Part shown: positions 1-64,000 of the stretch, in pieces
Layout: every line of letters begins with the position of its first letter
How positions within the stretch are numbered: the first letter of the stretch is position 1
Assembly (NCBI GenBank): GCA_036703275.1
Contig: DATNPK010000108.1
Coordinates: 62,001-126,000 of the forward strand
Length of the DNA stretch: 64,000 nt
DNA from: Coleofasciculaceae cyanobacterium
Lineage (GTDB): Bacteria > Cyanobacteriota > Cyanobacteriia > Cyanobacteriales > Xenococcaceae
Reading direction: 5' to 3'
Program-made: the position numbers and the translations under genes
The notes under the pieces: model-generated
Database searches by the model: none
What the model was told of the DNA's origin: nothing
The model's input: only the letters and a program-made list of their open reading frames with translations

Positions 1-1
1 T

Positions 2-1024
2 TTTCGGGGAATGTATGAAGATCAAGCGTTTCATGCAAAACTATGTTCGATGTTTCCCGCATTCTTATCTAGTGAGTGTTGGTATATTTATCGGCAACAT
101 CCCCAGGCTTGTTGTTCGGTTTCTCATGCCACAGGAAAGACTCAGATAGCCAAAAAAACTATGCTGAATTGGTTGGAGGAGTATTTATCTCAACAAGATA
201 AGAACGATCCTCAACTTGAGGAAACGGTTCAGAAACTTTTGCGATCGTATCGTTATCCCTTTTTAACCAAGCTTTTTCAACCAGTGCGATCTCGGAAGAG
301 AAGAATGAAGAATCAGTTGAGGCGAATTGCTGCTTTAAAAAATCTATTAAGGGGTCAGTTTCCACCTGTGGGTTGGGTAAATTTTGGCAGTTTTAATAAG
401 CTAACACCCTTAAGTCGAGATTTTGGTTACGATCGCGGTCTTCCTATCGATCGCTATTATATCGAAAAGTTTTTAGCTTATCACGGTGGTGATATTCAGG
501 GGCGAGTTTTAGAAATTGGCGATGATTCTTATACTAAAGAGTTTGGCGGGAAGCGTGTCACCACTAGAGATGTAATGCACGTCAAAGAAGGAAATCCCCT
601 GGCTACTTTTGTAGGCGATTTAACTAATGCTGATTGTCTTCCTTCCGATACTTTTGACTGCTTTATTTTGACTCAAACTTTGCACCTAGTTTATGATTTT
701 CGACTAGCAATGCAAACAATTTATCGCATTCTCAAACCAGGTGGAGTCGTATTGTTAACTGTACCTGGCATTAGCCAACTGGCAACGGATGAATGGTCTA
801 GTTATTGGTGTTGGTCTTTTACCAGCTATTCTACACAACATCTTTTTGAAGAGTTTTTTCCTTTAGATTGTATTCAAGTAGAAGTTCATGGTAATGTCAA
901 AAGTGCGATCGCGTTTTTGCAAGGATTATGTACTGCTGAATTGAGCCAAAAAGAATTGGATTACAAAGATCCTTGCTATCCTCTTTTAATCACAGTTAGA
1001 GCAGAGAAACCAAAAGGAATATAA
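2..1024 (+). CDS. GT2 C-terminus fused to a class I methyltransferase (5' partial)
   Basis: The reading frame is open at the left edge, so the gene begins outside the window; the ATG at 11 is internal. The first residues (FRGMYEDQAF) match, almost base for base, a stretch in the middle of the GT2 gene at 2115-3026, and RQHPQACCS matches its RKHPDSCVS. The beginning is therefore the C-terminal part of a family 2 glycosyltransferase. From about residue 150 of the visible part a SAM-dependent methyltransferase domain follows: GRVLEIGDD (motif I-like), FDCFILTQTLHLVYD, and ILKPGGVVLLTVPG. The product is probably bifunctional, adding a sugar and methylating the glycan. The deacetylase gene starts 5 nt after its stop, so both are likely in one operon. 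The fusion is read directly from the frame; the substrate is unknown. Confidence 0.75.
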   Translation, partial: FRGMYEDQAFHAKLCSMFPAFLSSECWYIYRQHPQACCSVSHATGKTQIAKKTMLNWLEEYLSQQDKNDPQLEETVQKLLRSYRYPFLTKLFQPVRSRKRRMKNQLRRIAALKNLLRGQFPPVGWVNFGSFNKLTPLSRDFGYDRGLPIDRYYIEKFLAYHGGDIQGRVLEIGDDSYTKEFGGKRVTTRDVMHVKEGNPLATFVGDLTNADCLPSDTFDCFILTQTLHLVYDFRLAMQTIYRILKPGGVVLLTVPGISQLATDEWSSYWCWSFTSYSTQHLFEEFFPLDCIQVEVHGNVKSAIAFLQGLCTAELSQKELDYKDPCYPLLITVRAEKPKGI

Positions 1025-1029
1025 TTGCA

Positions 1030-2073
1030 ATGCGGGTAATTAATAAGTTTAAAAAATTGGTTCGACAAAATATCAATAGGTGGAGAGATGGAGTACTAAT
1101 TCTTCTCTACCATCGCATTGCCGATTTACCCTTAGACCCCTATTTATTGAATGTTACTCCTCAAAACTTTGCCGAACATCTAGCCGTATTAAAAGATTCG
1201 GGCTGTACGATCTTGAGTCTATGTCAGTTAGTTGAATCATTACAGGCAGGGAATATACCTCATAGGGGAATTGTGGTCACCTTTGATGATGGTTATGCTG
1301 ATAATCTCTATCAGGCTAAACCTTTGTTAAACAAGTATCAAATTCCCGCTACTGTGTTTGTAACATCTGGTTATGTTGGGCAGCAAAAAGAATTTTGGTG
1401 GGATGAAGTCGAAAGACTGCTGCTGCAACCTGGAATTGTACCACAAACACTAGAGTTAACAATTAAAGATCAACATTATCAGTGGCATCTAGGAAATGAT
1501 GCTAACTATAGCACAGATGAGCAGCAGCGCGATCGCCATTGGCATTTTTATCAATCAGAAGATCCCAGCCAACGTCATCGCTTATTTCGCGCACTCCATG
1601 AAGTTTTAAATCCATTATCTATCAAAGAAAGATGCTCTGTTTTAGAAGAAGTTGCTCGATGGAGTGGCATGGGTTTAAACCCACGTTCGACTCATCGGAT
1701 TATGTTACCCGAAGAAGTTAAAACATTAGCAGCAGATGGCTTAATAGAAGTAGGAGCGCATACTCTTAACCATCCTGTTTTGTCTTCTCTTTGTGTAGAA
1801 GAACAACGTCAAGAAATTCAGCATAGTAAAGCTATATTAGAGGACATTCTAGGACATCGGGTGCCAAGTTTTGCCTATCCTCACGGTTCAAAAAGTGATT
1901 ATACAAAAGACACAGTTGAAATCGTGCGGGAAAGTGGTTTTACTTGTACCTGTTCTAACTTTGCTGGTATGGTAAGACAAAGCGAAAATCGATTTCAACT
2001 TCCTCGCGTTCTTGTTTATGATTGCAATGGGGAAACTTTTGCTCGGCAGCTACAAGAATTATTATTAGTTTAG
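1030..2073 (+). CDS. Polysaccharide deacetylase (NodB / CE4 family)
   Basis: 347 residues. A NodB homology domain is seen: VTFDDGYADN near residue 83 (metal-binding and base Asp), GAHTLNHP near 243 (the metal-binding His pair motif, here displaced by an insert), and FAYPHGS near 275. Such enzymes remove N-acetyl groups from polysaccharides in the periplasm or at the cell surface. No clear signal peptide is visible; the N-terminus (MRVINKFKKLVRQNINRW) is basic and followed by a short hydrophobic strand, VLILLYHRIA, which is the first strand of the fold. The insert of roughly 70 residues between the two motifs (about 125-205) is typical of cyanobacterial and exosortase-linked members. It sits 5 nt behind the GT2-methyltransferase gene and 41 nt before a GT2 gene, which places it in glycan assembly. 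Confidence 0.85.
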   Translation: MRVINKFKKLVRQNINRWRDGVLILLYHRIADLPLDPYLLNVTPQNFAEHLAVLKDSGCTILSLCQLVESLQAGNIPHRGIVVTFDDGYADNLYQAKPLLNKYQIPATVFVTSGYVGQQKEFWWDEVERLLLQPGIVPQTLELTIKDQHYQWHLGNDANYSTDEQQRDRHWHFYQSEDPSQRHRLFRALHEVLNPLSIKERCSVLEEVARWSGMGLNPRSTHRIMLPEEVKTLAADGLIEVGAHTLNHPVLSSLCVEEQRQEIQHSKAILEDILGHRVPSFAYPHGSKSDYTKDTVEIVRESGFTCTCSNFAGMVRQSENRFQLPRVLVYDCNGETFARQLQELLLV

Positions 2074-2114
2074 GCAGTACGTCGAATTTTTAAGCAAATC
2101 AACAGTAATATTTA

Positions 2115-3026
2115 ATGAATGCTAATCCTTTAGTTTCTGTGATTATGATTTTCTTCAACGGAGAAAAATTCATTGAACAAGCAATTGAGAGTGTTTTAGA
2201 TCAAACCTATGACAATTGGGAACTGTTACTTGTTGACGATGGTTCTACAGATAATAGCACTCAAATAGCGTGCCGATATATCGAAAAATTCCCCCAGAAA
2301 ATACGTTATCTCGAACATAAAAATCATCAAAATAAAGGTATGAGTGCTACCCGTAATTTGGGAATTGCTAATGCCAACGGTAAATATATTGCTTTTTTAG
2401 ATGCCGATGATGTCTGGTTATCCCATAACCTAGAACAATATCTCAATCTTTTGAATCTGCAACCTCAAGCCTGTATGGTTTATGGAAATACTCTGAAGTG
2501 GTACAGTTGGACAGAGAATTCTGAAGATCGAGATCGAGATCATTTATATGACTTGAAAATCGATTCTGAAATTTTAGTTGAGCCACCAAAGCTATTTGAG
2601 CTTCTAATTAAAGAAAAAATTTCTGCACCCTGTATTACAAGTCTAGTGATTAAAAGCGAAGCTTTACAAAAAATCGGTGGTTTCGCCGAGGAATTTCGAG
2701 GAATGTATGAAGATCAAGCGTTTTATGCCAAGATATTTCTCAATCACTCAGTATTCATTACCAACGCTTGGGGAGCTAAATATCGTAAACACCCCGATTC
2801 TTGTGTTTCAATTGCCAGGAAAACAGGTCAAGTAAATGCCAGCCATTTGTTTTTCTTAAATTGGATAGAAAAATATCTATTAGAACAAGAAGTTACTGAT
2901 GCAAGTATTTGGAAATCTCTACGACAATCTCTTTGGGCTTATCATCATCCTTGGTTAAATAAGTTTAAAAAGAAAATATTTCGCTTAGTAGGCAAAACTT
3001 TACCCTTTTCTTTGATCAGATCTTGA
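2115..3026 (+). CDS. Family 2 glycosyltransferase
   Basis: 303 residues with a GT-A fold. The N-terminus reads VSVIMIFFNGEKFIEQAI, followed by LLLVDDGSTDNS near residue 40 (nucleotide binding) and FLDADDVWL near 94 (the DxD metal-binding motif). A C-terminal MYEDQAFYAK segment carries the ED pair typical of the acceptor/base region. The middle section is nearly identical to the start of the first gene in the window, so the two are recent paralogues. It probably transfers one sugar from a nucleotide-sugar onto a lipid-linked glycan at the inner face of the plasma membrane. Donor and linkage cannot be told from sequence. Confidence 0.85.
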   Translation: MNANPLVSVIMIFFNGEKFIEQAIESVLDQTYDNWELLLVDDGSTDNSTQIACRYIEKFPQKIRYLEHKNHQNKGMSATRNLGIANANGKYIAFLDADDVWLSHNLEQYLNLLNLQPQACMVYGNTLKWYSWTENSEDRDRDHLYDLKIDSEILVEPPKLFELLIKEKISAPCITSLVIKSEALQKIGGFAEEFRGMYEDQAFYAKIFLNHSVFITNAWGAKYRKHPDSCVSIARKTGQVNASHLFFLNWIEKYLLEQEVTDASIWKSLRQSLWAYHHPWLNKFKKKIFRLVGKTLPFSLIRS

Positions 3027-3157
3027 TTCAATGGTACAAGCAAGCGAGCGCTATTTTGGCAGCGTAAACTTCAATAATTAAGAATTATTTGTTGATAATG
3101 CTGTAATTAATAGCAGTATGGCAATCTCTCTAAAGTACAAGCGATCGCTAAAAGTTT

Positions 3158-3868
3158 ATGTCAAAACAGTCTTCTAATCTAGTGATATCTATTTCTCCTA
3201 AGAAAATTGCCAAATTTCTGACTTTAATAGTTGTGGGGTTTACTTTGGTAAATTTAGCAGGATTTTTTATCCAATATGTTCTGGGTTTTCGGCGACTAGA
3301 TCGATTTATAGGACTATTAAACGTTGGTGATGACTCTAGTATTCCAACATGGTATTCATCTTTCGCTTTATTAATTTGTGCAACATTGTTAATGGTTATA
3401 GCTATTGTTAAAGGCAGAAGAAAAGAGCCTTATTTTTGCCACTGGGCAATGCTATCAATTATTTTTATGGTAATGTCGATTGACGAAGTAGTTATGATTC
3501 ATGAAAATATGGGCGATATTTTGGGAGAATCATTTAAGAATGGATTTTTCTATTATTCATGGGTAATTTTAGCAATTCCTGCAATTATTATTTTTGCACT
3601 AGCATATTTAAAATTTATCATTCATCTTCCTACCAAGATTAGACATTTATTTCTAATTGCTGGAGCTATTTTTGTAATGGGAGGATTGGGTCTAGAAATG
3701 CTTTCTGCCTTTTATGATAGCCTCTATCGTACTAGCAATTTAACATATAATTTGATTATGATTGCCGAAGAATTTTTAGAAATGCTAGGCATTATTATTT
3801 TCATTTATGCGTTGCTTTCGTACCTAAAATTACATTTAACAGCAATACAAGTTTTTATCAAACAATAA
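3158..3868 (+). CDS. Six-TM integral membrane protein of unknown function
   Basis: 236 residues, not recognised. Hydrophobic segments lie at about 17-39, 66-84, 95-112, 130-152, 160-182 and 198-226, so about six membrane helices. Charged residues are conserved-looking inside or beside helices: SIDEVVMIHENMGD after the third helix and AEEFLEML before the last. That acidic/His pattern could bind a metal or form a catalytic site, but this is speculation. It sits inside the glycan cluster between a GT2 and a GT4 gene on the same strand, so a role in glycan export or modification is possible. Upstream is a HIP1 octamer at about 3141. Confidence 0.7.
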   Translation: MSKQSSNLVISISPKKIAKFLTLIVVGFTLVNLAGFFIQYVLGFRRLDRFIGLLNVGDDSSIPTWYSSFALLICATLLMVIAIVKGRRKEPYFCHWAMLSIIFMVMSIDEVVMIHENMGDILGESFKNGFFYYSWVILAIPAIIIFALAYLKFIIHLPTKIRHLFLIAGAIFVMGGLGLEMLSAFYDSLYRTSNLTYNLIMIAEEFLEMLGIIIFIYALLSYLKLHLTAIQVFIKQ

Positions 3869-3936
3869 TCAATTATGCTTAAAAATTGTTTAATTGATGA
3901 TATTTCAAACAGCAGGATGGAGTTAAAATATTAATA

Positions 3937-5097
3937 ATGAAATTACTAATTATTCTTCCTTCCATTCAAAGAGGAGGAGCAGAAGAATATACTCTTAAAA
4001 TTGCTAAGGCAGCTTTAAAAGTTGATTGGAAAATACAAGTTGCATTACCTAATACTCCTGGTACTACTTCTTTGATTGATGATTTTACCCAACAAAACAT
4101 AAAATATCATCGCTTGGACATTGGTAATGTAGAAGGTAGTAAGCTGGCTTCTATCAAAGCCAGTTTGTTAAGGTTACTAAGAACAAGCAAGCTATTATAT
4201 CGAGTCAAACCTAATGTCGTATTGCTCAACCTCCCAGCTCATCATCTAGGTTTCATTGTTCTTTGGGTATGCGGATTATTAAAAGTTCCTACTGCAGTTG
4301 TTTTTCATCTAATTCCTTTTCCTGCATCATTTAGTCCGAGAAAGTTACAAGCTTATAATTGGGCAAAAAGTAGAAATCAACAGTGGATTACAATTTCTGA
4401 TTATAATCGCAAATGTTTAGCTCAAGAATTTGATTTATCTCCTCAAGAATTTAGCTGTATTTATAATGGAATTAAACAAGATTCAGTTATTAAATTAGAT
4501 ATTAACAAACATAAGTTACGGTCTAAAATTAGGCAAGAATTAGGTTTAATAGAAACTAGCCAATTATTATTAACTGTTGCTCGTCTTCATTCGCAGAAAG
4601 GACACGATTATTTAATTCCAATTATTCCCGAAATTATTGGTAAATTTTCCCAAGTACATTTTGTCTGGGTAGGGGATGGGGAAGATCGAGCGCATCTAGA
4701 AGATTTACTACGGAAATATAAAGTAGAGGCAAAAGTAACCTTCTTGGGATACCGCGATGACATTCCTCGTCTTTTAACCGCTGCGGATTTATTTTTGTTT
4801 CCTAGCTATCAAGAAGGCTTACCTTTTGCTGTTTTAGAAGCAATGATATGTGGTTTGCCTATAGTCGCATCTGATACTGGTGGAATTCCTGAAATAATAA
4901 CTCACCAACAAAGCGGGTTGCTTTTTACTACGGGCAATAGCTATGATTTACAACAAAAACTCGATTGGGCTTTAACTCACCCTACTGATATGATGTGCAT
5001 GGCTGAAGCAGCAAAAGTTGAAGTAGTGGAGAAATTTTCTGAAGCTAAAATGCTGAAAGATACTTTAGAAGTATTAAACTTATTGCGCAAATTATAA
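3937..5097 (+). CDS. GT4-type glycosyltransferase
   Basis: 386 residues with two Rossmann lobes (GT-B). The N-terminal lobe begins LLIILPSIQRGGAEEYTLKIAK, the glycine-rich acceptor loop. The C-terminal lobe has LLTVARLHSQKGHDYLI near residue 205, FVWVGDGEDRAHL near 245, FLGYRDDIPRLL near 270, and the EX7E motif in YQEGLPFAVLEAMICGLPIVAS near 291. These place it in the large retaining GT4 family (Glycos_transf_1). It probably acts at the cytoplasmic membrane in assembly of the surface glycan. The sugar is unknown. Confidence 0.85.
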   Translation: MKLLIILPSIQRGGAEEYTLKIAKAALKVDWKIQVALPNTPGTTSLIDDFTQQNIKYHRLDIGNVEGSKLASIKASLLRLLRTSKLLYRVKPNVVLLNLPAHHLGFIVLWVCGLLKVPTAVVFHLIPFPASFSPRKLQAYNWAKSRNQQWITISDYNRKCLAQEFDLSPQEFSCIYNGIKQDSVIKLDINKHKLRSKIRQELGLIETSQLLLTVARLHSQKGHDYLIPIIPEIIGKFSQVHFVWVGDGEDRAHLEDLLRKYKVEAKVTFLGYRDDIPRLLTAADLFLFPSYQEGLPFAVLEAMICGLPIVASDTGGIPEIITHQQSGLLFTTGNSYDLQQKLDWALTHPTDMMCMAEAAKVEVVEKFSEAKMLKDTLEVLNLLRKL

Positions 5098-5186
5098 TTT
5101 TTGAAATTTATATTCTCTACATAATCGTTAATAAAATCTTTGTAGATCTGGAAATAATCTTTTGAGTACAATATATAAACACTAAA

Positions 5187-6428
5187 ATGCGAGTATTATT
5201 TATTATTTCTTCAGTATCACCTAATGATTGGAATAACAAAGGTCTTCATGGTATACACAACAGAATGGAAATGTTCGTTGATGCTATCAAAGAAATTGCT
5301 CATCTTGATGTTTTATGGTTTGTAGCGTCAGAAACAAATATTACAGCTGATAATATTGCGAAAATAAATAATTTTTTTTGTCTTCGCTGGAATACTGAGA
5401 TTAACTTCTTCTTTTGCCATCTTTTCACCCCTAAACAAGCATCTTCAAAGTGGCAAACTCAAAGTTATGGCATATTGAATTTTTTTAAACACCCTGGATA
5501 TATTGTTACCGCAGGTTCTTTTCAAGTTACTTCATTTGAAGAATGTCTTCGTCGTGAACCTGACGCGATCTTTGCTCACAGACTTCTATCAATGTGTCCC
5601 GCTATGATGACCAAAAAAAGATTACCGCCAATCTTTTTTGACCTAGACGATCTCGAACCAGTATCATTTATCCGTAAGTTAAGACAGCCACCTAGTCACC
5701 CAATTAAATCGTTGCCATATTACTTACAGGTGCCTGCACTATGGTGGGGAACGTATAAAGCGATCGCTCTATCTCACAAAACCTTTGTTTGTTCTGAACA
5801 AGACCGCAACTATCTTACCAAACAATTTGGTCTCTCCCAAGTAGTTAGTGCGCCGAATTCGGTTGCTATTCCCAAATTTAAACCTCTTACAAATCAACCT
5901 ACTTTACTTCTAATTGGTTCATATATTTATCAACCAAATGTTAATGCTGCAAATTTCCTGATTGAGAAAGTTTGGCCTCATATATATCGAGAAATCCCAG
6001 AAGCTCGCTTAATAATTGCAGGGAAAGAACCAAGCCAAATTAATTCTTTTCACAATCGTAGTATTCCTGGTTTAGAATTTACTGGTTTTGTCGACGATCT
6101 TGATGAGCTATATCAGCGAGTTCGCATAGTCTGTTGCCCAATATTTTCAGGCGCAGGAACGAGAGTAAAAATGGTTGAAGCAGCAGCCTATGGTAAACCA
6201 ATTGTTGCCAGCCAGTTAGGTGCTGAAGGTCTTAAGTTTCAGCATAACAAAGAATTTATCTTAGCTAATGATTCAATATCATTTGCTGAATCATGCGTAA
6301 AATTGTTGAAAAATCAAACTTTGTGCGAGGAATTAGGAGTAGCTGCACGTGCAAGAGCTATTCGCGATTATGAACGTGTCAATATTGTACGAAAAATTCA
6401 GCAATCGATCGCGCCTGAGTTTAAATAA
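5187..6428 (+). CDS. GT4-type glycosyltransferase
   Basis: 413 residues, GT-B fold. The N-terminus (MRVLFIISSVSPNDWNNKGL) and the central FFDLDDLEPVSF differ from the neighbouring GT4s. The C-terminal lobe shows TLLLIGSYIYQPNVNAANFL near residue 240, ARLIIAGKEPSQI, GLEFTGFVDDLDELY, and a GAGTRVKMVEAAAYGKPIVAS donor-binding motif near 325. This is the Glyco_trans_1_4 subtype seen in exopolysaccharide clusters. It ends 139 nt before a gene on the opposite strand and is thus the last gene of the first plus-strand run. Confidence 0.82.
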   Translation: MRVLFIISSVSPNDWNNKGLHGIHNRMEMFVDAIKEIAHLDVLWFVASETNITADNIAKINNFFCLRWNTEINFFFCHLFTPKQASSKWQTQSYGILNFFKHPGYIVTAGSFQVTSFEECLRREPDAIFAHRLLSMCPAMMTKKRLPPIFFDLDDLEPVSFIRKLRQPPSHPIKSLPYYLQVPALWWGTYKAIALSHKTFVCSEQDRNYLTKQFGLSQVVSAPNSVAIPKFKPLTNQPTLLLIGSYIYQPNVNAANFLIEKVWPHIYREIPEARLIIAGKEPSQINSFHNRSIPGLEFTGFVDDLDELYQRVRIVCCPIFSGAGTRVKMVEAAAYGKPIVASQLGAEGLKFQHNKEFILANDSISFAESCVKLLKNQTLCEELGVAARARAIRDYERVNIVRKIQQSIAPEFK

Positions 6429-6567
6429 AAAGTTTTTAATGAGAGAGATTGCTCTACCAGGATCTAAAAAGTAGATTGAAGAAATTAAAGTTAATCAAAA
6501 GCTCATCACTACAACTTAAAAACTCGGAAGGTTTTATTATCGCTCTTTTCATTAAATCAGTAATTCC

Positions 6568-7698
6568 CTAGCACGCTTGCTCGTAAACCGATTTGATTTG
6601 TGGGGCAATTACTGACCAAGCATAGTTATCTCTGGCATAAGCTTGACAAGCCTCACTATTAGGTAACTGACGTTTTTGAGATAGCACTTCAATGATTCCT
6701 TGAGCCAATTTATCAGCAGAGGTATCTTCAAACAACAAATCAGGACAAAATGGCTGTAAAATTTCGGGAATTCCGCCGATAGGCGTGCCTAATACTGGTG
6801 TTCCTGTTGCCAAAGATTCAATGATAATTAATCCAAACCCTTCAAAGGAAATAGTCGGCACCACAGAAAAATTAGCTGCTCGATAGGCTACAGATAACTG
6901 TTCATCTGGTAAATAACCTAACAAACGGACATGATTAGTCAATTTTAATTCGGTTATCTGTGTCTGCAATGTTTCAGCTAAAGCACCCCGCCCTGCAATA
7001 TATAATAAAACCTCTGGATATTGAGTCTTAACAATTGCGATCGCCTCTAACAAATTTTCTAAACCCATCCGTTTTGCTAGTCGCCGTATACAAAAGAGAA
7101 TCGTTCGCTCTTGTTCCCAGTTAAGTTCAATCCTAGCTTCAGCCCGAGAACTAGAAATTTGGAACTGTTCGAGATCTACACCCCCAGGTATAATGTGGAT
7201 TTTATTTAAGGGTACAGCATACTGTTGATGGAGTATGTCTTTAAAGGCTTGAGAAAGGACAATAAAACGGCTTGCTCGACGGTAAACAATTTGTTCCAAA
7301 GTTTTTTTCACCCAAGCTTCTAGTGCTTTTTGGCTTTCTACATCACTTTCCAATGCCCAAGGACCATGAAAATGAAATACCAGAGGAAGATTGCCGAGTT
7401 GATTGAGAATGGGAAAAGTATAAAGCGCAAAATGTGCCACAACCAAATCGTATTCTGTCGATGCTAATTGTTTTACTGACTGTCTAATTCCCTGCCATCG
7501 ATTTAATAAGGAGGTTTCAGTCGGAGCAAAAGCTTGAATCGATTGTTGAGTAATAGCTGCAATTTGCTCAGAACCAGTGAGTAATCCTTGAATGTCTACA
7601 CCAACTTTTGGTAAATACCGACTACAACCATAATAATAGCGGTTGAGTCCTCCTGACTGTTCCGGAAACCAGCCCATGCCTATTTGTAAAGTTTTCAT
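6568..7698 (-). CDS. GT4-type glycosyltransferase
   Basis: 376 residues. It begins MKTLQIGMGWFPEQSGGLNRYYYG (acceptor loop) and carries LFCIRRLAKRMGLENLLEA near residue 200, LYIAGRGALAETL, VRLLGYLPDEQL, and ISFEGFGLIIIESLATGTPVLG (EX7E) near 300. It is the only gene in the first 27 kb on the minus strand. It converges with the GT4 gene ending at 6428 and diverges from the GT4 starting near 7933, with a 234-nt spacer that must hold both promoters. The opposite orientation suggests separate regulation or a later addition to the cluster. Confidence 0.85.
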   Translation of the reverse strand: MKTLQIGMGWFPEQSGGLNRYYYGCSRYLPKVGVDIQGLLTGSEQIAAITQQSIQAFAPTETSLLNRWQGIRQSVKQLASTEYDLVVAHFALYTFPILNQLGNLPLVFHFHGPWALESDVESQKALEAWVKKTLEQIVYRRASRFIVLSQAFKDILHQQYAVPLNKIHIIPGGVDLEQFQISSSRAEARIELNWEQERTILFCIRRLAKRMGLENLLEAIAIVKTQYPEVLLYIAGRGALAETLQTQITELKLTNHVRLLGYLPDEQLSVAYRAANFSVVPTISFEGFGLIIIESLATGTPVLGTPIGGIPEILQPFCPDLLFEDTSADKLAQGIIEVLSQKRQLPNSEACQAYARDNYAWSVIAPQIKSVYEQAC

Positions 7699-7947
7699 GA
7701 CAATTTACATAAAGTTACGTTTGTGATTAATCTCAATTTTGTCTAGCGTAGCCAGCCATCTTAACCAACGAGCACCGATATTAAGCTCTTTTTAGATTTA
7801 TTTGTTATTTTTTGCTATATATTTACTAGTATTATTACTTAAATACAATTTAATGCAATTTTAATCTAATTAAGAAAACAAGCTTAAAGTTAATAGTTTT
7901 ATTTGTAGCTTCGTATTTTAAACTACGTTTGAATGACAAGATATAGC

Positions 7948-9102
7948 ATGAAAATCGCCTTAGTACATGACTATTTAACACAGAGGGGAGGAGCAGAAAG
8001 GGTCTTTGAACTATTGTGCAGTTACTTTCCCCAAGCAGACATCTTTACATCCGTATATAACCCGGATAATACTATCAGTTTAGGAAATCGCCAGGTCAAT
8101 ACTACCGCTTTACAATATTTGCCAGGAGCAACTCGATACTTTCGTTTGTTTGCTCCACTTTATTATCCAATGTTTAGAACTATAGATTTAGGCGATTACG
8201 ATTTAGTAATTAGCAGCACCAGTAGTTTTGCTAAAGCTGTTCGCACCAAAGCATCGGCAACACATATCTGTTTTTGTCACAATGTAACTCGCTTCCTCTG
8301 GGATACACCGACTTATCTGCAACAGTATTCTAACTATAAGAAATACTATTTTTTAATTGAGAAGGTATTTAGTCATATGCGAAAAGTCGATCTAAAATAT
8401 GCTAGTGAACCAGATTTGTATATTGCTAATTCTAGTACTGTTGCCGAGAGAATTAGGCAATATTATGGTAGAACGTCAGTTACCATCAATTATCCTATTG
8501 ATAGCAAAAACTTCTATTTCTCAGACAGCAAAGATGATTTTTATTTAGTTGCTTGTCGTTTGTTTGGCTATAAAAAAGTCGCTGTAATTATCGAAGCTTT
8601 TAATCAATTACAACTACCATTGTGGATCATTGGCGATGGGCCAGAAAGAAAACAGTTAGAAGCTCAAGCAAATGATAACATCCAGTTTTTAGGTTATGTC
8701 AGCGATCGGCGACGACGAGAGCTGATGGCAAAAGCTAAGACAGTAGTGGTAGCTGCTTTAGAAGATTATGGTTTAGTACCTGTAGAAGCCAATGCGAGCG
8801 GTACACCAGTAATTTCCTATGGAGCAGGAGGCGTATTAGATACCCAAATACCTGGTAAAACGGGTGTTTTTTTTAAGTCCCAAACTGCCGATGCATTAAT
8901 ACAAGCAATTTTAGCTGCGGAAAAAATACAGTGGGATGGTCGTCAAATTAGACATCATGCTCTATCTAACTTCTCCGAACTAGTGTTTTTTGAAAAAGTA
9001 ACCCAGGTAATTGAATCTGTTTGCGATCGCTCTATTGCTGATTTAGTCGAGCCAAAATTGCTGGAGCAAATCAGCAAAATCAACCAGGTCAATCTTAACT
9101 AA
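7948..9102 (+). CDS. GT4-type glycosyltransferase (WbaZ-like)
   Basis: About 384 residues. The frame also has an ATG at 7933, but the family start is MKIALVHDYLTQRGGAERVFE, which corresponds to the ATG at 7948; neither start has an obvious Shine-Dalgarno. Motifs: GGAERV acceptor loop, HNVTRFLWDTPTYL, YLVACRLFGYKKV, LWIIGDGPERKQL, IQFLGYVSDRRRRELMAKA, and EDYGLVPVEANASGTPVISYGAGG (donor site). It is related to O-antigen mannosyltransferases of the WbaZ type, but the sugar is not proven. It precedes the Wzc-like gene by 174 nt. Confidence 0.83.
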   Translation: MKIALVHDYLTQRGGAERVFELLCSYFPQADIFTSVYNPDNTISLGNRQVNTTALQYLPGATRYFRLFAPLYYPMFRTIDLGDYDLVISSTSSFAKAVRTKASATHICFCHNVTRFLWDTPTYLQQYSNYKKYYFLIEKVFSHMRKVDLKYASEPDLYIANSSTVAERIRQYYGRTSVTINYPIDSKNFYFSDSKDDFYLVACRLFGYKKVAVIIEAFNQLQLPLWIIGDGPERKQLEAQANDNIQFLGYVSDRRRRELMAKAKTVVVAALEDYGLVPVEANASGTPVISYGAGGVLDTQIPGKTGVFFKSQTADALIQAILAAEKIQWDGRQIRHHALSNFSELVFFEKVTQVIESVCDRSIADLVEPKLLEQISKINQVNLN

Positions 9103-9276
9103 ACTCTATATTCTGTGGGACAACTTTACTTTTGCAACTTTACTATTAACCAAGGCTTGATCGACAACTTATGAGAAATCTGAGAAATATTTACTTACTA
9201 TAAAACCATTGCGGTAACATTAACTAAATTTTGATATTCGATTTTTCAAACCATTAATTATTACAGTTTTTAAATA

Positions 9277-11523
9277 ATGACAGCAATAACAAACGAGAGC
9301 AAGATATCAGAAGTAGAATTAGATACTGATTTAGGTTATGGTAAGCTCTTTGCTATTTTAATTCGTCGGCGCAACTGGTTTTTGGGCATTTTAGGTGGAA
9401 CTTTATTGTTAGCGGCAGTGTTCGCTTTAACTAAAGAATCTGTTTACGGAAGCTCTTTTCAATTATTAATTGAGTCTGTATACCGGAGCAAGGAATCGGA
9501 TCTACAGAAAAACGTTTATGAGGAGCTAAATGTAGAAGTAGAAAACTACGCTACTCAACTAGAAGTGATGCGTAGTTCGGAGTTATTAGCAAAAGCCAGA
9601 AAAGCCTTAAGATCCCAATATCCTAATTTAGATTTAGAGACATTAGAAGATAACTTTGTTATTTCTCAAGTCCAAGGAGATGACTACGAAGACGATCGCG
9701 TCAAAACTACGGTTTTTGAAGCTGAATATACCGATAACGATCCTCGAAAAACCAAACAAGTATTAGAAACAATCATTCAAGTCTATCAAGACTATACCCT
9801 CGAACAACAGCAAGAAAGACTATCTCAAGGACTATCCTTTATTGATGCCCAACTACCCATTGCTCGTCAAAAAGTAACCGAAGCAGAAAATGCTCTAGAA
9901 AATTTTCGTAAAACTAATAATCTCATCGATCCCGTACAAAGAGCCAGCAGCGCGGCATCAGATCTCAAAGACATTCAGGCTCAAAAGCGCCAGGTTCAAG
10001 TAGATTATCAAAATGCTCTCGCTCAGTACAATGCTTGGCAAAAGCAGCTAGAACGTTCTTCTCAGCAAACTTCGGTTGCAGCTCGTCTGAGCCAGTCTTC
10101 TCGCTATACAACTCTATTAGAAGAGATGCAGAAAACGGAATTGGCTCTTAACGCCAGACAAGCTAGATTTAAAGCGAGCGATCCTGTAGTGCAAAACCTT
10201 GAAGAACAACTACAAAAAGAACGCTCTATGTTAAAAGCAGAAGCTCAAAACATTTTGGGGACTGCTCCTGAAAATTTGAATCTAACACAAGTCAACTTAA
10301 TGAAAGAGGGACAACTAGGTGATAATGACTTACAATCGGCAAATCAACTAGCGAATTTAGAAATTCAATTAGACTCTCTTAAAGCTAAAGAAAAAAGTTT
10401 AAATGCAGCCGAAGAAAAACTTCAACTAGAAATAGATCGTTTTCCCAGTTTAATTGCCGAATACAATCGTTTGAAACCAGAAGTTGATGTACGCAGAGAC
10501 ACAATAAATGAACTGTTAACAGCTCGACAAAAGCTAGGTATTGAAATAGATCGCGGTGGTTTAAAGTGGCAGGTGGTAGAAGCACCGGCCCTCGGAGAAG
10601 ATGAAACTTCTAGCAAACTAAAAACATTGTTAGCAGGTTTAGTGGTTGGCTCATTTTTGGGAATTGGCGCAGCTTTAGGCAGAGACATCCTAGATGACAC
10701 AGTGCATAGTCCCCAACAGCTAGAACAAGAATCCGCTCAAACTTTGTTGGGTGTAATCCCCGAACTACCTACCGATAATATCAACCAGGAAAACTCAGAG
10801 CTATTACTAAATCAGTTTAGCGATCGCGATCGTTCAATAGAACAAACCATTTATCTTAGACCCCTCAGAGAATCTTTGGATTTGATTTATCAAAATGTCA
10901 AGCAGCTAAGTTTGAATAAAAATCAATCATTACTAATTACTTCTATCGAATCAGGGGCAGATAGCTTAACCTTGATGTTGGGCTTGGCATCAAGTGCAGT
11001 ACGTACTGGTCAAAAGGTATTGCTAATTGATACTAACTTCCGCTTTCCTAGTCTTCACCAAAAGTTAAAGGTAAGTAATGAACGAGGATTATCAGAAGTC
11101 TTGACGGGGGAAGTTACTGATGCCCATATTCAAACAGTTTCACTACTAAACGAAGAAATTGATGTTTTGACCGCTGGTTCTAATGTAGGCGATCCAGTTA
11201 AGTTGCTTAGTTCCTCTCGAATTACAGAATTAATGTTCGCTTTTAAACGTAACTACAACTTAGTACTATTAAGTTCTCCTCCTGTTTTAGGCTATGTTGA
11301 TATGCTGCAAACTGCCCAATATTGTCAGGGAATAGTTTTAACGGAAAAAATTGATCGCATTACTAAATCCAAGTTATCACAAGCCAATACTCTTTTGAGC
11401 CAGTTCAATGTATTAGGAATTGTTGCCGATGGTGGCGAAGCTAGCGAAGCTAAATTGCGAACAATATACCAACCACAATGGGAATCGATGCTCCAAGAGC
11501 TTCCTTCTGCTGACGCGAATTAA
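9277..11523 (+). CDS. Wzc-like polysaccharide co-polymerase with degenerate BY-kinase domain
   Basis: 748 residues. Layout: cytoplasmic N-terminus, TM1 about 30-52 (NWFLGILGGTLLLAAVFAL), a long periplasmic Wzz domain rich in coiled coil (about 170-420), TM2 about 447-468 (LLAGLVVGSFLGIGAALG), then a cytoplasmic ParA/BY-kinase-like domain (about 520-740). Such proteins set chain length and drive export of capsule or exopolysaccharide. The kinase site is altered. The Walker A loop reads TSIESGADSLTLML where active members have a GK[S/T] triplet, and the Walker B-type strand is VLLSSPPVLGYVD where a DTPP-type Asp is expected. The A' motif VLLIDTNFRFPSL is kept. There is no C-terminal tyrosine cluster; only one Tyr lies in the last 25 residues. 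It is probably a structural co-polymerase without kinase activity. Confidence 0.87.
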   Translation: MTAITNESKISEVELDTDLGYGKLFAILIRRRNWFLGILGGTLLLAAVFALTKESVYGSSFQLLIESVYRSKESDLQKNVYEELNVEVENYATQLEVMRSSELLAKARKALRSQYPNLDLETLEDNFVISQVQGDDYEDDRVKTTVFEAEYTDNDPRKTKQVLETIIQVYQDYTLEQQQERLSQGLSFIDAQLPIARQKVTEAENALENFRKTNNLIDPVQRASSAASDLKDIQAQKRQVQVDYQNALAQYNAWQKQLERSSQQTSVAARLSQSSRYTTLLEEMQKTELALNARQARFKASDPVVQNLEEQLQKERSMLKAEAQNILGTAPENLNLTQVNLMKEGQLGDNDLQSANQLANLEIQLDSLKAKEKSLNAAEEKLQLEIDRFPSLIAEYNRLKPEVDVRRDTINELLTARQKLGIEIDRGGLKWQVVEAPALGEDETSSKLKTLLAGLVVGSFLGIGAALGRDILDDTVHSPQQLEQESAQTLLGVIPELPTDNINQENSELLLNQFSDRDRSIEQTIYLRPLRESLDLIYQNVKQLSLNKNQSLLITSIESGADSLTLMLGLASSAVRTGQKVLLIDTNFRFPSLHQKLKVSNERGLSEVLTGEVTDAHIQTVSLLNEEIDVLTAGSNVGDPVKLLSSSRITELMFAFKRNYNLVLLSSPPVLGYVDMLQTAQYCQGIVLTEKIDRITKSKLSQANTLLSQFNVLGIVADGGEASEAKLRTIYQPQWESMLQELPSADAN

Positions 11524-11652
11524 ACCATTTCTTTGCGTTTCTTGTTCTTTATTTCAACTAAGCAATTAATTTTACACCGATCGCTTAACTATAATATTCC
11601 AAGTATTCATAACCAGAAAACACTCAATATTACATGCTCTTTTAATAATTAA

Positions 11653-12435
11653 ATGATTCGTATTTTATTAGTAGACTACCAAGATATTTTGTGTGAGACC
11701 TTAAAAACTTCACTAGAAACCGAACCAGATTTACAAATAGTTGGACGGGCAAATAACGCTGAAATAGCCTTGGAAAAAACTGCCATACTGCGCCCAGATA
11801 TTGCCTTGATTGATATTAATATGCTAGTCATAGATGGATTGACTGCAACCAAGAAAATTGTCCAAAATTTCCCTGAAACCAAAGTTATTATTCTCGGCGG
11901 TAGTGAACAAGAATCTTATCGAAGTAGTGCAATGAACGTTGGGGCAAATAGTTATATTTCTAAAACTGCCAAGGCAAAGGAGATTATTGAGCAAATTCGT
12001 AAAGTTTATCGAGAAAGTCATATTGGATCACCAGAATTAAAACTATCAGAAACCATAATCCAGCTTAATCCAGCCAAACGACAAATCCAAAGTTATGTAC
12101 AACAATCACACCAAAAATTTAATCAATTTGAACATACAGAAGCAGAAATAAAACAACATTTTGGTAGGCTAAAAAATGAACAACGAGAAGTATTTCAAGA
12201 GATTATTAATTTTAAATCAAATGTCGAGCCTTTGCTCGATGATCTTCGCAAAACATCAAAAGAATGCAAACAACACTCAACAGAGATAAGCCGGCTTCAA
12301 ACTTTAGTAGAAGGACAATTATCTTATATTCATGATTTAAACAAGCGGATTAAATATTTTCGCAGATATATGGTAACTGTTTCTGTTGTTGCTGTAATTG
12401 CTTTAATTATTGCAGTCATCAGTTTACTATTTTAA
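11653..12435 (+). CDS. Membrane-anchored receiver-domain protein (REC-coiled coil-TM)
   Basis: 260 residues. Residues 1-120 form a CheY-type receiver of the NarL/LuxR kind: ILLVDYQDIL, the phosphate acceptor Asp in IALIDINMLVIDGLTA near 54, VIILGG, and the Lys of SYISKTAKAKEI near 105. The usual Asp next to the first acidic position is replaced (VDYQD). In place of a helix-turn-helix there is a long charged coiled coil (about 135-235) and a single C-terminal TM helix (VVAVIALIIAVISLLF). It is therefore not a DNA-binding regulator; it should sit on the membrane facing the cytoplasm. It lies 129 nt after the Wzc-like gene and 16 nt before a GT2, which suggests it tunes glycan assembly. No histidine kinase is nearby. 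Confidence 0.75.
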   Translation: MIRILLVDYQDILCETLKTSLETEPDLQIVGRANNAEIALEKTAILRPDIALIDINMLVIDGLTATKKIVQNFPETKVIILGGSEQESYRSSAMNVGANSYISKTAKAKEIIEQIRKVYRESHIGSPELKLSETIIQLNPAKRQIQSYVQQSHQKFNQFEHTEAEIKQHFGRLKNEQREVFQEIINFKSNVEPLLDDLRKTSKECKQHSTEISRLQTLVEGQLSYIHDLNKRIKYFRRYMVTVSVVAVIALIIAVISLLF

Positions 12436-12451
12436 ATGTTAATCTAAATTA

Positions 12452-13381
12452 ATGAACTTCAATCCTTTGGTCAGTATTTTAATTAACAACTATAACTACG
12501 ATCGCTATTTGGCATCGGCAATTGATAGTGCTATTAATCAAACCTATCCTCATGTTGAAATAATTGTGGTCGATGATGGTTCTACTGATAATTCCCGACA
12601 AATAATTGGAAGTTATCAAAATAGTATTACTGCGATTTTCAAAGCAAATGGTGGACAAGCTTCGGCAATAAATGTGGGATTTGCTGCCAGTAAAGGAGAA
12701 ATTATTTGTTTATTAGATGCTGACGATTTGTGGCTGCCATCAAAAGTAAAGCAAATAGTTACAGCTTTTAATAATTATTCCCAGGCTGCGGTGGTATACC
12801 ACAAAGTTCAAAACATTAATTCAACCGATAAACCTATCGGAAAACCTTGGCCACCCTATAAACCTATTGTAGGAAATATTAGTCAGTTAGTAAATAAATC
12901 TGGCGGTTGGTGGCCTTTTCCTCCTTCTACGGCATTAAGTTTTTCTCGTCAGTTTCTTACCGCAGTAATGGATATACCCGAAGCAGAATATCGACTTTGT
13001 GCAGATGCTTATTTAGCAGATCTCGCTCCTTTTTTGGGCGAAGTAGTTGGCATAGATTTAGTTTTATCCCAGTTTCGCATTCATGATTCAAATAACTGGA
13101 GTAAAGAAGATAATCAATGGCAACGGGCGGTTGAATACGATCGCCTGAGAGTTAATACTGTAAACCACATCTTAAATAAACATAATCTAGACTTCAAAAT
13201 TAGTTTGAGCGATCGCTGGCCCTATCAGTGGTTGCAGTACAAATTAGGCAAGCAACATAATTTGTGGAAATTAAGCCGTTTGACCTGGCAAAATTCGTGG
13301 GAACATAGACCAGTATCTAAACTTAAAACCTTAATTAAACTATGGTTAGAAAACTTGGGAATAGGTTCTTCGAGATTGTAG
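12452..13381 (+). CDS. Family 2 glycosyltransferase
   Basis: 309 residues, GT-A fold. VSILINNYNYDRYLASAID, EIIVVDDGSTDNSRQII near 35-50, GQASAINVGFAASKGEIICLLDADDLWLP near 68-97 with the DxD motif. The GGWWPFPPSTALSFSR stretch near 150 forms the acceptor-side loop. It starts 16 nt after the receiver protein, so the two genes are likely co-transcribed. It probably adds a sugar to the lipid-linked intermediate; specificity is unknown. Confidence 0.85.
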   Translation: MNFNPLVSILINNYNYDRYLASAIDSAINQTYPHVEIIVVDDGSTDNSRQIIGSYQNSITAIFKANGGQASAINVGFAASKGEIICLLDADDLWLPSKVKQIVTAFNNYSQAAVVYHKVQNINSTDKPIGKPWPPYKPIVGNISQLVNKSGGWWPFPPSTALSFSRQFLTAVMDIPEAEYRLCADAYLADLAPFLGEVVGIDLVLSQFRIHDSNNWSKEDNQWQRAVEYDRLRVNTVNHILNKHNLDFKISLSDRWPYQWLQYKLGKQHNLWKLSRLTWQNSWEHRPVSKLKTLIKLWLENLGIGSSRL

Positions 13382-13531
13382 TCCAATCAAATTAAATTTA
13401 TTTAACTATGTCCAACTCCAAGATGGAATTTTTATTTGATGGCTGCTTAAACTCAATTTAAATTCAAAATCCAATTTCTATTTTATTACTCTTCAGTTTT
13501 ATTTCCCAACAAGTCTAATATTTCTCTTTTT

Positions 13532-15361
13532 ATGTATAGTTTAATAAAAAAAAATAAATTCTGGCAGGATAATTACCTTCTTTTTCGAGAATTTAAACAC
13601 TTTCGCTCCATAGCTATTGCTGCTCTAATTACAACTTTGCTTGCCTCTATTCTAGAAGGTGCGACTGTTGGTCTAATTGCTTCTTTTCTACAGGTTTTAA
13701 CGGACCCACAAAATCCTCCTTTGACAACTGGAATTGAATGGTTCGACACGAGTTTATTAGCTACTAAAGCATCCCCAACAGGTCGTATCTATCGTTTATC
13801 AGCCTTAATCATCGTAATTATTTGGTTGCGAGCAGTCTTGACTTATTTAGGAAGATACTACTCCAAATTAGCTCAAGCTAATTTATGCGATCGCCTCCGT
13901 AAGCGATTATTCGAGCAGCTTCAAAGCTTGAGTTTAAAGTATTACACGACCAGCCATTCGGGAAATATTTTTAACACTCTGACCAATGAAATTAATCAAG
14001 TCAAACAAGCGTTTGAAGTATTTTGTGACCTGATTACCAGAGGGTCTACATTGCTAGCTTATATAGCTGCTATGTTTTGGCTATCTTGGCAACTTTCTTT
14101 GGGAACAATTGCTTTATATGGTCTTTTATCAGTGGGACTATCATCGCTAATTGGTCGTGTTCGCGAGGCAAGTTTCGCCGTACCCAAAGCTAATGCACAG
14201 TTTGCTTCAACTGCTATTCAATTTATTAACGGTATTCGCACCGTCAAGGCTTCAGCAACTGAAGATTTTGAACGTCAACGGTTTTATCAAACTAGCGATC
14301 GAATAGTCAAAACAGAGGAACGAGTAGCCTCTATATCATCATTGGTGTATCCCATAGCAGATGCAGTTGCAAGCAATATCTTGATTCTGATGGTAGTGAT
14401 TGCCTTTAGTTTCATGATTTCTGAAGGCAACTTAGAGGTTTCGTCTCTGCTAGCATTTATGTTTGTCTTGTTTCGGATGATGCCTTTGGTAGGTCAAGTA
14501 AATGCTATGAGAGAAAATCTCAGCCGTTTTCAAGGTTCTATCAATGATATCCAAAAACTTCTTAGAAGAGATGATAAGCCTTACTTAGATAACGGTAGCT
14601 TAAAATTTTCAGGATTAAAACAGGGTATTAATTTCTCTGGAGTAGATTTTGGTTACGAGTCAAATAATTTAATACTCAAAGAAATCGAACTCAGTATAGA
14701 AAAAGGTAAGGTCACAGCTTTAGTAGGCGCATCTGGAGCTGGAAAAAGTACCTTAGCAGATCTAATTCCTCGCTTTTACGATCCTACGGTAGGGTCAGTT
14801 TTATTAGATCGAGAAGATTTGCGGAACTTTGATATTACTACGGTAAGACAAAAAATGGCGATTGTTAGCCAAGATACCTTTATTTTCAATGCTTCAGTTG
14901 GAGATAATATTGCCTATGGTCTAGAAAAAATCTACGAAAAAGATATTTGGCAAGCAGCACAACAGGCACACGCACTTGAATTTATTGAAGAGTTACCAAA
15001 TGGTTTAGATACTGTATTAGGAGATCGAGGAGTTAGACTTTCGGGAGGACAACGCCAACGTATTGCGATCGCTAGAGCTTTGCTGCGAAATCCTGACATC
15101 TTAATTTTAGATGAGGCAACTAGTGCCCTAGATTCTATAACCGAACAGTTAATCCAAGAATCTTTAGAAAAACTGTCTAAAGGCAGAACAGTAATTGCCA
15201 TTGCCCACCGATTATCTACTATTGCCCGAGCGGATAAAGTCGTGGTTCTAGAACAAGGCAGAATTGTCGAACAAGGAGGATATAAAGAGCTATTAGTAAA
15301 GCAAGGGGCGCTGTGGAAATATCATCAAATGCAGCATCAATCAGAATACACAAATAAATAA
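13532..15361 (+). CDS. ABC exporter, fused permease and ATPase (MsbA-like)
   Basis: 609 residues, one half-transporter. Six TM helices span about 25-320; the nucleotide-binding domain follows. Walker A GASGAGKST near 398, Q-loop VSQDTFIF, signature LSGGQRQRIAIARALLR near 503, Walker B ILILDEATSALD near 522, H-loop AHRLSTIARADK near 557. All catalytic residues are present. It probably works as a homodimer that flips a lipid-linked glycan, lipid or peptide across the plasma membrane. Its place amid glycosyltransferases makes a lipid-linked oligosaccharide flippase (PglK-like) the leading guess, since no Wzx flippase is seen in the window. Confidence 0.88.
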   Translation: MYSLIKKNKFWQDNYLLFREFKHFRSIAIAALITTLLASILEGATVGLIASFLQVLTDPQNPPLTTGIEWFDTSLLATKASPTGRIYRLSALIIVIIWLRAVLTYLGRYYSKLAQANLCDRLRKRLFEQLQSLSLKYYTTSHSGNIFNTLTNEINQVKQAFEVFCDLITRGSTLLAYIAAMFWLSWQLSLGTIALYGLLSVGLSSLIGRVREASFAVPKANAQFASTAIQFINGIRTVKASATEDFERQRFYQTSDRIVKTEERVASISSLVYPIADAVASNILILMVVIAFSFMISEGNLEVSSLLAFMFVLFRMMPLVGQVNAMRENLSRFQGSINDIQKLLRRDDKPYLDNGSLKFSGLKQGINFSGVDFGYESNNLILKEIELSIEKGKVTALVGASGAGKSTLADLIPRFYDPTVGSVLLDREDLRNFDITTVRQKMAIVSQDTFIFNASVGDNIAYGLEKIYEKDIWQAAQQAHALEFIEELPNGLDTVLGDRGVRLSGGQRQRIAIARALLRNPDILILDEATSALDSITEQLIQESLEKLSKGRTVIAIAHRLSTIARADKVVVLEQGRIVEQGGYKELLVKQGALWKYHQMQHQSEYTNK

Positions 15362-15394
15362 ATTATAGTTTTTTAGTTTGGGTAGAATAATCAC

Positions 15395-16417
15395 ATGAAA
15401 ATATACATATTGCCCGATATCGACGATCCAAAAAAGACACAATATCTTCAAGAATTAGCTTCTATTGCTCAACCTAAAATCCATACTATTGTCGACAATA
15501 TAGAGCAGGCTGATATTATCATCATTACACACGCGCATTTAATGAATTCGTCTTTGAAAAGATTTTTAACCAAGCATTTAGATAAATGTTACGTAATAAA
15601 TAATGTAGACGATCCCCTATTTTTTCTGTCAGGTTTGTATATAAATGCGAATAAATCTTTCTCTTTTTTACATAAACCTCTCATGCGGGGATGCGCTTAT
15701 CTATACGAGCTTTACCAAGGAAATCAAAATCGCAACCAATTTATAAATTTTTCTCACGATGCTAATTTAAACAAAAAATATTTATTTTCTTTTATTGGCG
15801 CTTCAACTTCTTGGACTAGAAAACGTTTGCTAAAGTTAAACTTCCAACGTGATGATATTTTAATACGTTGTACAAACAAATACAATCACTGGAATGTCAA
15901 TCAACAAAATCGTAAAGAGATGCAAAAAAATTATGTTGACATAATTCAAAAGTCAAAATTTGCTGTGTGTCCCAAAGGCGCGGGTTTGGGATGTATCAGA
16001 CTTTATGAGGTGATGAAACTAGGAGTAGCGCCAATTATTATCTCAGACCAATGGTTTTTACCAATGGGACCTAATTGGAATAGTTTTGTAGTGTTTGTCA
16101 AAGAATCTGAGATAAAAAATATCGTTGAAATAGTTGAAATGCATGCCTCTGAATATGAAGAAAGAGGTCGTTTAGCAAGAAAAACTTGGGAAAAATACTT
16201 TTCAGACGTGGTTGTGTTCAACCAATGTATTGAGGTAATTGAAGACTTAAAACAAAATAGAATAGCCATTTTAGATAGATTGTTTTTTTATAGCTATCCA
16301 ATAATTTTAACTGCTCACAATCTGAAAAAAAGATTTATGACTTTTGTAAAAAAGACTATTCTCAGAATCTCATCTAAATTAAAAATTACTTTTGCTTATC
16401 AATTAAGAAGTTTTTAA
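15395..16417 (+). CDS. Exostosin-family (GT47-like) glycosyltransferase
   Basis: 340 residues. The C-terminal half carries the exostosin pattern: KYLFSFIGASTSWTRKRLL near residue 128, then KSKFAVCPKGAGLGCIRLYEVMKLGVAPIIISD near 190-220 and LPMGPNWNSFVVF. In exostosin enzymes this region binds the nucleotide-sugar. The N-terminal half (IYILPDIDDPKKTQYL) resembles the acceptor lobe only loosely. Exostosin-like enzymes are uncommon in bacterial glycan clusters compared with GT2 and GT4. The gene begins 33 nt after the ABC exporter. AT-rich codon use is slightly stronger here than in neighbours, so acquisition by transfer is possible. Confidence 0.75.
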   Translation: MKIYILPDIDDPKKTQYLQELASIAQPKIHTIVDNIEQADIIIITHAHLMNSSLKRFLTKHLDKCYVINNVDDPLFFLSGLYINANKSFSFLHKPLMRGCAYLYELYQGNQNRNQFINFSHDANLNKKYLFSFIGASTSWTRKRLLKLNFQRDDILIRCTNKYNHWNVNQQNRKEMQKNYVDIIQKSKFAVCPKGAGLGCIRLYEVMKLGVAPIIISDQWFLPMGPNWNSFVVFVKESEIKNIVEIVEMHASEYEERGRLARKTWEKYFSDVVVFNQCIEVIEDLKQNRIAILDRLFFYSYPIILTAHNLKKRFMTFVKKTILRISSKLKITFAYQLRSF

Positions 16418-16569
16418 ATTGAAATAAGCAAAAGTAATAGTTAACATTGAAAAATTTTTTTGCTATTTTAGCGATCAACGATTTTCTGAATAAAGCATTT
16501 GAATAGCAAAGATAAACACAAATTACTGTGGCTATTAATAGATTTATCAAATAATAAAGGAAAATAATT

Positions 16570-17409
16570 ATGGAGCAAGTTAAAATTAGCGTTGTTATTC
16601 CTACCTACCATAGGAATGATTTGTTAGCCAAATGTTTAAATTGCCTTGCACCTGGAGTTCAAACACTGCCAGCCGAGAAGTATGAAGTAATCGTGACTGA
16701 TGACGGCTTTAAAACAACTGCTGAGGAAATGATTCGTAATCGCTATTCTTGGGTCAAATGGTTAGCTGGTCCCCGTAAAGGAGCGGCAGCAAATCGTAAC
16801 AATGGAGCAAAATATGCTAAAGGTTCATTTATTGCCTTTACTGACGATGATTGTTTACCCAGTTCCTCGTGGCTGTCTTCATTCTACTCGGCATTGACTC
16901 CCCATATTCAGGTTTACGAAGGCAAAACTACTTGCGAGACTGGAGTTTGTTCCCCTATGGAGGAAGCTCCAGTTAATCTCACAGGAGGTTATTTATGGTC
17001 ATGTAATATGCTCGTCAAAGCTAGACTTTTTCAAGAAATAAGTGGTTTTGATGAAAAATTTCCCTATCCTTATATGGAGGATGTTGACTTCAGAGAACGA
17101 ATTAAAAAAGCGGGTTTGACCTTCTTATTTATTCAAGATGCCATAGTCGATCATCCTCCAAGAAGAAGACTTTGGGGCGATAAACTAGGAGCATCACAAG
17201 AAAGTCTTGTATATTACTGGCGATGCAAAAAGAAGAAGAAATTTTTTAAAGTCCAACTGATAAGAAACATTTTAAGCTATCGTATTAGGGCTATTTTAAA
17301 CTTTGGGTTTTCTCTAGATTCTTTGAAAGCAGTAACTTCAATGATTGTAGAAATTTCGTATATTATTTCCCATATGAATCAATGGCAAAAAAAATATCCA
17401 CTTGAGTAA
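16570..17409 (+). CDS. Family 2 glycosyltransferase
   Basis: 279 residues. ISVVIPTYHRNDLLAKCLN, YEVIVTDDGFKTT, GAAANRNNGAKYAKGSFIAFTDDDCLPSSSWL (DxD near 97), and FPYPYMEDVDFRERIKKAG with the ED base pair near 175. This is a standard GT-A inverting glycosyltransferase. A purine-rich AAAGGAAAA lies 8-16 nt before the ATG and supports this start. The preceding gap of 152 nt may hold a promoter. Confidence 0.85.
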   Translation: MEQVKISVVIPTYHRNDLLAKCLNCLAPGVQTLPAEKYEVIVTDDGFKTTAEEMIRNRYSWVKWLAGPRKGAAANRNNGAKYAKGSFIAFTDDDCLPSSSWLSSFYSALTPHIQVYEGKTTCETGVCSPMEEAPVNLTGGYLWSCNMLVKARLFQEISGFDEKFPYPYMEDVDFRERIKKAGLTFLFIQDAIVDHPPRRRLWGDKLGASQESLVYYWRCKKKKKFFKVQLIRNILSYRIRAILNFGFSLDSLKAVTSMIVEISYIISHMNQWQKKYPLE

Positions 17410-17585
17410 GATACGATCTTCTTTCTGGCAACCTACATTAATAGCAACAACTCAATCGTAGTTTAATAGTATTATTGAGCTGACGTAAATTTAACTTATT
17501 GTTTTGAAAGACTATAGCTTTTATAGCAAAGATTTAGGATGCGCGAACCAATAAATTAATACCAGCTTATCCGCCATATAAAACA

Positions 17586-18764
17586 ATGCACATACTTCTT
17601 TCCATTCATCATTATCTTGACCCCAATGCAGGTGCTCCTGGCGTCACTTTAAAACTAGGACAAGAATATCAAAAAGCTGGACATCAAGTTAGCTATTTTT
17701 CTTTGGACAATTTACCTTCTAGGCTGCCAGGAATTATTAAGGCAATCGTTTTTCCCTATTGGCTAGCTATTCATCTGTTATTTCACTATAAGAAACAACC
17801 TATTGATGTAATCGATGCCTCTACGGGAGATGCTTGGTTTTGGGCAAAGCTGTTTCGTTATTTTAGCCATAATAAAATCGTTCTAATTACTAGAAGTCAT
17901 GGCTTAGAACACAGCATGCACATAGAAAATTTAGAAGAATCAGCAAGAGGCAATCTAAATTTAAGTTGGAAGTATCCGCTATATCATGGGGGCTTTCGTC
18001 TCTGGGAAGTGAAGAGTTCAATTAAAGATGCCGATTTAACTTTGATGTTAAACAGTCGCGATCGAGATTATGCCGATTGCGAATTAGAAATTGCCTCAGA
18101 AAAATTAACCATCGTGCCTAATGGTATTCCCGAAGAATTTATCAATCTTCCTTGGGAAAATACACTTATGTCTCCTAAAGAGACGATCCGTATTGCTCAA
18201 GTAGGTAGCTTTATCGATCGCAAAGGAATTAAGTACAGTATTCCAGCTTTGAATCATATTCTCGATCGCTTCGACAATGTAGAAATGACTTTTGTGGGTA
18301 CTGGTTGCGCTGAAGATCTAATTTTATCAAATTTCTCTGCCGATATCAGACATAAAATAAAAGTCGTTCCTCATTACAATCATCAAGCTTTACCAAATTT
18401 GCTCAAAGCTCATCACATCAAACTATTTCCCAGTTTGTCAGAAGGATTTAGTCTGGCTTTAGTAGAAGCAATGGCTTGTGGTTTGGCACCAATCGCCAGC
18501 TCTAATTTAGGTTTAACAGAATTATTAACAGATCGTCATAATAGTATTTCAATTCCTTCACGAAATAGTAAAGCAATAGAGGATGCCTTGGAAAAATTAA
18601 TTCTTAATCGCTCTGAGTTAGATCGAATTAGACGAAATGCTTACCAAACAGCTCAAGATTATAACTGGGTAAACATAGCTCACAAAAATTTGGCATTATA
18701 TCAAAAACTTCATCGGCAAAAGAAAGCGGAAAAAGCTTTAGATAGTTCGGAGGCAGCTAACTAA
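17586..18764 (+). CDS. GT4-type glycosyltransferase
   Basis: 392 residues. HILLSIHHYLDPNAGAPGVTLKL (acceptor loop), VLITRSHGLEHS, LNSRDRDYA, IVPNGIPEEFI, IRIAQVGSFIDRKGIKYSI near 210, VEMTFVGTGCAEDL, FPSLSEGFSLALVEAMACGLAPIASS (EX7E) near 285. It is a GT-B retaining transferase. The next GT2 gene begins 2 nt after its stop, so both are translated from one message. Confidence 0.85.
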   Translation: MHILLSIHHYLDPNAGAPGVTLKLGQEYQKAGHQVSYFSLDNLPSRLPGIIKAIVFPYWLAIHLLFHYKKQPIDVIDASTGDAWFWAKLFRYFSHNKIVLITRSHGLEHSMHIENLEESARGNLNLSWKYPLYHGGFRLWEVKSSIKDADLTLMLNSRDRDYADCELEIASEKLTIVPNGIPEEFINLPWENTLMSPKETIRIAQVGSFIDRKGIKYSIPALNHILDRFDNVEMTFVGTGCAEDLILSNFSADIRHKIKVVPHYNHQALPNLLKAHHIKLFPSLSEGFSLALVEAMACGLAPIASSNLGLTELLTDRHNSISIPSRNSKAIEDALEKLILNRSELDRIRRNAYQTAQDYNWVNIAHKNLALYQKLHRQKKAEKALDSSEAAN

Positions 18765-18765
18765 A

Positions 18766-19602
18766 ATGCGATTTTATATTTGTATCACTACAATTGATGC
18801 AGTAGATTCTTTAAAAGAATGTTTGGAAGCAATCTGGCACTCAAGTATTAAGCCACACTGCGTAGTTGTATCAGATGATTCCTCAGCACCAGAAATACAA
18901 AAGCAAAATCAAGATTTAGTAAAACAATATCTTCATACAAACTATGTGGTTGGTTCTCATGCTGGTGTGTGTGCAAATCGTAATTCTGCCCTAAGACGAT
19001 TAACTAGTTTAACCAAGACCGATTTAATTGCTTTTATAGATGATGATATAGTGATCGATCGCGACTTTATCAAAAACGCCTTAGCCATATACCAAAATCT
19101 TACTTCTGAAAGAGAGAAAACTTTTTTAACAGGAGGTATGCCTACAAAACTTTCTTTTCGAGGTTACTTTAGTCCTAGCGATTTGCCTTTGTGTGTAAAT
19201 CTCCATACAGCAGTGTTTACTGCTGCTTTTTTTAAAACTGAAAAATGGGATGAAAACATTTTTTTTGGCTATGAAGATGCTTTACTTTGTTTAAGAGCAA
19301 TTAAGCATGGTTATCGAATCTTGCATTGTCCAGAGCTTAAGACAACTGATACTCGTGTTGCTAAAAGTAGCCTCACCCTAAAAAAGATAGGTAAGCTTAC
19401 AGAATACCATTTATACATAGAAGCTGGTCGTCTATATGTCGGTATCCAACGCTACAAGAATATAAATCCGAATCCAATAAAACTAAGATTATTCTTAATA
19501 ATTTATTATATTCATATGACTATTTATTTGATAAAAAATAGAGCTTTGAGAGGTTGGTTAAAAATTAATTACTATTCTAAAAGCAAGCATTTTTTAAAAT
19601 AA
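18766..19602 (+). CDS. Family 2 glycosyltransferase
   Basis: 278 residues. FYICITTIDAVDSLKECLEAI, CVVVSDDSSAPE, GSHAGVCANRNSAL, LIAFIDDDIVIDRDF (DxD near 93), and a FFGYEDALLCLRAIKHGY segment with the ED pair near 165. It is a short GT-A transferase. It is tightly coupled to the GT4 gene ending at 18764. The C-terminal 60 residues are basic and partly hydrophobic, as often seen in membrane-associated GT2 enzymes. Confidence 0.82.
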   Translation: MRFYICITTIDAVDSLKECLEAIWHSSIKPHCVVVSDDSSAPEIQKQNQDLVKQYLHTNYVVGSHAGVCANRNSALRRLTSLTKTDLIAFIDDDIVIDRDFIKNALAIYQNLTSEREKTFLTGGMPTKLSFRGYFSPSDLPLCVNLHTAVFTAAFFKTEKWDENIFFGYEDALLCLRAIKHGYRILHCPELKTTDTRVAKSSLTLKKIGKLTEYHLYIEAGRLYVGIQRYKNINPNPIKLRLFLIIYYIHMTIYLIKNRALRGWLKINYYSKSKHFLK

Positions 19603-19652
19603 AGCTTTTTAGTTTCTTAAATATTCAAACATAAATCTATTTTAGTAAATAC

Positions 19653-20624
19653 GTGAAAATAACTGTCATCATCCCTACTTATCGTCGTGCAGTAGATTTA
19701 AATCGCTGTTTGACAGGATTCAAAAAACAAGTGCGACCTGCCGATGAAATATTGGTAGCTGTTCGAGATACCGATAGCTCGACTTGCGAATTTCTGAAGA
19801 CTTTTGATTCACAATCCCTACCTCTAAAGATTTTAACGGTCAAAGTGACTGGGGTAGTTGCTGCCATGAATGTAGGTCTAGATTCTGCTACGGGTGATAT
19901 TGTTAGCTTTATTGATGATGATGCCGTACCTCATGTCGATTGGTTGGCTAAAATAGAGGCTTATTTTTTGGCTGATGAGGAAATAGGTGGGGTAGGCGGT
20001 CGCGATCGCATATATCAAGACAATCGGTTAGTAGAAGGTAGAGAACCAGTTGTAGGAAAGCTGCGTTGGTTTGGCAGAATGATTCCATACCATCATATAG
20101 GAGTAGGACCCAAGCGTGAAGTCGACATTCTCAAAGGAGTCAACATGAGCTATCGACGCACAGCGATCGGCGATCGACATTTCGATAAACGGATGAAGGG
20201 GACTGGAGCGCAGGTACATTTTGAAGTGGCTTTTTGTCTGAGTCTTAAACGTGCTGGCTGGAAATTAATTTACGATCCTCAAATTCTGGTCGCTCACTAT
20301 TTAGCACAGCGTTTTGATGAAGACCAGCGCCAGCAAGTTAATCCCATTGCATACTCCAATAGCGTACACAATCAAACTCTAGCGATACTAGAACACTTTT
20401 TACCCCCCCAAAGAATCATATTTGCTCTGTGGTCAATTTTTGTCGGCACAAGAGGAGCTTATGGGATAGGTCAACTATTTCGATTTTTACCTACAGAAGG
20501 TACATTAGCCTGGAAAAAATGGTTACTTTCAATGCAAGGTCGCAGACAAGGATGGTTAACTTGGCAGGAAAGTAATCGCTTAAAATCCAACTCTACTACC
20601 TTGAGTAAGGAGATAATGCGGTGA
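19653..20624 (+). CDS. Family 2 glycosyltransferase
   Basis: 323 residues. ITVIIPTYRRAVDLNRCLTGFKKQ, LKILTVKVTGVVAAMNVGLDSATGDIVSFIDDDAVPHVDWL (DxD near 89), GGVGGRDRIY, VDILKGVNMSYRR, and an E of HFEVAFCLSLKRAGW in the base position near 195. Its last four bases overlap the GTG start of the following polymerase gene (GTGA), a sign of translational coupling. Confidence 0.85.
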   Translation: MKITVIIPTYRRAVDLNRCLTGFKKQVRPADEILVAVRDTDSSTCEFLKTFDSQSLPLKILTVKVTGVVAAMNVGLDSATGDIVSFIDDDAVPHVDWLAKIEAYFLADEEIGGVGGRDRIYQDNRLVEGREPVVGKLRWFGRMIPYHHIGVGPKREVDILKGVNMSYRRTAIGDRHFDKRMKGTGAQVHFEVAFCLSLKRAGWKLIYDPQILVAHYLAQRFDEDQRQQVNPIAYSNSVHNQTLAILEHFLPPQRIIFALWSIFVGTRGAYGIGQLFRFLPTEGTLAWKKWLLSMQGRRQGWLTWQESNRLKSNSTTLSKEIMR

Positions 20625-22087
20625 GTTATCAGCCAAAACTTTCAAGTAATATTTCTGGTAGTAATTTTTTCTTTAAACTCACGCCCATAAAAGCTTGGAA
20701 AGCACTATTGTATCTCGCTTTGGCAATCTCGATTGGTTTGTTAATAGGCGGTAGCGTTGCCATAATTACTTTTCCAGTGGGTTCTCTTGCCGTAGGATGG
20801 TTGCTCTATCGTCGCTATCCCTTATTTTACTGTAGTTTTACCTTGTGGATGTGGTTGGTCGGTCCTTTAATTCGCCGTATCATCGATTTTCGTTGCGGTT
20901 ATCTAACTCCTGGATCCTGGCAGCTTACACCGCTGTTAGTTACCTCGATTTCTATCTTAACCATAATAAAACACACGCCTAAAGCCCACAAACAGGGGGG
21001 CTTACCTTTTGTTATTCCAGCTGCTTGTAGCCTGTATGGTTGTTTATTATCCATCATCAATGATGGATTTTCCGCTCGACTGATAGTAGTTTTTCTTGGT
21101 TGGTTAGTCCCTGTTGTCTTTGGCTTTCATATATTCATACACTGGCAAGATTATCCAAGTTATCGCCAAAATATTCAGCGCACCTTCCTCTGGGGCGTAT
21201 TATTTATGGGATTTTATGGCATTATCCAATATGTATTTGCACCACCATGGGATTGCTTCTACCTTATAGAACATATGAACCAGGGTTTTGCCACAGCGTC
21301 ATCGAGTTTTGGCATTCCCGAGCCTTTTGGTATTAGAGTGTTTAGCTCTATGACTTCTCCTCAAGATTTTGCTGCTACAATGACGGCAGGTTTGATTTTA
21401 TTATTTTGTATTCGGGGAAATCAGCAAGCATTGGCAGGTGGATTTGGTTATTTATCATTTTTACTTTCTCTAGCGCGTTCTGCTTGGATAAGCTGGATAG
21501 TAAGCATATTAGCTTATTTCCGCGTCCTTAAATCTAATTTGCAAATACGCATGATGGTTGGAATAATGGTAACTGCACTACTGATCGTACCTATTGTTAG
21601 AATAGAACCATTTTCTACCGTAATTGGCGATCGCATAACATCTCTAACTAACGCGGATAGTGATGGTAGTTATCAATCGAGATTGGAAGCTAACAATGTT
21701 CTAATAGGTCATGCAATAACCGAGTTTGTCGGTCAAGGAATTCAACATCCCAGCCCAAATATAAAATTAAACAACGATTTTGTAATTGGTGATAATAATA
21801 TATTGCTGCTTTGGTTTGCCCTTGGTTGGACGGGAGCATTACCCTATACATTAAGCATAATGACACTTATTTTCCAGATTCGGCAAATATGTATGAGGAA
21901 TAGCGATCTTGTATTGCATGCAGTTTATGCAGTTATTTTGGGGCTTTTATCTCAAATATTCTTTAAAACCATAACAGATGGAGCGATGGCAATAATTTTA
22001 TGGGGGTTTATCGGCATAGGAAACTCGGCTCGTAATTACTATTTATTTCAAAATCAACTACAAAAATCTTCAAATCGTCTCGGCTAA
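20621..22087 (+). CDS. Wzy/WaaL-like O-antigen polymerase or ligase membrane protein
   Basis: 488 residues. It starts with GTG, overlapping the TGA of the upstream GT2 gene, and an AAGGAG lies upstream. About ten hydrophobic segments are visible, for example 29-66, 72-87, 105-118, 128-150, 155-175, 190-210, 257-275, 282-312, 322-340, 393-412 and 435-460. A periplasmic loop between the later helices holds short polar stretches (SLTNADSDGSYQSRLEANN, near 340-360) with Arg residues, as in O-antigen polymerases and ligases. It probably joins or transfers glycan repeat units on the periplasmic face. Wzy and WaaL cannot be told apart by eye. Confidence 0.78.
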   Translation: MSYQPKLSSNISGSNFFFKLTPIKAWKALLYLALAISIGLLIGGSVAIITFPVGSLAVGWLLYRRYPLFYCSFTLWMWLVGPLIRRIIDFRCGYLTPGSWQLTPLLVTSISILTIIKHTPKAHKQGGLPFVIPAACSLYGCLLSIINDGFSARLIVVFLGWLVPVVFGFHIFIHWQDYPSYRQNIQRTFLWGVLFMGFYGIIQYVFAPPWDCFYLIEHMNQGFATASSSFGIPEPFGIRVFSSMTSPQDFAATMTAGLILLFCIRGNQQALAGGFGYLSFLLSLARSAWISWIVSILAYFRVLKSNLQIRMMVGIMVTALLIVPIVRIEPFSTVIGDRITSLTNADSDGSYQSRLEANNVLIGHAITEFVGQGIQHPSPNIKLNNDFVIGDNNILLLWFALGWTGALPYTLSIMTLIFQIRQICMRNSDLVLHAVYAVILGLLSQIFFKTITDGAMAIILWGFIGIGNSARNYYLFQNQLQKSSNRLG

Positions 22088-22192
22088 AACAAATTTATGT
22101 GTAGCAAACATCGATCGAATTGATAGTCGGCAGCCGTTTCCTTGCTGCGCTGATAGCTGGGCAAAGCCTTTTATTTTGGATAGTTTTTTTAG

Positions 22193-23572
22193 ATGAAAAT
22201 TAGAAAGATTGTAGCTTTGGTATTAATATTTTTGCTGACAGCAAGTTTAGTATTAAGTCGTAACATCAAAGCTATTAGTTCTCCCAAAGAAAATTATCAG
22301 ATTCAAGCCAAGCCATCGGATAATTTTGTTGAGTCTTTGGGAATTAATACCAAATTTGGTTTTTGTCCTGGTAATCTCTGCGATAATTATTCAAAGGTTA
22401 AAGCTTTGTTAGCCGAACTAGGCATTCGCTACATTAGAGATATACCCTATCCTGAATCCTGGCGTAAAAGAAGCGATCTTTATGAAGATTATGGTATTCG
22501 TATGCTGGCGGAAACTGGTCGTATTTGGGGAGGACCATTAGATTCGACCAAAATTCCCACCCAACTCGATGCTATTAAATTTTGGGGAAAAGCGATCTCT
22601 GGCATAGCTGGTGCGAATGAATATGATAGTTCATACTTTCACTCCTGCAAAGAATCTGAAGGCTGCGATCCCAACTGGTCTGAAGAAAGCTGGTCACAAA
22701 GTTATCGTGAATACCAACAACGATTATACGCTCTAGCAAAAGCAGAGCCTGAACTAAGAGATCTTCCTGTAGTCATGGGTCCTATGGCAGAATTAAATAG
22801 TTTAGAACAAGTCGACGATCTTAGCGATAGTTGCGATAAAGGAAACGACCATCCTTATGCGGGTTGGGGTAAGCCATCTCAGGAGTCAGGAGCGGGAGAA
22901 AAAAGCTTTAGATCGATCGACGAAGTAGTAGCGAAAGTTCAACAAGTTTGTCCAGGTAAGAAACTGTGGATTACTGAAACAGGATATAACCAAGAATCGA
23001 TAACTCCCCAAGCTCAAGCTAAATACTTACCACGAATTTATGCTAACTACTATCTACAGGGTCAGATTGAAAAAACTTTCCTGTTTGAATTACTCAATGC
23101 AATTGGAACTGAAACATCTTTTGGAATAATCAATACCGATCTTCAGCCCACACCTGCTTATTATGCCATCAAAAATATGATTTCTCTGTTAAAAGAGGCG
23201 AATTGGAATCAGAAAACGCAATCTTGGCAATATCCCGATTTTGAGCCTAGTTCTCTCGAACTTACCTTTGAAGGTGATAATAGCGATCTTAAACATTTAC
23301 TACTGCAAAAAAGCAATGGAACTTTTTATCTGCTTATCTGGCAAGAAGTTTATGTCTATGATTCTCGACTAGATAAAGATATACTAAATCCAGACCGTCC
23401 AATAAAACTCAAACTCGATGGAGAAGTTATTGAAAAAGCCAACAAGCACCTTTTATACAATGAAAGCGATCCATCTAAGATAGTTCCCTTAAAGACGTGG
23501 ACAAATGTATCGAGCCTCATGCTAGATGTACCCGACCATATATTAGTATTAGAATTTACGCTAAAAGATTAA
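22193..23572 (+). CDS. Secreted clan GH-A glycoside hydrolase-like protein, intact copy
   Basis: 459 residues. An N-terminal hydrophobic segment (IVALVLIFLLTASLVLS, residues 6-22) after KIRK looks like a signal peptide or anchor. The body fits a TIM-barrel hydrolase: GANEYD near 140 offers the Asn-Glu acid/base pair, and KKLWITETGY near 258 offers the nucleophile Glu of clan GH-A. Cys pairs (FGFCPGNLCDN near 55-62, HSCKESEGCD near 150-158) suggest disulfides and a periplasmic or extracellular site. A C-terminal beta-rich domain starts near 345. It may trim or edit the surface glycan made by this locus. A decaying duplicate lies at 26254-27675. Confidence 0.75.
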   Translation: MKIRKIVALVLIFLLTASLVLSRNIKAISSPKENYQIQAKPSDNFVESLGINTKFGFCPGNLCDNYSKVKALLAELGIRYIRDIPYPESWRKRSDLYEDYGIRMLAETGRIWGGPLDSTKIPTQLDAIKFWGKAISGIAGANEYDSSYFHSCKESEGCDPNWSEESWSQSYREYQQRLYALAKAEPELRDLPVVMGPMAELNSLEQVDDLSDSCDKGNDHPYAGWGKPSQESGAGEKSFRSIDEVVAKVQQVCPGKKLWITETGYNQESITPQAQAKYLPRIYANYYLQGQIEKTFLFELLNAIGTETSFGIINTDLQPTPAYYAIKNMISLLKEANWNQKTQSWQYPDFEPSSLELTFEGDNSDLKHLLLQKSNGTFYLLIWQEVYVYDSRLDKDILNPDRPIKLKLDGEVIEKANKHLLYNESDPSKIVPLKTWTNVSSLMLDVPDHILVLEFTLKD

Positions 23573-23605
23573 ATAAAAATTGTACTAAAGTACAAAATTA
23601 TTGAA

Positions 23606-24757
23606 ATGAAGCTTTTAATTATTAGTCATTCCTGTGTTACTCCAATTAACCAACAGTTTTACGCCGAACTAGAACGACAAAATAATTGGCTAATAACTAT
23701 CGTAGCTCCTAATAATTGGAAAACTGAGTACGGTAAGGTTTTAAGCTTAGAACCCTGGTCCGATTATCAAGGAAAACTAGTGGGTATTCCAGTTTTGTTA
23801 TCGGGAAATATTCCCCTGCATATTTACCGTTCCACATTTATTCGCTTATTAAAAGAACTAAAACCTGACTTTATCTACGTTCATCAAGAGCCTTACGCCA
23901 TTCAAACCGCTCAAGTCTATTTAGCAAATAGCTTAACTATTAATAAACCGATCGCTTTTTTTACTTGGCAAAATATTTATAAACGATATCCCCTAATTTT
24001 CGATCAAATTGAAAAATTTACCTTAAAAAATAGCAGCGTTGCTTTTACGGGTTCTCGTAGTGCTGAAGAAGTTTTAAGAAAAAAAGGTTTTCAAGGAAAC
24101 TGTATTATGCTACCTTCAGGAATTAATACAGACATTTATACTGATTCTCATGAAGCTCAAACATTAAAAGAAACTTTACGGAAAACCAGAAGTGAAGTGA
24201 TTATCGGCTATCTGGGTCGAATTGTTGTCGAAAAAGGTCTCAAAACCTTATTGCAAGCTTTGCATAAGATTAAAGAACTTCCCTGGCAACTAGTCATGGT
24301 TGGTACTGGTGAGTATGAAACTGAGTTCAAACAAATTGCACGAGAGCTTCAAATCAACCACAAAATCAACTATCTAGGATATGTCCCTCACACCAAAGCT
24401 CCTCTTTATCTTTCAGCCTTTGATTTATTAGTTTTACCCTCAGAAACACAACCTAATTGGAAAGAACAGTTCGGTCGTGTAATTATTGAATCAATGGCTT
24501 GCGGTACACCAGTAATCGGTTCAAATTCTGGAGAAATTCCTTATTTAATTGAAGCTACTGGCGGTGGCTTGACATTTCCCGAGGCGCAACCTGAAGCCTT
24601 AGCACGACAATTAAGTAAGTTAGTTGAAGATCGAGATCTACGCTCGGATCTCGGTCAAAAAGGTCATCAAGCAGTAGTAGAAAATTATACTAATAGCACA
24701 TTAGTCCGAGGTTTTGCTGCGACTATTGAAAAAGTGGTAGAAGCAGAGAAAAAGTGA
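23606..24757 (+). CDS. GT4-type glycosyltransferase
   Basis: 383 residues. KLLIISHSCVTPINQQFYAELE at the N-terminus, IAFFTWQNIYKRYPL, AFTGSRSAEEVL, LPSGINTDIYT, IIGYLGRIVVEKGLKTLLQAL near 200, LVMVGTGEYETEF, INYLGYVPHTKAPLYLSAFDLLVLPSE, and FGRVIIESMACGTPVIGSNSGEIP (EX7E) near 295. The N-terminal lobe lacks the usual GGAE loop and instead has VTPINQQ, a feature of the ExpE/WcaI-like subgroup. It lies 33 nt after the hydrolase-like gene. Confidence 0.84.
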   Translation: MKLLIISHSCVTPINQQFYAELERQNNWLITIVAPNNWKTEYGKVLSLEPWSDYQGKLVGIPVLLSGNIPLHIYRSTFIRLLKELKPDFIYVHQEPYAIQTAQVYLANSLTINKPIAFFTWQNIYKRYPLIFDQIEKFTLKNSSVAFTGSRSAEEVLRKKGFQGNCIMLPSGINTDIYTDSHEAQTLKETLRKTRSEVIIGYLGRIVVEKGLKTLLQALHKIKELPWQLVMVGTGEYETEFKQIARELQINHKINYLGYVPHTKAPLYLSAFDLLVLPSETQPNWKEQFGRVIIESMACGTPVIGSNSGEIPYLIEATGGGLTFPEAQPEALARQLSKLVEDRDLRSDLGQKGHQAVVENYTNSTLVRGFAATIEKVVEAEKK

Positions 24758-24901
24758 GACGTACTACTATAAAATAATTAGATCTGCTCGGTGTACAAAA
24801 AGTGAGGGTTTCAATTGAGTTATGCCTTTAACCTTACATAAGCCAGTAAAAACCTCAATACATATTGAGAAATAACTAAGATTTCAATAAGGCAATAATA
24901 G

Positions 24902-26044
24902 ATGAAAATTTTGTTTTTAGATCAAAGTGGCAGTTTAGGCGGAGCAGAATTATGTCTTCTGGATCTTGCTAAATTTTATCAAGATTCTTGTCTAGTTGGT
25001 CTATTTGTTGATGGTTCGTTTAAAGAAGCTTTGGATAACCATCAAATTGCCGTTCGCATTTTGTCAACTCAGCAACTGGGAATCCGCAAAGATAGCAATT
25101 TTTGGCAAAGTATTAGTAATGTCGGGCAAATTATCCCTTTAATTAACAAAGTTATTCAACTTAGTCGCACTTATGACTTAATCTACTCTAATACTCAAAA
25201 AGCATTAGTTGTCGGTGCGATCGCTAGTTTTCTTACTAAAAAACCTCTAATTTATCATTTACACGATATTCTCTCGACCGAGCATTTTAGTCGCACTAAT
25301 CAACAAATAGCAGTATTCTTTGCTAATCGCTTTGCTTCATTAGTTGTTGCCAACTCTCAAGCTAGCAAAACTGCTTTTATCACCGCAGGAGGAAAAGAGG
25401 AATTAGTTGAAGTAGTTTATAATGGCTTCGATCTAGAACAATATCAGATCGATGAATATCGCGTTAGCCAATTGAAACACCAGCTTAGTTTAGAGGGGCA
25501 ATATATCATCGGTCATTTTAGCCGTCTCTCTCCCTGGAAAGGTCAGCATATTTTAATCGAAGCACTCACCCATTGTCCCCAAGCTACAGCAATTTTGGTG
25601 GGGGATGCCTTGTTTGGAGAAGAGGAATATGTAAAGCAATTACACGAACAAGTAGAGCGATTGCAATTAGGCGATCGCGTCCGTTTTCTGGGCTTTAGGA
25701 CGGATATTCCCGAGCTAATGTCAATGTGCGATCTAATCGTTCACACTTCCACTGCCCCCGAACCTTTTGGACGAGTTATTGTCGAAGCAATGCTTTGTGG
25801 TAAACCGATTGTAGCTAGCGCAGCAGGAGGGGCAATAGAGTTAATCCAAAACAACCATACAGGATGGTTGACGACCCCAGGAAATATTTTGCAGCTAGCA
25901 GAAATTATCAATCAATGTTTTCAACAACCTGATATAACTAAAAAGATTGCCCAAGCTGGAAAAATTGCTGCTATCCAACGTTTTAAATTATCTGCAATCG
26001 AACAGCAAATTGACAATTTATTATGCCAAAAGATAAATAATTAA
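24902..26044 (+). CDS. GT4-type glycosyltransferase (parent of the pseudogene at 27678)
   Basis: 380 residues. MKILFLDQSGSLGGAELCLLDLAK (acceptor loop), LIYHLHDILSTEHF, VVANSQASKTAFI, VVYNGFDLEQY, IIGHFSRLSPWKGQHILIEAL near 203, ATAILVGDALFGEEEY, VRFLGFRTDIPELMSMCDLIVHTSTAPEPFGRVIVEAMLCGKPIVAS (EX7E) near 285. It is a complete GT-B enzyme. The first 40 codons reappear at 27678-27800 as a broken copy, so the gene was part of a duplication. Confidence 0.85.
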   Translation: MKILFLDQSGSLGGAELCLLDLAKFYQDSCLVGLFVDGSFKEALDNHQIAVRILSTQQLGIRKDSNFWQSISNVGQIIPLINKVIQLSRTYDLIYSNTQKALVVGAIASFLTKKPLIYHLHDILSTEHFSRTNQQIAVFFANRFASLVVANSQASKTAFITAGGKEELVEVVYNGFDLEQYQIDEYRVSQLKHQLSLEGQYIIGHFSRLSPWKGQHILIEALTHCPQATAILVGDALFGEEEYVKQLHEQVERLQLGDRVRFLGFRTDIPELMSMCDLIVHTSTAPEPFGRVIVEAMLCGKPIVASAAGGAIELIQNNHTGWLTTPGNILQLAEIINQCFQQPDITKKIAQAGKIAAIQRFKLSAIEQQIDNLLCQKINN

Positions 26045-26253
26045 ATTTAATTTTAAGAAAAATATTTCAAAGTCTTATTTTAAATTGTTTTAGCTGTTTA
26101 AGTGTACATTATCTTTAAAAGTTTTCTCTTTAATCTTGTCAAAATCTATTAATAAAGACATAATAGTGATGATTTTGTGGGGATTAGATGATCTGCCCGA
26201 CATTACTATTTCTTGACAGCAAATTCTTTTGCAGCTAAAGGAGATAAATACTA

Positions 26254-27675
26254 ATGAAAATTAGTAGAATGCTTAGGCCAATTGTCTTGCTGATAATTAC
26301 AGCAAGTTTGATAATAAAGCTAAATGTTAATGCAGCTAATGTAACCGAAACCTTCAACGTTAAAGCTAAATCTTCTGATAGTTTTGTCGAGTCTGTGGGC
26401 ATCAATACTAAATTCGGTTATTGTCCAGGTCGTCTTTGTGATAATTATTTAGAGGTTAAAGAATTATTAGCAGAGTCAGGAATTCGCTATATCCGAGATA
26501 TACCCTATCCTGAACCTGGGCGCATCCGAAAAGATATCTATAAAGATCTTGGTATTAGAATGGCAGCAGAAATTGTACGTACCTGGGGACAACCTTTAGA
26601 CAAAGAGAATATAATCTCTCAACTAATTGCTATCAAAAAATGGGGCAAAATGATTGTTGGTATTATCGGGATCAATGAATACGATAATCCTGTAATTCAT
26701 TCCTGTGAAAAAACAAAAGGTTGCGATCTTGATTGGTCGGAAAAAAACTGGCCAGAAAAATATACTCGCTTTCAGAAAAAAGTTTATCAAGCAGTAAAAA
26801 GCGATCGCAATTTACAAGATATACCTGTAGTATTGGGTCCAATGGCTTATCTAAATAACATCAAAAAAATAGGTGATGTTAGTCATAGTTGCGACAAAGG
26901 TAACGATCATTCTTATCCAGGTGCGTGGAGTAAGCCATCTCAAGAATCAGGCGGCGCGGGGAATAGAAGTGGTTCTAGACCTATAGATGAAGTAGTGGCA
27001 ATAGTGCAGCAAGTTTGTCCCGATCGAAAACTGTGGATTACTGAAACGGGATACAAATCAGGAATTGAGGGACAACCAAATAAACATTTGGTAAGTCGTC
27101 AAGCTAAAGCAAAATATCTACCACGAATTTATGCCAACTATTTTGAACAAGGAGAGATTGAAAAGACTTTTTTGTTCGAGTTACTCGAACCAACTAATGA
27201 CAGAACAGCATTTGGTATTGTTGATATTAATCTTGACCCTACACCTGCATACTATGGCATTAAAAATTTAATCTCCTTGTTGGGGGAAGCAACTTGGGAT
27301 CGTTAAGAACAGATTTGGCACTATCCTACTCAGGAAACTGATTTCTTGAAATATACCTTACATGGAGATCTGCGGGATCTCAAACACTTATTGCTGCAAA
27401 AGAGCGATCGAACATTTGATTTACTTATTTGGCAAGAAGTCTATGTTTACGATAACCAACTACATCAGAATATAACTAATCCAGACCGTGAAATTAGACT
27501 TCAACTTGATGATGCAACTATTAAATCAGCTAAGACTTACCGTTTATATAATGAAACTGAGCCATCGGCAAAACTATCTCCCCTAGAGACTTGGACTAAT
27601 GTCTCGAAGCTCTCTCTTGCCGTGCCTGATGACATCTTAGTCGTAGAATTCATGGCATCTACCAAGGGACAATGA
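26254..27675 (+). pseudogene. Second copy of the clan GH-A hydrolase-like gene, broken by one nonsense codon
   Basis: The frame from 26254 runs 350 codons to TAA at 27304-27306 and continues open in the same frame to 27675. Joined, the product would be 473 residues, the size of the intact gene at 22193-23572. The two align along their whole length (FVESVGINTKFGYCPGRLCDNY, GINEYDN, KLWITETGYKSG, EQIWHYPTQETDF after the stop, then LKHLLLQKSDRTF). At the stop the intact copy has Lys in WNQKTQSW, so an AAA to TAA change explains it. Both catalytic Glu residues lie in the first part, so a truncated product lacking the C-terminal beta domain might still be made. A signal-type N-terminus (LLIITASLIIKLNVNA) and a GGAGATAA upstream are kept. 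Confidence 0.85.
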
Positions 27676-27677
27676 CT

Positions 27678-27801
27678 ATGAAGATTTTGTTTCTGGATTA
27701 AAGTGGTAACTTAGGAGGTGCAGGGTTAAACCTTTTGGATTTGGCAAAGTTTTATCGATCCTCTTGTTTAGTCTGTCTATTTTCTGATGGTTTATTTAAA
27801 G
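27678..27801 (+). pseudogene. 5' remnant of a GT4 gene, duplicate of 24902-26044
   Basis: Read from the ATG at 27678 the frame gives MKILFLD, a TAA stop, then SGNLGGAGLNLLDLAKFYRSSCLVCLFSDGLFK. This matches MKILFLDQSGSLGGAELCLLDLAKFYQDSCLVGLFVDGSFK of the intact GT4 at 24902. The stop replaces Gln (CAA to TAA). The copy is cut at 27801/27802 by the end of an IS1-family element; the rest of the gene is not found on the far side, so it has been lost. It starts 3 nt after the end of the duplicated hydrolase-like gene. Confidence 0.85.
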
Positions 27802-28040
27802 GGCGTTGGTGAATGCATAATGTTTTAAACAGAAGCAGGTATAGTTTTGAATCTTAAATAAAATAACAGCAGACGAATAGAATATCTGAGCATATCTAGA
27901 GATTTGGAATAACAGAGAGTTTTACGATGTAATCTAGCTAAATAGTAGCGAAGACGAGTATTTTCTCCCTCAACCCTGGTCATATATGTTTTGCTTACCA
28001 AATGCTCTTCAGGTTGAATGTACATCGGATAAACTTTCCA

Positions 28041-28127
28041 ACGCAGCGCGTACGCGGACGTGCCTCCAGGCACTAATCCTTTAGGGCAGATCGTCGTCTT
28101 CGACGACTGGGACGCGAATGCGTCCGC
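28041..28127. repeat. Palindromic repeat cluster inserted in the IS1 copy A transposase
   Basis: In the minus-strand transposase, WYVT and WKVYP should be separated by two codons, as in copy B (YVTDGWKVYP). Here about 87 nt separate them. The extra DNA holds nested inverted repeats (GCGGACGC/GCGTCCGC, GTCGTCGAAGACGAC) and the TCCTTTAGG module found in the other interspersed repeats of this window. Confidence 0.75.
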
Positions 28128-28287
28128 GTGACATACCAAAAGCTATGCCAGCATTTAACAATCTGCCAAATCTGCTCGAAAGTTTCAGGAGAGCGATCGC
28201 CAACACTCCAGAGTATAATTCCCTTCTTCTGGTGATTTACTACTGTCCAAATCCAAAATTTATTCTTTTTGCAACCCACAAAAGTTT

Positions 28288-28309
28288 GTCCTAAAGGATA
28301 AGCTACGCA
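28288..28309. repeat. Short interspersed repeat inside IS1 copy A, host site of copy B
   Basis: The sequence TCCTAAAGGATAAGCTACGC interrupts the transposase between DEL and TFVGC, where related elements are continuous (DELETF). It includes the TCCT-AGGA hairpin module. The last eight bases, GCTACGCA at 28302-28309, are the target site duplicated by the inner IS. Confidence 0.75.
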
Positions 28310-28401
28310 GGCGTTGGTAAATTAGGGTATGATTTTCTAACAAGAAGATCGCTAATTAAATAGTCAAATAAATCTGAACTTCGATGCAATGTCCTGAATG
28401 T

Positions 28402-28428
28402 CCTAAAGGACTAGCTTCGCGTCGTAAA
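28402..28428. repeat. 27-nt in-frame repeat insertion after CPEC of the copy B transposase
   Basis: Relatives of this transposase read MQCPEC-x-STHINKNG without a gap. Here nine codons (PKGLASRRK) are added. Their DNA, CCTAAAGGACTAGCTTCGCG followed by TCGTAAA, is the same TCCTAAAGGA plus GCTTCGC module seen in the interspersed repeats of the window. The frame is kept. Confidence 0.75.
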
Positions 28429-28929
28429 TCAACTCACATCAATAAAAATGGTAAGAAGAAAGGAAAACAAAATTATATTTGTGTTGATTGTCGAAGACAA
28501 TTTTTAGACCATTATCAAATACAGAGGGGTTACTGCGATAGACTCAAAAGTGAATGTATCAAGATGTACGTTAACGGCTTGGGTTTTAGAGCGCTCGCCA
28601 GAGTCAAAGGTATAAGTCACGTCACAGTTCTCAATTGGGTTAAACAAGTAGGAGAATTGTTGCCCAATGCCTACGACCCAGAAACAATTCCACAGGTTGG
28701 AGAACTCGACGAACTAGAAACGTTTATAGGTTCAAAAAAAACAAACTCTGGCAATCGACAGCAGTAGATCACTTCAAACCTGAAATTTTGGGTTGGGTTT
28801 TAGGCGACCGCAGTTCTAAAACTTTTAAGCCTCTTTGGAAGTTTGTCAAAAAATGGCAGTGTTATTTTTATGTCACAGATGGGTGGAAAGTCTACCCTAA
28901 ATTTATTCCTGACGGTGACCAAATTATTT

Positions 28930-29026
28930 GCGACGCGATTGCGTAGCAAGTCGAAGACTCAGCTAGTCCTAAAGGATACCGCTTCGCATATGCTAAAGCA
29001 TACCGCTTCGCATATCCTTTAGGATA
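28930..29026. repeat. Palindromic repeat cluster inserted in the 3' part of the copy B transposase
   Basis: About 97 nt lie between the codons for PDGDQII and KTYMTRVEGEN, which are nearly adjacent in related transposases. The insert holds CCTAAAGGATACCGCTTCGC, ATGCTAAAGCATACCGCTTC and TATCCTTTAGGATA, all of them self-complementary modules. It brings in-frame stops. Confidence 0.8.
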
Positions 29027-29397
29027 AAACATATATGACCAGAGTTGAGGGAGAAAACAAGAGGTTGAGGCATTATCTTGCTCGTTTGCACCGAAAGACT
29101 CTATGCTATTCAAAATCAGAAACCATGCTGCGACATTCAATGAGATTGTTAATTCACTATCTAAAATTCAAAGATGTTCCAGTTCCTTACATTAAAAAAT
29201 ATGCTCTAGTTTAGCGATCACTTTGTCACGTAATCATACCTTCATTTACCAACGCCGCTACGCAAATAGCTCATCTACTTCAGTTATTTCGGGAATTTCC
29301 TCGTCTTGAGGCTCGTCAGATAGCTTCTCTCCTTTTTCTTTTACCCAGTTGATAATTGTGGTATGATCTATCTCGGTAACTGTCGCGACGCCCGATT

Positions 29398-29619
29398 GTG
29401 GAAAAATCCCGTAAAGATCGCTTTTGGGGTGCAGTAGAGGATAGAGAAGGTATTCTGCATGGATGCAATAAATTGAGGCAATTATTGATGGAATTGCGAT
29501 TTTTGGTTAAAACTAAATCTAGTAAAGAGTTAACTAAGGTTGAGCCTCTGGATATTCTTGATTTTCTATTACTAAATAAACCTATTTCTACCGTACGAGT
29601 AGTATTCGCTAAATTCTAG
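29398..29619 (+). pseudogene. C-terminal fragment of a NADAR/DUF1768-like protein
   Basis: The open frame begins at GTG 29398, right at the broken end of IS copy A, and reads VEKSRKDRFWGAVEDREG..GCNKLRQLLMELR. This fits the C-terminal pattern of NADAR proteins (E-x-S-x-x-D-x-F/I-WG ... G-x-N-x-LG-x-x-LM-x-x-R). NADAR proteins cleave or process ADP-ribose-type nucleotides. The N-terminal two thirds are missing, apparently lost with the IS rearrangement. The assignment rests on pattern memory only, so it is tentative. Confidence 0.45.
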
Positions 29620-29631
29620 TTGATATCTATA

Positions 29632-29663
29632 TTTTGTGCAGGTAAGTTAACACCTGCACAAAA
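29632..29663. other. 12-bp perfect inverted repeat (hairpin)
   Basis: TTTTGTGCAGGT and ACCTGCACAAAA are perfect complements separated by AAGTTAAC. It follows the NADAR-like fragment by 12 nt and could act as a transcription stop for it, although no long T-run follows on the plus strand. Confidence 0.6.
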
Positions 29664-29763
29664 ATTTCTCTAGCTTACCAAACCTGTTGTTTAGCTTACG
29701 GTGATCGCCAAAAAATCAAAATTGAAATCTTTTCATACTAAATTGAACAAAGAATGTGACACA

Positions 29764-29805
29764 TCTTGTAAGGGTGAACCACCGTTCGACCTTACTCATA
29801 CAAGA
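29764..29805. other. Long imperfect hairpin upstream of the second NADAR-like fragment
   Basis: TCTTGTAAGGGTGAAC and GTTCGACCTTACTCATACAAGA form a stem (TCTTG, TAAGG and GAAC pair) with a CACC loop and one 4-nt bulge. It lies about 50 nt before the small frame at 29856. It could be an RNA leader element or a mobile-element end; function is unknown. Confidence 0.45.
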
Positions 29806-29855
29806 TTGGGCAATTGATACGAAAAGTCTAGAGTATTAAAATGAGGTGATGCCAA

Positions 29856-30107
29856 ATGTCATTCGAGAATTTAAAATTGCCACAGGAAAAAATCACTAGA
29901 GCAGAAATAGAAGCCAATATTGTTTCTTATGGCAAATACCCTCTTGTTTCTAATTTTGCTCGTACTCGTTTTGAGTTTCAAAGAAAACGATTTGCTTCCA
30001 CTGAAGCCTTTATTCAATACATCAAGTATCCAGAAAATCATCCTACCGTAGTAAATGCTATGATATATCTTTTTTGCGATCTAGCGAGAGCCAAAGACAC
30101 AAAATAA
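29856..30107 (+). CDS. Small protein resembling the N-terminus of NADAR-like proteins, probably truncated
   Basis: 83 residues. YGKYPLVSNFARTRFEFQRKRFASTEAFIQYIKYPENHP resembles the first NADAR segment (SNFA, then a Phe/Lys stretch, then S-x-E-x-F-x-Q). The frame stops soon after, at DLARAKDTK, so the rest of the fold is absent. GAGGTGATG lies before the ATG and is a good ribosome-binding site, so this start is supported. It may be a pseudogene. Together with 29398-29619 the region holds an N-terminal and a C-terminal piece in the wrong order, so they are unlikely to be one simply split gene. Confidence 0.4.
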   Translation: MSFENLKLPQEKITRAEIEANIVSYGKYPLVSNFARTRFEFQRKRFASTEAFIQYIKYPENHPTVVNAMIYLFCDLARAKDTK

Positions 30108-30149
30108 CGACTTAAAAATCTCAGTGGGAATTAGTAAAATTACTGAAGT

Positions 30150-30320
30150 TAGCTTGTTTGGCCAGACAGCAAAATAACTCAAAATTGGCGTGAATCATTC
30201 CAGTCACAAGATGCCGATTTTAAAGCATTTAGCTTGAACCTGATTAATTTTCCCCACATTGGCCATGGCTTGACAACAAATCGGCTAATTACGCTTTTGG
30301 AAAGCAAACTAGATACTTAA
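30150..30320 (+). pseudogene. Unrecognised coding remnant
   Basis: From a stop at 30150 the frame is open for 55 codons to TAA at 30318: WPDSKITQNWRESFQSQD, then AFSLNLINFPHIGHGLTTNR and LITLLESKL. The composition is protein-like, but no good start codon or ribosome-binding site precedes it. An overlapping frame just upstream (SQWELVKLLKLACLARQQ) is also protein-like, which suggests a frameshifted relic. I do not recognise the family. Confidence 0.3.
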
Positions 30321-30397
30321 CGCCAAAAATACTTTGGTTAGCTAAAAATACGTAGTAAATAGCCTGATTCTCTTTAAAATTCTAGGTCACAAATCGG

Positions 30398-30439
30398 TAA
30401 TCTAACTGATGAGAATTCGTAAGTGATTGAGTTAGATTA
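30398..30439. promoter_or_regulatory. 10-bp perfect inverted repeat upstream of the GGDEF/EAL gene
   Basis: TAATCTAACT and AGTTAGATTA are perfect complements separated by 22 nt and end 28 nt before the ATG at 30468. The arrangement could be a looped operator or a leader hairpin controlling the cyclic-di-GMP gene. Confidence 0.4.
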
Positions 30440-30467
30440 ATTGCTTTAAAGAAAAAAGGCTTATTCT

Positions 30468-32720
30468 ATGCAGCGATCGACTATTCAAAGTCAGAAATCA
30501 ATTTTAGTAGTTGATAATACGCCTAGTAATTTAGGACTTTTATTTCAATATTTAGATAATGCCGAATATAAAGTTTTTGTGGCTCAGACTGAGGAACGGG
30601 CATGGCAAATAGCGACATTAGTTGTTCCAGATTTGATTTTGCTGGATGTAATGACCTCAGAAATAGATGATTTTTCGATTTGTGAAAAGCTCAAAACTCA
30701 TTTTATAACTCAAGATATTCCAGTAATATTCATAACTGCTTTATCCGAAACCAAACCTAGAGTCAAAGGGGTTATGCCTAGGGTAGTTGACTATGTAACT
30801 AAACCCGTCGATCCTCTAGAACTATTAGCGCGGATTGAAAACCATCTGACTATTCAAGAGTTGACTCAAGATCTAGCTTTGGCAGTCGAACAAAGACAAA
30901 TGTTGTTTGAAGTTGTCGATCGCATTCGTCAGTCTTTAGATCTCAAGTCAATTTTTCAGACTGCTACAGCAGAAATTTGCCAGTTTTTAAATTGCGATCG
31001 CCTATCTCTAGTCCGCTTAACTCAAAATGATATCACTATTGAATCTCAAGCATTTTCAAGATCTGAGATTTCTAAAAACTTACGCCAGCTTACCATCGAA
31101 GATTTCGATCTCAAGACCATAAGTACCGCAATTAAGCCCAGCCAGCTCAGACCTAATGCTAATTTAGACTTAGATTCAACAGACAATAATAAACCTTCAC
31201 GGTTATTTGTACCAATTTTACTAGACAGTTCAACTAAAGCTAACCAATATCATCCGCTGTGGGGTTGGTTGGTAGCAGAGCGCTGTAGTCCGCAATTATG
31301 GCAGTCACAGTCACAAACTTTTTTGCGACAGCTAACTATTCAATTGAGTATCGCGATCGATCAAGGTCTACTCTATCAACAACTACAAAATAGCTATCAG
31401 CAACTACAAAGCAAGAATCAACAGCTCAAACAGCTTGCTATTTATGACTCCCTAACTAAAGTCTACAATCGGCGATATTTTCAACAGCAGTTAAATAAAG
31501 AATGGCGCAGACTAAGCAGAAATGTATCGCCCCTGTCGGTAATTTTGTGTGATGTTGACTGTTTCAAACTTTATAACGATACTTATGGTCATCAAAAAGG
31601 CGATCGCTGTTTACAACAAATAGCAGAAGCTCTAGCTGATACTGTTAGAAGACCTGCGGATATTTTGGCTCGTTTTGGGGGCGAAGAATTTGTTGCTATT
31701 TTGCCTGATACAGATCGAGATGGAGCAATTAAAGTAGCAGAAACAATGAGAGTCGCTATTAAACAATTGCATATCCCTCATTGCAATTCTTTAGTCAATT
31801 CAATGGTTACAATCAGCGCAGGAGTGGCTACCACTATTCCCAATGCCCAAGATAACGCGAAAATGCTAGTCGAAGAAGCCGATAAAGGATTGTATCTAGC
31901 TAAAAGTCGTGGTCGTGATTGTATTGCCGTAGATCGACATCCTCTTGTTTGTGCCGAAAATCGACAAAACAATGACCGGCAGTGGGACAAACGAATTCGT
32001 CGCGCTCTAAAAAAAAATCTATTTAGTCTTTATGCTCAGCCGATCACTTCTTTGAAAGAAGACTCCAGGCAGCACTTTGAAATTTTACTGCGGCTACAAG
32101 ATCGCGGACAGGTTATTGCCCCCAATGCTTTTTTTGATGTTGCCGAACGTAATTCCTTAATGTCTAGTATTGATACGTGGGTAATTAATCAGTTATTAGA
32201 ACAACTGGCGAATAAAGGCGATCGCTCATATTGGCAAAATTATCAATTTTCCATCAATTTATCGGGAGCATCTCTAAACGATCGCTCTTTTCTGGATTTT
32301 CTGTCTCAAAAGCTAACTCAATACCATCTCCCGCCACAGCTTTTTTGTTTTGAAATTACCGAAGCGATCGCTATTACCAATATTGGTCACATCCGAGACT
32401 TTATGACCTCTCTCAAGAATTTGGGCTGTAGCTTTGCTCTTGATGACTTTGGCAAGGGAATGTCTTCTCTAACCTATCTCAAAAACCTGCCGGTAGACTA
32501 CCTTAAGATCGACGGCTCTTTTATTACTGAACTCCATACAGATCGAGTTTCTAAAGTGATGGTGGAAGCAATTAATCACCTAGCGGTAGGCATCGGTTTA
32601 AAAACCGTAGCTGAGTTTGTGGAAAATCAGGCGATTTTAGATACTCTACGTCATCTCAAGATCGATTATGCCCAAGGATATCATTTAGGTCGCCCCCAAA
32701 AATTTACTGAAATGATTTAA
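30468..32720 (+). CDS. Response regulator with GAF, GGDEF and EAL domains (cyclic-di-GMP turnover)
   Basis: 750 residues. Receiver domain about 13-128 with acceptor Asp in LILLDVMTSEIDDF and Lys in YVTKPVDPLELL. A GAF-like sensor region (about 145-310) starts after a helix rich in Gln and Leu. GGDEF domain: LTKVYNRRYF near 330, then RFGGEEFVAIL near 400, an intact active-site motif of diguanylate cyclases. EAL domain: FEILLRL near 537 (Ile in the middle of EAL), INLSGASL, FEITEAIAI, LDDFGKGMSSL near 657, LKIDGSF, TVAEFVEN, QGYHLGRP. Key phosphodiesterase residues appear present, so the protein may both make and break c-di-GMP. Such proteins usually control attachment and exopolysaccharide, which fits the neighbouring locus. 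Confidence 0.9.
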   Translation: MQRSTIQSQKSILVVDNTPSNLGLLFQYLDNAEYKVFVAQTEERAWQIATLVVPDLILLDVMTSEIDDFSICEKLKTHFITQDIPVIFITALSETKPRVKGVMPRVVDYVTKPVDPLELLARIENHLTIQELTQDLALAVEQRQMLFEVVDRIRQSLDLKSIFQTATAEICQFLNCDRLSLVRLTQNDITIESQAFSRSEISKNLRQLTIEDFDLKTISTAIKPSQLRPNANLDLDSTDNNKPSRLFVPILLDSSTKANQYHPLWGWLVAERCSPQLWQSQSQTFLRQLTIQLSIAIDQGLLYQQLQNSYQQLQSKNQQLKQLAIYDSLTKVYNRRYFQQQLNKEWRRLSRNVSPLSVILCDVDCFKLYNDTYGHQKGDRCLQQIAEALADTVRRPADILARFGGEEFVAILPDTDRDGAIKVAETMRVAIKQLHIPHCNSLVNSMVTISAGVATTIPNAQDNAKMLVEEADKGLYLAKSRGRDCIAVDRHPLVCAENRQNNDRQWDKRIRRALKKNLFSLYAQPITSLKEDSRQHFEILLRLQDRGQVIAPNAFFDVAERNSLMSSIDTWVINQLLEQLANKGDRSYWQNYQFSINLSGASLNDRSFLDFLSQKLTQYHLPPQLFCFEITEAIAITNIGHIRDFMTSLKNLGCSFALDDFGKGMSSLTYLKNLPVDYLKIDGSFITELHTDRVSKVMVEAINHLAVGIGLKTVAEFVENQAILDTLRHLKIDYAQGYHLGRPQKFTEMI

Positions 32721-32762
32721 GATTAAACCTTCGATACCGAAACTCGAAACTTCAGAGGCTAA

Positions 32763-32784
32763 GAGCTAATTGCTAATTGCTAAT
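32763..32784. repeat. Heptamer-type short tandem repeat (STRR)
   Basis: GCTAATT is repeated in tandem (GCTAATTGCTAATTGCTAAT). The tract continues after the palindromic repeat (GGCTAATTGCTA at about 32831), so that repeat seems to have landed inside the tract. Confidence 0.6.
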
Positions 32785-32833
32785 GCGACGCGAAGCTAGT
32801 GCTAAAGCATACCGCTTCGCATATCCTTTAGGG
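32785..32833. repeat. Interspersed palindromic repeat
   Basis: GCGACGCGAAGC, GCTAAAGCATACCGCTTCGC and ATATCCTTTAGGG form the same modules, in the same order, as the insert in IS1 copy B at 28930-29026. It sits between the GGDEF/EAL gene and the binding-protein gene. Confidence 0.8.
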
Positions 32834-32905
32834 CTAATTGCTACCCTTAACCCAAACTAAGGTTAAAATATCATTCATCATCAATATTGGCTTGAGGAAT
32901 AGTAA

Positions 32906-34624
32906 GTGATTGCCGACAGGTTCATTTCTAGATTTTGGGTATTTTTGGGTTTAATAATTGCCATTTCCGCCTGTGGTAGACCTACAGGGACTGGTGGTCA
33001 ACAAGACAGCAGCACTCTAAAATTACTTTATTGGCAAGCACCAACGATTCTCAATCCTCATCTCTCTACAGGATTTAAAGACGCGGAAGCTAGTCGCATT
33101 ACTCTTGAACCTCTAGCCAGCTATGATAATCAAGGTAACTTAGTTCCTTTCTTGGCTGAGTCAATACCGACAAAGGAAAATGGTGGTGTGGCTGCGGATG
33201 GGAAATCTGTCACCTGGAAACTCAAACAGAATATCAAATGGTCTGATGGTCAACCTTTCACCGCCGAAGACGTAGTTTTTACCTATGAATTTCTCAGCAA
33301 TCCAGATGTTGGGGCGGTTTCTGCGGGTACTTATGAGGTCGTGCAAAGCGTCGAAGCGATCGATGACTATACGGTCAAAATAAATTTCCAAGAGGTTAAT
33401 CCTGCTTGGTCATTAGTGTTCGTTGGCGGTGAAGGCATGATCTTACCCAAACACATCTATGAATCCTACAATGGGGCAAATGCCAGGGAAGCATCAGCTA
33501 ATCTTAAGCCTGTTGGGACAGGAGCTTATCAAGTAGTGGAGTTTCGACCAGGGGATACGGTTATTTATCAACCCAATCCTAAATTTCGTCAAGCAAAGCA
33601 GTTAGATTTTGCCAGAATCGAGCTAAAAGGTGGTGGTGATGCAACCTCAGCAGCCAGAGCAGTATTGCAGACGGGAGATGCCGATTTTGCCTATAATCTC
33701 CAGGTAGAAGCCCCAGTATTAGACAAATTAGCAGCAGCGGGACAAGGAAAGGTCGTTTCTAACTATGGTGCGCAGATGGAGAGAATAATTATCAACCATA
33801 GCGATCCTAATAAAGTTGCCCCGTCGGGAGAACGCTCTAGCATCGAGTTTCCCCATCCTTTTTTGAGCGATCGCTCTGTTCGCGAAGCTCTTGCCTTAGC
33901 AGTAGACCAAGACACTATTGCCGAGCAGCTGTACGGCGTGACGGGGAAAGCAACCCCTAACTTTTTGGTCGCGCCACCAGAATATGCTTCACTTAATACC
34001 AGCTATGAATATAATCTCGAAAAAGCCCAGCAGCTACTAGACCAAGCAGGATGGAAAGATACTAACGGCAACGGAACTCGCGATCGCGACGGCATAGAAA
34101 TGCAGATGGTGTTTCAAACTTCGGTTAATCCTTTGCGACAGAAAACCCAAGCGGTAGTCAAACAGGGCTTGCAGTCTATTGGAGTAGGAGTAGAAATCAA
34201 AAGCATTGACCCCAGCGTCTATTTTTCTAGTGACTCTAGTAATAACGATACGGTGGAACATTTCTATGCGGATCTACAGATGTATACTACAGGTAATACT
34301 AGCCCCGATCCTGCTGCATATATGAATTTTATGACCTGCGCTCAGATTCCCCAACAAAAAAACAACTGGTCTGGAGACAATAATTCGCGTTACTGCAATT
34401 TGGAATACGATCGCCTGTGGCGAGAAGCCAGTCAAGAACTAGACCCCAAAAAACGTCAAAAGCTGTTTGCCCTGATGAACGATCTCCTAATTGATGATGT
34501 TGCGGTCATTCCTCTAGTACATCGGGCTGATGTGATGGCTTTTGGCAATAGTATAACGGGCTATGAACCCACCGCTTGGGATATGCAAACCTGGAACATT
34601 ATGAATTGGCGACGAAGCAATTAG
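32906..34624 (+). CDS. ABC transporter substrate-binding lipoprotein, peptide/nickel type (SBP_bac_5)
   Basis: 572 residues, GTG start. The N-terminus has a lipoprotein signal (VFLGLIIAISAC, Cys at about 23), so the mature protein is anchored in the membrane. It then shows the family-5 pattern: LLYWQAPTILNPHLS, then AEDVVFTYEFLSNP near 118, LKPVGTGAYQVVEFRPGD near 203, DRSVREALALAVDQDTIAEQLYG near 325, and LEKAQQLLDQAGWKDTNGNGTRD. These proteins bind oligopeptides, dipeptides, opines or metal complexes. The cognate permease and ATPase are not adjacent. A 15-residue Gly/Ser/Gln linker follows the lipid-bearing Cys. Confidence 0.88.
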   Translation: MIADRFISRFWVFLGLIIAISACGRPTGTGGQQDSSTLKLLYWQAPTILNPHLSTGFKDAEASRITLEPLASYDNQGNLVPFLAESIPTKENGGVAADGKSVTWKLKQNIKWSDGQPFTAEDVVFTYEFLSNPDVGAVSAGTYEVVQSVEAIDDYTVKINFQEVNPAWSLVFVGGEGMILPKHIYESYNGANAREASANLKPVGTGAYQVVEFRPGDTVIYQPNPKFRQAKQLDFARIELKGGGDATSAARAVLQTGDADFAYNLQVEAPVLDKLAAAGQGKVVSNYGAQMERIIINHSDPNKVAPSGERSSIEFPHPFLSDRSVREALALAVDQDTIAEQLYGVTGKATPNFLVAPPEYASLNTSYEYNLEKAQQLLDQAGWKDTNGNGTRDRDGIEMQMVFQTSVNPLRQKTQAVVKQGLQSIGVGVEIKSIDPSVYFSSDSSNNDTVEHFYADLQMYTTGNTSPDPAAYMNFMTCAQIPQQKNNWSGDNNSRYCNLEYDRLWREASQELDPKKRQKLFALMNDLLIDDVAVIPLVHRADVMAFGNSITGYEPTAWDMQTWNIMNWRRSN

Positions 34625-34726
34625 CAAGTAGCAAGTAATATTTAACCTTAATATTAATAAAAAGCTACATAAGGAAATTAATTAGAATGACTATATGATT
34701 TAGCGGTTTCTTTTTATGGTACTCAA

Positions 34727-35362
34727 TTGATTAAACTCGACACCAAACCCCGATTATTTGTGGCGATCGTCGGGTCGGTATTAATCTATATTTTAACTCC
34801 CCAGTGGTTACAGCTATACACTCGAATTATTATTGCTTGGAATGCGGGAGTTATAGTTTTTTTAGCTTCAGTTTTCCTCATGACGAGTCGCGCTACATCC
34901 GAAAAGATGCGTTCTCAGGCACAGCGTCAAGATGAAAGCCGATGGATTATTCTAATTGTAGTTGTGGTAGCAGCCTGTACTAGTTTATTAGCCATTGTTT
35001 TTATGCTCAACGGTAGCAAAAACTCTCAACCATTATTAATTCTGCATATTATTCTAGCGTTATTTACTATTTTTGCTTCTTGGTTGCTAATTCATACAAT
35101 GTTTGCCTTACACTACGCACACTTATATTACCAAAATAACCATCAGCAGCTAGAACCTTTAGAGTTTCCTGGCGAAAAACTACCCGACTATGCAGATTTC
35201 ATTTATTTCTCTTTGGGCATTGGCATGACTTCCCAGGTAGCTGATGTTCAAATAGCCTCTCGCATTTTAAGACGACTGGCTTTAGTGCATCAGGTGCTAA
35301 GCTTTTTTTTTAACACTTTGATTTTGGCTTTGGCAATCAATATTATGGCAAGTCTAATTTAG
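34727..35362 (+). CDS. DUF1345 membrane protein
   Basis: 211 residues, apparently starting with TTG; an ATG at 34716 is closed by a stop after four codons, and no other start lies upstream. Membrane helices at about 11-27, 32-50, 73-95, 102-125 and 190-210. MFALHYAHLYY near 128 and FPGEKLPDYADFIYFSLGIGMTSQVADV near 146 are hallmarks of DUF1345. The function of the family is unknown. It stands alone on the plus strand between the binding protein and corA. Confidence 0.8.
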   Translation: MIKLDTKPRLFVAIVGSVLIYILTPQWLQLYTRIIIAWNAGVIVFLASVFLMTSRATSEKMRSQAQRQDESRWIILIVVVVAACTSLLAIVFMLNGSKNSQPLLILHIILALFTIFASWLLIHTMFALHYAHLYYQNNHQQLEPLEFPGEKLPDYADFIYFSLGIGMTSQVADVQIASRILRRLALVHQVLSFFFNTLILALAINIMASLI

Positions 35363-35465
35363 GCGTTGCTAATTCAATGTACGAAACTTGTAATCATAAT
35401 GTTTAAAGCAGCTTAAAGCTAGAAGCTGACAAATTTAATTTTTTAGATCTCGATTCAGCAACGCC
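35362..35465. mobile_element. Candidate MITE-like element
   Basis: GGCGTTGCT at 35362-35370 and AGCAACGCC at 35457-35465 are inverted ends of a 104-bp stretch with no coding frame. Similar GGCGTTGCTGA-type ends are common on cyanobacterial IS elements. No clear target duplication is seen. The first base is the last base of the DUF1345 stop codon. Confidence 0.4.
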
Positions 35466-35535
35466 ATTATTTTTATAACTATAAAATATCAAGTGAGGCG
35501 AAAATTAGATAGTACATAATTCACTGTGACTTTCT

Positions 35536-36672
35536 ATGATTGCCAATACTGACTCGATCGCTCGAGGTAGTGACTCTTATCAGCAGATTTCCTTAAATTA
35601 TCATTACAATCAGCCAGGTAGTATGCCAGGAACGATCTCGATTGCAGATCGGGCCAAACCGCCTGAAATTAATGTGATTGACTACAATCAAGATCAACAT
35701 AAGTATGCGACCAATTTAACCCCAGAAGAATGTGTTGCTTATCTTGATACAGAATCAGTTTCTTGGGTCGATGTTGGTGGTTTGGGCGACAAGCCGATCT
35801 TAGAACAACTGGCACAAGTATTTAATCTGCACCCTTTATTACTAGAAAATATAGTCAATGTTCCCCAACGCCCAAAACTAGAAGACTATCAAAACCAGTT
35901 GGTCTTAATTACCCAAATGGTTAATTTTGAAGTCAAGGGTAGAAGAGTCTGGCTAGAACAGGTTAGTTTTGTTTTAGGTGAAAATTATTTACTGACGGTA
36001 CAGGAAGAACCCGAACAAGACTGTTTTACTTCAGTACGCGATCGCTTGAGCAAGAGTAAAGGAATCATTCGTCACCAAAAAGCTGATTATCTAACTTACG
36101 CTCTTTGGGACACCATTATTGATAGTTATTTTCCCGTATTGGAAGTCTATGGTGAAAGAATTGAGGAATTAGAAGAACTAGTCTTAGGACGGCCTACAAG
36201 AACAACTTTAGCCCAAATTCACCAGATTAAGCGAGAACTTCTGGCTTTACGGCGTGCTATTTGGCCACAACGAGACGTGCTAAATATTTTAATTAGAGAT
36301 GGTCATCCTCTGATCGAAGAACACGTATTGCGTTATTTTAAAGACTGCTACGACCACACCGTACAAATCATCGATACTATCGAAATCTATCGAGAACTGT
36401 CATCGGGATTAATGGATGTCTACCTGTCGGCGGTTAGCAACAAAATGAACGAGGTGATGAAACTGCTAGCGGTAATTTCCACCATATTTATCCCTCTAAC
36501 CTTCGTAGCAGGAGTTTATGGCATGAACTTTAACACCGAAGTTTCTCCCTGGAATATGCCAGAGTTAGACTGGTATTGGGGGTATCCTCTGTGTTTGTCG
36601 GTTATGTTGGCGATCGCTCTTTTTTTAATTACTTACTTCTGGCGATTAGGCTGGTTTAAAAACAATTTTTGA
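35536..36672 (+). CDS. corA: CorA-family magnesium/cobalt channel
   Basis: 378 residues. The long cytoplasmic funnel domain (about 1-300) includes WVDVGGLGDKPILEQLAQVFNLHPLLLENI and NIVNVPQRPKLEDY. Two C-terminal TM helices flank the selectivity motif YGMNFN near 327-332 (GMN). The last helix is followed by a short basic tail (WRLGWFKNNF). All signs of a working CorA pentamer subunit for Mg2+ uptake are present. The 173-nt upstream region contains the MITE-like element. Confidence 0.92.
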   Translation: MIANTDSIARGSDSYQQISLNYHYNQPGSMPGTISIADRAKPPEINVIDYNQDQHKYATNLTPEECVAYLDTESVSWVDVGGLGDKPILEQLAQVFNLHPLLLENIVNVPQRPKLEDYQNQLVLITQMVNFEVKGRRVWLEQVSFVLGENYLLTVQEEPEQDCFTSVRDRLSKSKGIIRHQKADYLTYALWDTIIDSYFPVLEVYGERIEELEELVLGRPTRTTLAQIHQIKRELLALRRAIWPQRDVLNILIRDGHPLIEEHVLRYFKDCYDHTVQIIDTIEIYRELSSGLMDVYLSAVSNKMNEVMKLLAVISTIFIPLTFVAGVYGMNFNTEVSPWNMPELDWYWGYPLCLSVMLAIALFLITYFWRLGWFKNNF

Positions 36673-36692
36673 ATAAAAATATAGATCAATAG

Positions 36693-37097
36693 TTATTCGC
36701 AATGCCAAATTTCTGCATGACCCCGACGACGACCCATAATTGAACCAGCAGAATTAACATCTTGTTCATTTACTCGAACTAGTACCAAGTATTTTCCTCG
36801 GCTAAATAGTCGCTGGAAAAAGTTTTGAGCAACTTGATTAAAACTAAATATTTCTTGATTAAAGTAGCTAATAGTAGTTACTTCAGGCAACCAAGAATAA
36901 CGTTGGCAATTTCGAGCAATTAGGGTAACTAGGTTAGTAGGAAAACCTTCATCTCTCAACTCTTCTAAGGCTACTTTGACATCTCGATGATGGGAGAAAA
37001 CTCCCACTACATGAGTTGCATTCGGATCACTTTTCTCTATTTTTCCCAACTCTAAAATGCTAGATAAAGATATATGTGAATCTAAAAATGTTTTCAT
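36693..37097 (-). CDS. General stress protein 17M-like domain protein
   Basis: 134 residues. HVVGVFSHHRDVKVALEELRDEGFPTNLVTLIAR near 30-63 fits the ferredoxin-like fold domain of YflT/GSP17M proteins, in which a small subunit begins VGVF-x-x-x-x-x-A-x-x-A-x-x-x-L. The C-terminal part (GKYLVLVRVNEQDVNSA..RRGHAEIWHCE) forms the second half of the domain. It is likely a soluble stress-linked protein. It converges with corA, 20 nt apart. Confidence 0.65.
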   Translation of the reverse strand: MKTFLDSHISLSSILELGKIEKSDPNATHVVGVFSHHRDVKVALEELRDEGFPTNLVTLIARNCQRYSWLPEVTTISYFNQEIFSFNQVAQNFFQRLFSRGKYLVLVRVNEQDVNSAGSIMGRRRGHAEIWHCE

Positions 37098-37401
37098 GAG
37101 TCAATAGTAAAAATCTCGATATGCTTTAGATTAGCAATCAGATATGTCAAGTCAATGGCAAAGTGATGACGATTTAGCGTAAAGCTTTTTGGCGCAAATT
37201 ATTGTGGGGTAATTTAACTCTGGCGAGGATGATTCTAACTTTTTTTGGCTTCTAGTTTGGCTGTTATGGAAGTGCGATCGCTTGTTCATCTGACCTAGGC
37301 GATCGCTCCTTCATAGTTGGGAATTTAATTAAATTTAAGGTCTTTACCTCTATCGTACCTATTTCATTGCGATTGGCAAGCTAGTATGCGGAGCGAAATC
37401 A

Positions 37402-37753
37402 CCAGTTATTTAGCTGACAATCGGTATTGCTCGATACTAAAGTAAATATACGACGATTCTCTAGCTGTAAACCTTTGATTTCGCTTTGCATTGTCTTAAT
37501 GTCAGTTTGCATTGTACGCATCACACCCATTAAAGATTTCGGTAGCTCGATCTATATTTTGCGTAAGGCGATCTAGATTAATATCTTGAGTAGCGATCGC
37601 ATCAGCGTTAGCTTCGACTTTTTGACTAATACGATCGACTGTTTAATTAGTGGCATCGTTTTTTGCCGTAGTACGATGGCTGAGTTTGATAGCTGATTCT
37701 AATAATTTTTCGCTCTGGGTTAATTTTTATGTCGGTGTAAGTTCTTGAGGCAT
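37402..37753 (-). pseudogene. Decayed small coiled-coil protein gene
   Basis: On the minus strand from ATG 37753 the frame reads MPQELTPT, stop, KLTQSEKLLESAIKLSHRTTAKNDATN, stop, TVDRISQKVEANADAIATQD and INLDRLTQNIDRATEIF. A frame change then gives MGVMRTMQTDIKTMQSEIKG and LQLENRRIFTL. Two stops and one frameshift make it a pseudogene. The protein was an amphipathic coiled coil with a heptad-like Ile/Leu pattern, as in small cyanobacterial proteins of unknown function often found near IS or phage genes. Apart from it, the 37098-37909 stretch shows only HIP1 octamers. Confidence 0.6.
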
Positions 37754-37921
37754 CTTAGATTAAAAACTTGTTTAATTAAATTTATTATATGGCGATCGCC
37801 AAGCGTACTCTTTAAGTGTGGTTTTGGTAGAGAACTTTATGAACCAGATTATAATTTCATCTAGACAGACTAGCCACAATATTCACTATTCACTTGCAAG
37901 ATGTAACAGTTGAATAATAAT

Positions 37922-38704
37922 ATGCAGCGTCACTTTAAAATTTTACGTTTATTTTGGTCTACGGCGATCGCCGCAGAATTAGAGTATCGTCTCAATTTTG
38001 TCATAGCCACCGTTACGAGCATTGCGAATTTAGTCGGTAGTCTGTTTGGGCTATTTTTGTTTTACCGTACTGGCTATACTTTTGAGGGCTGGAGTTGGGA
38101 AGAAGCCACGATTGTTTTGGGTTTATTTACCCTATTACAAGGATTCTCCGCTACTTTTCTAGTGCCCAACCTTAACAGTATTGTCACGCAAGTCGAACAG
38201 GGAACATTAGACTTTGTGTTGCTCAAACCGATTAGCAGTCAGTTTTGGCTTTCGACTAAAACCATTTCCCCTTGGGGTTTACCCGATTTGCTATTTGGCA
38301 CAATTTTAATAATCTATGCAGGCAATAGTTTAGGTTTGGCTTGGTATAACTATTTAGCTAGTTTAATTCCCTTGAGTTTTGGTATTGTTATTCTTTATAG
38401 CCTTTGGTTTATCTTGGGCGCAACCAGCATTTGGTTTGTCAAAGTTTATAACGTTACCGAAGTTTTGCGAGGATTTTTAGAAGCAGGGCGTTATCCCATG
38501 GTTGCTTATCCCGCTGTTTATCGCTTCTTTTTCACTTTCGTTGTACCTGTAGCTTTCTTAACTACCGTTCCCGCCCAGGCAATGCTTGACCGTAGTGAAC
38601 TAACCTGGAGTATTGGTGCTGCTATCCTAGCAGGTATTTTATTTATTTTCTCCATCTTTTTCTGGCGGTTTGCTCTACGCTTCTATACCAGTGCCTCTAG
38701 TTAA
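37922..38704 (+). CDS. ABC-2 type transporter permease (DUF990-like)
   Basis: About 260 residues with six membrane helices (about 25-45, 55-75, 110-125, 135-165, 185-205, 228-250). FWSTAIAAELEYRLNFVIATVTSIANLVGSLFG at the start and TQVEQGTLDFVLLKPISSQFWLS near 80-105 are typical of this permease family. A TTG four codons upstream (37910) is in frame, but the ATG at 37922 gives the usual MQRHFKILRLFW start. The partner ATPase and second permease are not next to it, so it must join with subunits encoded elsewhere. Confidence 0.82.
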   Translation: MQRHFKILRLFWSTAIAAELEYRLNFVIATVTSIANLVGSLFGLFLFYRTGYTFEGWSWEEATIVLGLFTLLQGFSATFLVPNLNSIVTQVEQGTLDFVLLKPISSQFWLSTKTISPWGLPDLLFGTILIIYAGNSLGLAWYNYLASLIPLSFGIVILYSLWFILGATSIWFVKVYNVTEVLRGFLEAGRYPMVAYPAVYRFFFTFVVPVAFLTTVPAQAMLDRSELTWSIGAAILAGILFIFSIFFWRFALRFYTSASS

Positions 38705-38732
38705 AGCCGCTCGAGTTGACAAAGTTATTAAG

Positions 38733-38752
38733 CTTTTAGCTTTTAGCTTTTA
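38733..38752. repeat. Short tandem repeat AGCTTTT x3
   Basis: Three adjoining copies of the heptamer AGCTTTT follow the ABC-2 permease gene. Heptameric tandem repeats of this kind occur at several intergenic sites in the window. Confidence 0.6.
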
Positions 38753-38840
38753 AATAATATAAGAGAGATGAATATCATAATACTACAATGTGTAGTTGGC
38801 AAGCCCATTAATCATCCATGTTCATCTGCGTTCATGTGTG

Positions 38841-39060
38841 CGAGGCGGAGGACGGACGAGAAGCTTATACTAAAGCATATGCGAAGCGGTATGCTAAAGC
38901 ACTAGCTCCGCGTCGTCCTTTAGGACATCGTCCGAAGGTGTCTATCACGGACGAAAGGATACCGCTTCGCGTCGCGAAGCTAGTCCTTTAGGGCATCGTC
39001 CGAAGGTGTCCTTTAGGATACACCTGCGGATATACCATGCACGGGAATCCTTTAGGGCTA
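38841..39060. repeat. Dense cluster of palindromic interspersed repeats
   Basis: About 220 bp made almost wholly of the modules GCGAAGCGGTATGCTAAAGC, TCCTTTAGGA and GCGTCGCGAAGC. Two 28-bp direct repeats that begin GTCCTTTAGGACATCGTCCG lie at 38915-38942 and 38983-39010 with one mismatch. The region lies between the ABC-2 permease gene and the convergent ktrA. No coding frame is present. From 39061 to 39164 I see nothing more. Confidence 0.85.
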
Positions 39061-39164
39061 GTCATAGACGGGGACTTTTTTTCTACAGCTAGATCTAAAA
39101 CGGCTCAGTCCACCACTAAATCTTTAATTACTTTTACCCCATGGTATACAACTGCAAATTCAGC

Positions 39165-39854
39165 TTAAATTGGTAATTTCTGAAGATTTTTATTACTGCC
39201 AATTACTACCATAATCAATCCTTTTTTAAGTACTTGTCCAGGACTAGGATTAGTAACAAACTTATCGCCATTACCAATCGCCAAAACGTTTAAACCAAAC
39301 CGTTTACGTAGATCTAATTGAGACAGGGTTTGACCATGAAAAGAATCTGGTACTAAAATTTCGACAATGCTGTTTTCCGTATCCAGTTCAAAACGCTCCA
39401 AAAATCCAGGCTGAGTTAGAGTACTAGCCAAAGCGCAACCAGCCTCATGTTCAGGAAAGACGACTCGGTCTGCCCCGACTCTTTTCAATACTTTGCCGTG
39501 AATCTCCGAAGAAGCTTTGGCTATTACCTGTTCAACTCCCGCCTCTTTAACATTAAGAGTAGTAATAATACTTTCTTGGAGATAGTTGCCAATAGCCACA
39601 ATTACCGTATCCATTTCAAAGATACCTGCTTCTTTAAGCGCTCCAGGATCGGTTGAATCTAATTGAATCGCATGGGAAGCTACTTTTTGAGATAAAACCT
39701 GAGTAACTAATTTTTCGTCAATATCTGTCCCTAAAACTTCATAGCCCATTTTGTGTAGGGAAGTGCAGACGGCTCTGCCAAAGCGTCCTAACCCAATCAC
39801 TCCAAACTGGCGACTTGCGCCACGAGAGCTAGTCAAAAAATTGAGAGATTTCAA
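39165..39854 (-). CDS. ktrA: RCK-domain potassium uptake regulatory subunit (KtrA/TrkA-like)
   Basis: 229 residues. RCK_N Rossmann domain: FGVIGLGRFGRAVCTSL near 17-33 (GxGxxG), then LGTDIDEKLV, with the acidic residue at the end of the second strand for adenosine binding. SHAIQLDSTDPGALKEAGI and DTVIVAIGNYLQESIITTL follow, then the RCK_C domain (about 150-229). It gates a Ktr/Trk K+ channel in response to nucleotides. The channel subunit is not adjacent, as is usual in cyanobacteria, where ktrA, ktrB and ktrE can be scattered. Confidence 0.88.
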   Translation of the reverse strand: MKSLNFLTSSRGASRQFGVIGLGRFGRAVCTSLHKMGYEVLGTDIDEKLVTQVLSQKVASHAIQLDSTDPGALKEAGIFEMDTVIVAIGNYLQESIITTLNVKEAGVEQVIAKASSEIHGKVLKRVGADRVVFPEHEAGCALASTLTQPGFLERFELDTENSIVEILVPDSFHGQTLSQLDLRKRFGLNVLAIGNGDKFVTNPSPGQVLKKGLIMVVIGSNKNLQKLPI

Positions 39855-40040
39855 TGCCTCTTACCTGAATAATTCTAACTATATGGCATTTTAATCTATG
39901 GAGATTAATTACGAAAATTTTTAATAATTACCAACTAAAATTTCAGCCAACTTATATTTGAGGCAATCTGCTAGATATGGATAAAATATAAATTCGCGTC
40001 TAAAGTATTAATTTGATTTTGTTTACCCATTAAAAGTTTA

Positions 40041-41810
40041 ATGACTGAAGCCACTGCTATTCGTCAGCCCAAACCCACCAACAAGACAGCGACTATATTC
40101 TACCAAGTTGCTATGTCTCAACCTGCTTCCCACCTGTTTGAAGTTACGCTACAGGTCAATAATTGGCAGTCAGCAACTTTAGATTTAAAAATGCCAGTGT
40201 GGACTCCTGGTTCTTATTTAATTAGAGAATATGCTAGATATCTTCAAGATTTTTCGGCGCAGGATAATAATGGTGAGAATTTGTCGAGTAAAAAGCTCGG
40301 GAAAAATTACTGGCAAGTAACAACAGCAGGTGCTTCTAAAATAAAGGTTAGCTATCGAATTTATGCTAATGACTTAACGGTACGCACCAATCATTTAGAT
40401 ACTACTCATGGTTATTTCAATGGTGCAGCACTATTTTTCTTTATTCCAGGATTAGAACAGCAGCCAATTAAGGTGGAAGTCATTCCACCCGAGTCAGATT
40501 GGCACGTAACTACCGCCCTCCCTAAGGTACAAGGAGAAGCCAATACTTTTCTGGCTTCAGATTTTGATACTTTAGTTGATACTCCTGTAGAAGTCGGTAC
40601 ACAGCAGGTATACGATTTTGAGGTATTGGGTAAGCCTCATGCTCTAGCGGTTTGGAGTAAAGGTAATGCTAATCCCGAACAAATAATTGCCGATACGACC
40701 AAAGTAATTCAAGTAGAAGCCGAGATGTTTGGCGGCTTGCCCTATGAACGGTATCTATTTCTGTTGCACCTGTCGGGTAGTGGTTATGGTGGTTTAGAAC
40801 ATAAGAACTGCTGTACTTTAAATTATCCCCGATTTGGTTTCGGCGATCGCGAAAAATATGAACGCTTTATCCAGTTAGTAGCTCACGAATTCTTCCATCT
40901 ATGGAACGTCAAACGTATTCGACCTAAAGCTTTAGAAACTTTTGATTACGAAGCTGAAAACTACACCACATCTTTGTGGTTTTGTGAAGGGACAACCAGC
41001 TATTACGATCTGATCATTCCGCTACGGGCAGGAATTTATAACCGCACAACCTGTCTGAGCAAGTTAAGCAAAGATATAACTAAATATCTTAATACTATTG
41101 GACGTACCGTACAGCCTTTGGGCGAATCTAGCTATGATGCCTGGATTAAACTCTATCGTCGTCATGCTAACAGCGATAACGATCAGATTTCCTATTATCT
41201 CAAAGGACAGTTAGTTTCCCTGCTGCTCGATCTTTTAATTAGAGCTAAACATAATAATAAGCGATCGCTTGACGATGTAATGCGATTGATGTGGTCACGT
41301 TTTGGACAAAAAGAAATTGGCTTTAGCGAAACACAGTTAAGGAACGTCATTGCCGAGGTTGCCGAAGCAGATTTAAATGATTTCTTCGCTCGCTACATCG
41401 AAACTACCGAAGAATTACCCTTTAATGACTATTTGGACCCCTTTGGCTTATACTTGAAAACTGTTGCTGAATCAGATATTCCTTACTTAGGAATTAAAGT
41501 ACAGTCACAAAATAATCGGGAAGTGATCCAATTTGTCGCTGCCGAATCTCCCGCAGCATTAGGGGGAATTGATGCCCTCGATGAGCTACTAGCTATTGAT
41601 GGTATCAAGGTTGATGCGAAGTCTTTAAACGAAAGGTTAAAAGACTATCAGGTAAAAGATACTATTGAGGTTACGGTGTTTCATCAAGATGAATTAAAAA
41701 CTTTACCTGTTATCCTAGCTAAATCTCAATCTAACCAGTACGAATTAACGGTTAAAGATAATTTATCCCCAATTCAGCAACAGAATCTGACAGGATGGCT
41801 TGGGAAATAG
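40041..41810 (+). CDS. M61-family peptidase (glycyl aminopeptidase-like) with C-terminal PDZ domain
   Basis: 589 residues. The N-terminal beta domain (about 20-180) includes MPVWTPGSYLIREYARYLQD, conserved in M61. The zinc site is VAHEFFHLWNVKRIRP near 281 (HExxH), with the third ligand in LWFCEGTTSYYDL near 316. FYLDPFGL-type spacing leads into a PDZ domain at about 475-560 (PYLGIKVQS, ESPAALGGIDALDELLAIDGIKV). No signal peptide is visible, so it is probably cytoplasmic. A GGCAAG-CTTGCC stem-loop lies 36 nt after the stop. Confidence 0.88.
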   Translation: MTEATAIRQPKPTNKTATIFYQVAMSQPASHLFEVTLQVNNWQSATLDLKMPVWTPGSYLIREYARYLQDFSAQDNNGENLSSKKLGKNYWQVTTAGASKIKVSYRIYANDLTVRTNHLDTTHGYFNGAALFFFIPGLEQQPIKVEVIPPESDWHVTTALPKVQGEANTFLASDFDTLVDTPVEVGTQQVYDFEVLGKPHALAVWSKGNANPEQIIADTTKVIQVEAEMFGGLPYERYLFLLHLSGSGYGGLEHKNCCTLNYPRFGFGDREKYERFIQLVAHEFFHLWNVKRIRPKALETFDYEAENYTTSLWFCEGTTSYYDLIIPLRAGIYNRTTCLSKLSKDITKYLNTIGRTVQPLGESSYDAWIKLYRRHANSDNDQISYYLKGQLVSLLLDLLIRAKHNNKRSLDDVMRLMWSRFGQKEIGFSETQLRNVIAEVAEADLNDFFARYIETTEELPFNDYLDPFGLYLKTVAESDIPYLGIKVQSQNNREVIQFVAAESPAALGGIDALDELLAIDGIKVDAKSLNERLKDYQVKDTIEVTVFHQDELKTLPVILAKSQSNQYELTVKDNLSPIQQQNLTGWLGK

Positions 41811-41924
41811 CTTAAAGATAATAAACGTGAATTGGTTAGAGGCAAGGCAGTCTCTTGCCCAGACAAAAGTTAAATACAAAAGTTAAAAAGTAGTCAGCCC
41901 CGTCAAGTAGGATCGGGATAATCA

Positions 41925-42842
41925 ATGCTTATGCACAATTTTTTAGAAACAGCCTATTTTCAAAACAAATTTGTTCCTTTTGAACAGGCAAATATATCTA
42001 TTGCCACTCATGCGCTACATTACGGAACTGGCGCTTTTGGTGGAATGAGAGGTATTCCCGATCCAGAAAACCCCGAGCGAGTCTTATTATTTAGATTGGA
42101 TCGTCATTGTACTCGTTTAAGCGACAGTGCCAAGCTGCTTAATTACGATTTACCTGCGGACAAAATACAGCAAATAATTATTGATTTTGTTAAGAAAAAT
42201 AAACCTGATAAATCTTTTTATATTCGACCTTTCGTCTATACTTCAGATTTAGGTATTGCTCCGCGACTGCATAAAATCGAAAAAGACTTTTTGATTTATG
42301 GTTTAGAGTTGGGCGATTACTTGCCCCCCGACGGTATTAGCTGTCGCATCAGTTCTTGGTATCGCCAAGAAGACCGCAGTTTGCCCCTACGCGGTAAAAT
42401 TAGCGGGGCATATATTACCTCTTCTTTAGCTAAAACCGAAGCAGTTGAATCTGGTTTTGATGAAGCAATTCTGATGAATTCTCAAGGTAAAGTTTGTGAA
42501 GCTTCAGGCATGAATATTTTTATCGTCAGAAACAATCAATTAATTACGCCTGGGTTTAATCAAGACATTTTAGAAGGAATTACTAGAGACAGCATCTTAA
42601 CTATTGCTAAAGACTTGGGTATCGAAACTGTAGAAAGAGCGATCGATAAAACCGAATTATTTATTGCTGAAGAAGTATTTTTAAGCGGAACAGCAGCCAA
42701 AGTAACTCCCGTTAAAAAAATAGAAAACTATGATTTATCTACCGATAGACCAATTACCGAAAAAATCAAGCATAAACTAACGGCAATTACTAAAAATCAA
42801 GAGCCAAAATACCAGAATTGGATTTATACAGTTGATTTTTAA
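41925..42842 (+). CDS. ilvE: Branched-chain amino acid aminotransferase (PLP fold type IV)
   Basis: 305 residues. Fold-type IV signs: ISIATHALHYGTGAFGGMRG near 25-44, LFRLDRHCTRLSDSAKLL, SFYIRPFVYTSDLGI, PLRGKISGAYITSSLAKTEAVESGFDEAILMN near 153-185 with the PLP-binding Lys in RGK, and FLSGTAAKVTPV near 262. It makes the last step in Leu, Ile and Val synthesis. Two in-frame ATGs (41925 and 41931) are possible starts. The gene stands alone. Confidence 0.9.
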   Translation: MLMHNFLETAYFQNKFVPFEQANISIATHALHYGTGAFGGMRGIPDPENPERVLLFRLDRHCTRLSDSAKLLNYDLPADKIQQIIIDFVKKNKPDKSFYIRPFVYTSDLGIAPRLHKIEKDFLIYGLELGDYLPPDGISCRISSWYRQEDRSLPLRGKISGAYITSSLAKTEAVESGFDEAILMNSQGKVCEASGMNIFIVRNNQLITPGFNQDILEGITRDSILTIAKDLGIETVERAIDKTELFIAEEVFLSGTAAKVTPVKKIENYDLSTDRPITEKIKHKLTAITKNQEPKYQNWIYTVDF

Positions 42843-43077
42843 GCAATTAAAAATATAAGTTTTTTCCAGTTGCTAATTATTTGGTAAATGTCTCAAAGGT
42901 AGAGGTAAAATCTGTGATTTTATAGGTTGGATGAAAACGCGTTAACCATTCAAAAGCATACTTATCGATCGGTTTAAATTCTTGTTCGATAGTTTGAGAA
43001 GTAGAGGAACGATTAACCGATTTTGAAGCTATATCTCAACTGTTTTGAGCGTATTGAAGGTAGTCAATATTAGTTTC

Positions 43078-43485
43078 TTATATAGAGCTGATTTTAATTA
43101 AAGCTTTATACAAATCTTTTAATTCCTCGAGATATTTTTTATGAATATCAATAACATATTGATAAGAGCCGATGGTAAACTTAATTTGAACGTCAAGATT
43201 GATAGTTTCTGCGGTTTGCAAAACTACATTTTGGATGGCATATTTACCGTAGTTTAAACGTTTTAAAGTTTGCTTTTTACTCACGGCGGATGTTCCGTCA
43301 ATATGAATTAAAGCCCTATTGGTAAAGCAGTACTCGTCTGTCTTAGATTTAATTAAAAAAAAGATTTTTTCTTTCTCTTCTTGCAAAATAAAATCGTCAG
43401 ATTCTACCTTGTCAAAATCTTCTGGTTTGACAATAATTCCAATATCACTTAGACCAAGAACATCAGAAGCAATTCTTTTAAACAT
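43078..43485 (-). CDS. Bacterial PH-domain protein (DUF1696/bPH_1-like)
   Basis: 135 residues. The pattern FILQEEKEKIFFLIKSKTDEYCFTNRALIHIDG near 32-64 and KRLNYGKYAIQNVVLQTA near 78-95 matches small bacterial pleckstrin-homology proteins of the YvbH type, with a beta sandwich and a C-terminal helix (KYLEELKDLYKALIKI). The function of the family is unclear; it may bind lipids or proteins. It is flanked by 235 and 283 nt of non-coding DNA in which I see no further feature. Confidence 0.7.
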   Translation of the reverse strand: MFKRIASDVLGLSDIGIIVKPEDFDKVESDDFILQEEKEKIFFLIKSKTDEYCFTNRALIHIDGTSAVSKKQTLKRLNYGKYAIQNVVLQTAETINLDVQIKFTIGSYQYVIDIHKKYLEELKDLYKALIKISSI

Positions 43486-43768
43486 ATAGCATTGCTCAAT
43501 ATTATGCTGATTATCCTGAAAAAATTAGAGTATAGCTTTTAACCTCATGGATTGGCAGTAAATCTTTAAGAATCTAAATCGCAGTAGCTTAAATTGCCTT
43601 AAAGATTGTCTTAAACTATGTGGCGATCGCCTTTCATTATGACATCGAATATAAATTAAATTAAGTTTTACAGTCTGTCTTTGGACAGGGGCAGAGGTTT
43701 TTCGATACTATAAAAAATTATTATTGTATTAGTTGCAAAACTAGTCACTATTAATTTTTTTTAAATCG

Positions 43769-44827
43769 ATGTTTTTAGCATTTAAGCGAAAATCTTTATT
43801 ACTAGCCATAGGCATTGCCTTTAGTGCTTACGGTCATGTCCAGGCTCAAACTAATACTCAAGACGTGGCAATTAACTTTGAAGCCTGGGTGGGCGATCGC
43901 GAATTTTCCTGTGGCGAGAGCTATGAGAACATAGGTACTGCTGAGTCGACAATCACTCCCACTGACTTCCGCTTCTATGTATCCAATGTCGCTTTAATTG
44001 ATGAAGATGGTAACGCTGTTCCCCTCGAACTAGAACAAGACGGCAAATGGCAACATGAAAAGGTGGCTCTACTAGACTTTGAAGATGGAACTAGTGCCTG
44101 TGATAACGGTACAGCAGAAATGAGAACGATGGTAGTCGGCACAGTACCCGAAGGTAACTATCAAAGCCTCCAGTTTACTATGGGCGTACCAGAACAACTC
44201 AACCATGAAGATGCGGCGATCGCACCTTCTCCCCTCAACCTGACTTCGATGTGGTGGAATTGGCAGGGGGGTTATAAGTTTTTGCGGGTAGACTTAGAAA
44301 CCGAACAGGCGATTGCTAATGTATCACAAACCAGCCACAGTCAAACTACTCAAAGTCAAGCTGGTGAGGATAATGTGCAAATAAATGAGCAAACTACTAA
44401 CACCAGCAGCGAACGGGGAAGCCAGACTACGACTCAAACTAGCAACCAAACTAGTATTTTCAAGAATGGACAGGGTACTCATCAACAAACCAGCAGTACT
44501 ACTCATCAAGATGCAGGCAGTAATGCTTACTCAATTCATTTAGGTAGTACTGGATGTTCAGATTCAGCCCAAAGCGATTTGTTCGGCTGTGCTAATTCCA
44601 ATCGCGTTAGCGTGGTGTTGGAAGATTTTAATCCTGAAGATAATGTGGTTATTGCCGATTTAGCCGAGCTTTTAGCCCAAAGCGACTTGACTACTAACCA
44701 GGCTGATACGCCTACTGGCTGTATGTCTTCCCCTGAAGATAGTGATTGTATGCCAATCATGCAAAATCTCAATCTGTCTTCTAACAACACAGCAGAATCA
44801 GGGCAATATTTCTTCTTTGTTGAGTAG
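43769..44827 (+). CDS. mbnP: MbnP-family periplasmic copper-binding protein (four-Cys metallo-mystery pair partner)
   Basis: 352 residues. Signal peptide about 1-27 (LLLAIGIAFSAYGHVQA). The MbnP pattern is clear: FSCGESY (Cys48), FRFYVSNVALID, VALLDFEDGTSAC (Cys111), VPEGNYQSLQFTMGVPEQLNH, then LTSMWWNWQGGYKFLRVD near 158-175, IHLGSTGCSD (Cys263), FGC (Cys274), and CMSSPEDSDC (Cys318, Cys327). In characterised pairs a tryptophan of this protein is oxidised to kynurenine by the partner MbnH and the site binds copper; Trp162, 163 and 165 are the candidates here. Unusual is an insert at about 177-252, between GYKFLRVD and YSIHLGSTGC, built of Gln, Thr and Ser with QTS/TQT repeats. The mbnH gene follows after 83 nt. 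Confidence 0.87.
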   Translation: MFLAFKRKSLLLAIGIAFSAYGHVQAQTNTQDVAINFEAWVGDREFSCGESYENIGTAESTITPTDFRFYVSNVALIDEDGNAVPLELEQDGKWQHEKVALLDFEDGTSACDNGTAEMRTMVVGTVPEGNYQSLQFTMGVPEQLNHEDAAIAPSPLNLTSMWWNWQGGYKFLRVDLETEQAIANVSQTSHSQTTQSQAGEDNVQINEQTTNTSSERGSQTTTQTSNQTSIFKNGQGTHQQTSSTTHQDAGSNAYSIHLGSTGCSDSAQSDLFGCANSNRVSVVLEDFNPEDNVVIADLAELLAQSDLTTNQADTPTGCMSSPEDSDCMPIMQNLNLSSNNTAESGQYFFFVE

Positions 44828-44910
44828 TTTTCAGTTGAGTAGAACACACAAGTTTAATCTCAAAAGCTAATAGCTAATAGCTAGTTAATCAACAACGTAG
44901 TCTATCAAGC

Positions 44911-46098
44911 ATGAAAACTGCTGAAAAATCCGTAATGAGCGATCGCATATCTTACCTGCTTGTTGCTTTTGTTGTGTCTATTTGTCTATCAATCGGCATG
45001 AGTCAAGCTATGGCAACAGACGGACATTTAGCTAGAGCAACTGAATATAACTGGAATTTACCAGAGTGGACACCAAAACCCATAGTCCCTAAAAACAATC
45101 CGATGACTGCGGAGAAAGTTGAATTAGGCAGACAACTTTTTTATGAACCACGTCTATCGATTACGGGGGAATATTCTTGTGCTTCTTGTCACAAGCAGTC
45201 TTTAGCCTTTACCGATGGTAAGCCAGTAGCATTGGGTTCAACTAACGAACAGCATTCTCGGAACTCGATGAGCTTGGCAAATGTCGCTTATAGCCCTGTG
45301 TTGACATGGGCTAATCCTCTAATCACTAGCTTAGAAAATCAGGCACTGATTCCAATTTTTGGCGAACATCCGCTGGAGATGGGCATGGTGGGTAAAGAAC
45401 AGCAAATGATTCAATGGATAAAAAATGATCCTGAATATCGTCATATGTTTAGTGGAGCATTCACCGAAGAACAGCCTGTTAATCTAAGTAATTTGACCAA
45501 AGCGATCGCCAGCTTTCAAAGAAGTCTCGTATCCTTTAATTCTCCTTACGATCGCTATCGTTATCAGGGAGAAACCAACGCTATTTCGGCTGCTGCTAAA
45601 CGAGGTGAAAAGCTATTTAATAGCGAACGCTTGGAATGTTTTCACTGTCATGGAGGAATCAACTTTAGCGATTCAGTCAAGCATGAAAATCTAGCATTTA
45701 CCGAGATCGCATTTCACAACACTGGTTTATATAATATCGATGGCGAGGGTAGTTATCCGCCACAAAATACGGGAATTAAGGAATTTACCCAAAAAGCCAA
45801 GGACATGGGGCGATTTAAAGCTCCTAGCCTGCGTAACATTGCTTTGACTGCACCCTATATGCACGATGGTAGCGTGGCTACTTTACAGAATGCGATCGCT
45901 CACTATCAGGCTGGAGGTAGAACTATCACCGCAGGAGAATGGACAGGAGTAGGTAGTGCCAATCCTTATAAAAGCGGGTTCGTTAAGGGGTTTAAAATTA
46001 CCGATACAGAAATAGATGATTTAATTGCGTTTTTGCAGAGTCTAACGGATGAGGAATTTATTACCAATCCTGCCTACAGCGATCCTAATGAATTTTAA
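44911..46098 (+). CDS. mbnH: MbnH-family di-heme enzyme (cytochrome c peroxidase-like)
   Basis: 395 residues. An N-terminal hydrophobic segment (ISYLLVAFVVSICLSIGMSQAMA, about 13-35) exports it to the periplasm. Two c-type heme motifs are seen: CASCH at 90-94 and CFHCH at 243-247. ELGRQLFYEPRLSITGEYSC, LANVAYSPVLTWANP, GEHPLEMGM, APSLRNIALTAPYMHDGS and LIAFLQSL are shared with MauG/CCP-type enzymes. MbnH is known to form a bis-Fe(IV)-type state and to oxidise a Trp of MbnP. The C-terminal 14 nt overlap the convergent DUF2993 gene. Confidence 0.9.
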   Translation: MKTAEKSVMSDRISYLLVAFVVSICLSIGMSQAMATDGHLARATEYNWNLPEWTPKPIVPKNNPMTAEKVELGRQLFYEPRLSITGEYSCASCHKQSLAFTDGKPVALGSTNEQHSRNSMSLANVAYSPVLTWANPLITSLENQALIPIFGEHPLEMGMVGKEQQMIQWIKNDPEYRHMFSGAFTEEQPVNLSNLTKAIASFQRSLVSFNSPYDRYRYQGETNAISAAAKRGEKLFNSERLECFHCHGGINFSDSVKHENLAFTEIAFHNTGLYNIDGEGSYPPQNTGIKEFTQKAKDMGRFKAPSLRNIALTAPYMHDGSVATLQNAIAHYQAGGRTITAGEWTGVGSANPYKSGFVKGFKITDTEIDDLIAFLQSLTDEEFITNPAYSDPNEF

Positions 46099-46759
46099 TT
46101 ACTCCCGAACAGATTATTTGCTCAGATTCAATAATTAGTTGTGCGATCGCGACATCTATTCCTAGATCGATTTTGAGTTCATTAGCAACAGATTGATGAT
46201 TAATTTTCAATGGAGATAGGCACAGGGTATGACTGTCTGCCAAACTTATTCCTGTAGACAAACAAAGTTCCCTAGTTTCTCCTGAAGCATCTTGATACGT
46301 ACCTGTGAAGTTTAAACTTTGATTAGCGATCGCAATACTGCACCATTCAATTGCCAGATCGCTTAATTCTGTTGAAGAATTATTAATTTGCTGTGGTGCT
46401 AAGAACATTTGCCATAAGTCATCCAACCCGCTTTGCAATAGCGGAGAATCTAAAGAAGCTGGTAAATCTTGAGCATCCAGTCTAAGCTGAATCTCGACCA
46501 CAACTGGTTCAAGGAGTTTCAAAGGTTGCTTGATCATCACCTCTGACAAATTAAAGGCAATATCTGAACCATTGAGTTCAATTTGACGCATATAAAGCCC
46601 TTTATAGACAGCACGACTACAGCTAAGAAAAATTTGCGGAATATATCCCTGAAGAATTTGCTTATTTTTGCCTAGAATTTTCACCTGCAAATCTTCTACG
46701 CGCTCAACTTGCGATCGCAAATAAAGCTTGACTGCGGTAGACAATAATTTACTAATCAC
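46085..46759 (-). CDS. DUF2993 (LmeA-like) lipid-binding domain protein
   Basis: 224 residues. ISKLLSTAVKLYLRSQVERVEDLQVKILGKNKQILQGYIPQIFLSCSRAVYKGLYMRQIELNGSDIAFN is the typical cyanobacterial DUF2993 N-terminus, followed by alternating beta strands. The fold is a tubular lipid-binding kind related to LmeA of mycobacteria. No cleavable signal peptide is obvious, although the first helix is amphipathic and may bind membrane. It overlaps the 3' end of mbnH tail to tail. Confidence 0.75.
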   Translation of the reverse strand: MISKLLSTAVKLYLRSQVERVEDLQVKILGKNKQILQGYIPQIFLSCSRAVYKGLYMRQIELNGSDIAFNLSEVMIKQPLKLLEPVVVEIQLRLDAQDLPASLDSPLLQSGLDDLWQMFLAPQQINNSSTELSDLAIEWCSIAIANQSLNFTGTYQDASGETRELCLSTGISLADSHTLCLSPLKINHQSVANELKIDLGIDVAIAQLIIESEQIICSGVIKIH

Positions 46760-46866
46760 TAAATAAACTTAAAATTTTTCCCAAAATAAATCAATCCAGA
46801 ACTTTGGTCAATCAATTTAAGAGAGTGAAAGCAAAATTTCTGTCTGGGCAAAGCACTGACTTGCGC

Positions 46867-48291
46867 CTAACTATTTGATGCTGTTTCAGATTCGAGAACT
46901 TCTCGCGCCGTAATTCCATCTCCCTGAAAGCCAAAATACCATAGTGAAGCCGCAGCTTCTGCTCTAGTTACGGGTTTTTTGGGTTGAAAAAGAGTAGTAT
47001 AGCCAAAAATACGCCTGATATTTGAGCGATCGCCATTTTGAAAATCTGCATATAAGGCTCTAACGGCAGAAGAATCAATATTTTCTACATCTTGAAATCC
47101 CCAACTTTCTTCTACAGCTTCAATAGATGCCTTCGGAAGAGACTGGCGCGTATCTAATGGTACTTTCCAGGTAACTAAATCTTCTCTAATTAAAGGTGCA
47201 TCTGGTCTAAAAAGCAGGTTAGTATTGTCTTCGGTTAATCGAGAAGGGATCAATCCTGCCTCGGCTAAACTTTGGATTGCTGCAAAGTCTGGATCGTTTG
47301 CTTTGACATCTTGAAAGGCTGGCTGATTAGTTTTAGTCGCAACGTAAATTTTCTTACCTGGATTATCGCTATAGTACCGATTGTTAGCCGTAATTAGCCA
47401 ACGCGCATATTCTCCGCGAGTAATTATTTCATTGGGAGCAAATTTCGACAGCTCAACGTTAGCCTCACCAGTATAAGGAGTCAAAATTCCCAAGGCGGCA
47501 ACTGATTCTAAAGGTTGCTGCAATTGTTCTGAGACTTCATTTAAATCAGTAAAATCAGCAGCATTAGATGAATCAAAATAGTTATTATCATTCTGCTGAG
47601 TAGCTTTAGGTTGAGCTTTAGCCTGATTATTTTTAGGTTGCTCGCTATTTTCAGCAGCATTGCTCGCCTGAGAGATAGCCGACTTAGGGATGTCTTGCGA
47701 TTGGGGATGATAAATCACCTCCAGCTGTGTTTTGGTGCTGTCCGATTCAGAATCGGCAGTTGATTGCAAAAGAGTAAGTTCGGCTCTAAGATCGTCTTTA
47801 ATGGCGATCGCTCTGGCTATTTTTTGCTGGGGATTAATCATAAACGGTTGAATTATTTTCCAGTCGTTGGCTAATAATTCTGTCTGATAATAATCCGCGA
47901 CAGCCTTGCGGGTGTCAGTCGTGTTCCAAACTAGCATTCCTGAATTGTCGGCTTCTGACTTCATCTCTTGTAACTCAGCTTGAGGATAAACGGGAAAAGA
48001 GTCAGGAAAATTGAATGGTAGATCGTCAGCTTGAGTTTCTTGAGCGACTATTTTTTGCTCTGATGCAATATCACTGCCGTTGGCATCATTTCCTACTGCT
48101 TTGTTAGCTGAATCTTGAGATCGTTGTGGTTTAGTCGTATTTATTTGTCCAATCTTGGCCTCTTTCAATAGAGGATCGGCACTGACTAAACTTTCAATGG
48201 CTGCACTATTACTACAGCTAGCTAATAAAGATAATAAACTGGTTAATATAACTGCTTTAATCGCAGAATGATTATGGTGTTTCAATAGCAT
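46867..48291 (-). CDS. Lipoprotein with three S-layer homology (SLH) domains
   Basis: 474 residues. Lipoprotein signal SLLSLLASCSNSAA with Cys at about 26. A low-complexity Gln/Asn/Ser/Ala linker covers about 195-240. A domain at about 90-190 (FPVYPQAELQEMKSEADNSGMLVWNTTD..AVADYYQTELLANDWKI) has the form of a small periplasmic fold seen in DUF-type lipoproteins. SLH units at about 255-310, 325-380 and 395-465 (FQDVKANDPDFAAIQSLAEAGLIPS; FQDVENIDSSAVRALYADF; RAEAAASLWYFG). SLH proteins tie the cell envelope to peptidoglycan or its attached glycans. The region 48292-48516 upstream holds no gene. Confidence 0.85.
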   Translation of the reverse strand: MLLKHHNHSAIKAVILTSLLSLLASCSNSAAIESLVSADPLLKEAKIGQINTTKPQRSQDSANKAVGNDANGSDIASEQKIVAQETQADDLPFNFPDSFPVYPQAELQEMKSEADNSGMLVWNTTDTRKAVADYYQTELLANDWKIIQPFMINPQQKIARAIAIKDDLRAELTLLQSTADSESDSTKTQLEVIYHPQSQDIPKSAISQASNAAENSEQPKNNQAKAQPKATQQNDNNYFDSSNAADFTDLNEVSEQLQQPLESVAALGILTPYTGEANVELSKFAPNEIITRGEYARWLITANNRYYSDNPGKKIYVATKTNQPAFQDVKANDPDFAAIQSLAEAGLIPSRLTEDNTNLLFRPDAPLIREDLVTWKVPLDTRQSLPKASIEAVEESWGFQDVENIDSSAVRALYADFQNGDRSNIRRIFGYTTLFQPKKPVTRAEAAASLWYFGFQGDGITAREVLESETASNS

Positions 48292-48516
48292 GGCTACTTG
48301 CCAAATTTATAATTATTTAATTTTAATACTTTGAGCTAAATAACAAAATTTTAGTTACGTGGCGGATATTTTAATCAAGATGAGATTGTCCCAGGTATAA
48401 GCTTATTTTAACGTTCATTTTTTAACTCAAACCCTTATACAGCATTAAAACCAATCGTAATTACCCTACCTATTCAATCGGTAATTATATTGATTATCAT
48501 AAAAATAGAATTACTA

Positions 48517-48592
48517 AATCGTTCATCTTTTCTGTCGTTTAAGGAAAGACGGAAGTAAGGAATAATTCAAGCATCCTGAAGGAACGCACCTC
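48517..48592 (+). ncRNA. Glutamine riboswitch (glnA / Downstream-peptide RNA family)
   Basis: The sequence ATCGTTCATC (48518-48527), the stem CTTTTC...GGAAAG, then GACGGAAGTAAGG (48548-48560), and CCTGAAGGAACGCACC (48575-48590) reproduces the conserved core of the cyanobacterial glutamine aptamer. CGTTC at its start pairs with GAACG near its end (helix P1). It lies 30 nt upstream of the DUF4278 gene start. In cyanobacteria these RNAs turn genes of nitrogen metabolism on when glutamine is high. Identification is by recalled consensus; an Infernal search would confirm it. Confidence 0.85.
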
Positions 48593-48621
48593 ATAACGGC
48601 ACAGTAACAGAGGTGAAAGCA

Positions 48622-48990
48622 ATGAAGCTAACTTATCGAGGAGTCCAATATCAAGAAGAAAATCACAATTCTTCAAACTCAGTAGTAGCAATACAGAACC
48701 AAGAGATTATTTATCGGGGAAATTCTCTCAAAGTCAGAATTAAGCCTAAATTTCCTTGGTTAAACTACATCAAACAGCTATTTCGCCAGTCTGAATCAAA
48801 ACCAGTTTTCGATCCAATTACATTTTGGTACGCTCATAAAAGGAAATTCATCGAAAGTTGTTGGTTTGCAGACGATGTAGAAAAACTAGATCGCGCTTGG
48901 GATTTGACTTTGGCAATGGAAAAAGCCAAGTCTTCAAAATCAAAGCAGAAAACTAAACTAAAATATCGTGGTGTAACTTATTATAAATAA
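48622..48990 (+). CDS. DUF4278 protein under a glutamine riboswitch (PirA-like)
   Basis: 122 residues from the ATG at 48622. An in-frame GTG at 48613 is less likely, because AGAGG (48609-48613) is well spaced for the ATG. The N-terminus MKLTYRGVQYQ and the C-terminus KLKYRGVTYYK both carry the DUF4278 strand motif, so the protein starts and ends with a copy. In between is a charged region, with IYRGNSLKVRIKPK making a third weaker match. The small PII-binding regulator PirA of Synechocystis belongs to this family. With the riboswitch in front, a role in nitrogen control is a sound guess, but the larger size means the function may differ. Confidence 0.7.
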   Translation: MKLTYRGVQYQEENHNSSNSVVAIQNQEIIYRGNSLKVRIKPKFPWLNYIKQLFRQSESKPVFDPITFWYAHKRKFIESCWFADDVEKLDRAWDLTLAMEKAKSSKSKQKTKLKYRGVTYYK

Positions 48991-49029
48991 TGCCTGATGT
49001 GAATTACTTCGTTGAGATTCAACAATTTT

Positions 49030-49060
49030 TAGCTATCAGCTATTAGCTTATTAGCTATTA
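49030..49060. repeat. Heptamer short tandem repeat (AGCTATT type)
   Basis: AGCTATCAGCTATTAGCTTA followed by TTAGCTATTA is a degenerate tract of a 7-base unit, between the DUF4278 gene and the next operon. Confidence 0.6.
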
Positions 49061-49204
49061 CGATTTGGGGGACGAATGGGTGTAAAATTTGGTTCAATAA
49101 GCGATCGCTTTTACTTATTTTGCTGCTTGACGATCGCGATCGCTTTTTAATTGATAAAACATACTTAAAATTAGACCAATCCTCACTAATTTTGAGATTT
49201 AGCC

Positions 49205-49705
49205 GTGAATAAAAAAAAGGCGATTGAATTACTTAATCATGAAGGTTGGACGAAAGCCGATGCTCAAAGAGCTTTAGAATCAATTAATTTTAAAACTAAT
49301 ATAGATATTGATGAATTGTTTGTTCGTCGTGCTGCATCGCAGTTTGCTGGCGCGGAATTATCCAATCGTCAAAATCTTCAGCGCGCCCAAAAAGCTATGG
49401 TCACTAAGCGCAATAATCAAATTCAGTCATATATTGTGCAGATAGAAGAACTTACTCTAAAAATAGGCAGCAGCAATGGCGAAAATTCAGCAGAACTAGA
49501 AAAGCAAGTTAAGGAACTCAAAGGTAAAATAAGTAACCTAGTCGAAGCCAATGAAGTTCTAAAAAAAGACAATAAAAATCTTAAAAATATAGTTGATGAA
49601 ATTAGATTTAAATTAACTGTACAAATTAAAGATATTTTTAAACTTAATAATATATTGGAAATTAGACAACGCTTGATGAACTTACTAAAATCTACTTTAG
49701 GTTAA
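49205..49705 (+). CDS. Coiled-coil protein of unknown function
   Basis: 166 residues, GTG start. The N-terminal 50 residues (KKKAIELLNHEGWTKADAQRALESINFKTNIDID) look like a three-helix UBA-type or DNA-binding bundle. The region about 75-150 is a coiled coil rich in Lys, Glu and Leu (ELEKQVKELKGKISNLVEAN). I recognise no family. The next gene begins 6 nt after its stop and the HNH nuclease gene follows, so the three form an operon. Confidence 0.6.
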   Translation: MNKKKAIELLNHEGWTKADAQRALESINFKTNIDIDELFVRRAASQFAGAELSNRQNLQRAQKAMVTKRNNQIQSYIVQIEELTLKIGSSNGENSAELEKQVKELKGKISNLVEANEVLKKDNKNLKNIVDEIRFKLTVQIKDIFKLNNILEIRQRLMNLLKSTLG

Positions 49706-49711
49706 TCAATA

Positions 49712-50092
49712 ATGAGCAGTAAAACATCATCAGCAAAAACTTTTCGAGGCATGAATTACCGCAAAGTTCAGCGTAAAAACTCTCGCGATCGCCAGCAATT
49801 AACTAAAGAAAATCAAACTTGGCTTAAGGCGCATAAGTATCGTAATCTTGGCTGGACTAATGTGATTAGGCTATTTAATAAAATTAGAGAATTTCAAGAA
49901 CAAGAAATAATTAAAAGCTTGAGTCTGGAAGAATTATTTATCGAGGCTGACCGTATTGGTAATAAATATTTCAATAGCCAAGAAATTAACCAGCGTAATC
50001 AAAGAATTGCTCAAGAATTAGATGAAATTGCTGATATTATCGACAGTCAGTACCCCGATCGAAAGCTAGAAATAATTGACTATAGTAAATGA
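49712..50092 (+). CDS. Small DUF4278-like protein, partner of the HNH nuclease gene
   Basis: 126 residues. The N-terminus (KTFRGMNYRKV) is a weak DUF4278-type strand motif as in the gene at 48622. The segment LEELFIEADRIGNKYFNSQEINQR near 77-100 resembles LSELFKLADTIGSRRYHRLTTQDLN at the N-terminus of the following HNH protein. The rest is helical and charged. It may be a binding or immunity partner of the nuclease; nothing in the sequence proves this. Confidence 0.55.
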   Translation: MSSKTSSAKTFRGMNYRKVQRKNSRDRQQLTKENQTWLKAHKYRNLGWTNVIRLFNKIREFQEQEIIKSLSLEELFIEADRIGNKYFNSQEINQRNQRIAQELDEIADIIDSQYPDRKLEIIDYSK

Positions 50093-50109
50093 ATTTATAT
50101 TAATTAATC

Positions 50110-50553
50110 ATGGATTTAGAAAATAAAGAATTAAGCGAACTTTTTAAATTAGCCGATACAATTGGTAGTCGCAGATATCATCGACTAACAACCCAAGACT
50201 TAAATGATTATCTAAAATACGATCGCTGGCGATATATAAATGGCGATTTTGAATGTGGCACTACTGCCGAAAGCAGAGCTTGGGTAAAAGAACATTCTGA
50301 CTGGTATTGCCCAATTTGTAGCGAAAAATATGGCGATCGCAAAGGTAAAACTATCGATCATAAATTACCGCGATCGCAATATCCTTGGTTATCTTTAGAA
50401 TGGTCAAATCTTTGGGTTATTTGTCGTGTCTGTAACCGCGAAAAAGGAGAAAGGCACTGGTACGAATACGAACAATATATGTATCAAAAATATCCCCAAG
50501 ATTATCCTGTAATCAAGACTGCTCGTCCAATCGAGCTACTGAATCTAAAGTAA
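50110..50553 (+). CDS. HNH endonuclease
   Basis: 147 residues. An N-terminal helical part (about 1-45) is shared with the preceding protein. The HNH core has CPIC near 67-70, KTIDHKLPRSQYPWLSLEWSNLWVICRVCNREKG near 80-115 with the catalytic His of DHK, the Asn of SNLW and a second CxxC. It could cut DNA as a homing-type, phage-type or defence nuclease. It is 17 nt after the preceding gene. Confidence 0.8.
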   Translation: MDLENKELSELFKLADTIGSRRYHRLTTQDLNDYLKYDRWRYINGDFECGTTAESRAWVKEHSDWYCPICSEKYGDRKGKTIDHKLPRSQYPWLSLEWSNLWVICRVCNREKGERHWYEYEQYMYQKYPQDYPVIKTARPIELLNLK

Positions 50554-50620
50554 AAATTTATTTCCCTACCAAAGCGATCGCTCACCAGAGGTAAAATATT
50601 TAATCGGCGATTGCTAATTT

Positions 50621-52123
50621 TTAACGACGATATATTTGCGTTTTTCTCGCTTCAGAACGCAAACGCTCTCTTGTCGCTTTGCTTCCTCCTGTCAGATTAG
50701 AAACAATAATAAATGCGGCTAATCCTACTAAAGGACTAATCAAAGTCGGGAAACCATCAAAATCCGCCGTAAAAATACCGTTAGGAATATACAGTAACGT
50801 ATTGTCGATGCCAAATGTAATCGGCATTAACACAAATAATATTAGTCGCGTTAAAGAACCAAAAATAATACAGGATAGCGCACCCTGCCAAGTCGCTTTT
50901 GACCAGAATAAACCTCCAGCTAGAGGCACTAAAAGACCAGCAAATCCCAAATCGAAAGCTAATAATAGCAAAACTCCAGTTTGCGGTATTTTCAAGGCAA
51001 AAAAGACTCCCAACGCCGTAATCGCAAAAGCCATAACGCGGGTAACCAATAATAGTCTGTCACCTGCTACATTATGGTCGTCGGAACGAATACCAATTAT
51101 ATTGTGGGCAATCACCGAAGAAGTACCCAGAATTGCACCATCGGCAGTAGAAAGAGAAGCGGAAAGAATTGCCACAATTACCAAAAACCCTAATAAAGGA
51201 GGAACAATACCGTCAAGTAAAGCATAAAGAATTGGCCCTTCAGGTGTAATTCCTGCATCAGCCAGAATTTGGGGTGCAGAGAGGGCAATTAAAGAGAAAG
51301 GAATCCCAATAATTAACGTGCCAGCACAGCCGATTAAACAAGCTTTTTGGGCGGTTTCAGGACTCTCAGCCGCAAAAATACGCGCCATAAAATCGATCGC
51401 CACAATATCTCCCAATCCCAACGCTAGTAAAGTCGCCCAGTTAACCACTGCACCAGAAGCAGGATCGGTTAATTGTGCTAAAGCAAAAGGACCAGTATCG
51501 GCAGATATATCTAAACCAAAGTTAAAAGCCATAAAAGCTAATAACGCTAAAGAACCGATAAAAGCAATACTCACCTGGATCGCATCGGTATAAGCCACGG
51601 CAAATAGCCCGCCACTAGCAGTATAGATAAAGACGACAATTGCCAATAGCATTACCCCAGCCGTATAGCTTGTGCCTAAAAAGGCTTCAAATAAGTATCC
51701 TCCCGCCACTAAGTTACCAGCCAGCAGAAAGGAAAAGCTTAACACCATTAAACAAGATGCCACTACTTCGGTTTGGCGATTGTATTTAACTCGATAAAAA
51801 TCTGGCAGGGTAATTAAACCCATGCGGTTCATCGGTTTAGCAAAAAATAGAGCGGTTAAAAATAAGCACAGTGCTAATCCAATTGGTAAAGATGCACCAG
51901 CCCAAAAACCGAACTCGGCTGCTAAATCTGTATTACCCAAAGTAGCGTTAGAGTCTACCGACTGTGCCATTAAGGTTGCTGCTGCTAAAGGTAATACCAA
52001 TCCTCGTCCAGCAATTAAATAGTTTTCGCTATCTCCCTTAACTTGTTTAGCTGCCCACATTCCAATCGCTAGAGTAGCGACTAAAAACAGGATAATTCCC
52101 CAGAACATTAATTTTTCTGTCAT
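50621..52123 (-). CDS. Sodium:solute symporter (SSS family), candidate guanidine-operon transporter
   Basis: 500 residues with about 13 membrane helices. LVATLAIGMWAAKQVKGDSENYLIAGRGLVLPLAAATLMAQSVDSNATLGN near 15-65 carries the SSS hallmark with an unwound first helix, and SLSTADGAILGTSSVIAHNI near 320-340 holds the Ser/Thr residues of the second Na+ site. Family members carry proline, urea, sugars, iodide and other solutes. It is the last gene of the minus-strand run that starts with the guanidine riboswitch, 90 nt after ghaB. The spacer has a stem-loop and a GGTCAATTTTGACC palindrome just before the AGGAGT ribosome-binding site. Uptake of guanidine or urea is a reasoned guess. Confidence 0.85.
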   Translation of the reverse strand: MTEKLMFWGIILFLVATLAIGMWAAKQVKGDSENYLIAGRGLVLPLAAATLMAQSVDSNATLGNTDLAAEFGFWAGASLPIGLALCLFLTALFFAKPMNRMGLITLPDFYRVKYNRQTEVVASCLMVLSFSFLLAGNLVAGGYLFEAFLGTSYTAGVMLLAIVVFIYTASGGLFAVAYTDAIQVSIAFIGSLALLAFMAFNFGLDISADTGPFALAQLTDPASGAVVNWATLLALGLGDIVAIDFMARIFAAESPETAQKACLIGCAGTLIIGIPFSLIALSAPQILADAGITPEGPILYALLDGIVPPLLGFLVIVAILSASLSTADGAILGTSSVIAHNIIGIRSDDHNVAGDRLLLVTRVMAFAITALGVFFALKIPQTGVLLLLAFDLGFAGLLVPLAGGLFWSKATWQGALSCIIFGSLTRLILFVLMPITFGIDNTLLYIPNGIFTADFDGFPTLISPLVGLAAFIIVSNLTGGSKATRERLRSEARKTQIYRR

Positions 52124-52133
52124 AATGACTCCT

Positions 52134-52147
52134 GGTCAATTTTGACC
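52134..52147. promoter_or_regulatory. Perfect palindrome before the symporter gene
   Basis: GGTCAATTTTGACC (arms GGTCAA/TTGACC) lies directly upstream of the AGGAGT ribosome-binding site of the symporter gene on the minus strand. It may be an operator or a hairpin affecting translation. Confidence 0.4.
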
Positions 52148-52165
52148 ATATAACTTTTTTCAACT

Positions 52166-52210
52166 AGAGCGATAGGAGTCCTGCCAAGAATTACCAATCG
52201 CTCTTTTTTT
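52166..52210. other. Stem-loop between ghaB and the symporter gene
   Basis: AGAGCGAT (52166-52173) and ATCGCTCT (52197-52204) pair. Seven Ts follow on the plus strand, so it looks like a plus-strand terminator, yet no plus-strand gene leads into it. On the minus-strand message it would be a stem-loop without a U-run, which might adjust expression of the symporter relative to the chaperones. Confidence 0.5.
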
Positions 52211-52213
52211 GCT

Positions 52214-52915
52214 TTAATTTTGTCTGGTTAATTGTTTAGTTTGATGGCGTTGAACGATATTCTTTACCCAATCAAACCACTGTTCTAGACCTTCTCCTGT
52301 TTTCCCTGAGAGATAAATGATCGTTACCTTGGGATTGATTTGTCGTACATTAGCAGCAATGCGATTCAGGTCAACATCTAAATATGGTGCTAAATCGGTT
52401 TTGGTAATCAATAAGCAATCTGCCTCTTGGAACATTACAGGATACTTCAAAGGTTTGTCTTCTCCTTCAGTGACGCTGAGTAGAGCAACCTTGGCATGTT
52501 CTCCTACTTCAAATTCGGCGGGACAAACTAAGTTACCGACGTTTTCCACCAAAGCTAAATCGAAATCGCTTGGATTGTATTGATGTTCTAAAGTATGGAT
52601 GCCTCCTGCAACCATCTTGGAATCCAAATGGCAAGAACGCCCCGTATTAATCGCAATTACGGGAACGTCATATTGACGAAGGCGATCGGCATCTAGTTCG
52701 GTAGTCATATCTCCTTCAATTACGACCATTTTGAATTTAGCTTTTAAAGTTTTTAAAGTTTGTTCGAGAAGAACAGTTTTTCCCGCCCCAGGACTGCTCA
52801 TAATATTGAGACAGGTAATCCCCCAGCGATCGAAATGCTGGCGATTATGGTCTGCGCCTGCTTGGTTGGCATGAAGTAGATTGAGTTCAATTGCAGCGTC
52901 GAATGTTTGGTGCAT
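52214..52915 (-). CDS. ghaB: HypB-like nickel-insertion GTPase (GhaB)
   Basis: 233 residues. Walker A SPGAGKT near 41-47, [16 protein letters not shown] (switch region), [11 protein letters not shown] near 93-103 with the metal-binding Cys-His pair, [17 protein letters not shown] and [13 protein letters not shown] for guanine recognition. No His-rich tail and no N-terminal CxxCGC motif are present, so it is the short kind of HypB. Next to ghaA and a GdmH-type hydrolase, it most likely loads Ni2+ into that hydrolase, not into a hydrogenase; no hydrogenase gene is in view. Confidence 0.87.
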
Positions 52916-52941
52916 TGTTTTTGGTTAATAGTATTTATTAA

Positions 52942-53337
52942 TCATTTATCCGTAAGGGCGGTGCGCGAACTGCCCTTGCAGGTATCTAGAGAAGAATATT
53001 CAATGCGATCGATTTTTAGTTCTCGACCAGAGCGAATATCTTCCATAGGTGAATTACAATCAGGACAACTGTATTGCAGTCCAATTTGGGGTTTATATTC
53101 TTGTTGGCAACTATGACAAAAAGCAATCAAAGCAATATCACGAATAGTTAGTTCTACTCCTTCTAAAAAGGTATTGCGGGTTTGAACTTCAAAAGCAAAC
53201 TGCAAACTAACTGGTTCGACACAGGTAAATTCGCCAACTATCAAAGAAATTTTTTCTATTTTTGGTTGTTCTGGTTGAGAATAATACCAATCTTTAACCG
53301 TCAGGATTAAAGCCTTGGTCATATCAGTTTCGTGCAT
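52942..53337 (-). CDS. ghaA: HypA-like nickel chaperone (GhaA)
   Basis: 131 residues. The N-terminus MHET offers the conserved Met-His-Glu nickel site. A zinc ribbon is made by CHSC at 74-77 and CPDC at 91-94. The C-terminal tail (DTCKGSSRTALTDK) extends a few residues past the usual end. It lies 26 nt before ghaB, so the two genes are co-transcribed. In Synechocystis the HypA/HypB paralogues beside the guanidine hydrolase are required for its activity. Confidence 0.87.
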   Translation of the reverse strand: MHETDMTKALILTVKDWYYSQPEQPKIEKISLIVGEFTCVEPVSLQFAFEVQTRNTFLEGVELTIRDIALIAFCHSCQQEYKPQIGLQYSCPDCNSPMEDIRSGRELKIDRIEYSSLDTCKGSSRTALTDK

Positions 53338-53402
53338 ATTTTTAGTTATTATTAAATAGGCATTCGCCCTGGCTCGATAATCATAAATAAACTACATTCG
53401 GT

Positions 53403-54020
53403 TTAATTACCTAACTGTGAATCTGTAATTAAAATATGTCTGGGTTGAGATTTAACTTTTTTAAACCAAGAATTAATAGCCAAAAAGTCACTTAAATCAA
53501 ATCCGCCTTCTTCTGCAACATGGGTATAAGCATAAAGACCAATATCGGCAATAGTGTATTTATTTGCTACAAAAAAATCATGTTTTTTTAAATGCTGTTC
53601 CATAACATTTAAAGCTTTGTAACCCAATTTTCGCTTTTGTTCGATCTGTTCTCGATATTTATCGGCGTGCTTGAGTTCGGTAATCCAAAAACGAGGAGTA
53701 GCAATATTTGGTTCGTGACTATATTGCTCGAAAAATAGCCACTGCATTATTTGAGTTTGTTGATATTTATCTTTGGGGAAGTACTTCGTTCCTTGACTAA
53801 GATGATATAAAATTGCGTTCGATTCAGAAATAAATGTATCCGAGGCAATTTCTAGCAAGGGAATTTTACCATTAGGATTTTTAGCCAAAAATTCAGGGGT
53901 ACGAGTTTCTTGCTTGAGAATATTGAGTTGAATTAACTCAAAAGGAATTTGTAATTGTGTTAATAACAAGCGAACTTTATAGCCATTGCCAGAAGGGAGA
54001 AAGTCATATAGTTTATACAT
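53403..54020 (-). CDS. Glutathione S-transferase-like protein
   Basis: 205 residues. N-terminal thioredoxin-like domain: MYKLYDFLPSGNGYKVRLLLTQLQIPFELIQL, with the Ser/Asn of SGNGYK in the active-site region, NPNGKIPLLEI (cis-Pro) and ISESNAILYHLSQG near 65-80 for glutathione. C-terminal helical domain: FFVANKYTIADIGLYAYTHVAEEGGFDL. It could conjugate or reduce a reactive metabolite. Its start overlaps the upstream methyltransferase stop by 8 nt. A GST is not a known part of guanidine metabolism; its role in the operon is open. Confidence 0.87.
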   Translation of the reverse strand: MYKLYDFLPSGNGYKVRLLLTQLQIPFELIQLNILKQETRTPEFLAKNPNGKIPLLEIASDTFISESNAILYHLSQGTKYFPKDKYQQTQIMQWLFFEQYSHEPNIATPRFWITELKHADKYREQIEQKRKLGYKALNVMEQHLKKHDFFVANKYTIADIGLYAYTHVAEEGGFDLSDFLAINSWFKKVKSQPRHILITDSQLGN

Positions 54021-54765
54021 AATTAGTACTTATAGTTATTAAGCGCGAATTAAAATAAACTAAACTTTGCCCATCGCGGTATTTATCGTATAGTTTGTAT
54101 AGTTGACCGATAAATTGCTCCTTTGGTTTTCTTTTGGGTATGTATGATGTACTCATGGCACGCCCGACTAAACCAAGACGATCTAAGACTTGTCGAGCGG
54201 GAAAAGTTAGCAAAGTAACGGTTGAAAATAGAAAAGTTTCGCGGAGAAATCTTTTCGCGTAACGCAACTCGGACTGATTATTAGAAACTGTTTTGGTAAA
54301 ATGACTATACTCGGCGGTAAATTCATCTTGACGAGCGCGATTATTGCAGACTGCTGCTAGTCTTCCCTTTGGCTTCAAAATACGAGCAAATTCTTTAAGT
54401 GTCGGTTCGCGATTAAACCAATGAAAAGCTTGAAAGCAGGTGACTAGGTCGACTGAATTATTTTCTAGTTTAGTATTCTCAGCATTACCATCTTGAAATT
54501 TTACTAATGAATCAGGTTTTGCTGCTTGTCTCATAGCTGCATTTGGCTCGATCGCAATTACTTTAATTCCCCTATCTGCTAATAAACGGGAAGAAATACC
54601 AGTTCTTGCCCCGATATCAGCAACTATTAACTGCGATGGTGCGCTTAATCCCTTTAAAATCGCGTCAATAGCTTCTGATGGATAACTAGGTCGATATAAA
54701 GCGTAATCTATTGCGCGATCGCTAAATCGCTCTTGGGGATTCATATGATATAGATTGTCAGTCAT
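54013..54765 (-). CDS. SAM-dependent methyltransferase (class I)
   Basis: 250 residues. RFSDRAIDYALYRPSYPSEAID at the start, LIVADIGARTGISSRLLADRGIKVIAIEPN (motif I) near 47-76, FQDGNAENTKLENNSVDLVTCFQAFHWFN near 92-120, and RILKPKGRLAAVCNN. This is the Methyltransf_11 type related to yeast Crg1/Tmt1. It overlaps the GST gene by 8 nt and follows gdmH by 51 nt. A tempting but unproven idea is methylation of guanidine or a related compound. Confidence 0.85.
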   Translation of the reverse strand: MTDNLYHMNPQERFSDRAIDYALYRPSYPSEAIDAILKGLSAPSQLIVADIGARTGISSRLLADRGIKVIAIEPNAAMRQAAKPDSLVKFQDGNAENTKLENNSVDLVTCFQAFHWFNREPTLKEFARILKPKGRLAAVCNNRARQDEFTAEYSHFTKTVSNNQSELRYAKRFLRETFLFSTVTLLTFPARQVLDRLGLVGRAMSTSYIPKRKPKEQFIGQLYKLYDKYRDGQSLVYFNSRLITISTNYV

Positions 54766-54816
54766 TTGTCTTATGCTTTATTAATCAAACTGCCTCTATT
54801 AGCTTCCTCTGCTTGA

Positions 54817-56010
54817 TTAACTCCAAGGTTCATCTACTACCTGGGCTTCATCGTGAATATAGGCGGGCTTTTCGGTGCGGGGTAACTGTCCCGATAAAAC
54901 TAAATGTGCCATCGTGTCGCAAATGACGCGGGTTGCCATTAGTGCTGTCATATCACTTACGTCATAGGGTGGAGAAACTTCAACCACTTCTATACCGCAA
55001 ACCGTAGTGTTCTGCACTATTTTTTTGAGCAAATATAAAACTTCGCGGGGTAATAAACCACCAGGTTCGGGCCAACCAGTACCAGGAACGAATCCTGCAT
55101 CAATGCAGTCAATATCAAAGCTAATCCAAACGCAATCTGTACCGTCTGTAGCTTTCTCGATCGCAAAGTCGGCTGCTGCATCTAGACCCATTTCCATAAT
55201 GTCGGTAACGGTTAAAATGTTAGTCGCTCTTTCCCGACAGACTTTTACTCCAGGACGGGGTACTTGCCAGCCACCAATGCCCATCTGAACTAAGTTTTTG
55301 GCTGGGGCATTTGCCATATTGGTAGCATGAAACCAAGGACAGGTGTGCATCCTTTCATCTAAGTCTGTTTCTTGAGTATCCGCATGGCGATCGAAGTGAA
55401 TAATTCCCACTTTTTTATCTCCCAAATGACGACAAACAGCCCTTACTGTGGGAAATCCAATGGAGTGATCGCCACCTAAGATAATTGGAAATGCACCAGA
55501 ACTAAAAACATGAGCTACGCCTTTAGAAATCTGGTCGAAAGACTTTTCATTGTTGGCAGGAATAGTAAAAATATCTCCCACATCACAAAGCGTAATCTGT
55601 TCCCGCAAATCTACCCCAAACTCAAAGTTATATGGCGTATATAGAGCAGAAATTTTACGAATACCTTGAGGCCCAAAACGAGTACCAGGGCGATAGGTAG
55701 TGCCAGAATCGTGGGGAACGCCGATAATTGCTACATCATAATTGCCTACTTGGTTAACATTCTCTAAATAAGGAGCTTTTAAGAAAGTATTAATCCCCGC
55801 ATAGTGGGGCAATTCTCCCCGCGAAAACGTAGAAATAGTTCGATCTTTAATACTTCCTGCTGCTTCTAAACCATATTCGAGACCCTGTTCTACTTCTTGT
55901 TGCCAACCTGTCAAAGGTAGCTGGCGTTCTTTGTCTAACGCTTTTTGTGCTTCGCTTTTGGATTCGTTCTCATTATTACTCGGTGGTTGGAATGGGGATT
56001 GCTCGCTCAT
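54817..56010 (-). CDS. gdmH: Ni-dependent guanidine hydrolase (GdmH-type, arginase/ureohydrolase family)
   Basis: 397 residues from the ATG at 56010 (MSEQSPF). An in-frame TTG at 56028 would add six residues, but AGAGG spaced for the ATG decides the start. Ureohydrolase metal motifs: ILGGDHSIGFPTVRAV near 177, IIHFDRHADTQE near 203 and ISFDIDCIDAGFVPGTGWPEPGG near 297, with all His/Asp metal ligands. An N-terminal extension of about 90 residues before the core is longer than in agmatinases. The guanidine-I riboswitch upstream and ghaA/ghaB downstream repeat the context of Sll1077 of Synechocystis, which splits guanidine into urea and ammonia. Agmatinase or guanidinobutyrase activity cannot be excluded by eye. 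Confidence 0.88.
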   Translation of the reverse strand: MSEQSPFQPPSNNENESKSEAQKALDKERQLPLTGWQQEVEQGLEYGLEAAGSIKDRTISTFSRGELPHYAGINTFLKAPYLENVNQVGNYDVAIIGVPHDSGTTYRPGTRFGPQGIRKISALYTPYNFEFGVDLREQITLCDVGDIFTIPANNEKSFDQISKGVAHVFSSGAFPIILGGDHSIGFPTVRAVCRHLGDKKVGIIHFDRHADTQETDLDERMHTCPWFHATNMANAPAKNLVQMGIGGWQVPRPGVKVCRERATNILTVTDIMEMGLDAAADFAIEKATDGTDCVWISFDIDCIDAGFVPGTGWPEPGGLLPREVLYLLKKIVQNTTVCGIEVVEVSPPYDVSDMTALMATRVICDTMAHLVLSGQLPRTEKPAYIHDEAQVVDEPWS

Positions 56011-56140
56011 AAAATTATTCCTCTGCAATTTATCTTAAAAGGTAAAACTCAGTCCGCTATTATATTCGTTTCTGTTATCATTTGCTGACTAAAAAGGTAA
56101 GATGTTCGCTCATAAAATTATTCTTTGGCAATTTATCTCA
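56003..56140 (-). repeat. Direct repeat duplicating the gdmH start region
   Basis: The 35 bp at 56003-56037, which hold the ribosome-binding region and start codon of gdmH, recur at 56106-56140 with four mismatches (offset 103 bp). The upstream copy has an ATG (56113) opening an 11-codon frame, MSEHLTFLVSK, ending at 56078. Only the copy next to the gene has AGAGG. The spare copy lies just downstream of the riboswitch terminator. Confidence 0.85.
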
Positions 56141-56145
56141 AACGC

Positions 56146-56197
56146 AAAAAACCCAGGAAGAACGACACTATATTTCAAGCATCGAATCCTCCCGGGC
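56146..56197 (-). terminator. Intrinsic terminator of the guanidine riboswitch
   Basis: On the minus strand, CCCGGGAGGA (56196-56187) pairs with TTCTTCCTGGG (56162-56152), giving about ten pairs with G-T wobbles, and is followed at once by TTTTTT. The 5' arm is part of the conserved 3' end of the aptamer (AGCCCGGGAGG), so aptamer folding and terminator folding exclude each other. Confidence 0.85.
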
Positions 56198-56310
56198 TTT
56201 TTTCCCGCCGTGGAGCTACCTAGTAATTAGCAATTGCTTTCTTAAGTAGCCTGCTTCTCTCGGACCAGTCATTAATTAGCACTGCTATAAATCGGAACCC
56301 TAGAAGCCTT
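56185..56310 (-). ncRNA. Guanidine-I riboswitch (ykkC/yxkD leader)
   Basis: The minus strand reads CTAGGGTTCCG (56303-56293), then ACTGGTCCGAGAG (56268-56256), then CCACGGCGGGA and AAAAGCCCGGGAGG (56214-56188). These are the invariant blocks of the ykkC aptamer in the right order. It lies about 175 nt upstream of the gdmH start. Guanidine binding should stabilise the aptamer and prevent the terminator, switching the operon on. From about 56311 to 56496 upstream I see only AT-rich DNA, which should hold the promoter. Confidence 0.93.
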
Positions 56311-56496
56311 CTAAAATTTTTTTCTACTTTCAACTTATCTGCTTATTACGAGGAAAAATGTATCTATTGTTACTTAATCTTGTAGAGAAATGTTATTTGA
56401 TATTATTGTTTATTAACAAAAAATAAGCTGGAAAAAATGGCGATCGCCATTCTGGTTAAAAAAAGTGAAAATAAACTTCAACTTTTGAGCGGTAAA

Positions 56497-59400
56497 TTAT
56501 TTACTGCTGACGGTTAATTCGCTACTAGATTCTTTAGCCCGAGTTAAGCCGAAGAACTGGCTCATACTTTTAATCAAGCTATCGATATAGGTAAACAGAA
56601 CTGGGACAATCACTAAAGTCAAAAGAGTAGAGGTAGTAAAACCGCCAATAACGGCGATCGCCATCGGACTGCGCACTTCGCCATCCGCACCAAACTCTAG
56701 CGCAATGGGCAACATCCCCGCAATAGTTGAGATCGAGGTCATCAAAATCGGACGCAAGCGAGATACTCCCGCAGCAATTACGGCATTACGCCGAGTTTTT
56801 CCTTCTTTTAACCCTGCCAGAGCAAAATCTACCAGCAAAATTGCATTTTTAGTTACCAATCCCATCAGTAAGACAATACCGATCAGAGCAAATAGCCCGA
56901 GTTCTTTTTGAGTAATTAATAAACCTAATAATGCGCCACCGACAGATAAAGGCAAAGCGGCTAAGATTGCCACAGGATAGAAAAAGTTGTTATAGAGCAG
57001 CACCAAAATAGCGTAGATGCAAAGAATCGCTAAACCCAACGCCCCCGCAAAACGAGAAAAGACATCTCGCATAATTTCCGCATCCCCTGATGGCTCTTCT
57101 TTTACTTCTGGCGGTAAAGACTGCATCGCAGGCAAAGCCCTGATTTTGGCGATCGCATCTCCTAAAGCCAACCCCTGCAAGTTACCTTCAACCGTTACCT
57201 GACGGTTGCGGTTGAATCTTTCAATCGTGGCTGGGCTACTGCCTAAACGAATTGTCGCCACGGCTTCGATCGGCACTAATGAGCCATTACGCGCGGGAAT
57301 ACGCAGGTTTTTAAGAGTTTCGAGATCTAGGCGTTTTTTGGGGTCAATTTGGATGCGGATCGGGATCTGACGATCTGGCAGATTAAACTTAGCCAGGTTG
57401 AATTCGCTATTACCAATAGATGCTAAAGAAGCGGTATTGGCGATCGCCTGGACGGAAACTCCCAAATCCGCTGCCCTTTGGGGGTCTGGTTCAATGATCA
57501 CTTCTGGCTTGATTAAGCTGGCACTGGTGTTTACATCAACTAATCCAGGGATTTCGCGGATTTGTTTTTCGAGGTTATTTGCCGTCTGGGCTAATATTTG
57601 CGGATTATTGCTGCGCAGAATCAAAGAAACATCTTTATCGCTACCCCCTGCGCCACGGCTTTGAAAGCTAATTCTGGCTCCAGGAATTTCATTAAATACC
57701 TGACGCATCCGATCTTGAAACTCTTGCTGAGATATGTCCCGTTCGTTTTTAGGCAATAGATTTATAGATAGCGAGCCAGTGTTAATGTTTTCTTCTGCCC
57801 CTACCTGAGCAAGTATGCTGGCAACTGCGGGCTGTTGGCGGATTGTTTTGTCTAACTGTTTGATTACCGCCTCAGTCTCATCAAGCTGTGAACCAGGGGG
57901 CAACTCGACCTGAACTATGCTTAATCCAGTATCTCCAGCGTCAAATAAGCCTTTGGGAATGTAGGGAATTAGCTGTAAACTACCAAAGAAAAAACTTGCT
58001 GCCAGAATTAAAACGGCAACACGATTTTTTAAAGCAAAAGTTAGTAAGAAACGGTAGGGTTGGCGTTTTGCCCCAGCATTAGGATCGAAGTTTTGAGAAG
58101 AAAAGGAATCGGCAGAATAGGTTCGGATCTCGCTTGCTTCTTTTCTCTGTGGGGTAAGATCATAATTTACAGCATTGAAGGCGCGAAAGCGAGGATACTG
58201 AAAAGCCTGCTTTTTGGGCTTGAGTAAATAGGCACTCAGCATTGGCGTAACGGTACAGGCTACTAGAGTAGAGAACATAGTTGATACTGCCACTGTTACC
58301 CCGAAAGGCTGAAAGTACTGACCAGGAATACCTCCCATAAACGCTACAGGAATAAATACCGCCACAATCGTTGCCGTGGTTGCCACAACCGCTAAGCCAA
58401 TTTCTCGCGCTGCATCTAAAGCTGCCTGAAACGGCTTTTTTTTCATTTGCAAATGGCGATCGATGTTTTCGATCATACAAATCGCATCATCTACCAAGTT
58501 ACCTACTGCCAAGGCTAGGGCTAACAGGCTCATGCTGTTGAGGGTATAGTCTAAAGTTTTCATTACCCAAAAGGTAGGAATAATAGACAGGGGCAGGGCA
58601 GTAGCGGTAATGAAGGTAACGCGCCAGTCACGCAGAAACAGGCCCACAGTCAGCACAGTCAGTAAACAACCTAAAATTAAAGAATCGATTGTTCCCTGAT
58701 AGGAATCGCGAATTTCATCAGCCAGGGTAAAGATCAGCTCGACATTGACATCTTCAGGAAGAATAGTTTTTAATTGGGCAATCGCCTCGGTTACAGCTTC
58801 TTCAACAGATACCGAACTACTGCCCAAGCTACGTTTTATGGCAAAGCTAACTACTGGCTGCCCATCTAAAAAGGCTTTTTGTCGTGATTCTTCAAAGTCA
58901 TCGGCTACTTCGCCAAAGTTCGATAGGGGAACAGTCGTCCCGTTTTCTAGTCCAATCGGATAAGCCTGTAAATCCCTAACGGTTTTAGCACTACCCAAGG
59001 TACGTACGCTTTGTTCTCTGCCTCCAACTTCGGAACGTCCTCCTGACAAATTAAGATTAAACTGAGCAATTTGATTGTCAATTTCGCTGGCGGTAATGCC
59101 GTAAGCCTGTAGACGTTCTGGATCTAAATTTACCCTCACCTCGCGGTCTAATCCCCCTAGCCGCTCAACCTGACCCACTCCCTTGATATTCAACAGTTCG
59201 GGGATAATCGTGCGATCTACTAAGTCACTCAATTCTTCTACAGATCGTCGCTCGGAAACAACTGCATAAGTAACCACCGTCCCACCGGTAAACTCTAGCT
59301 TGGTTACGCTGGGTTCATCGATATCTTGAGGCAGTTCGGGGCGAATTTGAGCAATAGCGTTGCGGACTTCATTGAGCGCGCGATCGCTGTCTACTCCTAA

Positions 59401-59694
59401 GTCAAAGTTAATTACTGTATTAGAATTACCATCAGTAACTGTAGAACTGAGTTCATCGATTCCATCTAAATTAGCTACCGCATCCTCAATCTTCTTGGTT
59501 ACTTGGGTTTCTAATTCCGTCGGACTAACCCCTCTTTGAGTCGCACGCACAATCACAATCGGCACGTCGATATTAGGCGACTCATCGATTCCTAAGCTTA
59601 AAAATGAGCCAATACCAATAATTCCCAAAATAAGAAAAGTGACAATGGTGGGAACGGGATTTTTAATCGACCAGGAGGAAAAATGGAAAGACAT
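56497..59694 (-). CDS. RND-family efflux pump, inner-membrane subunit (HAE1/AcrB-like)
   Basis: 1065 residues. SSWSIKNPVPTIVTFLILGIIGIGSFLSL at the start is TM1; two large periplasmic loops follow (about 35-335 and 570-865), each ahead of a block of TM helices. LTVGLFLRDWRVTFITATALPLSIIPTFWVM and LALALAVGNLVDDAICMIENI near 400 carry the Asp pair of the proton relay; LLPKNERDIS and GGSDKDVSLIL lie in the second loop. It exports small molecules or metals from the periplasm. No membrane-fusion protein gene lies beside it in the window, so its partner must be elsewhere. Confidence 0.9.
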   Translation of the reverse strand: MSFHFSSWSIKNPVPTIVTFLILGIIGIGSFLSLGIDESPNIDVPIVIVRATQRGVSPTELETQVTKKIEDAVANLDGIDELSSTVTDGNSNTVINFDLGVDSDRALNEVRNAIAQIRPELPQDIDEPSVTKLEFTGGTVVTYAVVSERRSVEELSDLVDRTIIPELLNIKGVGQVERLGGLDREVRVNLDPERLQAYGITASEIDNQIAQFNLNLSGGRSEVGGREQSVRTLGSAKTVRDLQAYPIGLENGTTVPLSNFGEVADDFEESRQKAFLDGQPVVSFAIKRSLGSSSVSVEEAVTEAIAQLKTILPEDVNVELIFTLADEIRDSYQGTIDSLILGCLLTVLTVGLFLRDWRVTFITATALPLSIIPTFWVMKTLDYTLNSMSLLALALAVGNLVDDAICMIENIDRHLQMKKKPFQAALDAAREIGLAVVATTATIVAVFIPVAFMGGIPGQYFQPFGVTVAVSTMFSTLVACTVTPMLSAYLLKPKKQAFQYPRFRAFNAVNYDLTPQRKEASEIRTYSADSFSSQNFDPNAGAKRQPYRFLLTFALKNRVAVLILAASFFFGSLQLIPYIPKGLFDAGDTGLSIVQVELPPGSQLDETEAVIKQLDKTIRQQPAVASILAQVGAEENINTGSLSINLLPKNERDISQQEFQDRMRQVFNEIPGARISFQSRGAGGSDKDVSLILRSNNPQILAQTANNLEKQIREIPGLVDVNTSASLIKPEVIIEPDPQRAADLGVSVQAIANTASLASIGNSEFNLAKFNLPDRQIPIRIQIDPKKRLDLETLKNLRIPARNGSLVPIEAVATIRLGSSPATIERFNRNRQVTVEGNLQGLALGDAIAKIRALPAMQSLPPEVKEEPSGDAEIMRDVFSRFAGALGLAILCIYAILVLLYNNFFYPVAILAALPLSVGGALLGLLITQKELGLFALIGIVLLMGLVTKNAILLVDFALAGLKEGKTRRNAVIAAGVSRLRPILMTSISTIAGMLPIALEFGADGEVRSPMAIAVIGGFTTSTLLTLVIVPVLFTYIDSLIKSMSQFFGLTRAKESSSELTVSSK

Positions 59695-59848
59695 ACTTGG
59701 AGAGGAATTAGGGATAAAAGATGAGGTATCGAGAAAAATAGTTCACTCTATTTTAATCTCGCAAAAGTTTTAGTGTTCTGGCCGTATTTGCTTCGGCCTC
59801 TATTGACAAAGGCTCTGCAAGTTTTGGTGAAATAAACTACAATGTATT

Positions 59849-59869
59849 TATAGTAAAAACTACTATAAT
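59849..59869 (+). promoter_or_regulatory. nadA promoter with overlapping palindromic operator
   Basis: TATAGTAAAAACTACTATA (59849-59867) has perfect 7-bp arms around AAAAC, and the second arm runs into TATAAT (59864-59869), a perfect -10 box. The start codon of nadA is 44 nt downstream. A repressor bound here would block the promoter. NrtR, a known regulator of NAD synthesis genes in cyanobacteria, is a candidate, but I cannot confirm its motif. Confidence 0.55.
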
Positions 59870-59912
59870 TGCCGCTCAAACTAAATTTTTAAACTAAAGG
59901 CTATTTATTACC

Positions 59913-60875
59913 ATGTTTACCGCAGTTAAACCCAAAGCTAATCTTGACGAAATTCCCAGCGATCTGTTTGGAGCAATAAACAAGCTAAAAAAAGAGCTTA
60001 ACGCCGTAGTTTTGGCTCATTACTACCAAGAGGCGGATATTCAAGATATTGCTGATTATTTAGGCGATTCATTGGGTTTATCTCAACAGGCTGCCAGCAC
60101 TGATGCGGAAGTTATTGTCTTTGCAGGAGTGCATTTTATGGCAGAGACGGCGAAGATTCTTAATCCTAAAAAGCTAGTCCTCTTACCAGATTTGGAGGCT
60201 GGCTGTTCCCTAGCCGATAGTTGTCCTCCTGAAGATTTTCGGGCTTTCAAGGCTGCTCATCCCGATCACCTAGTTATTTCTTACATCAACTGTACAGCCG
60301 AAATCAAGGCACTCAGCGATATTATTTGTACAAGTTCTAATGCAGTTAAAATAGTTAATCAGATTCCTGCCGAACAGCCGATTATTTTTGCTCCAGATCG
60401 CAATTTAGGTCGTTATGTTAGTGAGCAAACAGGTAGAGATTTGGTTTTATGGCAAGGGAGCTGTATTGTTCACGAAACTTTCTCAGAAAAAAGCCTGATC
60501 GAACTCAAAGTTGAAAATCCATCTGCCGAAATTATTGCTCACCCTGAATGTGAGCCTCCTGTGTTGCGTCATGCAGACTATATTGGTTCAACCACCGCTT
60601 TGTTGAACTATTGCCAGCAAAGCCAGAGTGATAAATTTATTGTTGCTACCGAACCTGGTATCATTCATCAGATGGAAAAAGCTGCACCCAACAAACAGTT
60701 TATTCCCGCACCAGCCACGAACAATTGTGCCTGTAATGAATGCCCTTATATGCGCTTAAATACTCTCGAAAAGTTGTATCTGGCAATGAAAAACAAAACT
60801 CCAGAAATTACCTTACCTGAAGATATTCGCCTGAATGCGTTAAAACCAATTCAAAGAATGTTAGCAATGTCATAA
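59913..60875 (+). CDS. nadA: Quinolinate synthase
   Basis: 320 residues. [33 protein letters not shown] near 32-63, [18 protein letters not shown] near 68-86, [17 protein letters not shown] (first cluster Cys near 98), [46 protein letters not shown] (cluster Cys near 191), HPECEPPVL and CACNECPYM near 270 (cluster Cys region). The three [4Fe-4S] cysteines are present. It condenses iminoaspartate with dihydroxyacetone phosphate in NAD synthesis. The nadB gene is not adjacent. Confidence 0.93.
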
Positions 60876-60876
60876 A

Positions 60877-60915
60877 CAACAGCGCAGTTTTCATGCTTGA
60901 TAGACTGCGCTGTTG
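60877..60915 (+). terminator. Perfect 12-bp stem-loop after nadA
   Basis: CAACAGCGCAGT and ACTGCGCTGTTG are perfect complements with a 15-nt loop, starting 2 nt after the nadA stop. No U-run follows, so it may stop transcription poorly or protect the 3' end of the message. Confidence 0.6.
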
Positions 60916-60920
60916 ATTAA

Positions 60921-60952
60921 TTAGCTATTAGCTATTAGCTATTAGCTATTAG
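60921..60952. repeat. Heptamer tandem repeat ATTAGCT x4
   Basis: TTAGCTATTAGCTATTAGCT continues as further copies of the 7-base unit to 60952. It lies between nadA and the convergent gene at 60998. Confidence 0.8.
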
Positions 60953-60997
60953 ATTAAACTGGTGTGTTCTACTCAACCAAAAAGCGCAGCAACTTGC

Positions 60998-62563
60998 CTA
61001 TTTAGCAAAATTAGCCGCAGGACAACCTACTGCACCCTGTTTAGTAAGTTCCTGAAGATAAAATTTAGTTTCTTTCCCCCAGCCAGCCGAGCTGTACCAA
61101 CGTTCCAGCCAAATTTGAGCATCAATATACATTTCAGAATCAGCAGGTATTTTACAAAGATGTCTGATTGCTTCGAGAACTCTGCTTTGTTTACCCAATT
61201 GCGGAGTCGCTAAAACTCTTAGCTGATTCAAAGCAGCTTCGCAATTATCGGGAAAGTATATTGGTAGCTCTTGCTTATTTTTTTCTAATTGAGATATGAG
61301 ATTTAATGAAGAACCCGCGTTGGCAACACTTAGTTCATCACAAAACTGTCTGAGTTCACCTGTTTCTACTAAAGAGCCAGAAGATGACTGTTGTTCTTGT
61401 TTTGATAGCGATGAATAATAATTATTAATCGTTAAAAATAGAGGTATTAATAAAGCGATCGCAGCTAAAGTTATTATTGAACTTATCTTAGTTAATGGTT
61501 CAGGAGTATTGGTATTTTGTTCGCTCTTAAAGTCATTGGTGCTATTACTGGGGTTAAATTCTATCTTCAAACTATCAGGACTTAAAGCTAATTTTTGAGC
61601 TGAAGTACCAGACTCATACTCAGTGATTGTAGATATTTTATACTCAGGATTTACATTAGTTATGATAGTGTTGTTTGTCTCAAGTTTACTTATTTCTTGA
61701 GAGATAAATTTATGATTGAAAATTTGCTGATAAATTAAATTAGCAACTTTTAGATGGTTATTTTTTTTGACGACTAAACCCAAACTCAACAGTTCGTTTT
61801 GCTCTTTAGTTTGTTGATATTGTTTATTACCTGCAAGTAATATTTTGCGATATTCTTTTAATAACCAAATAGAGTCGCATCTTGAATTTTTGAGAAAATT
61901 CCCTTTGACTACTCTAATATATGCTGCTGCTTTGCTAATTTGCCAGTTCTTAATCAACGATTCTTTAATAAAGCGATCGACTGTATTAATTTCTAATCCA
62001 GTAGGAATATTAAAATTAGAGTTGGCAAATACATAAGAAATAGTTTTAGTCAGCCCAAAATTTCCCCCAGTCCAGGCTAAAATTCTACTTAAAATTAAAG
62101 AATAATTAGCGTATTTTTCTTCCAAATGTAGAGTATCTTGATTATATTGCTCCAGGGACATGAAGGACATTAGCTGAGGTGCTTGAGAGAAACTAGCTAA
62201 AAAAAAATTAATTGTATTTTGCTGAATCCAGCCTTTTTTTACGGCTAAAACTCCAAATTTTTGTTGATTATTTTTCTGCTCTTCAAGTATGGTTTTAATT
62301 TGCTGTTCATTTAGCAAACAGGCTTGGTTTAAATAATATCCTATGGGAAACTGTTGACCTTGAGCAAGAAATATATGCCATTTATTGACAAAAAACTCAA
62401 TAGTTTTAGCTGTTATTCCCTCTTGTAAAACCAGAATTTCTCCTAGCTTCATTTGAGAGTATTTTACTTGAATATCTAAGGCATTTTGCAACTGTTCTTG
62501 AGAAATTAAACCAGCATTTTGTAACAATATTCCCAAAAGCGGTTTGTGATTCTGATTCGACAT
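60998..62563 (-). CDS. GspE N-terminal-domain-like protein with TM and Cys-rich periplasmic tail
   Basis: 521 residues. LGILLQNAGLISQEQLQNALDIQVKYSQMKLGEILVLQEGI near 9-50 and QQKFGVLAVKKGWIQQNTINFFLA near 103-126 resemble the N-terminal domain of type II secretion ATPases (MshEN-like), present twice without the ATPase. A middle helical region leads to one TM helix near 366-388 (IITLAAIALLIPLFLTI). The C-terminal 130 residues hold Cys in LRQFCDEL, FPDNCEAAL, IRHLCKIP and AVGCPAAN, which would form disulfides outside the membrane. I know no function; MshEN domains can bind c-di-GMP, so a link to pili or c-di-GMP is possible. Confidence 0.6.
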   Translation of the reverse strand: MSNQNHKPLLGILLQNAGLISQEQLQNALDIQVKYSQMKLGEILVLQEGITAKTIEFFVNKWHIFLAQGQQFPIGYYLNQACLLNEQQIKTILEEQKNNQQKFGVLAVKKGWIQQNTINFFLASFSQAPQLMSFMSLEQYNQDTLHLEEKYANYSLILSRILAWTGGNFGLTKTISYVFANSNFNIPTGLEINTVDRFIKESLIKNWQISKAAAYIRVVKGNFLKNSRCDSIWLLKEYRKILLAGNKQYQQTKEQNELLSLGLVVKKNNHLKVANLIYQQIFNHKFISQEISKLETNNTIITNVNPEYKISTITEYESGTSAQKLALSPDSLKIEFNPSNSTNDFKSEQNTNTPEPLTKISSIITLAAIALLIPLFLTINNYYSSLSKQEQQSSSGSLVETGELRQFCDELSVANAGSSLNLISQLEKNKQELPIYFPDNCEAALNQLRVLATPQLGKQSRVLEAIRHLCKIPADSEMYIDAQIWLERWYSSAGWGKETKFYLQELTKQGAVGCPAANFAK

Positions 62564-62650
62564 TTTGGATAATACTTTGAAAAAACAAATAATTTTATCG
62601 ATTAATTAATCGTTAACTGTTAACTGCCTAAATCTTGTTAACATATTGAG

Positions 62651-63262
62651 TTATTTAACAGCTACTCCTTGATACATATAGCCGATAACCTTAGGCAATT
62701 TAGGAGCATAAAACTGTTCAGTAATTACATTAGGAAATTTTTTTTGCACTATGTCATTGATTTTGCGATTAAGATGACAACCATCAGCAAGAACCTTTTG
62801 AATTGGCGTTAGCCGATTTTGCCAAACTTGAATCTGAGTTTCACTACTCAAGCCATGTTCAATAAAGTAAAACTTACCTCCTGGCTTTAATACACGATGA
62901 ATTTCAACGATCGCCCGATCGACTAGAGGAATACTACATAGCGTCCAGGTACAGACCACTGAATCAAATGTACTATCTGTCATTGGTAAGCTTTCGCTAT
63001 TTAAAACTTTGTAGTCTACGGTAATCTGGGACTGGTTAATGCGCGATCGCGCCAGCTTCTGCATCCCAGGATTAGGATCGATGGTAGTAATTTTGTTTAC
63101 CTCCTCGGGATAATGAGGTAAATTTAAGCCTGTACCAAAGCCAATCTCTAAGATCTCTCCCGATACATTTGCCAGCAGTTTTTGACGATATTCCCGCAGA
63201 TTTGCGCCAGACATGGAAAAATCGATGCAGTAAGGAACAATTAAATTAGAATAAAAACCCAT
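62651..63262 (-). CDS. SAM-dependent methyltransferase (Methyltransf_11)
   Basis: 203 residues. GEILEIGFGTGLNLPHYP near 34-51 (motif I), ITTIDPNPGMQKLA, LPMTDSTFDSVVCTWTLCSIPLVDRAIVEIHRVLKPGGKFYFIEHGLS near 92-140. The tail VADGCHLNRKINDIVQKKFP is typical of the group related to human METTL7 proteins and UbiE. It probably methylates a small hydrophobic substrate. It is alone on the minus strand, divergent from lpxD with a 116-nt spacer. Confidence 0.85.
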   Translation of the reverse strand: MGFYSNLIVPYCIDFSMSGANLREYRQKLLANVSGEILEIGFGTGLNLPHYPEEVNKITTIDPNPGMQKLARSRINQSQITVDYKVLNSESLPMTDSTFDSVVCTWTLCSIPLVDRAIVEIHRVLKPGGKFYFIEHGLSSETQIQVWQNRLTPIQKVLADGCHLNRKINDIVQKKFPNVITEQFYAPKLPKVIGYMYQGVAVK

Positions 63263-63378
63263 TGTTAAAACTTGTTAATAAATTGATTTAATTAGAATGC
63301 TGTAAATTTTTACCTGCAACTGACAACTGTTTTTAACTTAAAATAAATCTTGCCTGTGTTAGTAAATTACCTTCGGCT

Positions 63379-64000
63379 ATGCAGTTTCAAGAAATCATTA
63401 CCCAGCTCGGCAAGACAGCTAAATTAAATAGTCTGAGCCAAAATCAAAGTTTAAATCCTCAAATTGAGGGAGTTGCAGCCATAGACAAAGCAGACCGTAA
63501 CTCATTAAGCTATGTAGAAGGAGGAAAGTTTGCCGCTGCGATCGCCACAACCCAAGCTGGTGCTTTAATATTACCTCCAGATGAAACTTTGCAAGCACAG
63601 GCTTTAGCTAGAGATATTGCTTGGATTGCTACCTCCAACCCCAGGCTGTTGTTTGCCAGTGTAATTAGCTTATTTTATCAACCCTTTAAACCCTCACCAA
63701 GTATCCATGCCAGCGCAATTATTCATTCTAATACTAGTTTAGGAAAAGATATTTATCTTGGTGCAAATGTAGTAATTCAGCAGGGTGTAACTATTGGCGA
63801 TCGCGTGCAGATTCATCCTAATGTGGTAATTTATCCTGATGTTACTATCGGTAGCGATACTGTTCTTCATGCTAACTGTACGATCCACGAACGAACCCAA
63901 ATTGGCTCTGAGTGCGTAATTCATAGTGGTGCTGCTATTGGCTCAGAAGGCTTTGGCTTTGTGCCGACGGCAACAGGCTGGTACAAAATGGAACAGTCTG
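63379..64000 (+). CDS. lpxD: UDP-3-O-acylglucosamine N-acyltransferase (3' partial)
   Basis: The frame starts at ATG 63379 and is still open at the window end (207 codons seen of a usual 340-350). The N-terminal uridine-binding domain reads MQFQEIITQLGKTAKLNS..IEGVAAIDKADRNSLSYVEGGKFAAAI. From about residue 110 the left-handed beta-helix repeats begin (IHASAIIHSNTSLGKDIYLGANVVIQQGVTIGDRVQIHPNVVI), and GSEGFGFVPTATGWYKM near 190 is the hallmark LpxD loop. It adds the second acyl chain in lipid A synthesis at the plasma membrane. Confidence 0.92.
   Translation, partial: MQFQEIITQLGKTAKLNSLSQNQSLNPQIEGVAAIDKADRNSLSYVEGGKFAAAIATTQAGALILPPDETLQAQALARDIAWIATSNPRLLFASVISLFYQPFKPSPSIHASAIIHSNTSLGKDIYLGANVVIQQGVTIGDRVQIHPNVVIYPDVTIGSDTVLHANCTIHERTQIGSECVIHSGAAIGSEGFGFVPTATGWYKMEQS

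Follow-up and report, generated by a model that had tools for sequence, protein, structure and literature searches.

The locus raises the question of what a row of genes behind a guanidine-I riboswitch does and which of its products brings guanidine into the cell. The window, the whole 64,000-nucleotide stretch of cyanobacterial DNA analyzed here, likely holds a guanidine-assimilation operon, in which a sodium:solute symporter (SSS) would act as a Na+-coupled guanidinium importer and a methyltransferase (MT) and a GST would be lineage-specific passengers. The initial annotation described an aptamer followed on the same strand by six genes with short gaps and one overlap, and family matches and coordinates bear this out (Table 1), with the end of the aptamer four bases past the position first given. 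Following the riboswitch, all on the minus strand, are gdmH, the MT, the GST, hypA, hypB and the SSS symporter gene, separated by 51, -8, 65, 26 and 90 bases in this order, so that the MT and GST overlap by 8 bases. The gdmH ORF can be extended to 56028 with a TTG start. A simple scan of the gaps from gdmH to the symporter gene found no minus-strand terminator-like site, which is a weak negative because the scan yielded 8 sites in the stretch where chance alone would give 5.5.

Table 1. Features of the proposed guanidine-assimilation operon (window coordinates).
Feature	Position	Strand	Support
Guanidine-I (ykkC) riboswitch aptamer	56187-56314	-	RF00442, 79.6 bits (cut-off 63), E 1.5e-12
Terminator hairpin, 3' side TTTTTT	56146-56205	-	Fold -31.1 kcal/mol, z -7.6, 0/200 shuffles as stable
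gdmH, Ni-dependent guanidine hydrolase	54817-56010	-	PF00491, 263 bits
Class I methyltransferase (MT)	54013-54765	-	Family match; Arg54, diverged C-terminus
GST-family gene	53403-54020	-	PF02798/PF00043; both domains (GST_N, GST_C) score above cut-off
hypA-like nickel metallochaperone (GhaA role)	52942-53337	-	PF01155, 104 bits
hypB-like nickel GTPase (GhaB role)	52214-52915	-	TIGR00073, 309 bits
SSS/SLC5 symporter, proposed Na+:guanidinium importer	50621-52123	-	PF00474, 118.1 bits (gathering score 22.8)

In the whole 5.6-Mb genome, RF00442 matched only once at E 0.001, at this aptamer. In the guanidine-I riboswitch class, the guanidine-bound aptamer prevents the terminator and transcription proceeds. 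Folding of the leader gives a strand common to both structures, as the 3' strand of the aptamer is part of the terminator hairpin, which is presumably the expression platform and would keep expression off without guanidine. When guanidine is absent, the leader would fold as the terminator, and when guanidine is on the aptamer, the shared strand would be retained by the aptamer and allow read-through, with the competing hairpin shown here by folding.

The arginase-family protein encoded by the first gene matches the solved chain 7esr/7oi1 with 803 bits (E 4e-241) and is therefore taken as GdmH; this chain is presumably Synechocystis GdmH (entry title 'Probable agmatinase 2'). Conversion of guanidine to urea and ammonium by Ni-loaded GdmH is known for close homologues. 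In the window organism, the symporter would carry guanidinium inward with Na+, the HypA/HypB-like proteins would load GdmH with Ni (HypA matched nowhere else in the genome than at the hypA-like gene), GdmH would yield urea and ammonium, and urease, whose alpha gene is present in the genome outside the operon, would finish nitrogen release. The locus thus has the guanidine-I riboswitch upstream, the GdmH-type enzyme and the HypA/HypB-like nickel chaperones expected of a GdmH operon. The ABC importer genes also expected there are missing; the symporter is in the operon instead, and an ABC trio is located elsewhere in the genome.

The MT and GST had been put forward as new parts of guanidine handling or detoxification. 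Their location within the row of genes, where they overlap by 8 bases, is consistent with such roles, as is purifying selection on the GST (dN/dS 0.10-0.17 in six comparisons). However, both genes are rare and separable among the best 80 of 382 gdmH loci, where 7 have the MT and 8 the GST (a fragment in one case); four loci have both, three the MT alone and four the GST alone, and the genes occur beside either transporter type, SSS or ABC. The locus of Xenococcus sp. PCC 7305 (L050), for example, has the symporter and the GST and lacks the MT. The MT of locus L012 is truncated, and the GST of L005 is a remnant. Working class I SAM methyltransferases have a GxGxG SAM motif, whereas the presumed motif of the window MT is DIGARTG, with Arg54 in place of Gly, compared to DIGAGTG or VGAGTG in 7 out of 7 aligned relatives. 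The window MT is probably inactive, judging from this motif and the diverged C-terminus, and an intact MT paralogue is encoded elsewhere in the genome. Moreover, homologues of the GST are present in genomes of the same order that have no GdmH match at E 1e-100, either without an internal stop (G305 and G314) or with one each (G123 and G277). Working roles of the MT and GST in guanidine metabolism are therefore very unlikely, and the GST is probably a lineage-specific passenger. Of the overall interpretation first proposed, this half is not supported, given the patchy occurrence, the single losses and the broken MT motif, whereas the half concerning the symporter is well supported.

Repeated linkage of the symporter to guanidine genes, which the initial annotation proposed to look for in other genomes, was found in the neighborhood comparison. 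The SSS clade is present in 34 of 338 genomes of the class; the gene has a guanidine-I riboswitch of its own directly upstream in 17, follows gdmH-hypA-hypB (operon type) in 7, and has neither a riboswitch nor gdmH linkage in the other 10. The symporter gene at locus L042 has its own riboswitch and lies divergent to gdmH, which carries a second one. Nine of the ten unlinked genes were scanned for a riboswitch over approximately 1.5 kb on each side, and G236 has a 29-bit remnant. An MFS gene adjoins riboswitch-less SSS genes. The upstream riboswitch is unplaced in two of the seven operon-type genomes, as G008 is not among the RF00442-matched genomes, G193 has one match whose place is not listed, and a pattern search found neither. 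GdmH is encoded in 31 of the 34 SSS genomes versus 108 of the 304 others (p 2e-10, with counts that ignore shared ancestry); a GdmH match was not found in G188, G217 and G321.

In the tree, these symporters form one SSS family apart from PutP, PanF and ActP, in which operon-linked rows occupy three or more branches and rows with their own riboswitch are spread over several (the tree omits L037, which is frameshifted, L059, G169 and G321, which are partial, and the duplicates L006, L035 and L068). Identification of the window symporter as PutP, PanF (pantothenate) or ActP was rejected based on the separate branches and NCBIfam equivalog scores of 116, 93 and 48, far under the respective cut-offs of 515, 328 and 750. 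The symporter is apart from proline and acetate carriers, and therefore the grouping that the initial annotation had named as evidence against a guanidine role is not observed. The gene appears to be conserved (dN/dS 0.05-0.11 in four comparisons). An unrelated gene lying downstream by chance, as might be suggested by the 90-base gap ahead of it and the lack of linkage in 10 of 34 relatives, is extremely improbable, since the linkage recurs in separate branches, in two bacterial phyla and in archaea, and since other SSS genes have riboswitches of their own.

At the gdmH locus, the symporter takes the place of the ABC importer, as proposed. Among the best 80 of 382 gdmH loci, a set that leans to close GdmH relatives because of this choice, SSS occurs in 13, ABC genes in 43 and both in none (p 1e-5, statistics that ignore shared ancestry), and 24 loci have neither. 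The ABC count was set by hand to include any gdmH-linked ABC component (L065 has the ATPase gene only); the lone ATPase of L037 was left out, and L034, with an uncalled gdmH ORF, was kept among the 24. The 80-locus and 338-genome sets overlap (L006/G198, L035/G233 and L068/G159). The symporter is a distinct SSS subfamily located in the ABC importer's place at the gdmH locus of several cyanobacterial lineages. The proposal extends only partly to whole genomes, and strict ABC/SSS exclusion at that level was rejected, as the ABC binding protein (SBP) is also encoded in 17 of the 31 genomes with GdmH and SSS, including the window genome. The SBP is likewise present in 7 of the 10 genomes with an unlinked symporter.

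Given this distribution, the displaced ABC trio could be the main guanidine importer of the window organism and the symporter an auxiliary one. The trio at G000:C25, away from the operon, is intact (SBP-permease-ATPase) and is 77, 72 and 82% identical, respectively, to the gdmH-linked set of Hyella. However, there is no guanidine-I match near the trio at E values up to 5, and the only match in the genome is the one upstream of gdmH. In addition, the relative G198 has an SBP gene without a permease or ATPase in the 16-kb stretch read, and no SBP match was found in 5 of the 7 operon-type SSS genomes. A leading role for the trio is thus rather unlikely, and the symporter remains the more probable main importer.

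Among solved structures, the best match of the symporter by sequence is CHT1 (99.7 bits with a profile), and residues were mapped between the two by remote alignment. In this mapping, the Na2 residues and the Na3 Asp pair are retained, with CHT1 S346/S347 corresponding to S325/T326 and D188/D349 to D180/D328, and the third Na3 residue, S350, corresponds to Gly329; the Rubrobacter symporter has Ser at the D180 column. PutP and PanF, also of the SSS family, have Ser at the Na2 column, whereas ActP has Ala there, as aligned. The choline-site aromatics of CHT1 (W62, Y67, Y91, W141, W254 and W406; PMC11589582) are S55, A60, L83, L133, A242 and L386 in the window symporter. None of the six is kept in any of the 40 SSS rows, which is unlike a choline transporter. 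Gly64 of the CHT1 chloride loop is Asp57, while the CHT1 E73 and D411 columns have acids in the window symporter too. Four Asp residues (D57, D66, D244 and D391) are invariant in the 40 cyanobacterial rows and in the three outside rows examined, and in the alignment none of the four is shared by PutP, PanF or ActP. The S55 column, two positions ahead of D57, holds an Asp in PutP, and a small alignment shift could pair the two. Acidic residues at the columns of D66 and D391 are also present in two paralogues of one other subfamily. An AlphaFold model of the symporter (shallow alignment of 13 rows) had a pLDDT of 39 and was not used as evidence.

Similar gene associations occur outside cyanobacteria. 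The Rubrobacter locus encodes, in order, a riboswitch, GdmH (60% identity), SSS and urease genes, and in Nonomuraea a GdmH homologue is divergent from SSS. Four haloarchaeal records have an arginase-family gene near SSS or an SSS remnant, and the haloarchaeal stretches scanned showed no guanidine riboswitch. Six of the seven plasmid SSS records were examined (H4 was omitted as the same strain as H3), together with 5 of the 11 plasmid GdmH records, two of which are SSS records. Formamidase genes are located near SSS in Rubrobacter and Haloarcula, and there is therefore room for another substrate. SSS proteins differ widely in their substrates, and the symporter could carry urea, methylguanidine, agmatine or some other related guanidino or amide solute, with guanidine as the inducer only; the formamidase and urease genes at the Rubrobacter locus and the formamidase in Haloarcula are consistent with this. 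On the other hand, SSS is by itself under guanidine-I control in 17 genomes and occupies the place of the ABC genes at the gdmH locus, and the four invariant membrane-helix Asp residues are better suited to a small cation than to urea or formamide. A related solute is accordingly improbable, and guanidinium is the more probable substrate. We tentatively suggest, from sequence comparison, that there may be a dedicated, CHT-related Na+:guanidinium SLC5 subfamily in cyanobacteria, Actinomycetota and haloarchaea, in which carboxylates (D57 at the chloride loop and D244, with D66 and D391) would replace the aromatic cage and bound chloride, and that in haloarchaea this carrier, a GdmH-like hydrolase and an AbrB/PhoU-type regulator may make up an undescribed module for guanidine use.

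If the symporter functions as proposed, guanidine would have a third import route, independent of ATP, through a Na+-coupled SLC5 carrier, and a branch of SLC5 with selectivity for a planar cation would inform substrate choice in a medically relevant family. The locus offers a direct genetic test of the identity of the guanidine importer, and possible guanidine use in haloarchaea is indicated. The literature search found no description of an SSS guanidine carrier; Funck 2022 and Nelson 2017, where an earlier report would most likely be found, are outside this search, as are the contents of PMC11477304 and PMC8357350 (both contain 'guanidine riboswitch' and 'symporter'), and priority is thus not established.

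Guanidine import has been ascribed to ABC and APC transporters (PMC8390497, PMC12186494, PMC11410670). The window symporter resembles the sodium-coupled choline transporters CHT1/sfCHT (SLC5A7) in its proposed cation substrate, Na2 residues and Na3 Asp residues (PMC11589582, PMC13220886). The gdmH (sll1077) operon of Synechocystis sp. PCC 6803 includes hypA/hypB and the ABC genes sll1080-1082 (PMC8390497, PMC12186494). It shares with the window operon the guanidine-I riboswitch, GdmH and HypA/HypB-like chaperones, whereas the window operon differs in having SSS for the ABC genes and in the MT and GST that separate gdmH from hypA. Comammox Nitrospira has a guanidine-I riboswitch, a guanidinase and an APC-superfamily permease, with Ni chaperones reported as absent (PMC11410670). 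Both loci combine the riboswitch and a guanidinase with a permease that does not depend on ATP, in the place of ABC genes; the permease of comammox Nitrospira is of the APC type and reportedly unaccompanied by Ni chaperones, whereas that of the window is of the SSS/SLC5 type with Ni chaperones present.

The window lies in a 5.6 Mb cyanobacterial genome, and the nearest GdmH and SSS rows come from Xenococcaceae/Pleurocapsales. The riboswitch and six-gene row described in the initial annotation were borne out: a guanidine-I aptamer is followed by gdmH (guanidine hydrolase), a methyltransferase gene (MT), a glutathione S-transferase family gene (GST), the nickel chaperone genes hypA and hypB, and an SSS/SLC5 symporter gene (SSS). 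Folding places the aptamer’s 3′ strand in the 5′ arm of a hairpin that terminates in TTTTTT, a strand-sharing arrangement typical of transcriptional ON switches. Twenty aptamers were tested for such a hairpin (17 genomes with SSS alone behind its own riboswitch, the gdmH locus L042, the window, and Rubrobacter), and 13 have one of the same sort with four T or more. On inspection by eye, the matching arm is visible in all of the remaining seven, the run of T being shorter in six and missing in Rubrobacter. The first protein of the operon matches 7esr/7oi1 with 803 bits, and the enzyme part of the operon is already known. The genome gives no HypA match other than this one, in keeping with a dedicated chaperone, and it carries urease alpha at G000:C76. 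Beyond the SSS end, a DUF4278 gene begins 22 bases after a glutamine riboswitch, and SSS of genome G198 is also adjoined by a glutamine riboswitch. An HNH endonuclease-type ORF is convergent with the SSS gene.

Coordinates of features in the window and in two fetched loci
Feature	Sequence	Position	Strand	Score or property
Guanidine-I aptamer	window	56187-56314	minus	79.6 bits
Hairpin, 60 bases	window	56205-56146	minus	-31.1 kcal/mol, z -7.6, 0/200 shuffles as stable
Glutamine riboswitch RF01739	window	48518-48590	plus	58.7 bits
DUF4278 ORF	window	48613-48990	plus	
HNH endonuclease-type ORF, PF01844	window	50110-50553	plus	34.5 bits
Glutamine riboswitch	L083 (G198)	3424-3499		
5′ ureB sRNA family RF02514	L171 (Rubrobacter)	10886-11175	minus	92.3 bits

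Available text of PMC12186494 and PMC11410670 assigns guanidine import to an ABC transporter in the Synechocystis operon of this kind and, as a prediction, to an APC carrier in comammox. At the best 80 of 382 gdmH loci, taken from genome contigs, SSS homologues (69–90% identity) occur at 13, of which 11 are on the same strand 3′ of hypB (L002, L004, L005, L006, L007, L026, L035, L037, L050, L059, and L068) and two are divergent (L042 and L057). A pattern search located the riboswitch core 5′ of gdmH in 10 of the 11, L037 being the one where it was not found. The scan that detected a riboswitch for the L042 SSS itself (81.2 bits, same strand as SSS; gdmH has another) gave no match in L037 or L057. 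ABC genes are present at 43 of these 80 loci, neither carrier at 24 (some ending at contig ends), and both together at none (Fisher p 1e-5, ancestry ignored). Among other arrangements, L064 has an ABC set with its own riboswitch core (pattern) upstream of the riboswitch and gdmH, and L041 has two divergent guanidine-I aptamers close to the end of the fetched sequence. L020 and L053 have a glutamine-synthetase-like ORF (labeled by eye) between hypA and hypB, and in L065 such an ORF is 5.7 kb away from the start of gdmH.

Of 338 genomes drawn evenly from the class, 34 have SSS (E 1e-60, single match per genome; 67–90% identity, the window’s own excepted) and 139 have GdmH, including 31 of the 34 SSS genomes versus 108 of the 304 others (p 2e-10, ancestry ignored). 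SSS follows gdmH and hypB in seven of the 34 (G000, G198, G233, G193, G159, G008, and G024), stands by itself in 17, preceded by its own RF00442 match, which exceeds the gathering score, and has neither linkage in 10, one of which (G236) retains a 29-bit riboswitch remnant. The ABC binding protein (SBP) occurs in 163 of the 338 genomes at E 1e-50; the GdmH genomes comprise 17 with SSS and SBP, 14 with SSS only, 98 with SBP only, and 10 with neither (p 2e-5, ancestry ignored), and five of the seven array-type genomes, those with SSS after gdmH and hypB, have no SBP match. Thus SSS clearly takes the place of the ABC genes at the gdmH locus, but only in part when whole genomes are compared, and the earlier proposal that SSS may replace the ABC importer holds to that extent. 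The window genome itself has an intact ABC trio at C25, 77/72/82% identical to the gdmH-linked set in Hyella and with no riboswitch found; another SBP match is at C82 (62%). In four related genomes (L118, L120, L122, and L127), an SSS without a riboswitch is preceded by a transporter gene that runs in the same direction; in L127, the one scanned, this gene is MFS.

The suggestion that MT and GST are guanidine-handling parts was not supported, and both look like passengers rather than core parts. Among the best 80 of 382 gdmH loci, MT occurs at seven (L002, L003, L004, L006, L009, L012, and L019; truncated in L012), GST at eight (L002, L003, L005, L006, L010, L019, L050, and L059; a fragment in L005), and both together at four, accompanying SSS or ABC genes. 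The window MT has a diverged end and Arg54 in the presumed SAM motif versus Gly in 7/7 relatives; an intact paralogue (61%) is at G000:C28. Between the window and L006, dN/dS is 0.04 for GdmH, 0.07 for SSS, 0.10 for GST, 0.11 for HypB, 0.20 for HypA, and 0.29 for MT, and the MT range of 0.15–0.34 across seven comparisons indicates some past constraint. GST homologues occur in 29 of 60 relatives (E 1e-50), some without a GdmH match.

In a tree of 52 rows, which has good support for 22 of its 49 inner branches, all 40 SSS rows group together (100/99), and PutP, PanF, ActP, and nine paralogue rows lie apart on long branches. SSS also scores far below the NCBIfam equivalog cut-offs. It does not, then, fall with the proline or acetate carriers, an outcome that the initial annotation had named as speaking against its reading. 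Array-type rows are spread over at least three branches; own-riboswitch rows lie both within and outside a branch of 14, which includes the riboswitch-less G236.

Outside cyanobacteria, 72,556 plasmid records yielded seven SSS matches (E 1e-40), and all six examined have an arginase-family gene near SSS. The Rubrobacter indicoceani locus combines a guanidine-I aptamer (75.7 bits), an arginase-family gene (59.7% identity to the window GdmH), SSS, and urease genes, with a formamidase on the opposite strand; a 5′ ureB sRNA family match lies opposite to the urease genes. In Nonomuraea, a GdmH homologue (59.7%) is divergent from the SSS match, about 46 bases apart. The arginase-family gene is at most 2.8 kb from SSS in Halalkalicoccus and two Haloarcula, and in Natronorubrum is 3.3 kb from an SSS fragment (query residues 1–163) adjoining an IS element. 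Among the Halalkalicoccus and Haloarcula arginase-family proteins, the two compared are 35–37% identical to GdmH, and that of Haloarcula marismortui has 7esr/7oi1 as its closest solved chain. The four other plasmid loci scanned (L169, L170, L172, and L174) gave no guanidine-I match. On haloarchaeal plasmids L169, L170, L173, and L174, including the Halalkalicoccus and two Haloarcula loci, the arginase-family gene and SSS (or what is left of it) are joined by an AbrB/PhoU-type gene, possibly a guanidine regulator. Three other GdmH plasmid records were examined for comparison: two alphaproteobacterial loci have ABC genes and that of Rubrobacter radiotolerans an L-lactate-permease-type gene.

Linkage to riboswitch and gdmH, the exchange with ABC genes at the locus, and the separate clade support SSS as a putative guanidine importer, so that the main point of the initial annotation is likely right. 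Set against this are the 10 of 34 unlinked SSS, the intact C25 trio, and G008, which was not among the genomes with a riboswitch match in the genome set scan; in two lineages SSS also has a formamidase gene nearby, which allows for another substrate. The operon is of a known kind with a carrier family for which the literature searched, two key papers being outside it, gave no guanidine role.

The importer reading can be compared with solved carriers, of which CHT1 is nearest by sequence (99.7 bits). With residue roles taken from the available text of PMC11589582, remote alignment places CHT1 Na2 residues S346 and S347 on S325 and T326 of SSS, and Na3 residues D188, D349, and S350 on D180, D328, and Gly329. 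In contrast, the choline-site aromatics W62, Y67, Y91, W141, W254, and W406 correspond to S55, A60, L83, L133, A242, and L386, the chloride-loop G64 to D57, and A256 to D244, whereas E73 and D411 correspond to D66 and D391, acids in both. D57, D244, D66, and D391 are each Asp in 40/40 SSS rows and, among the outside proteins compared, in those of Halalkalicoccus, Haloarcula marismortui, and Rubrobacter. The D66 and D391 columns are also acidic in two paralogues that belong to a single subfamily. The SSS pocket may therefore hold a small cation by carboxylates, with a fixed anion where CHT1 binds chloride. As aligned, PutP, PanF, and ActP have none of these four Asp, although in PutP the S55 column, two positions ahead of D57, is occupied by Asp.
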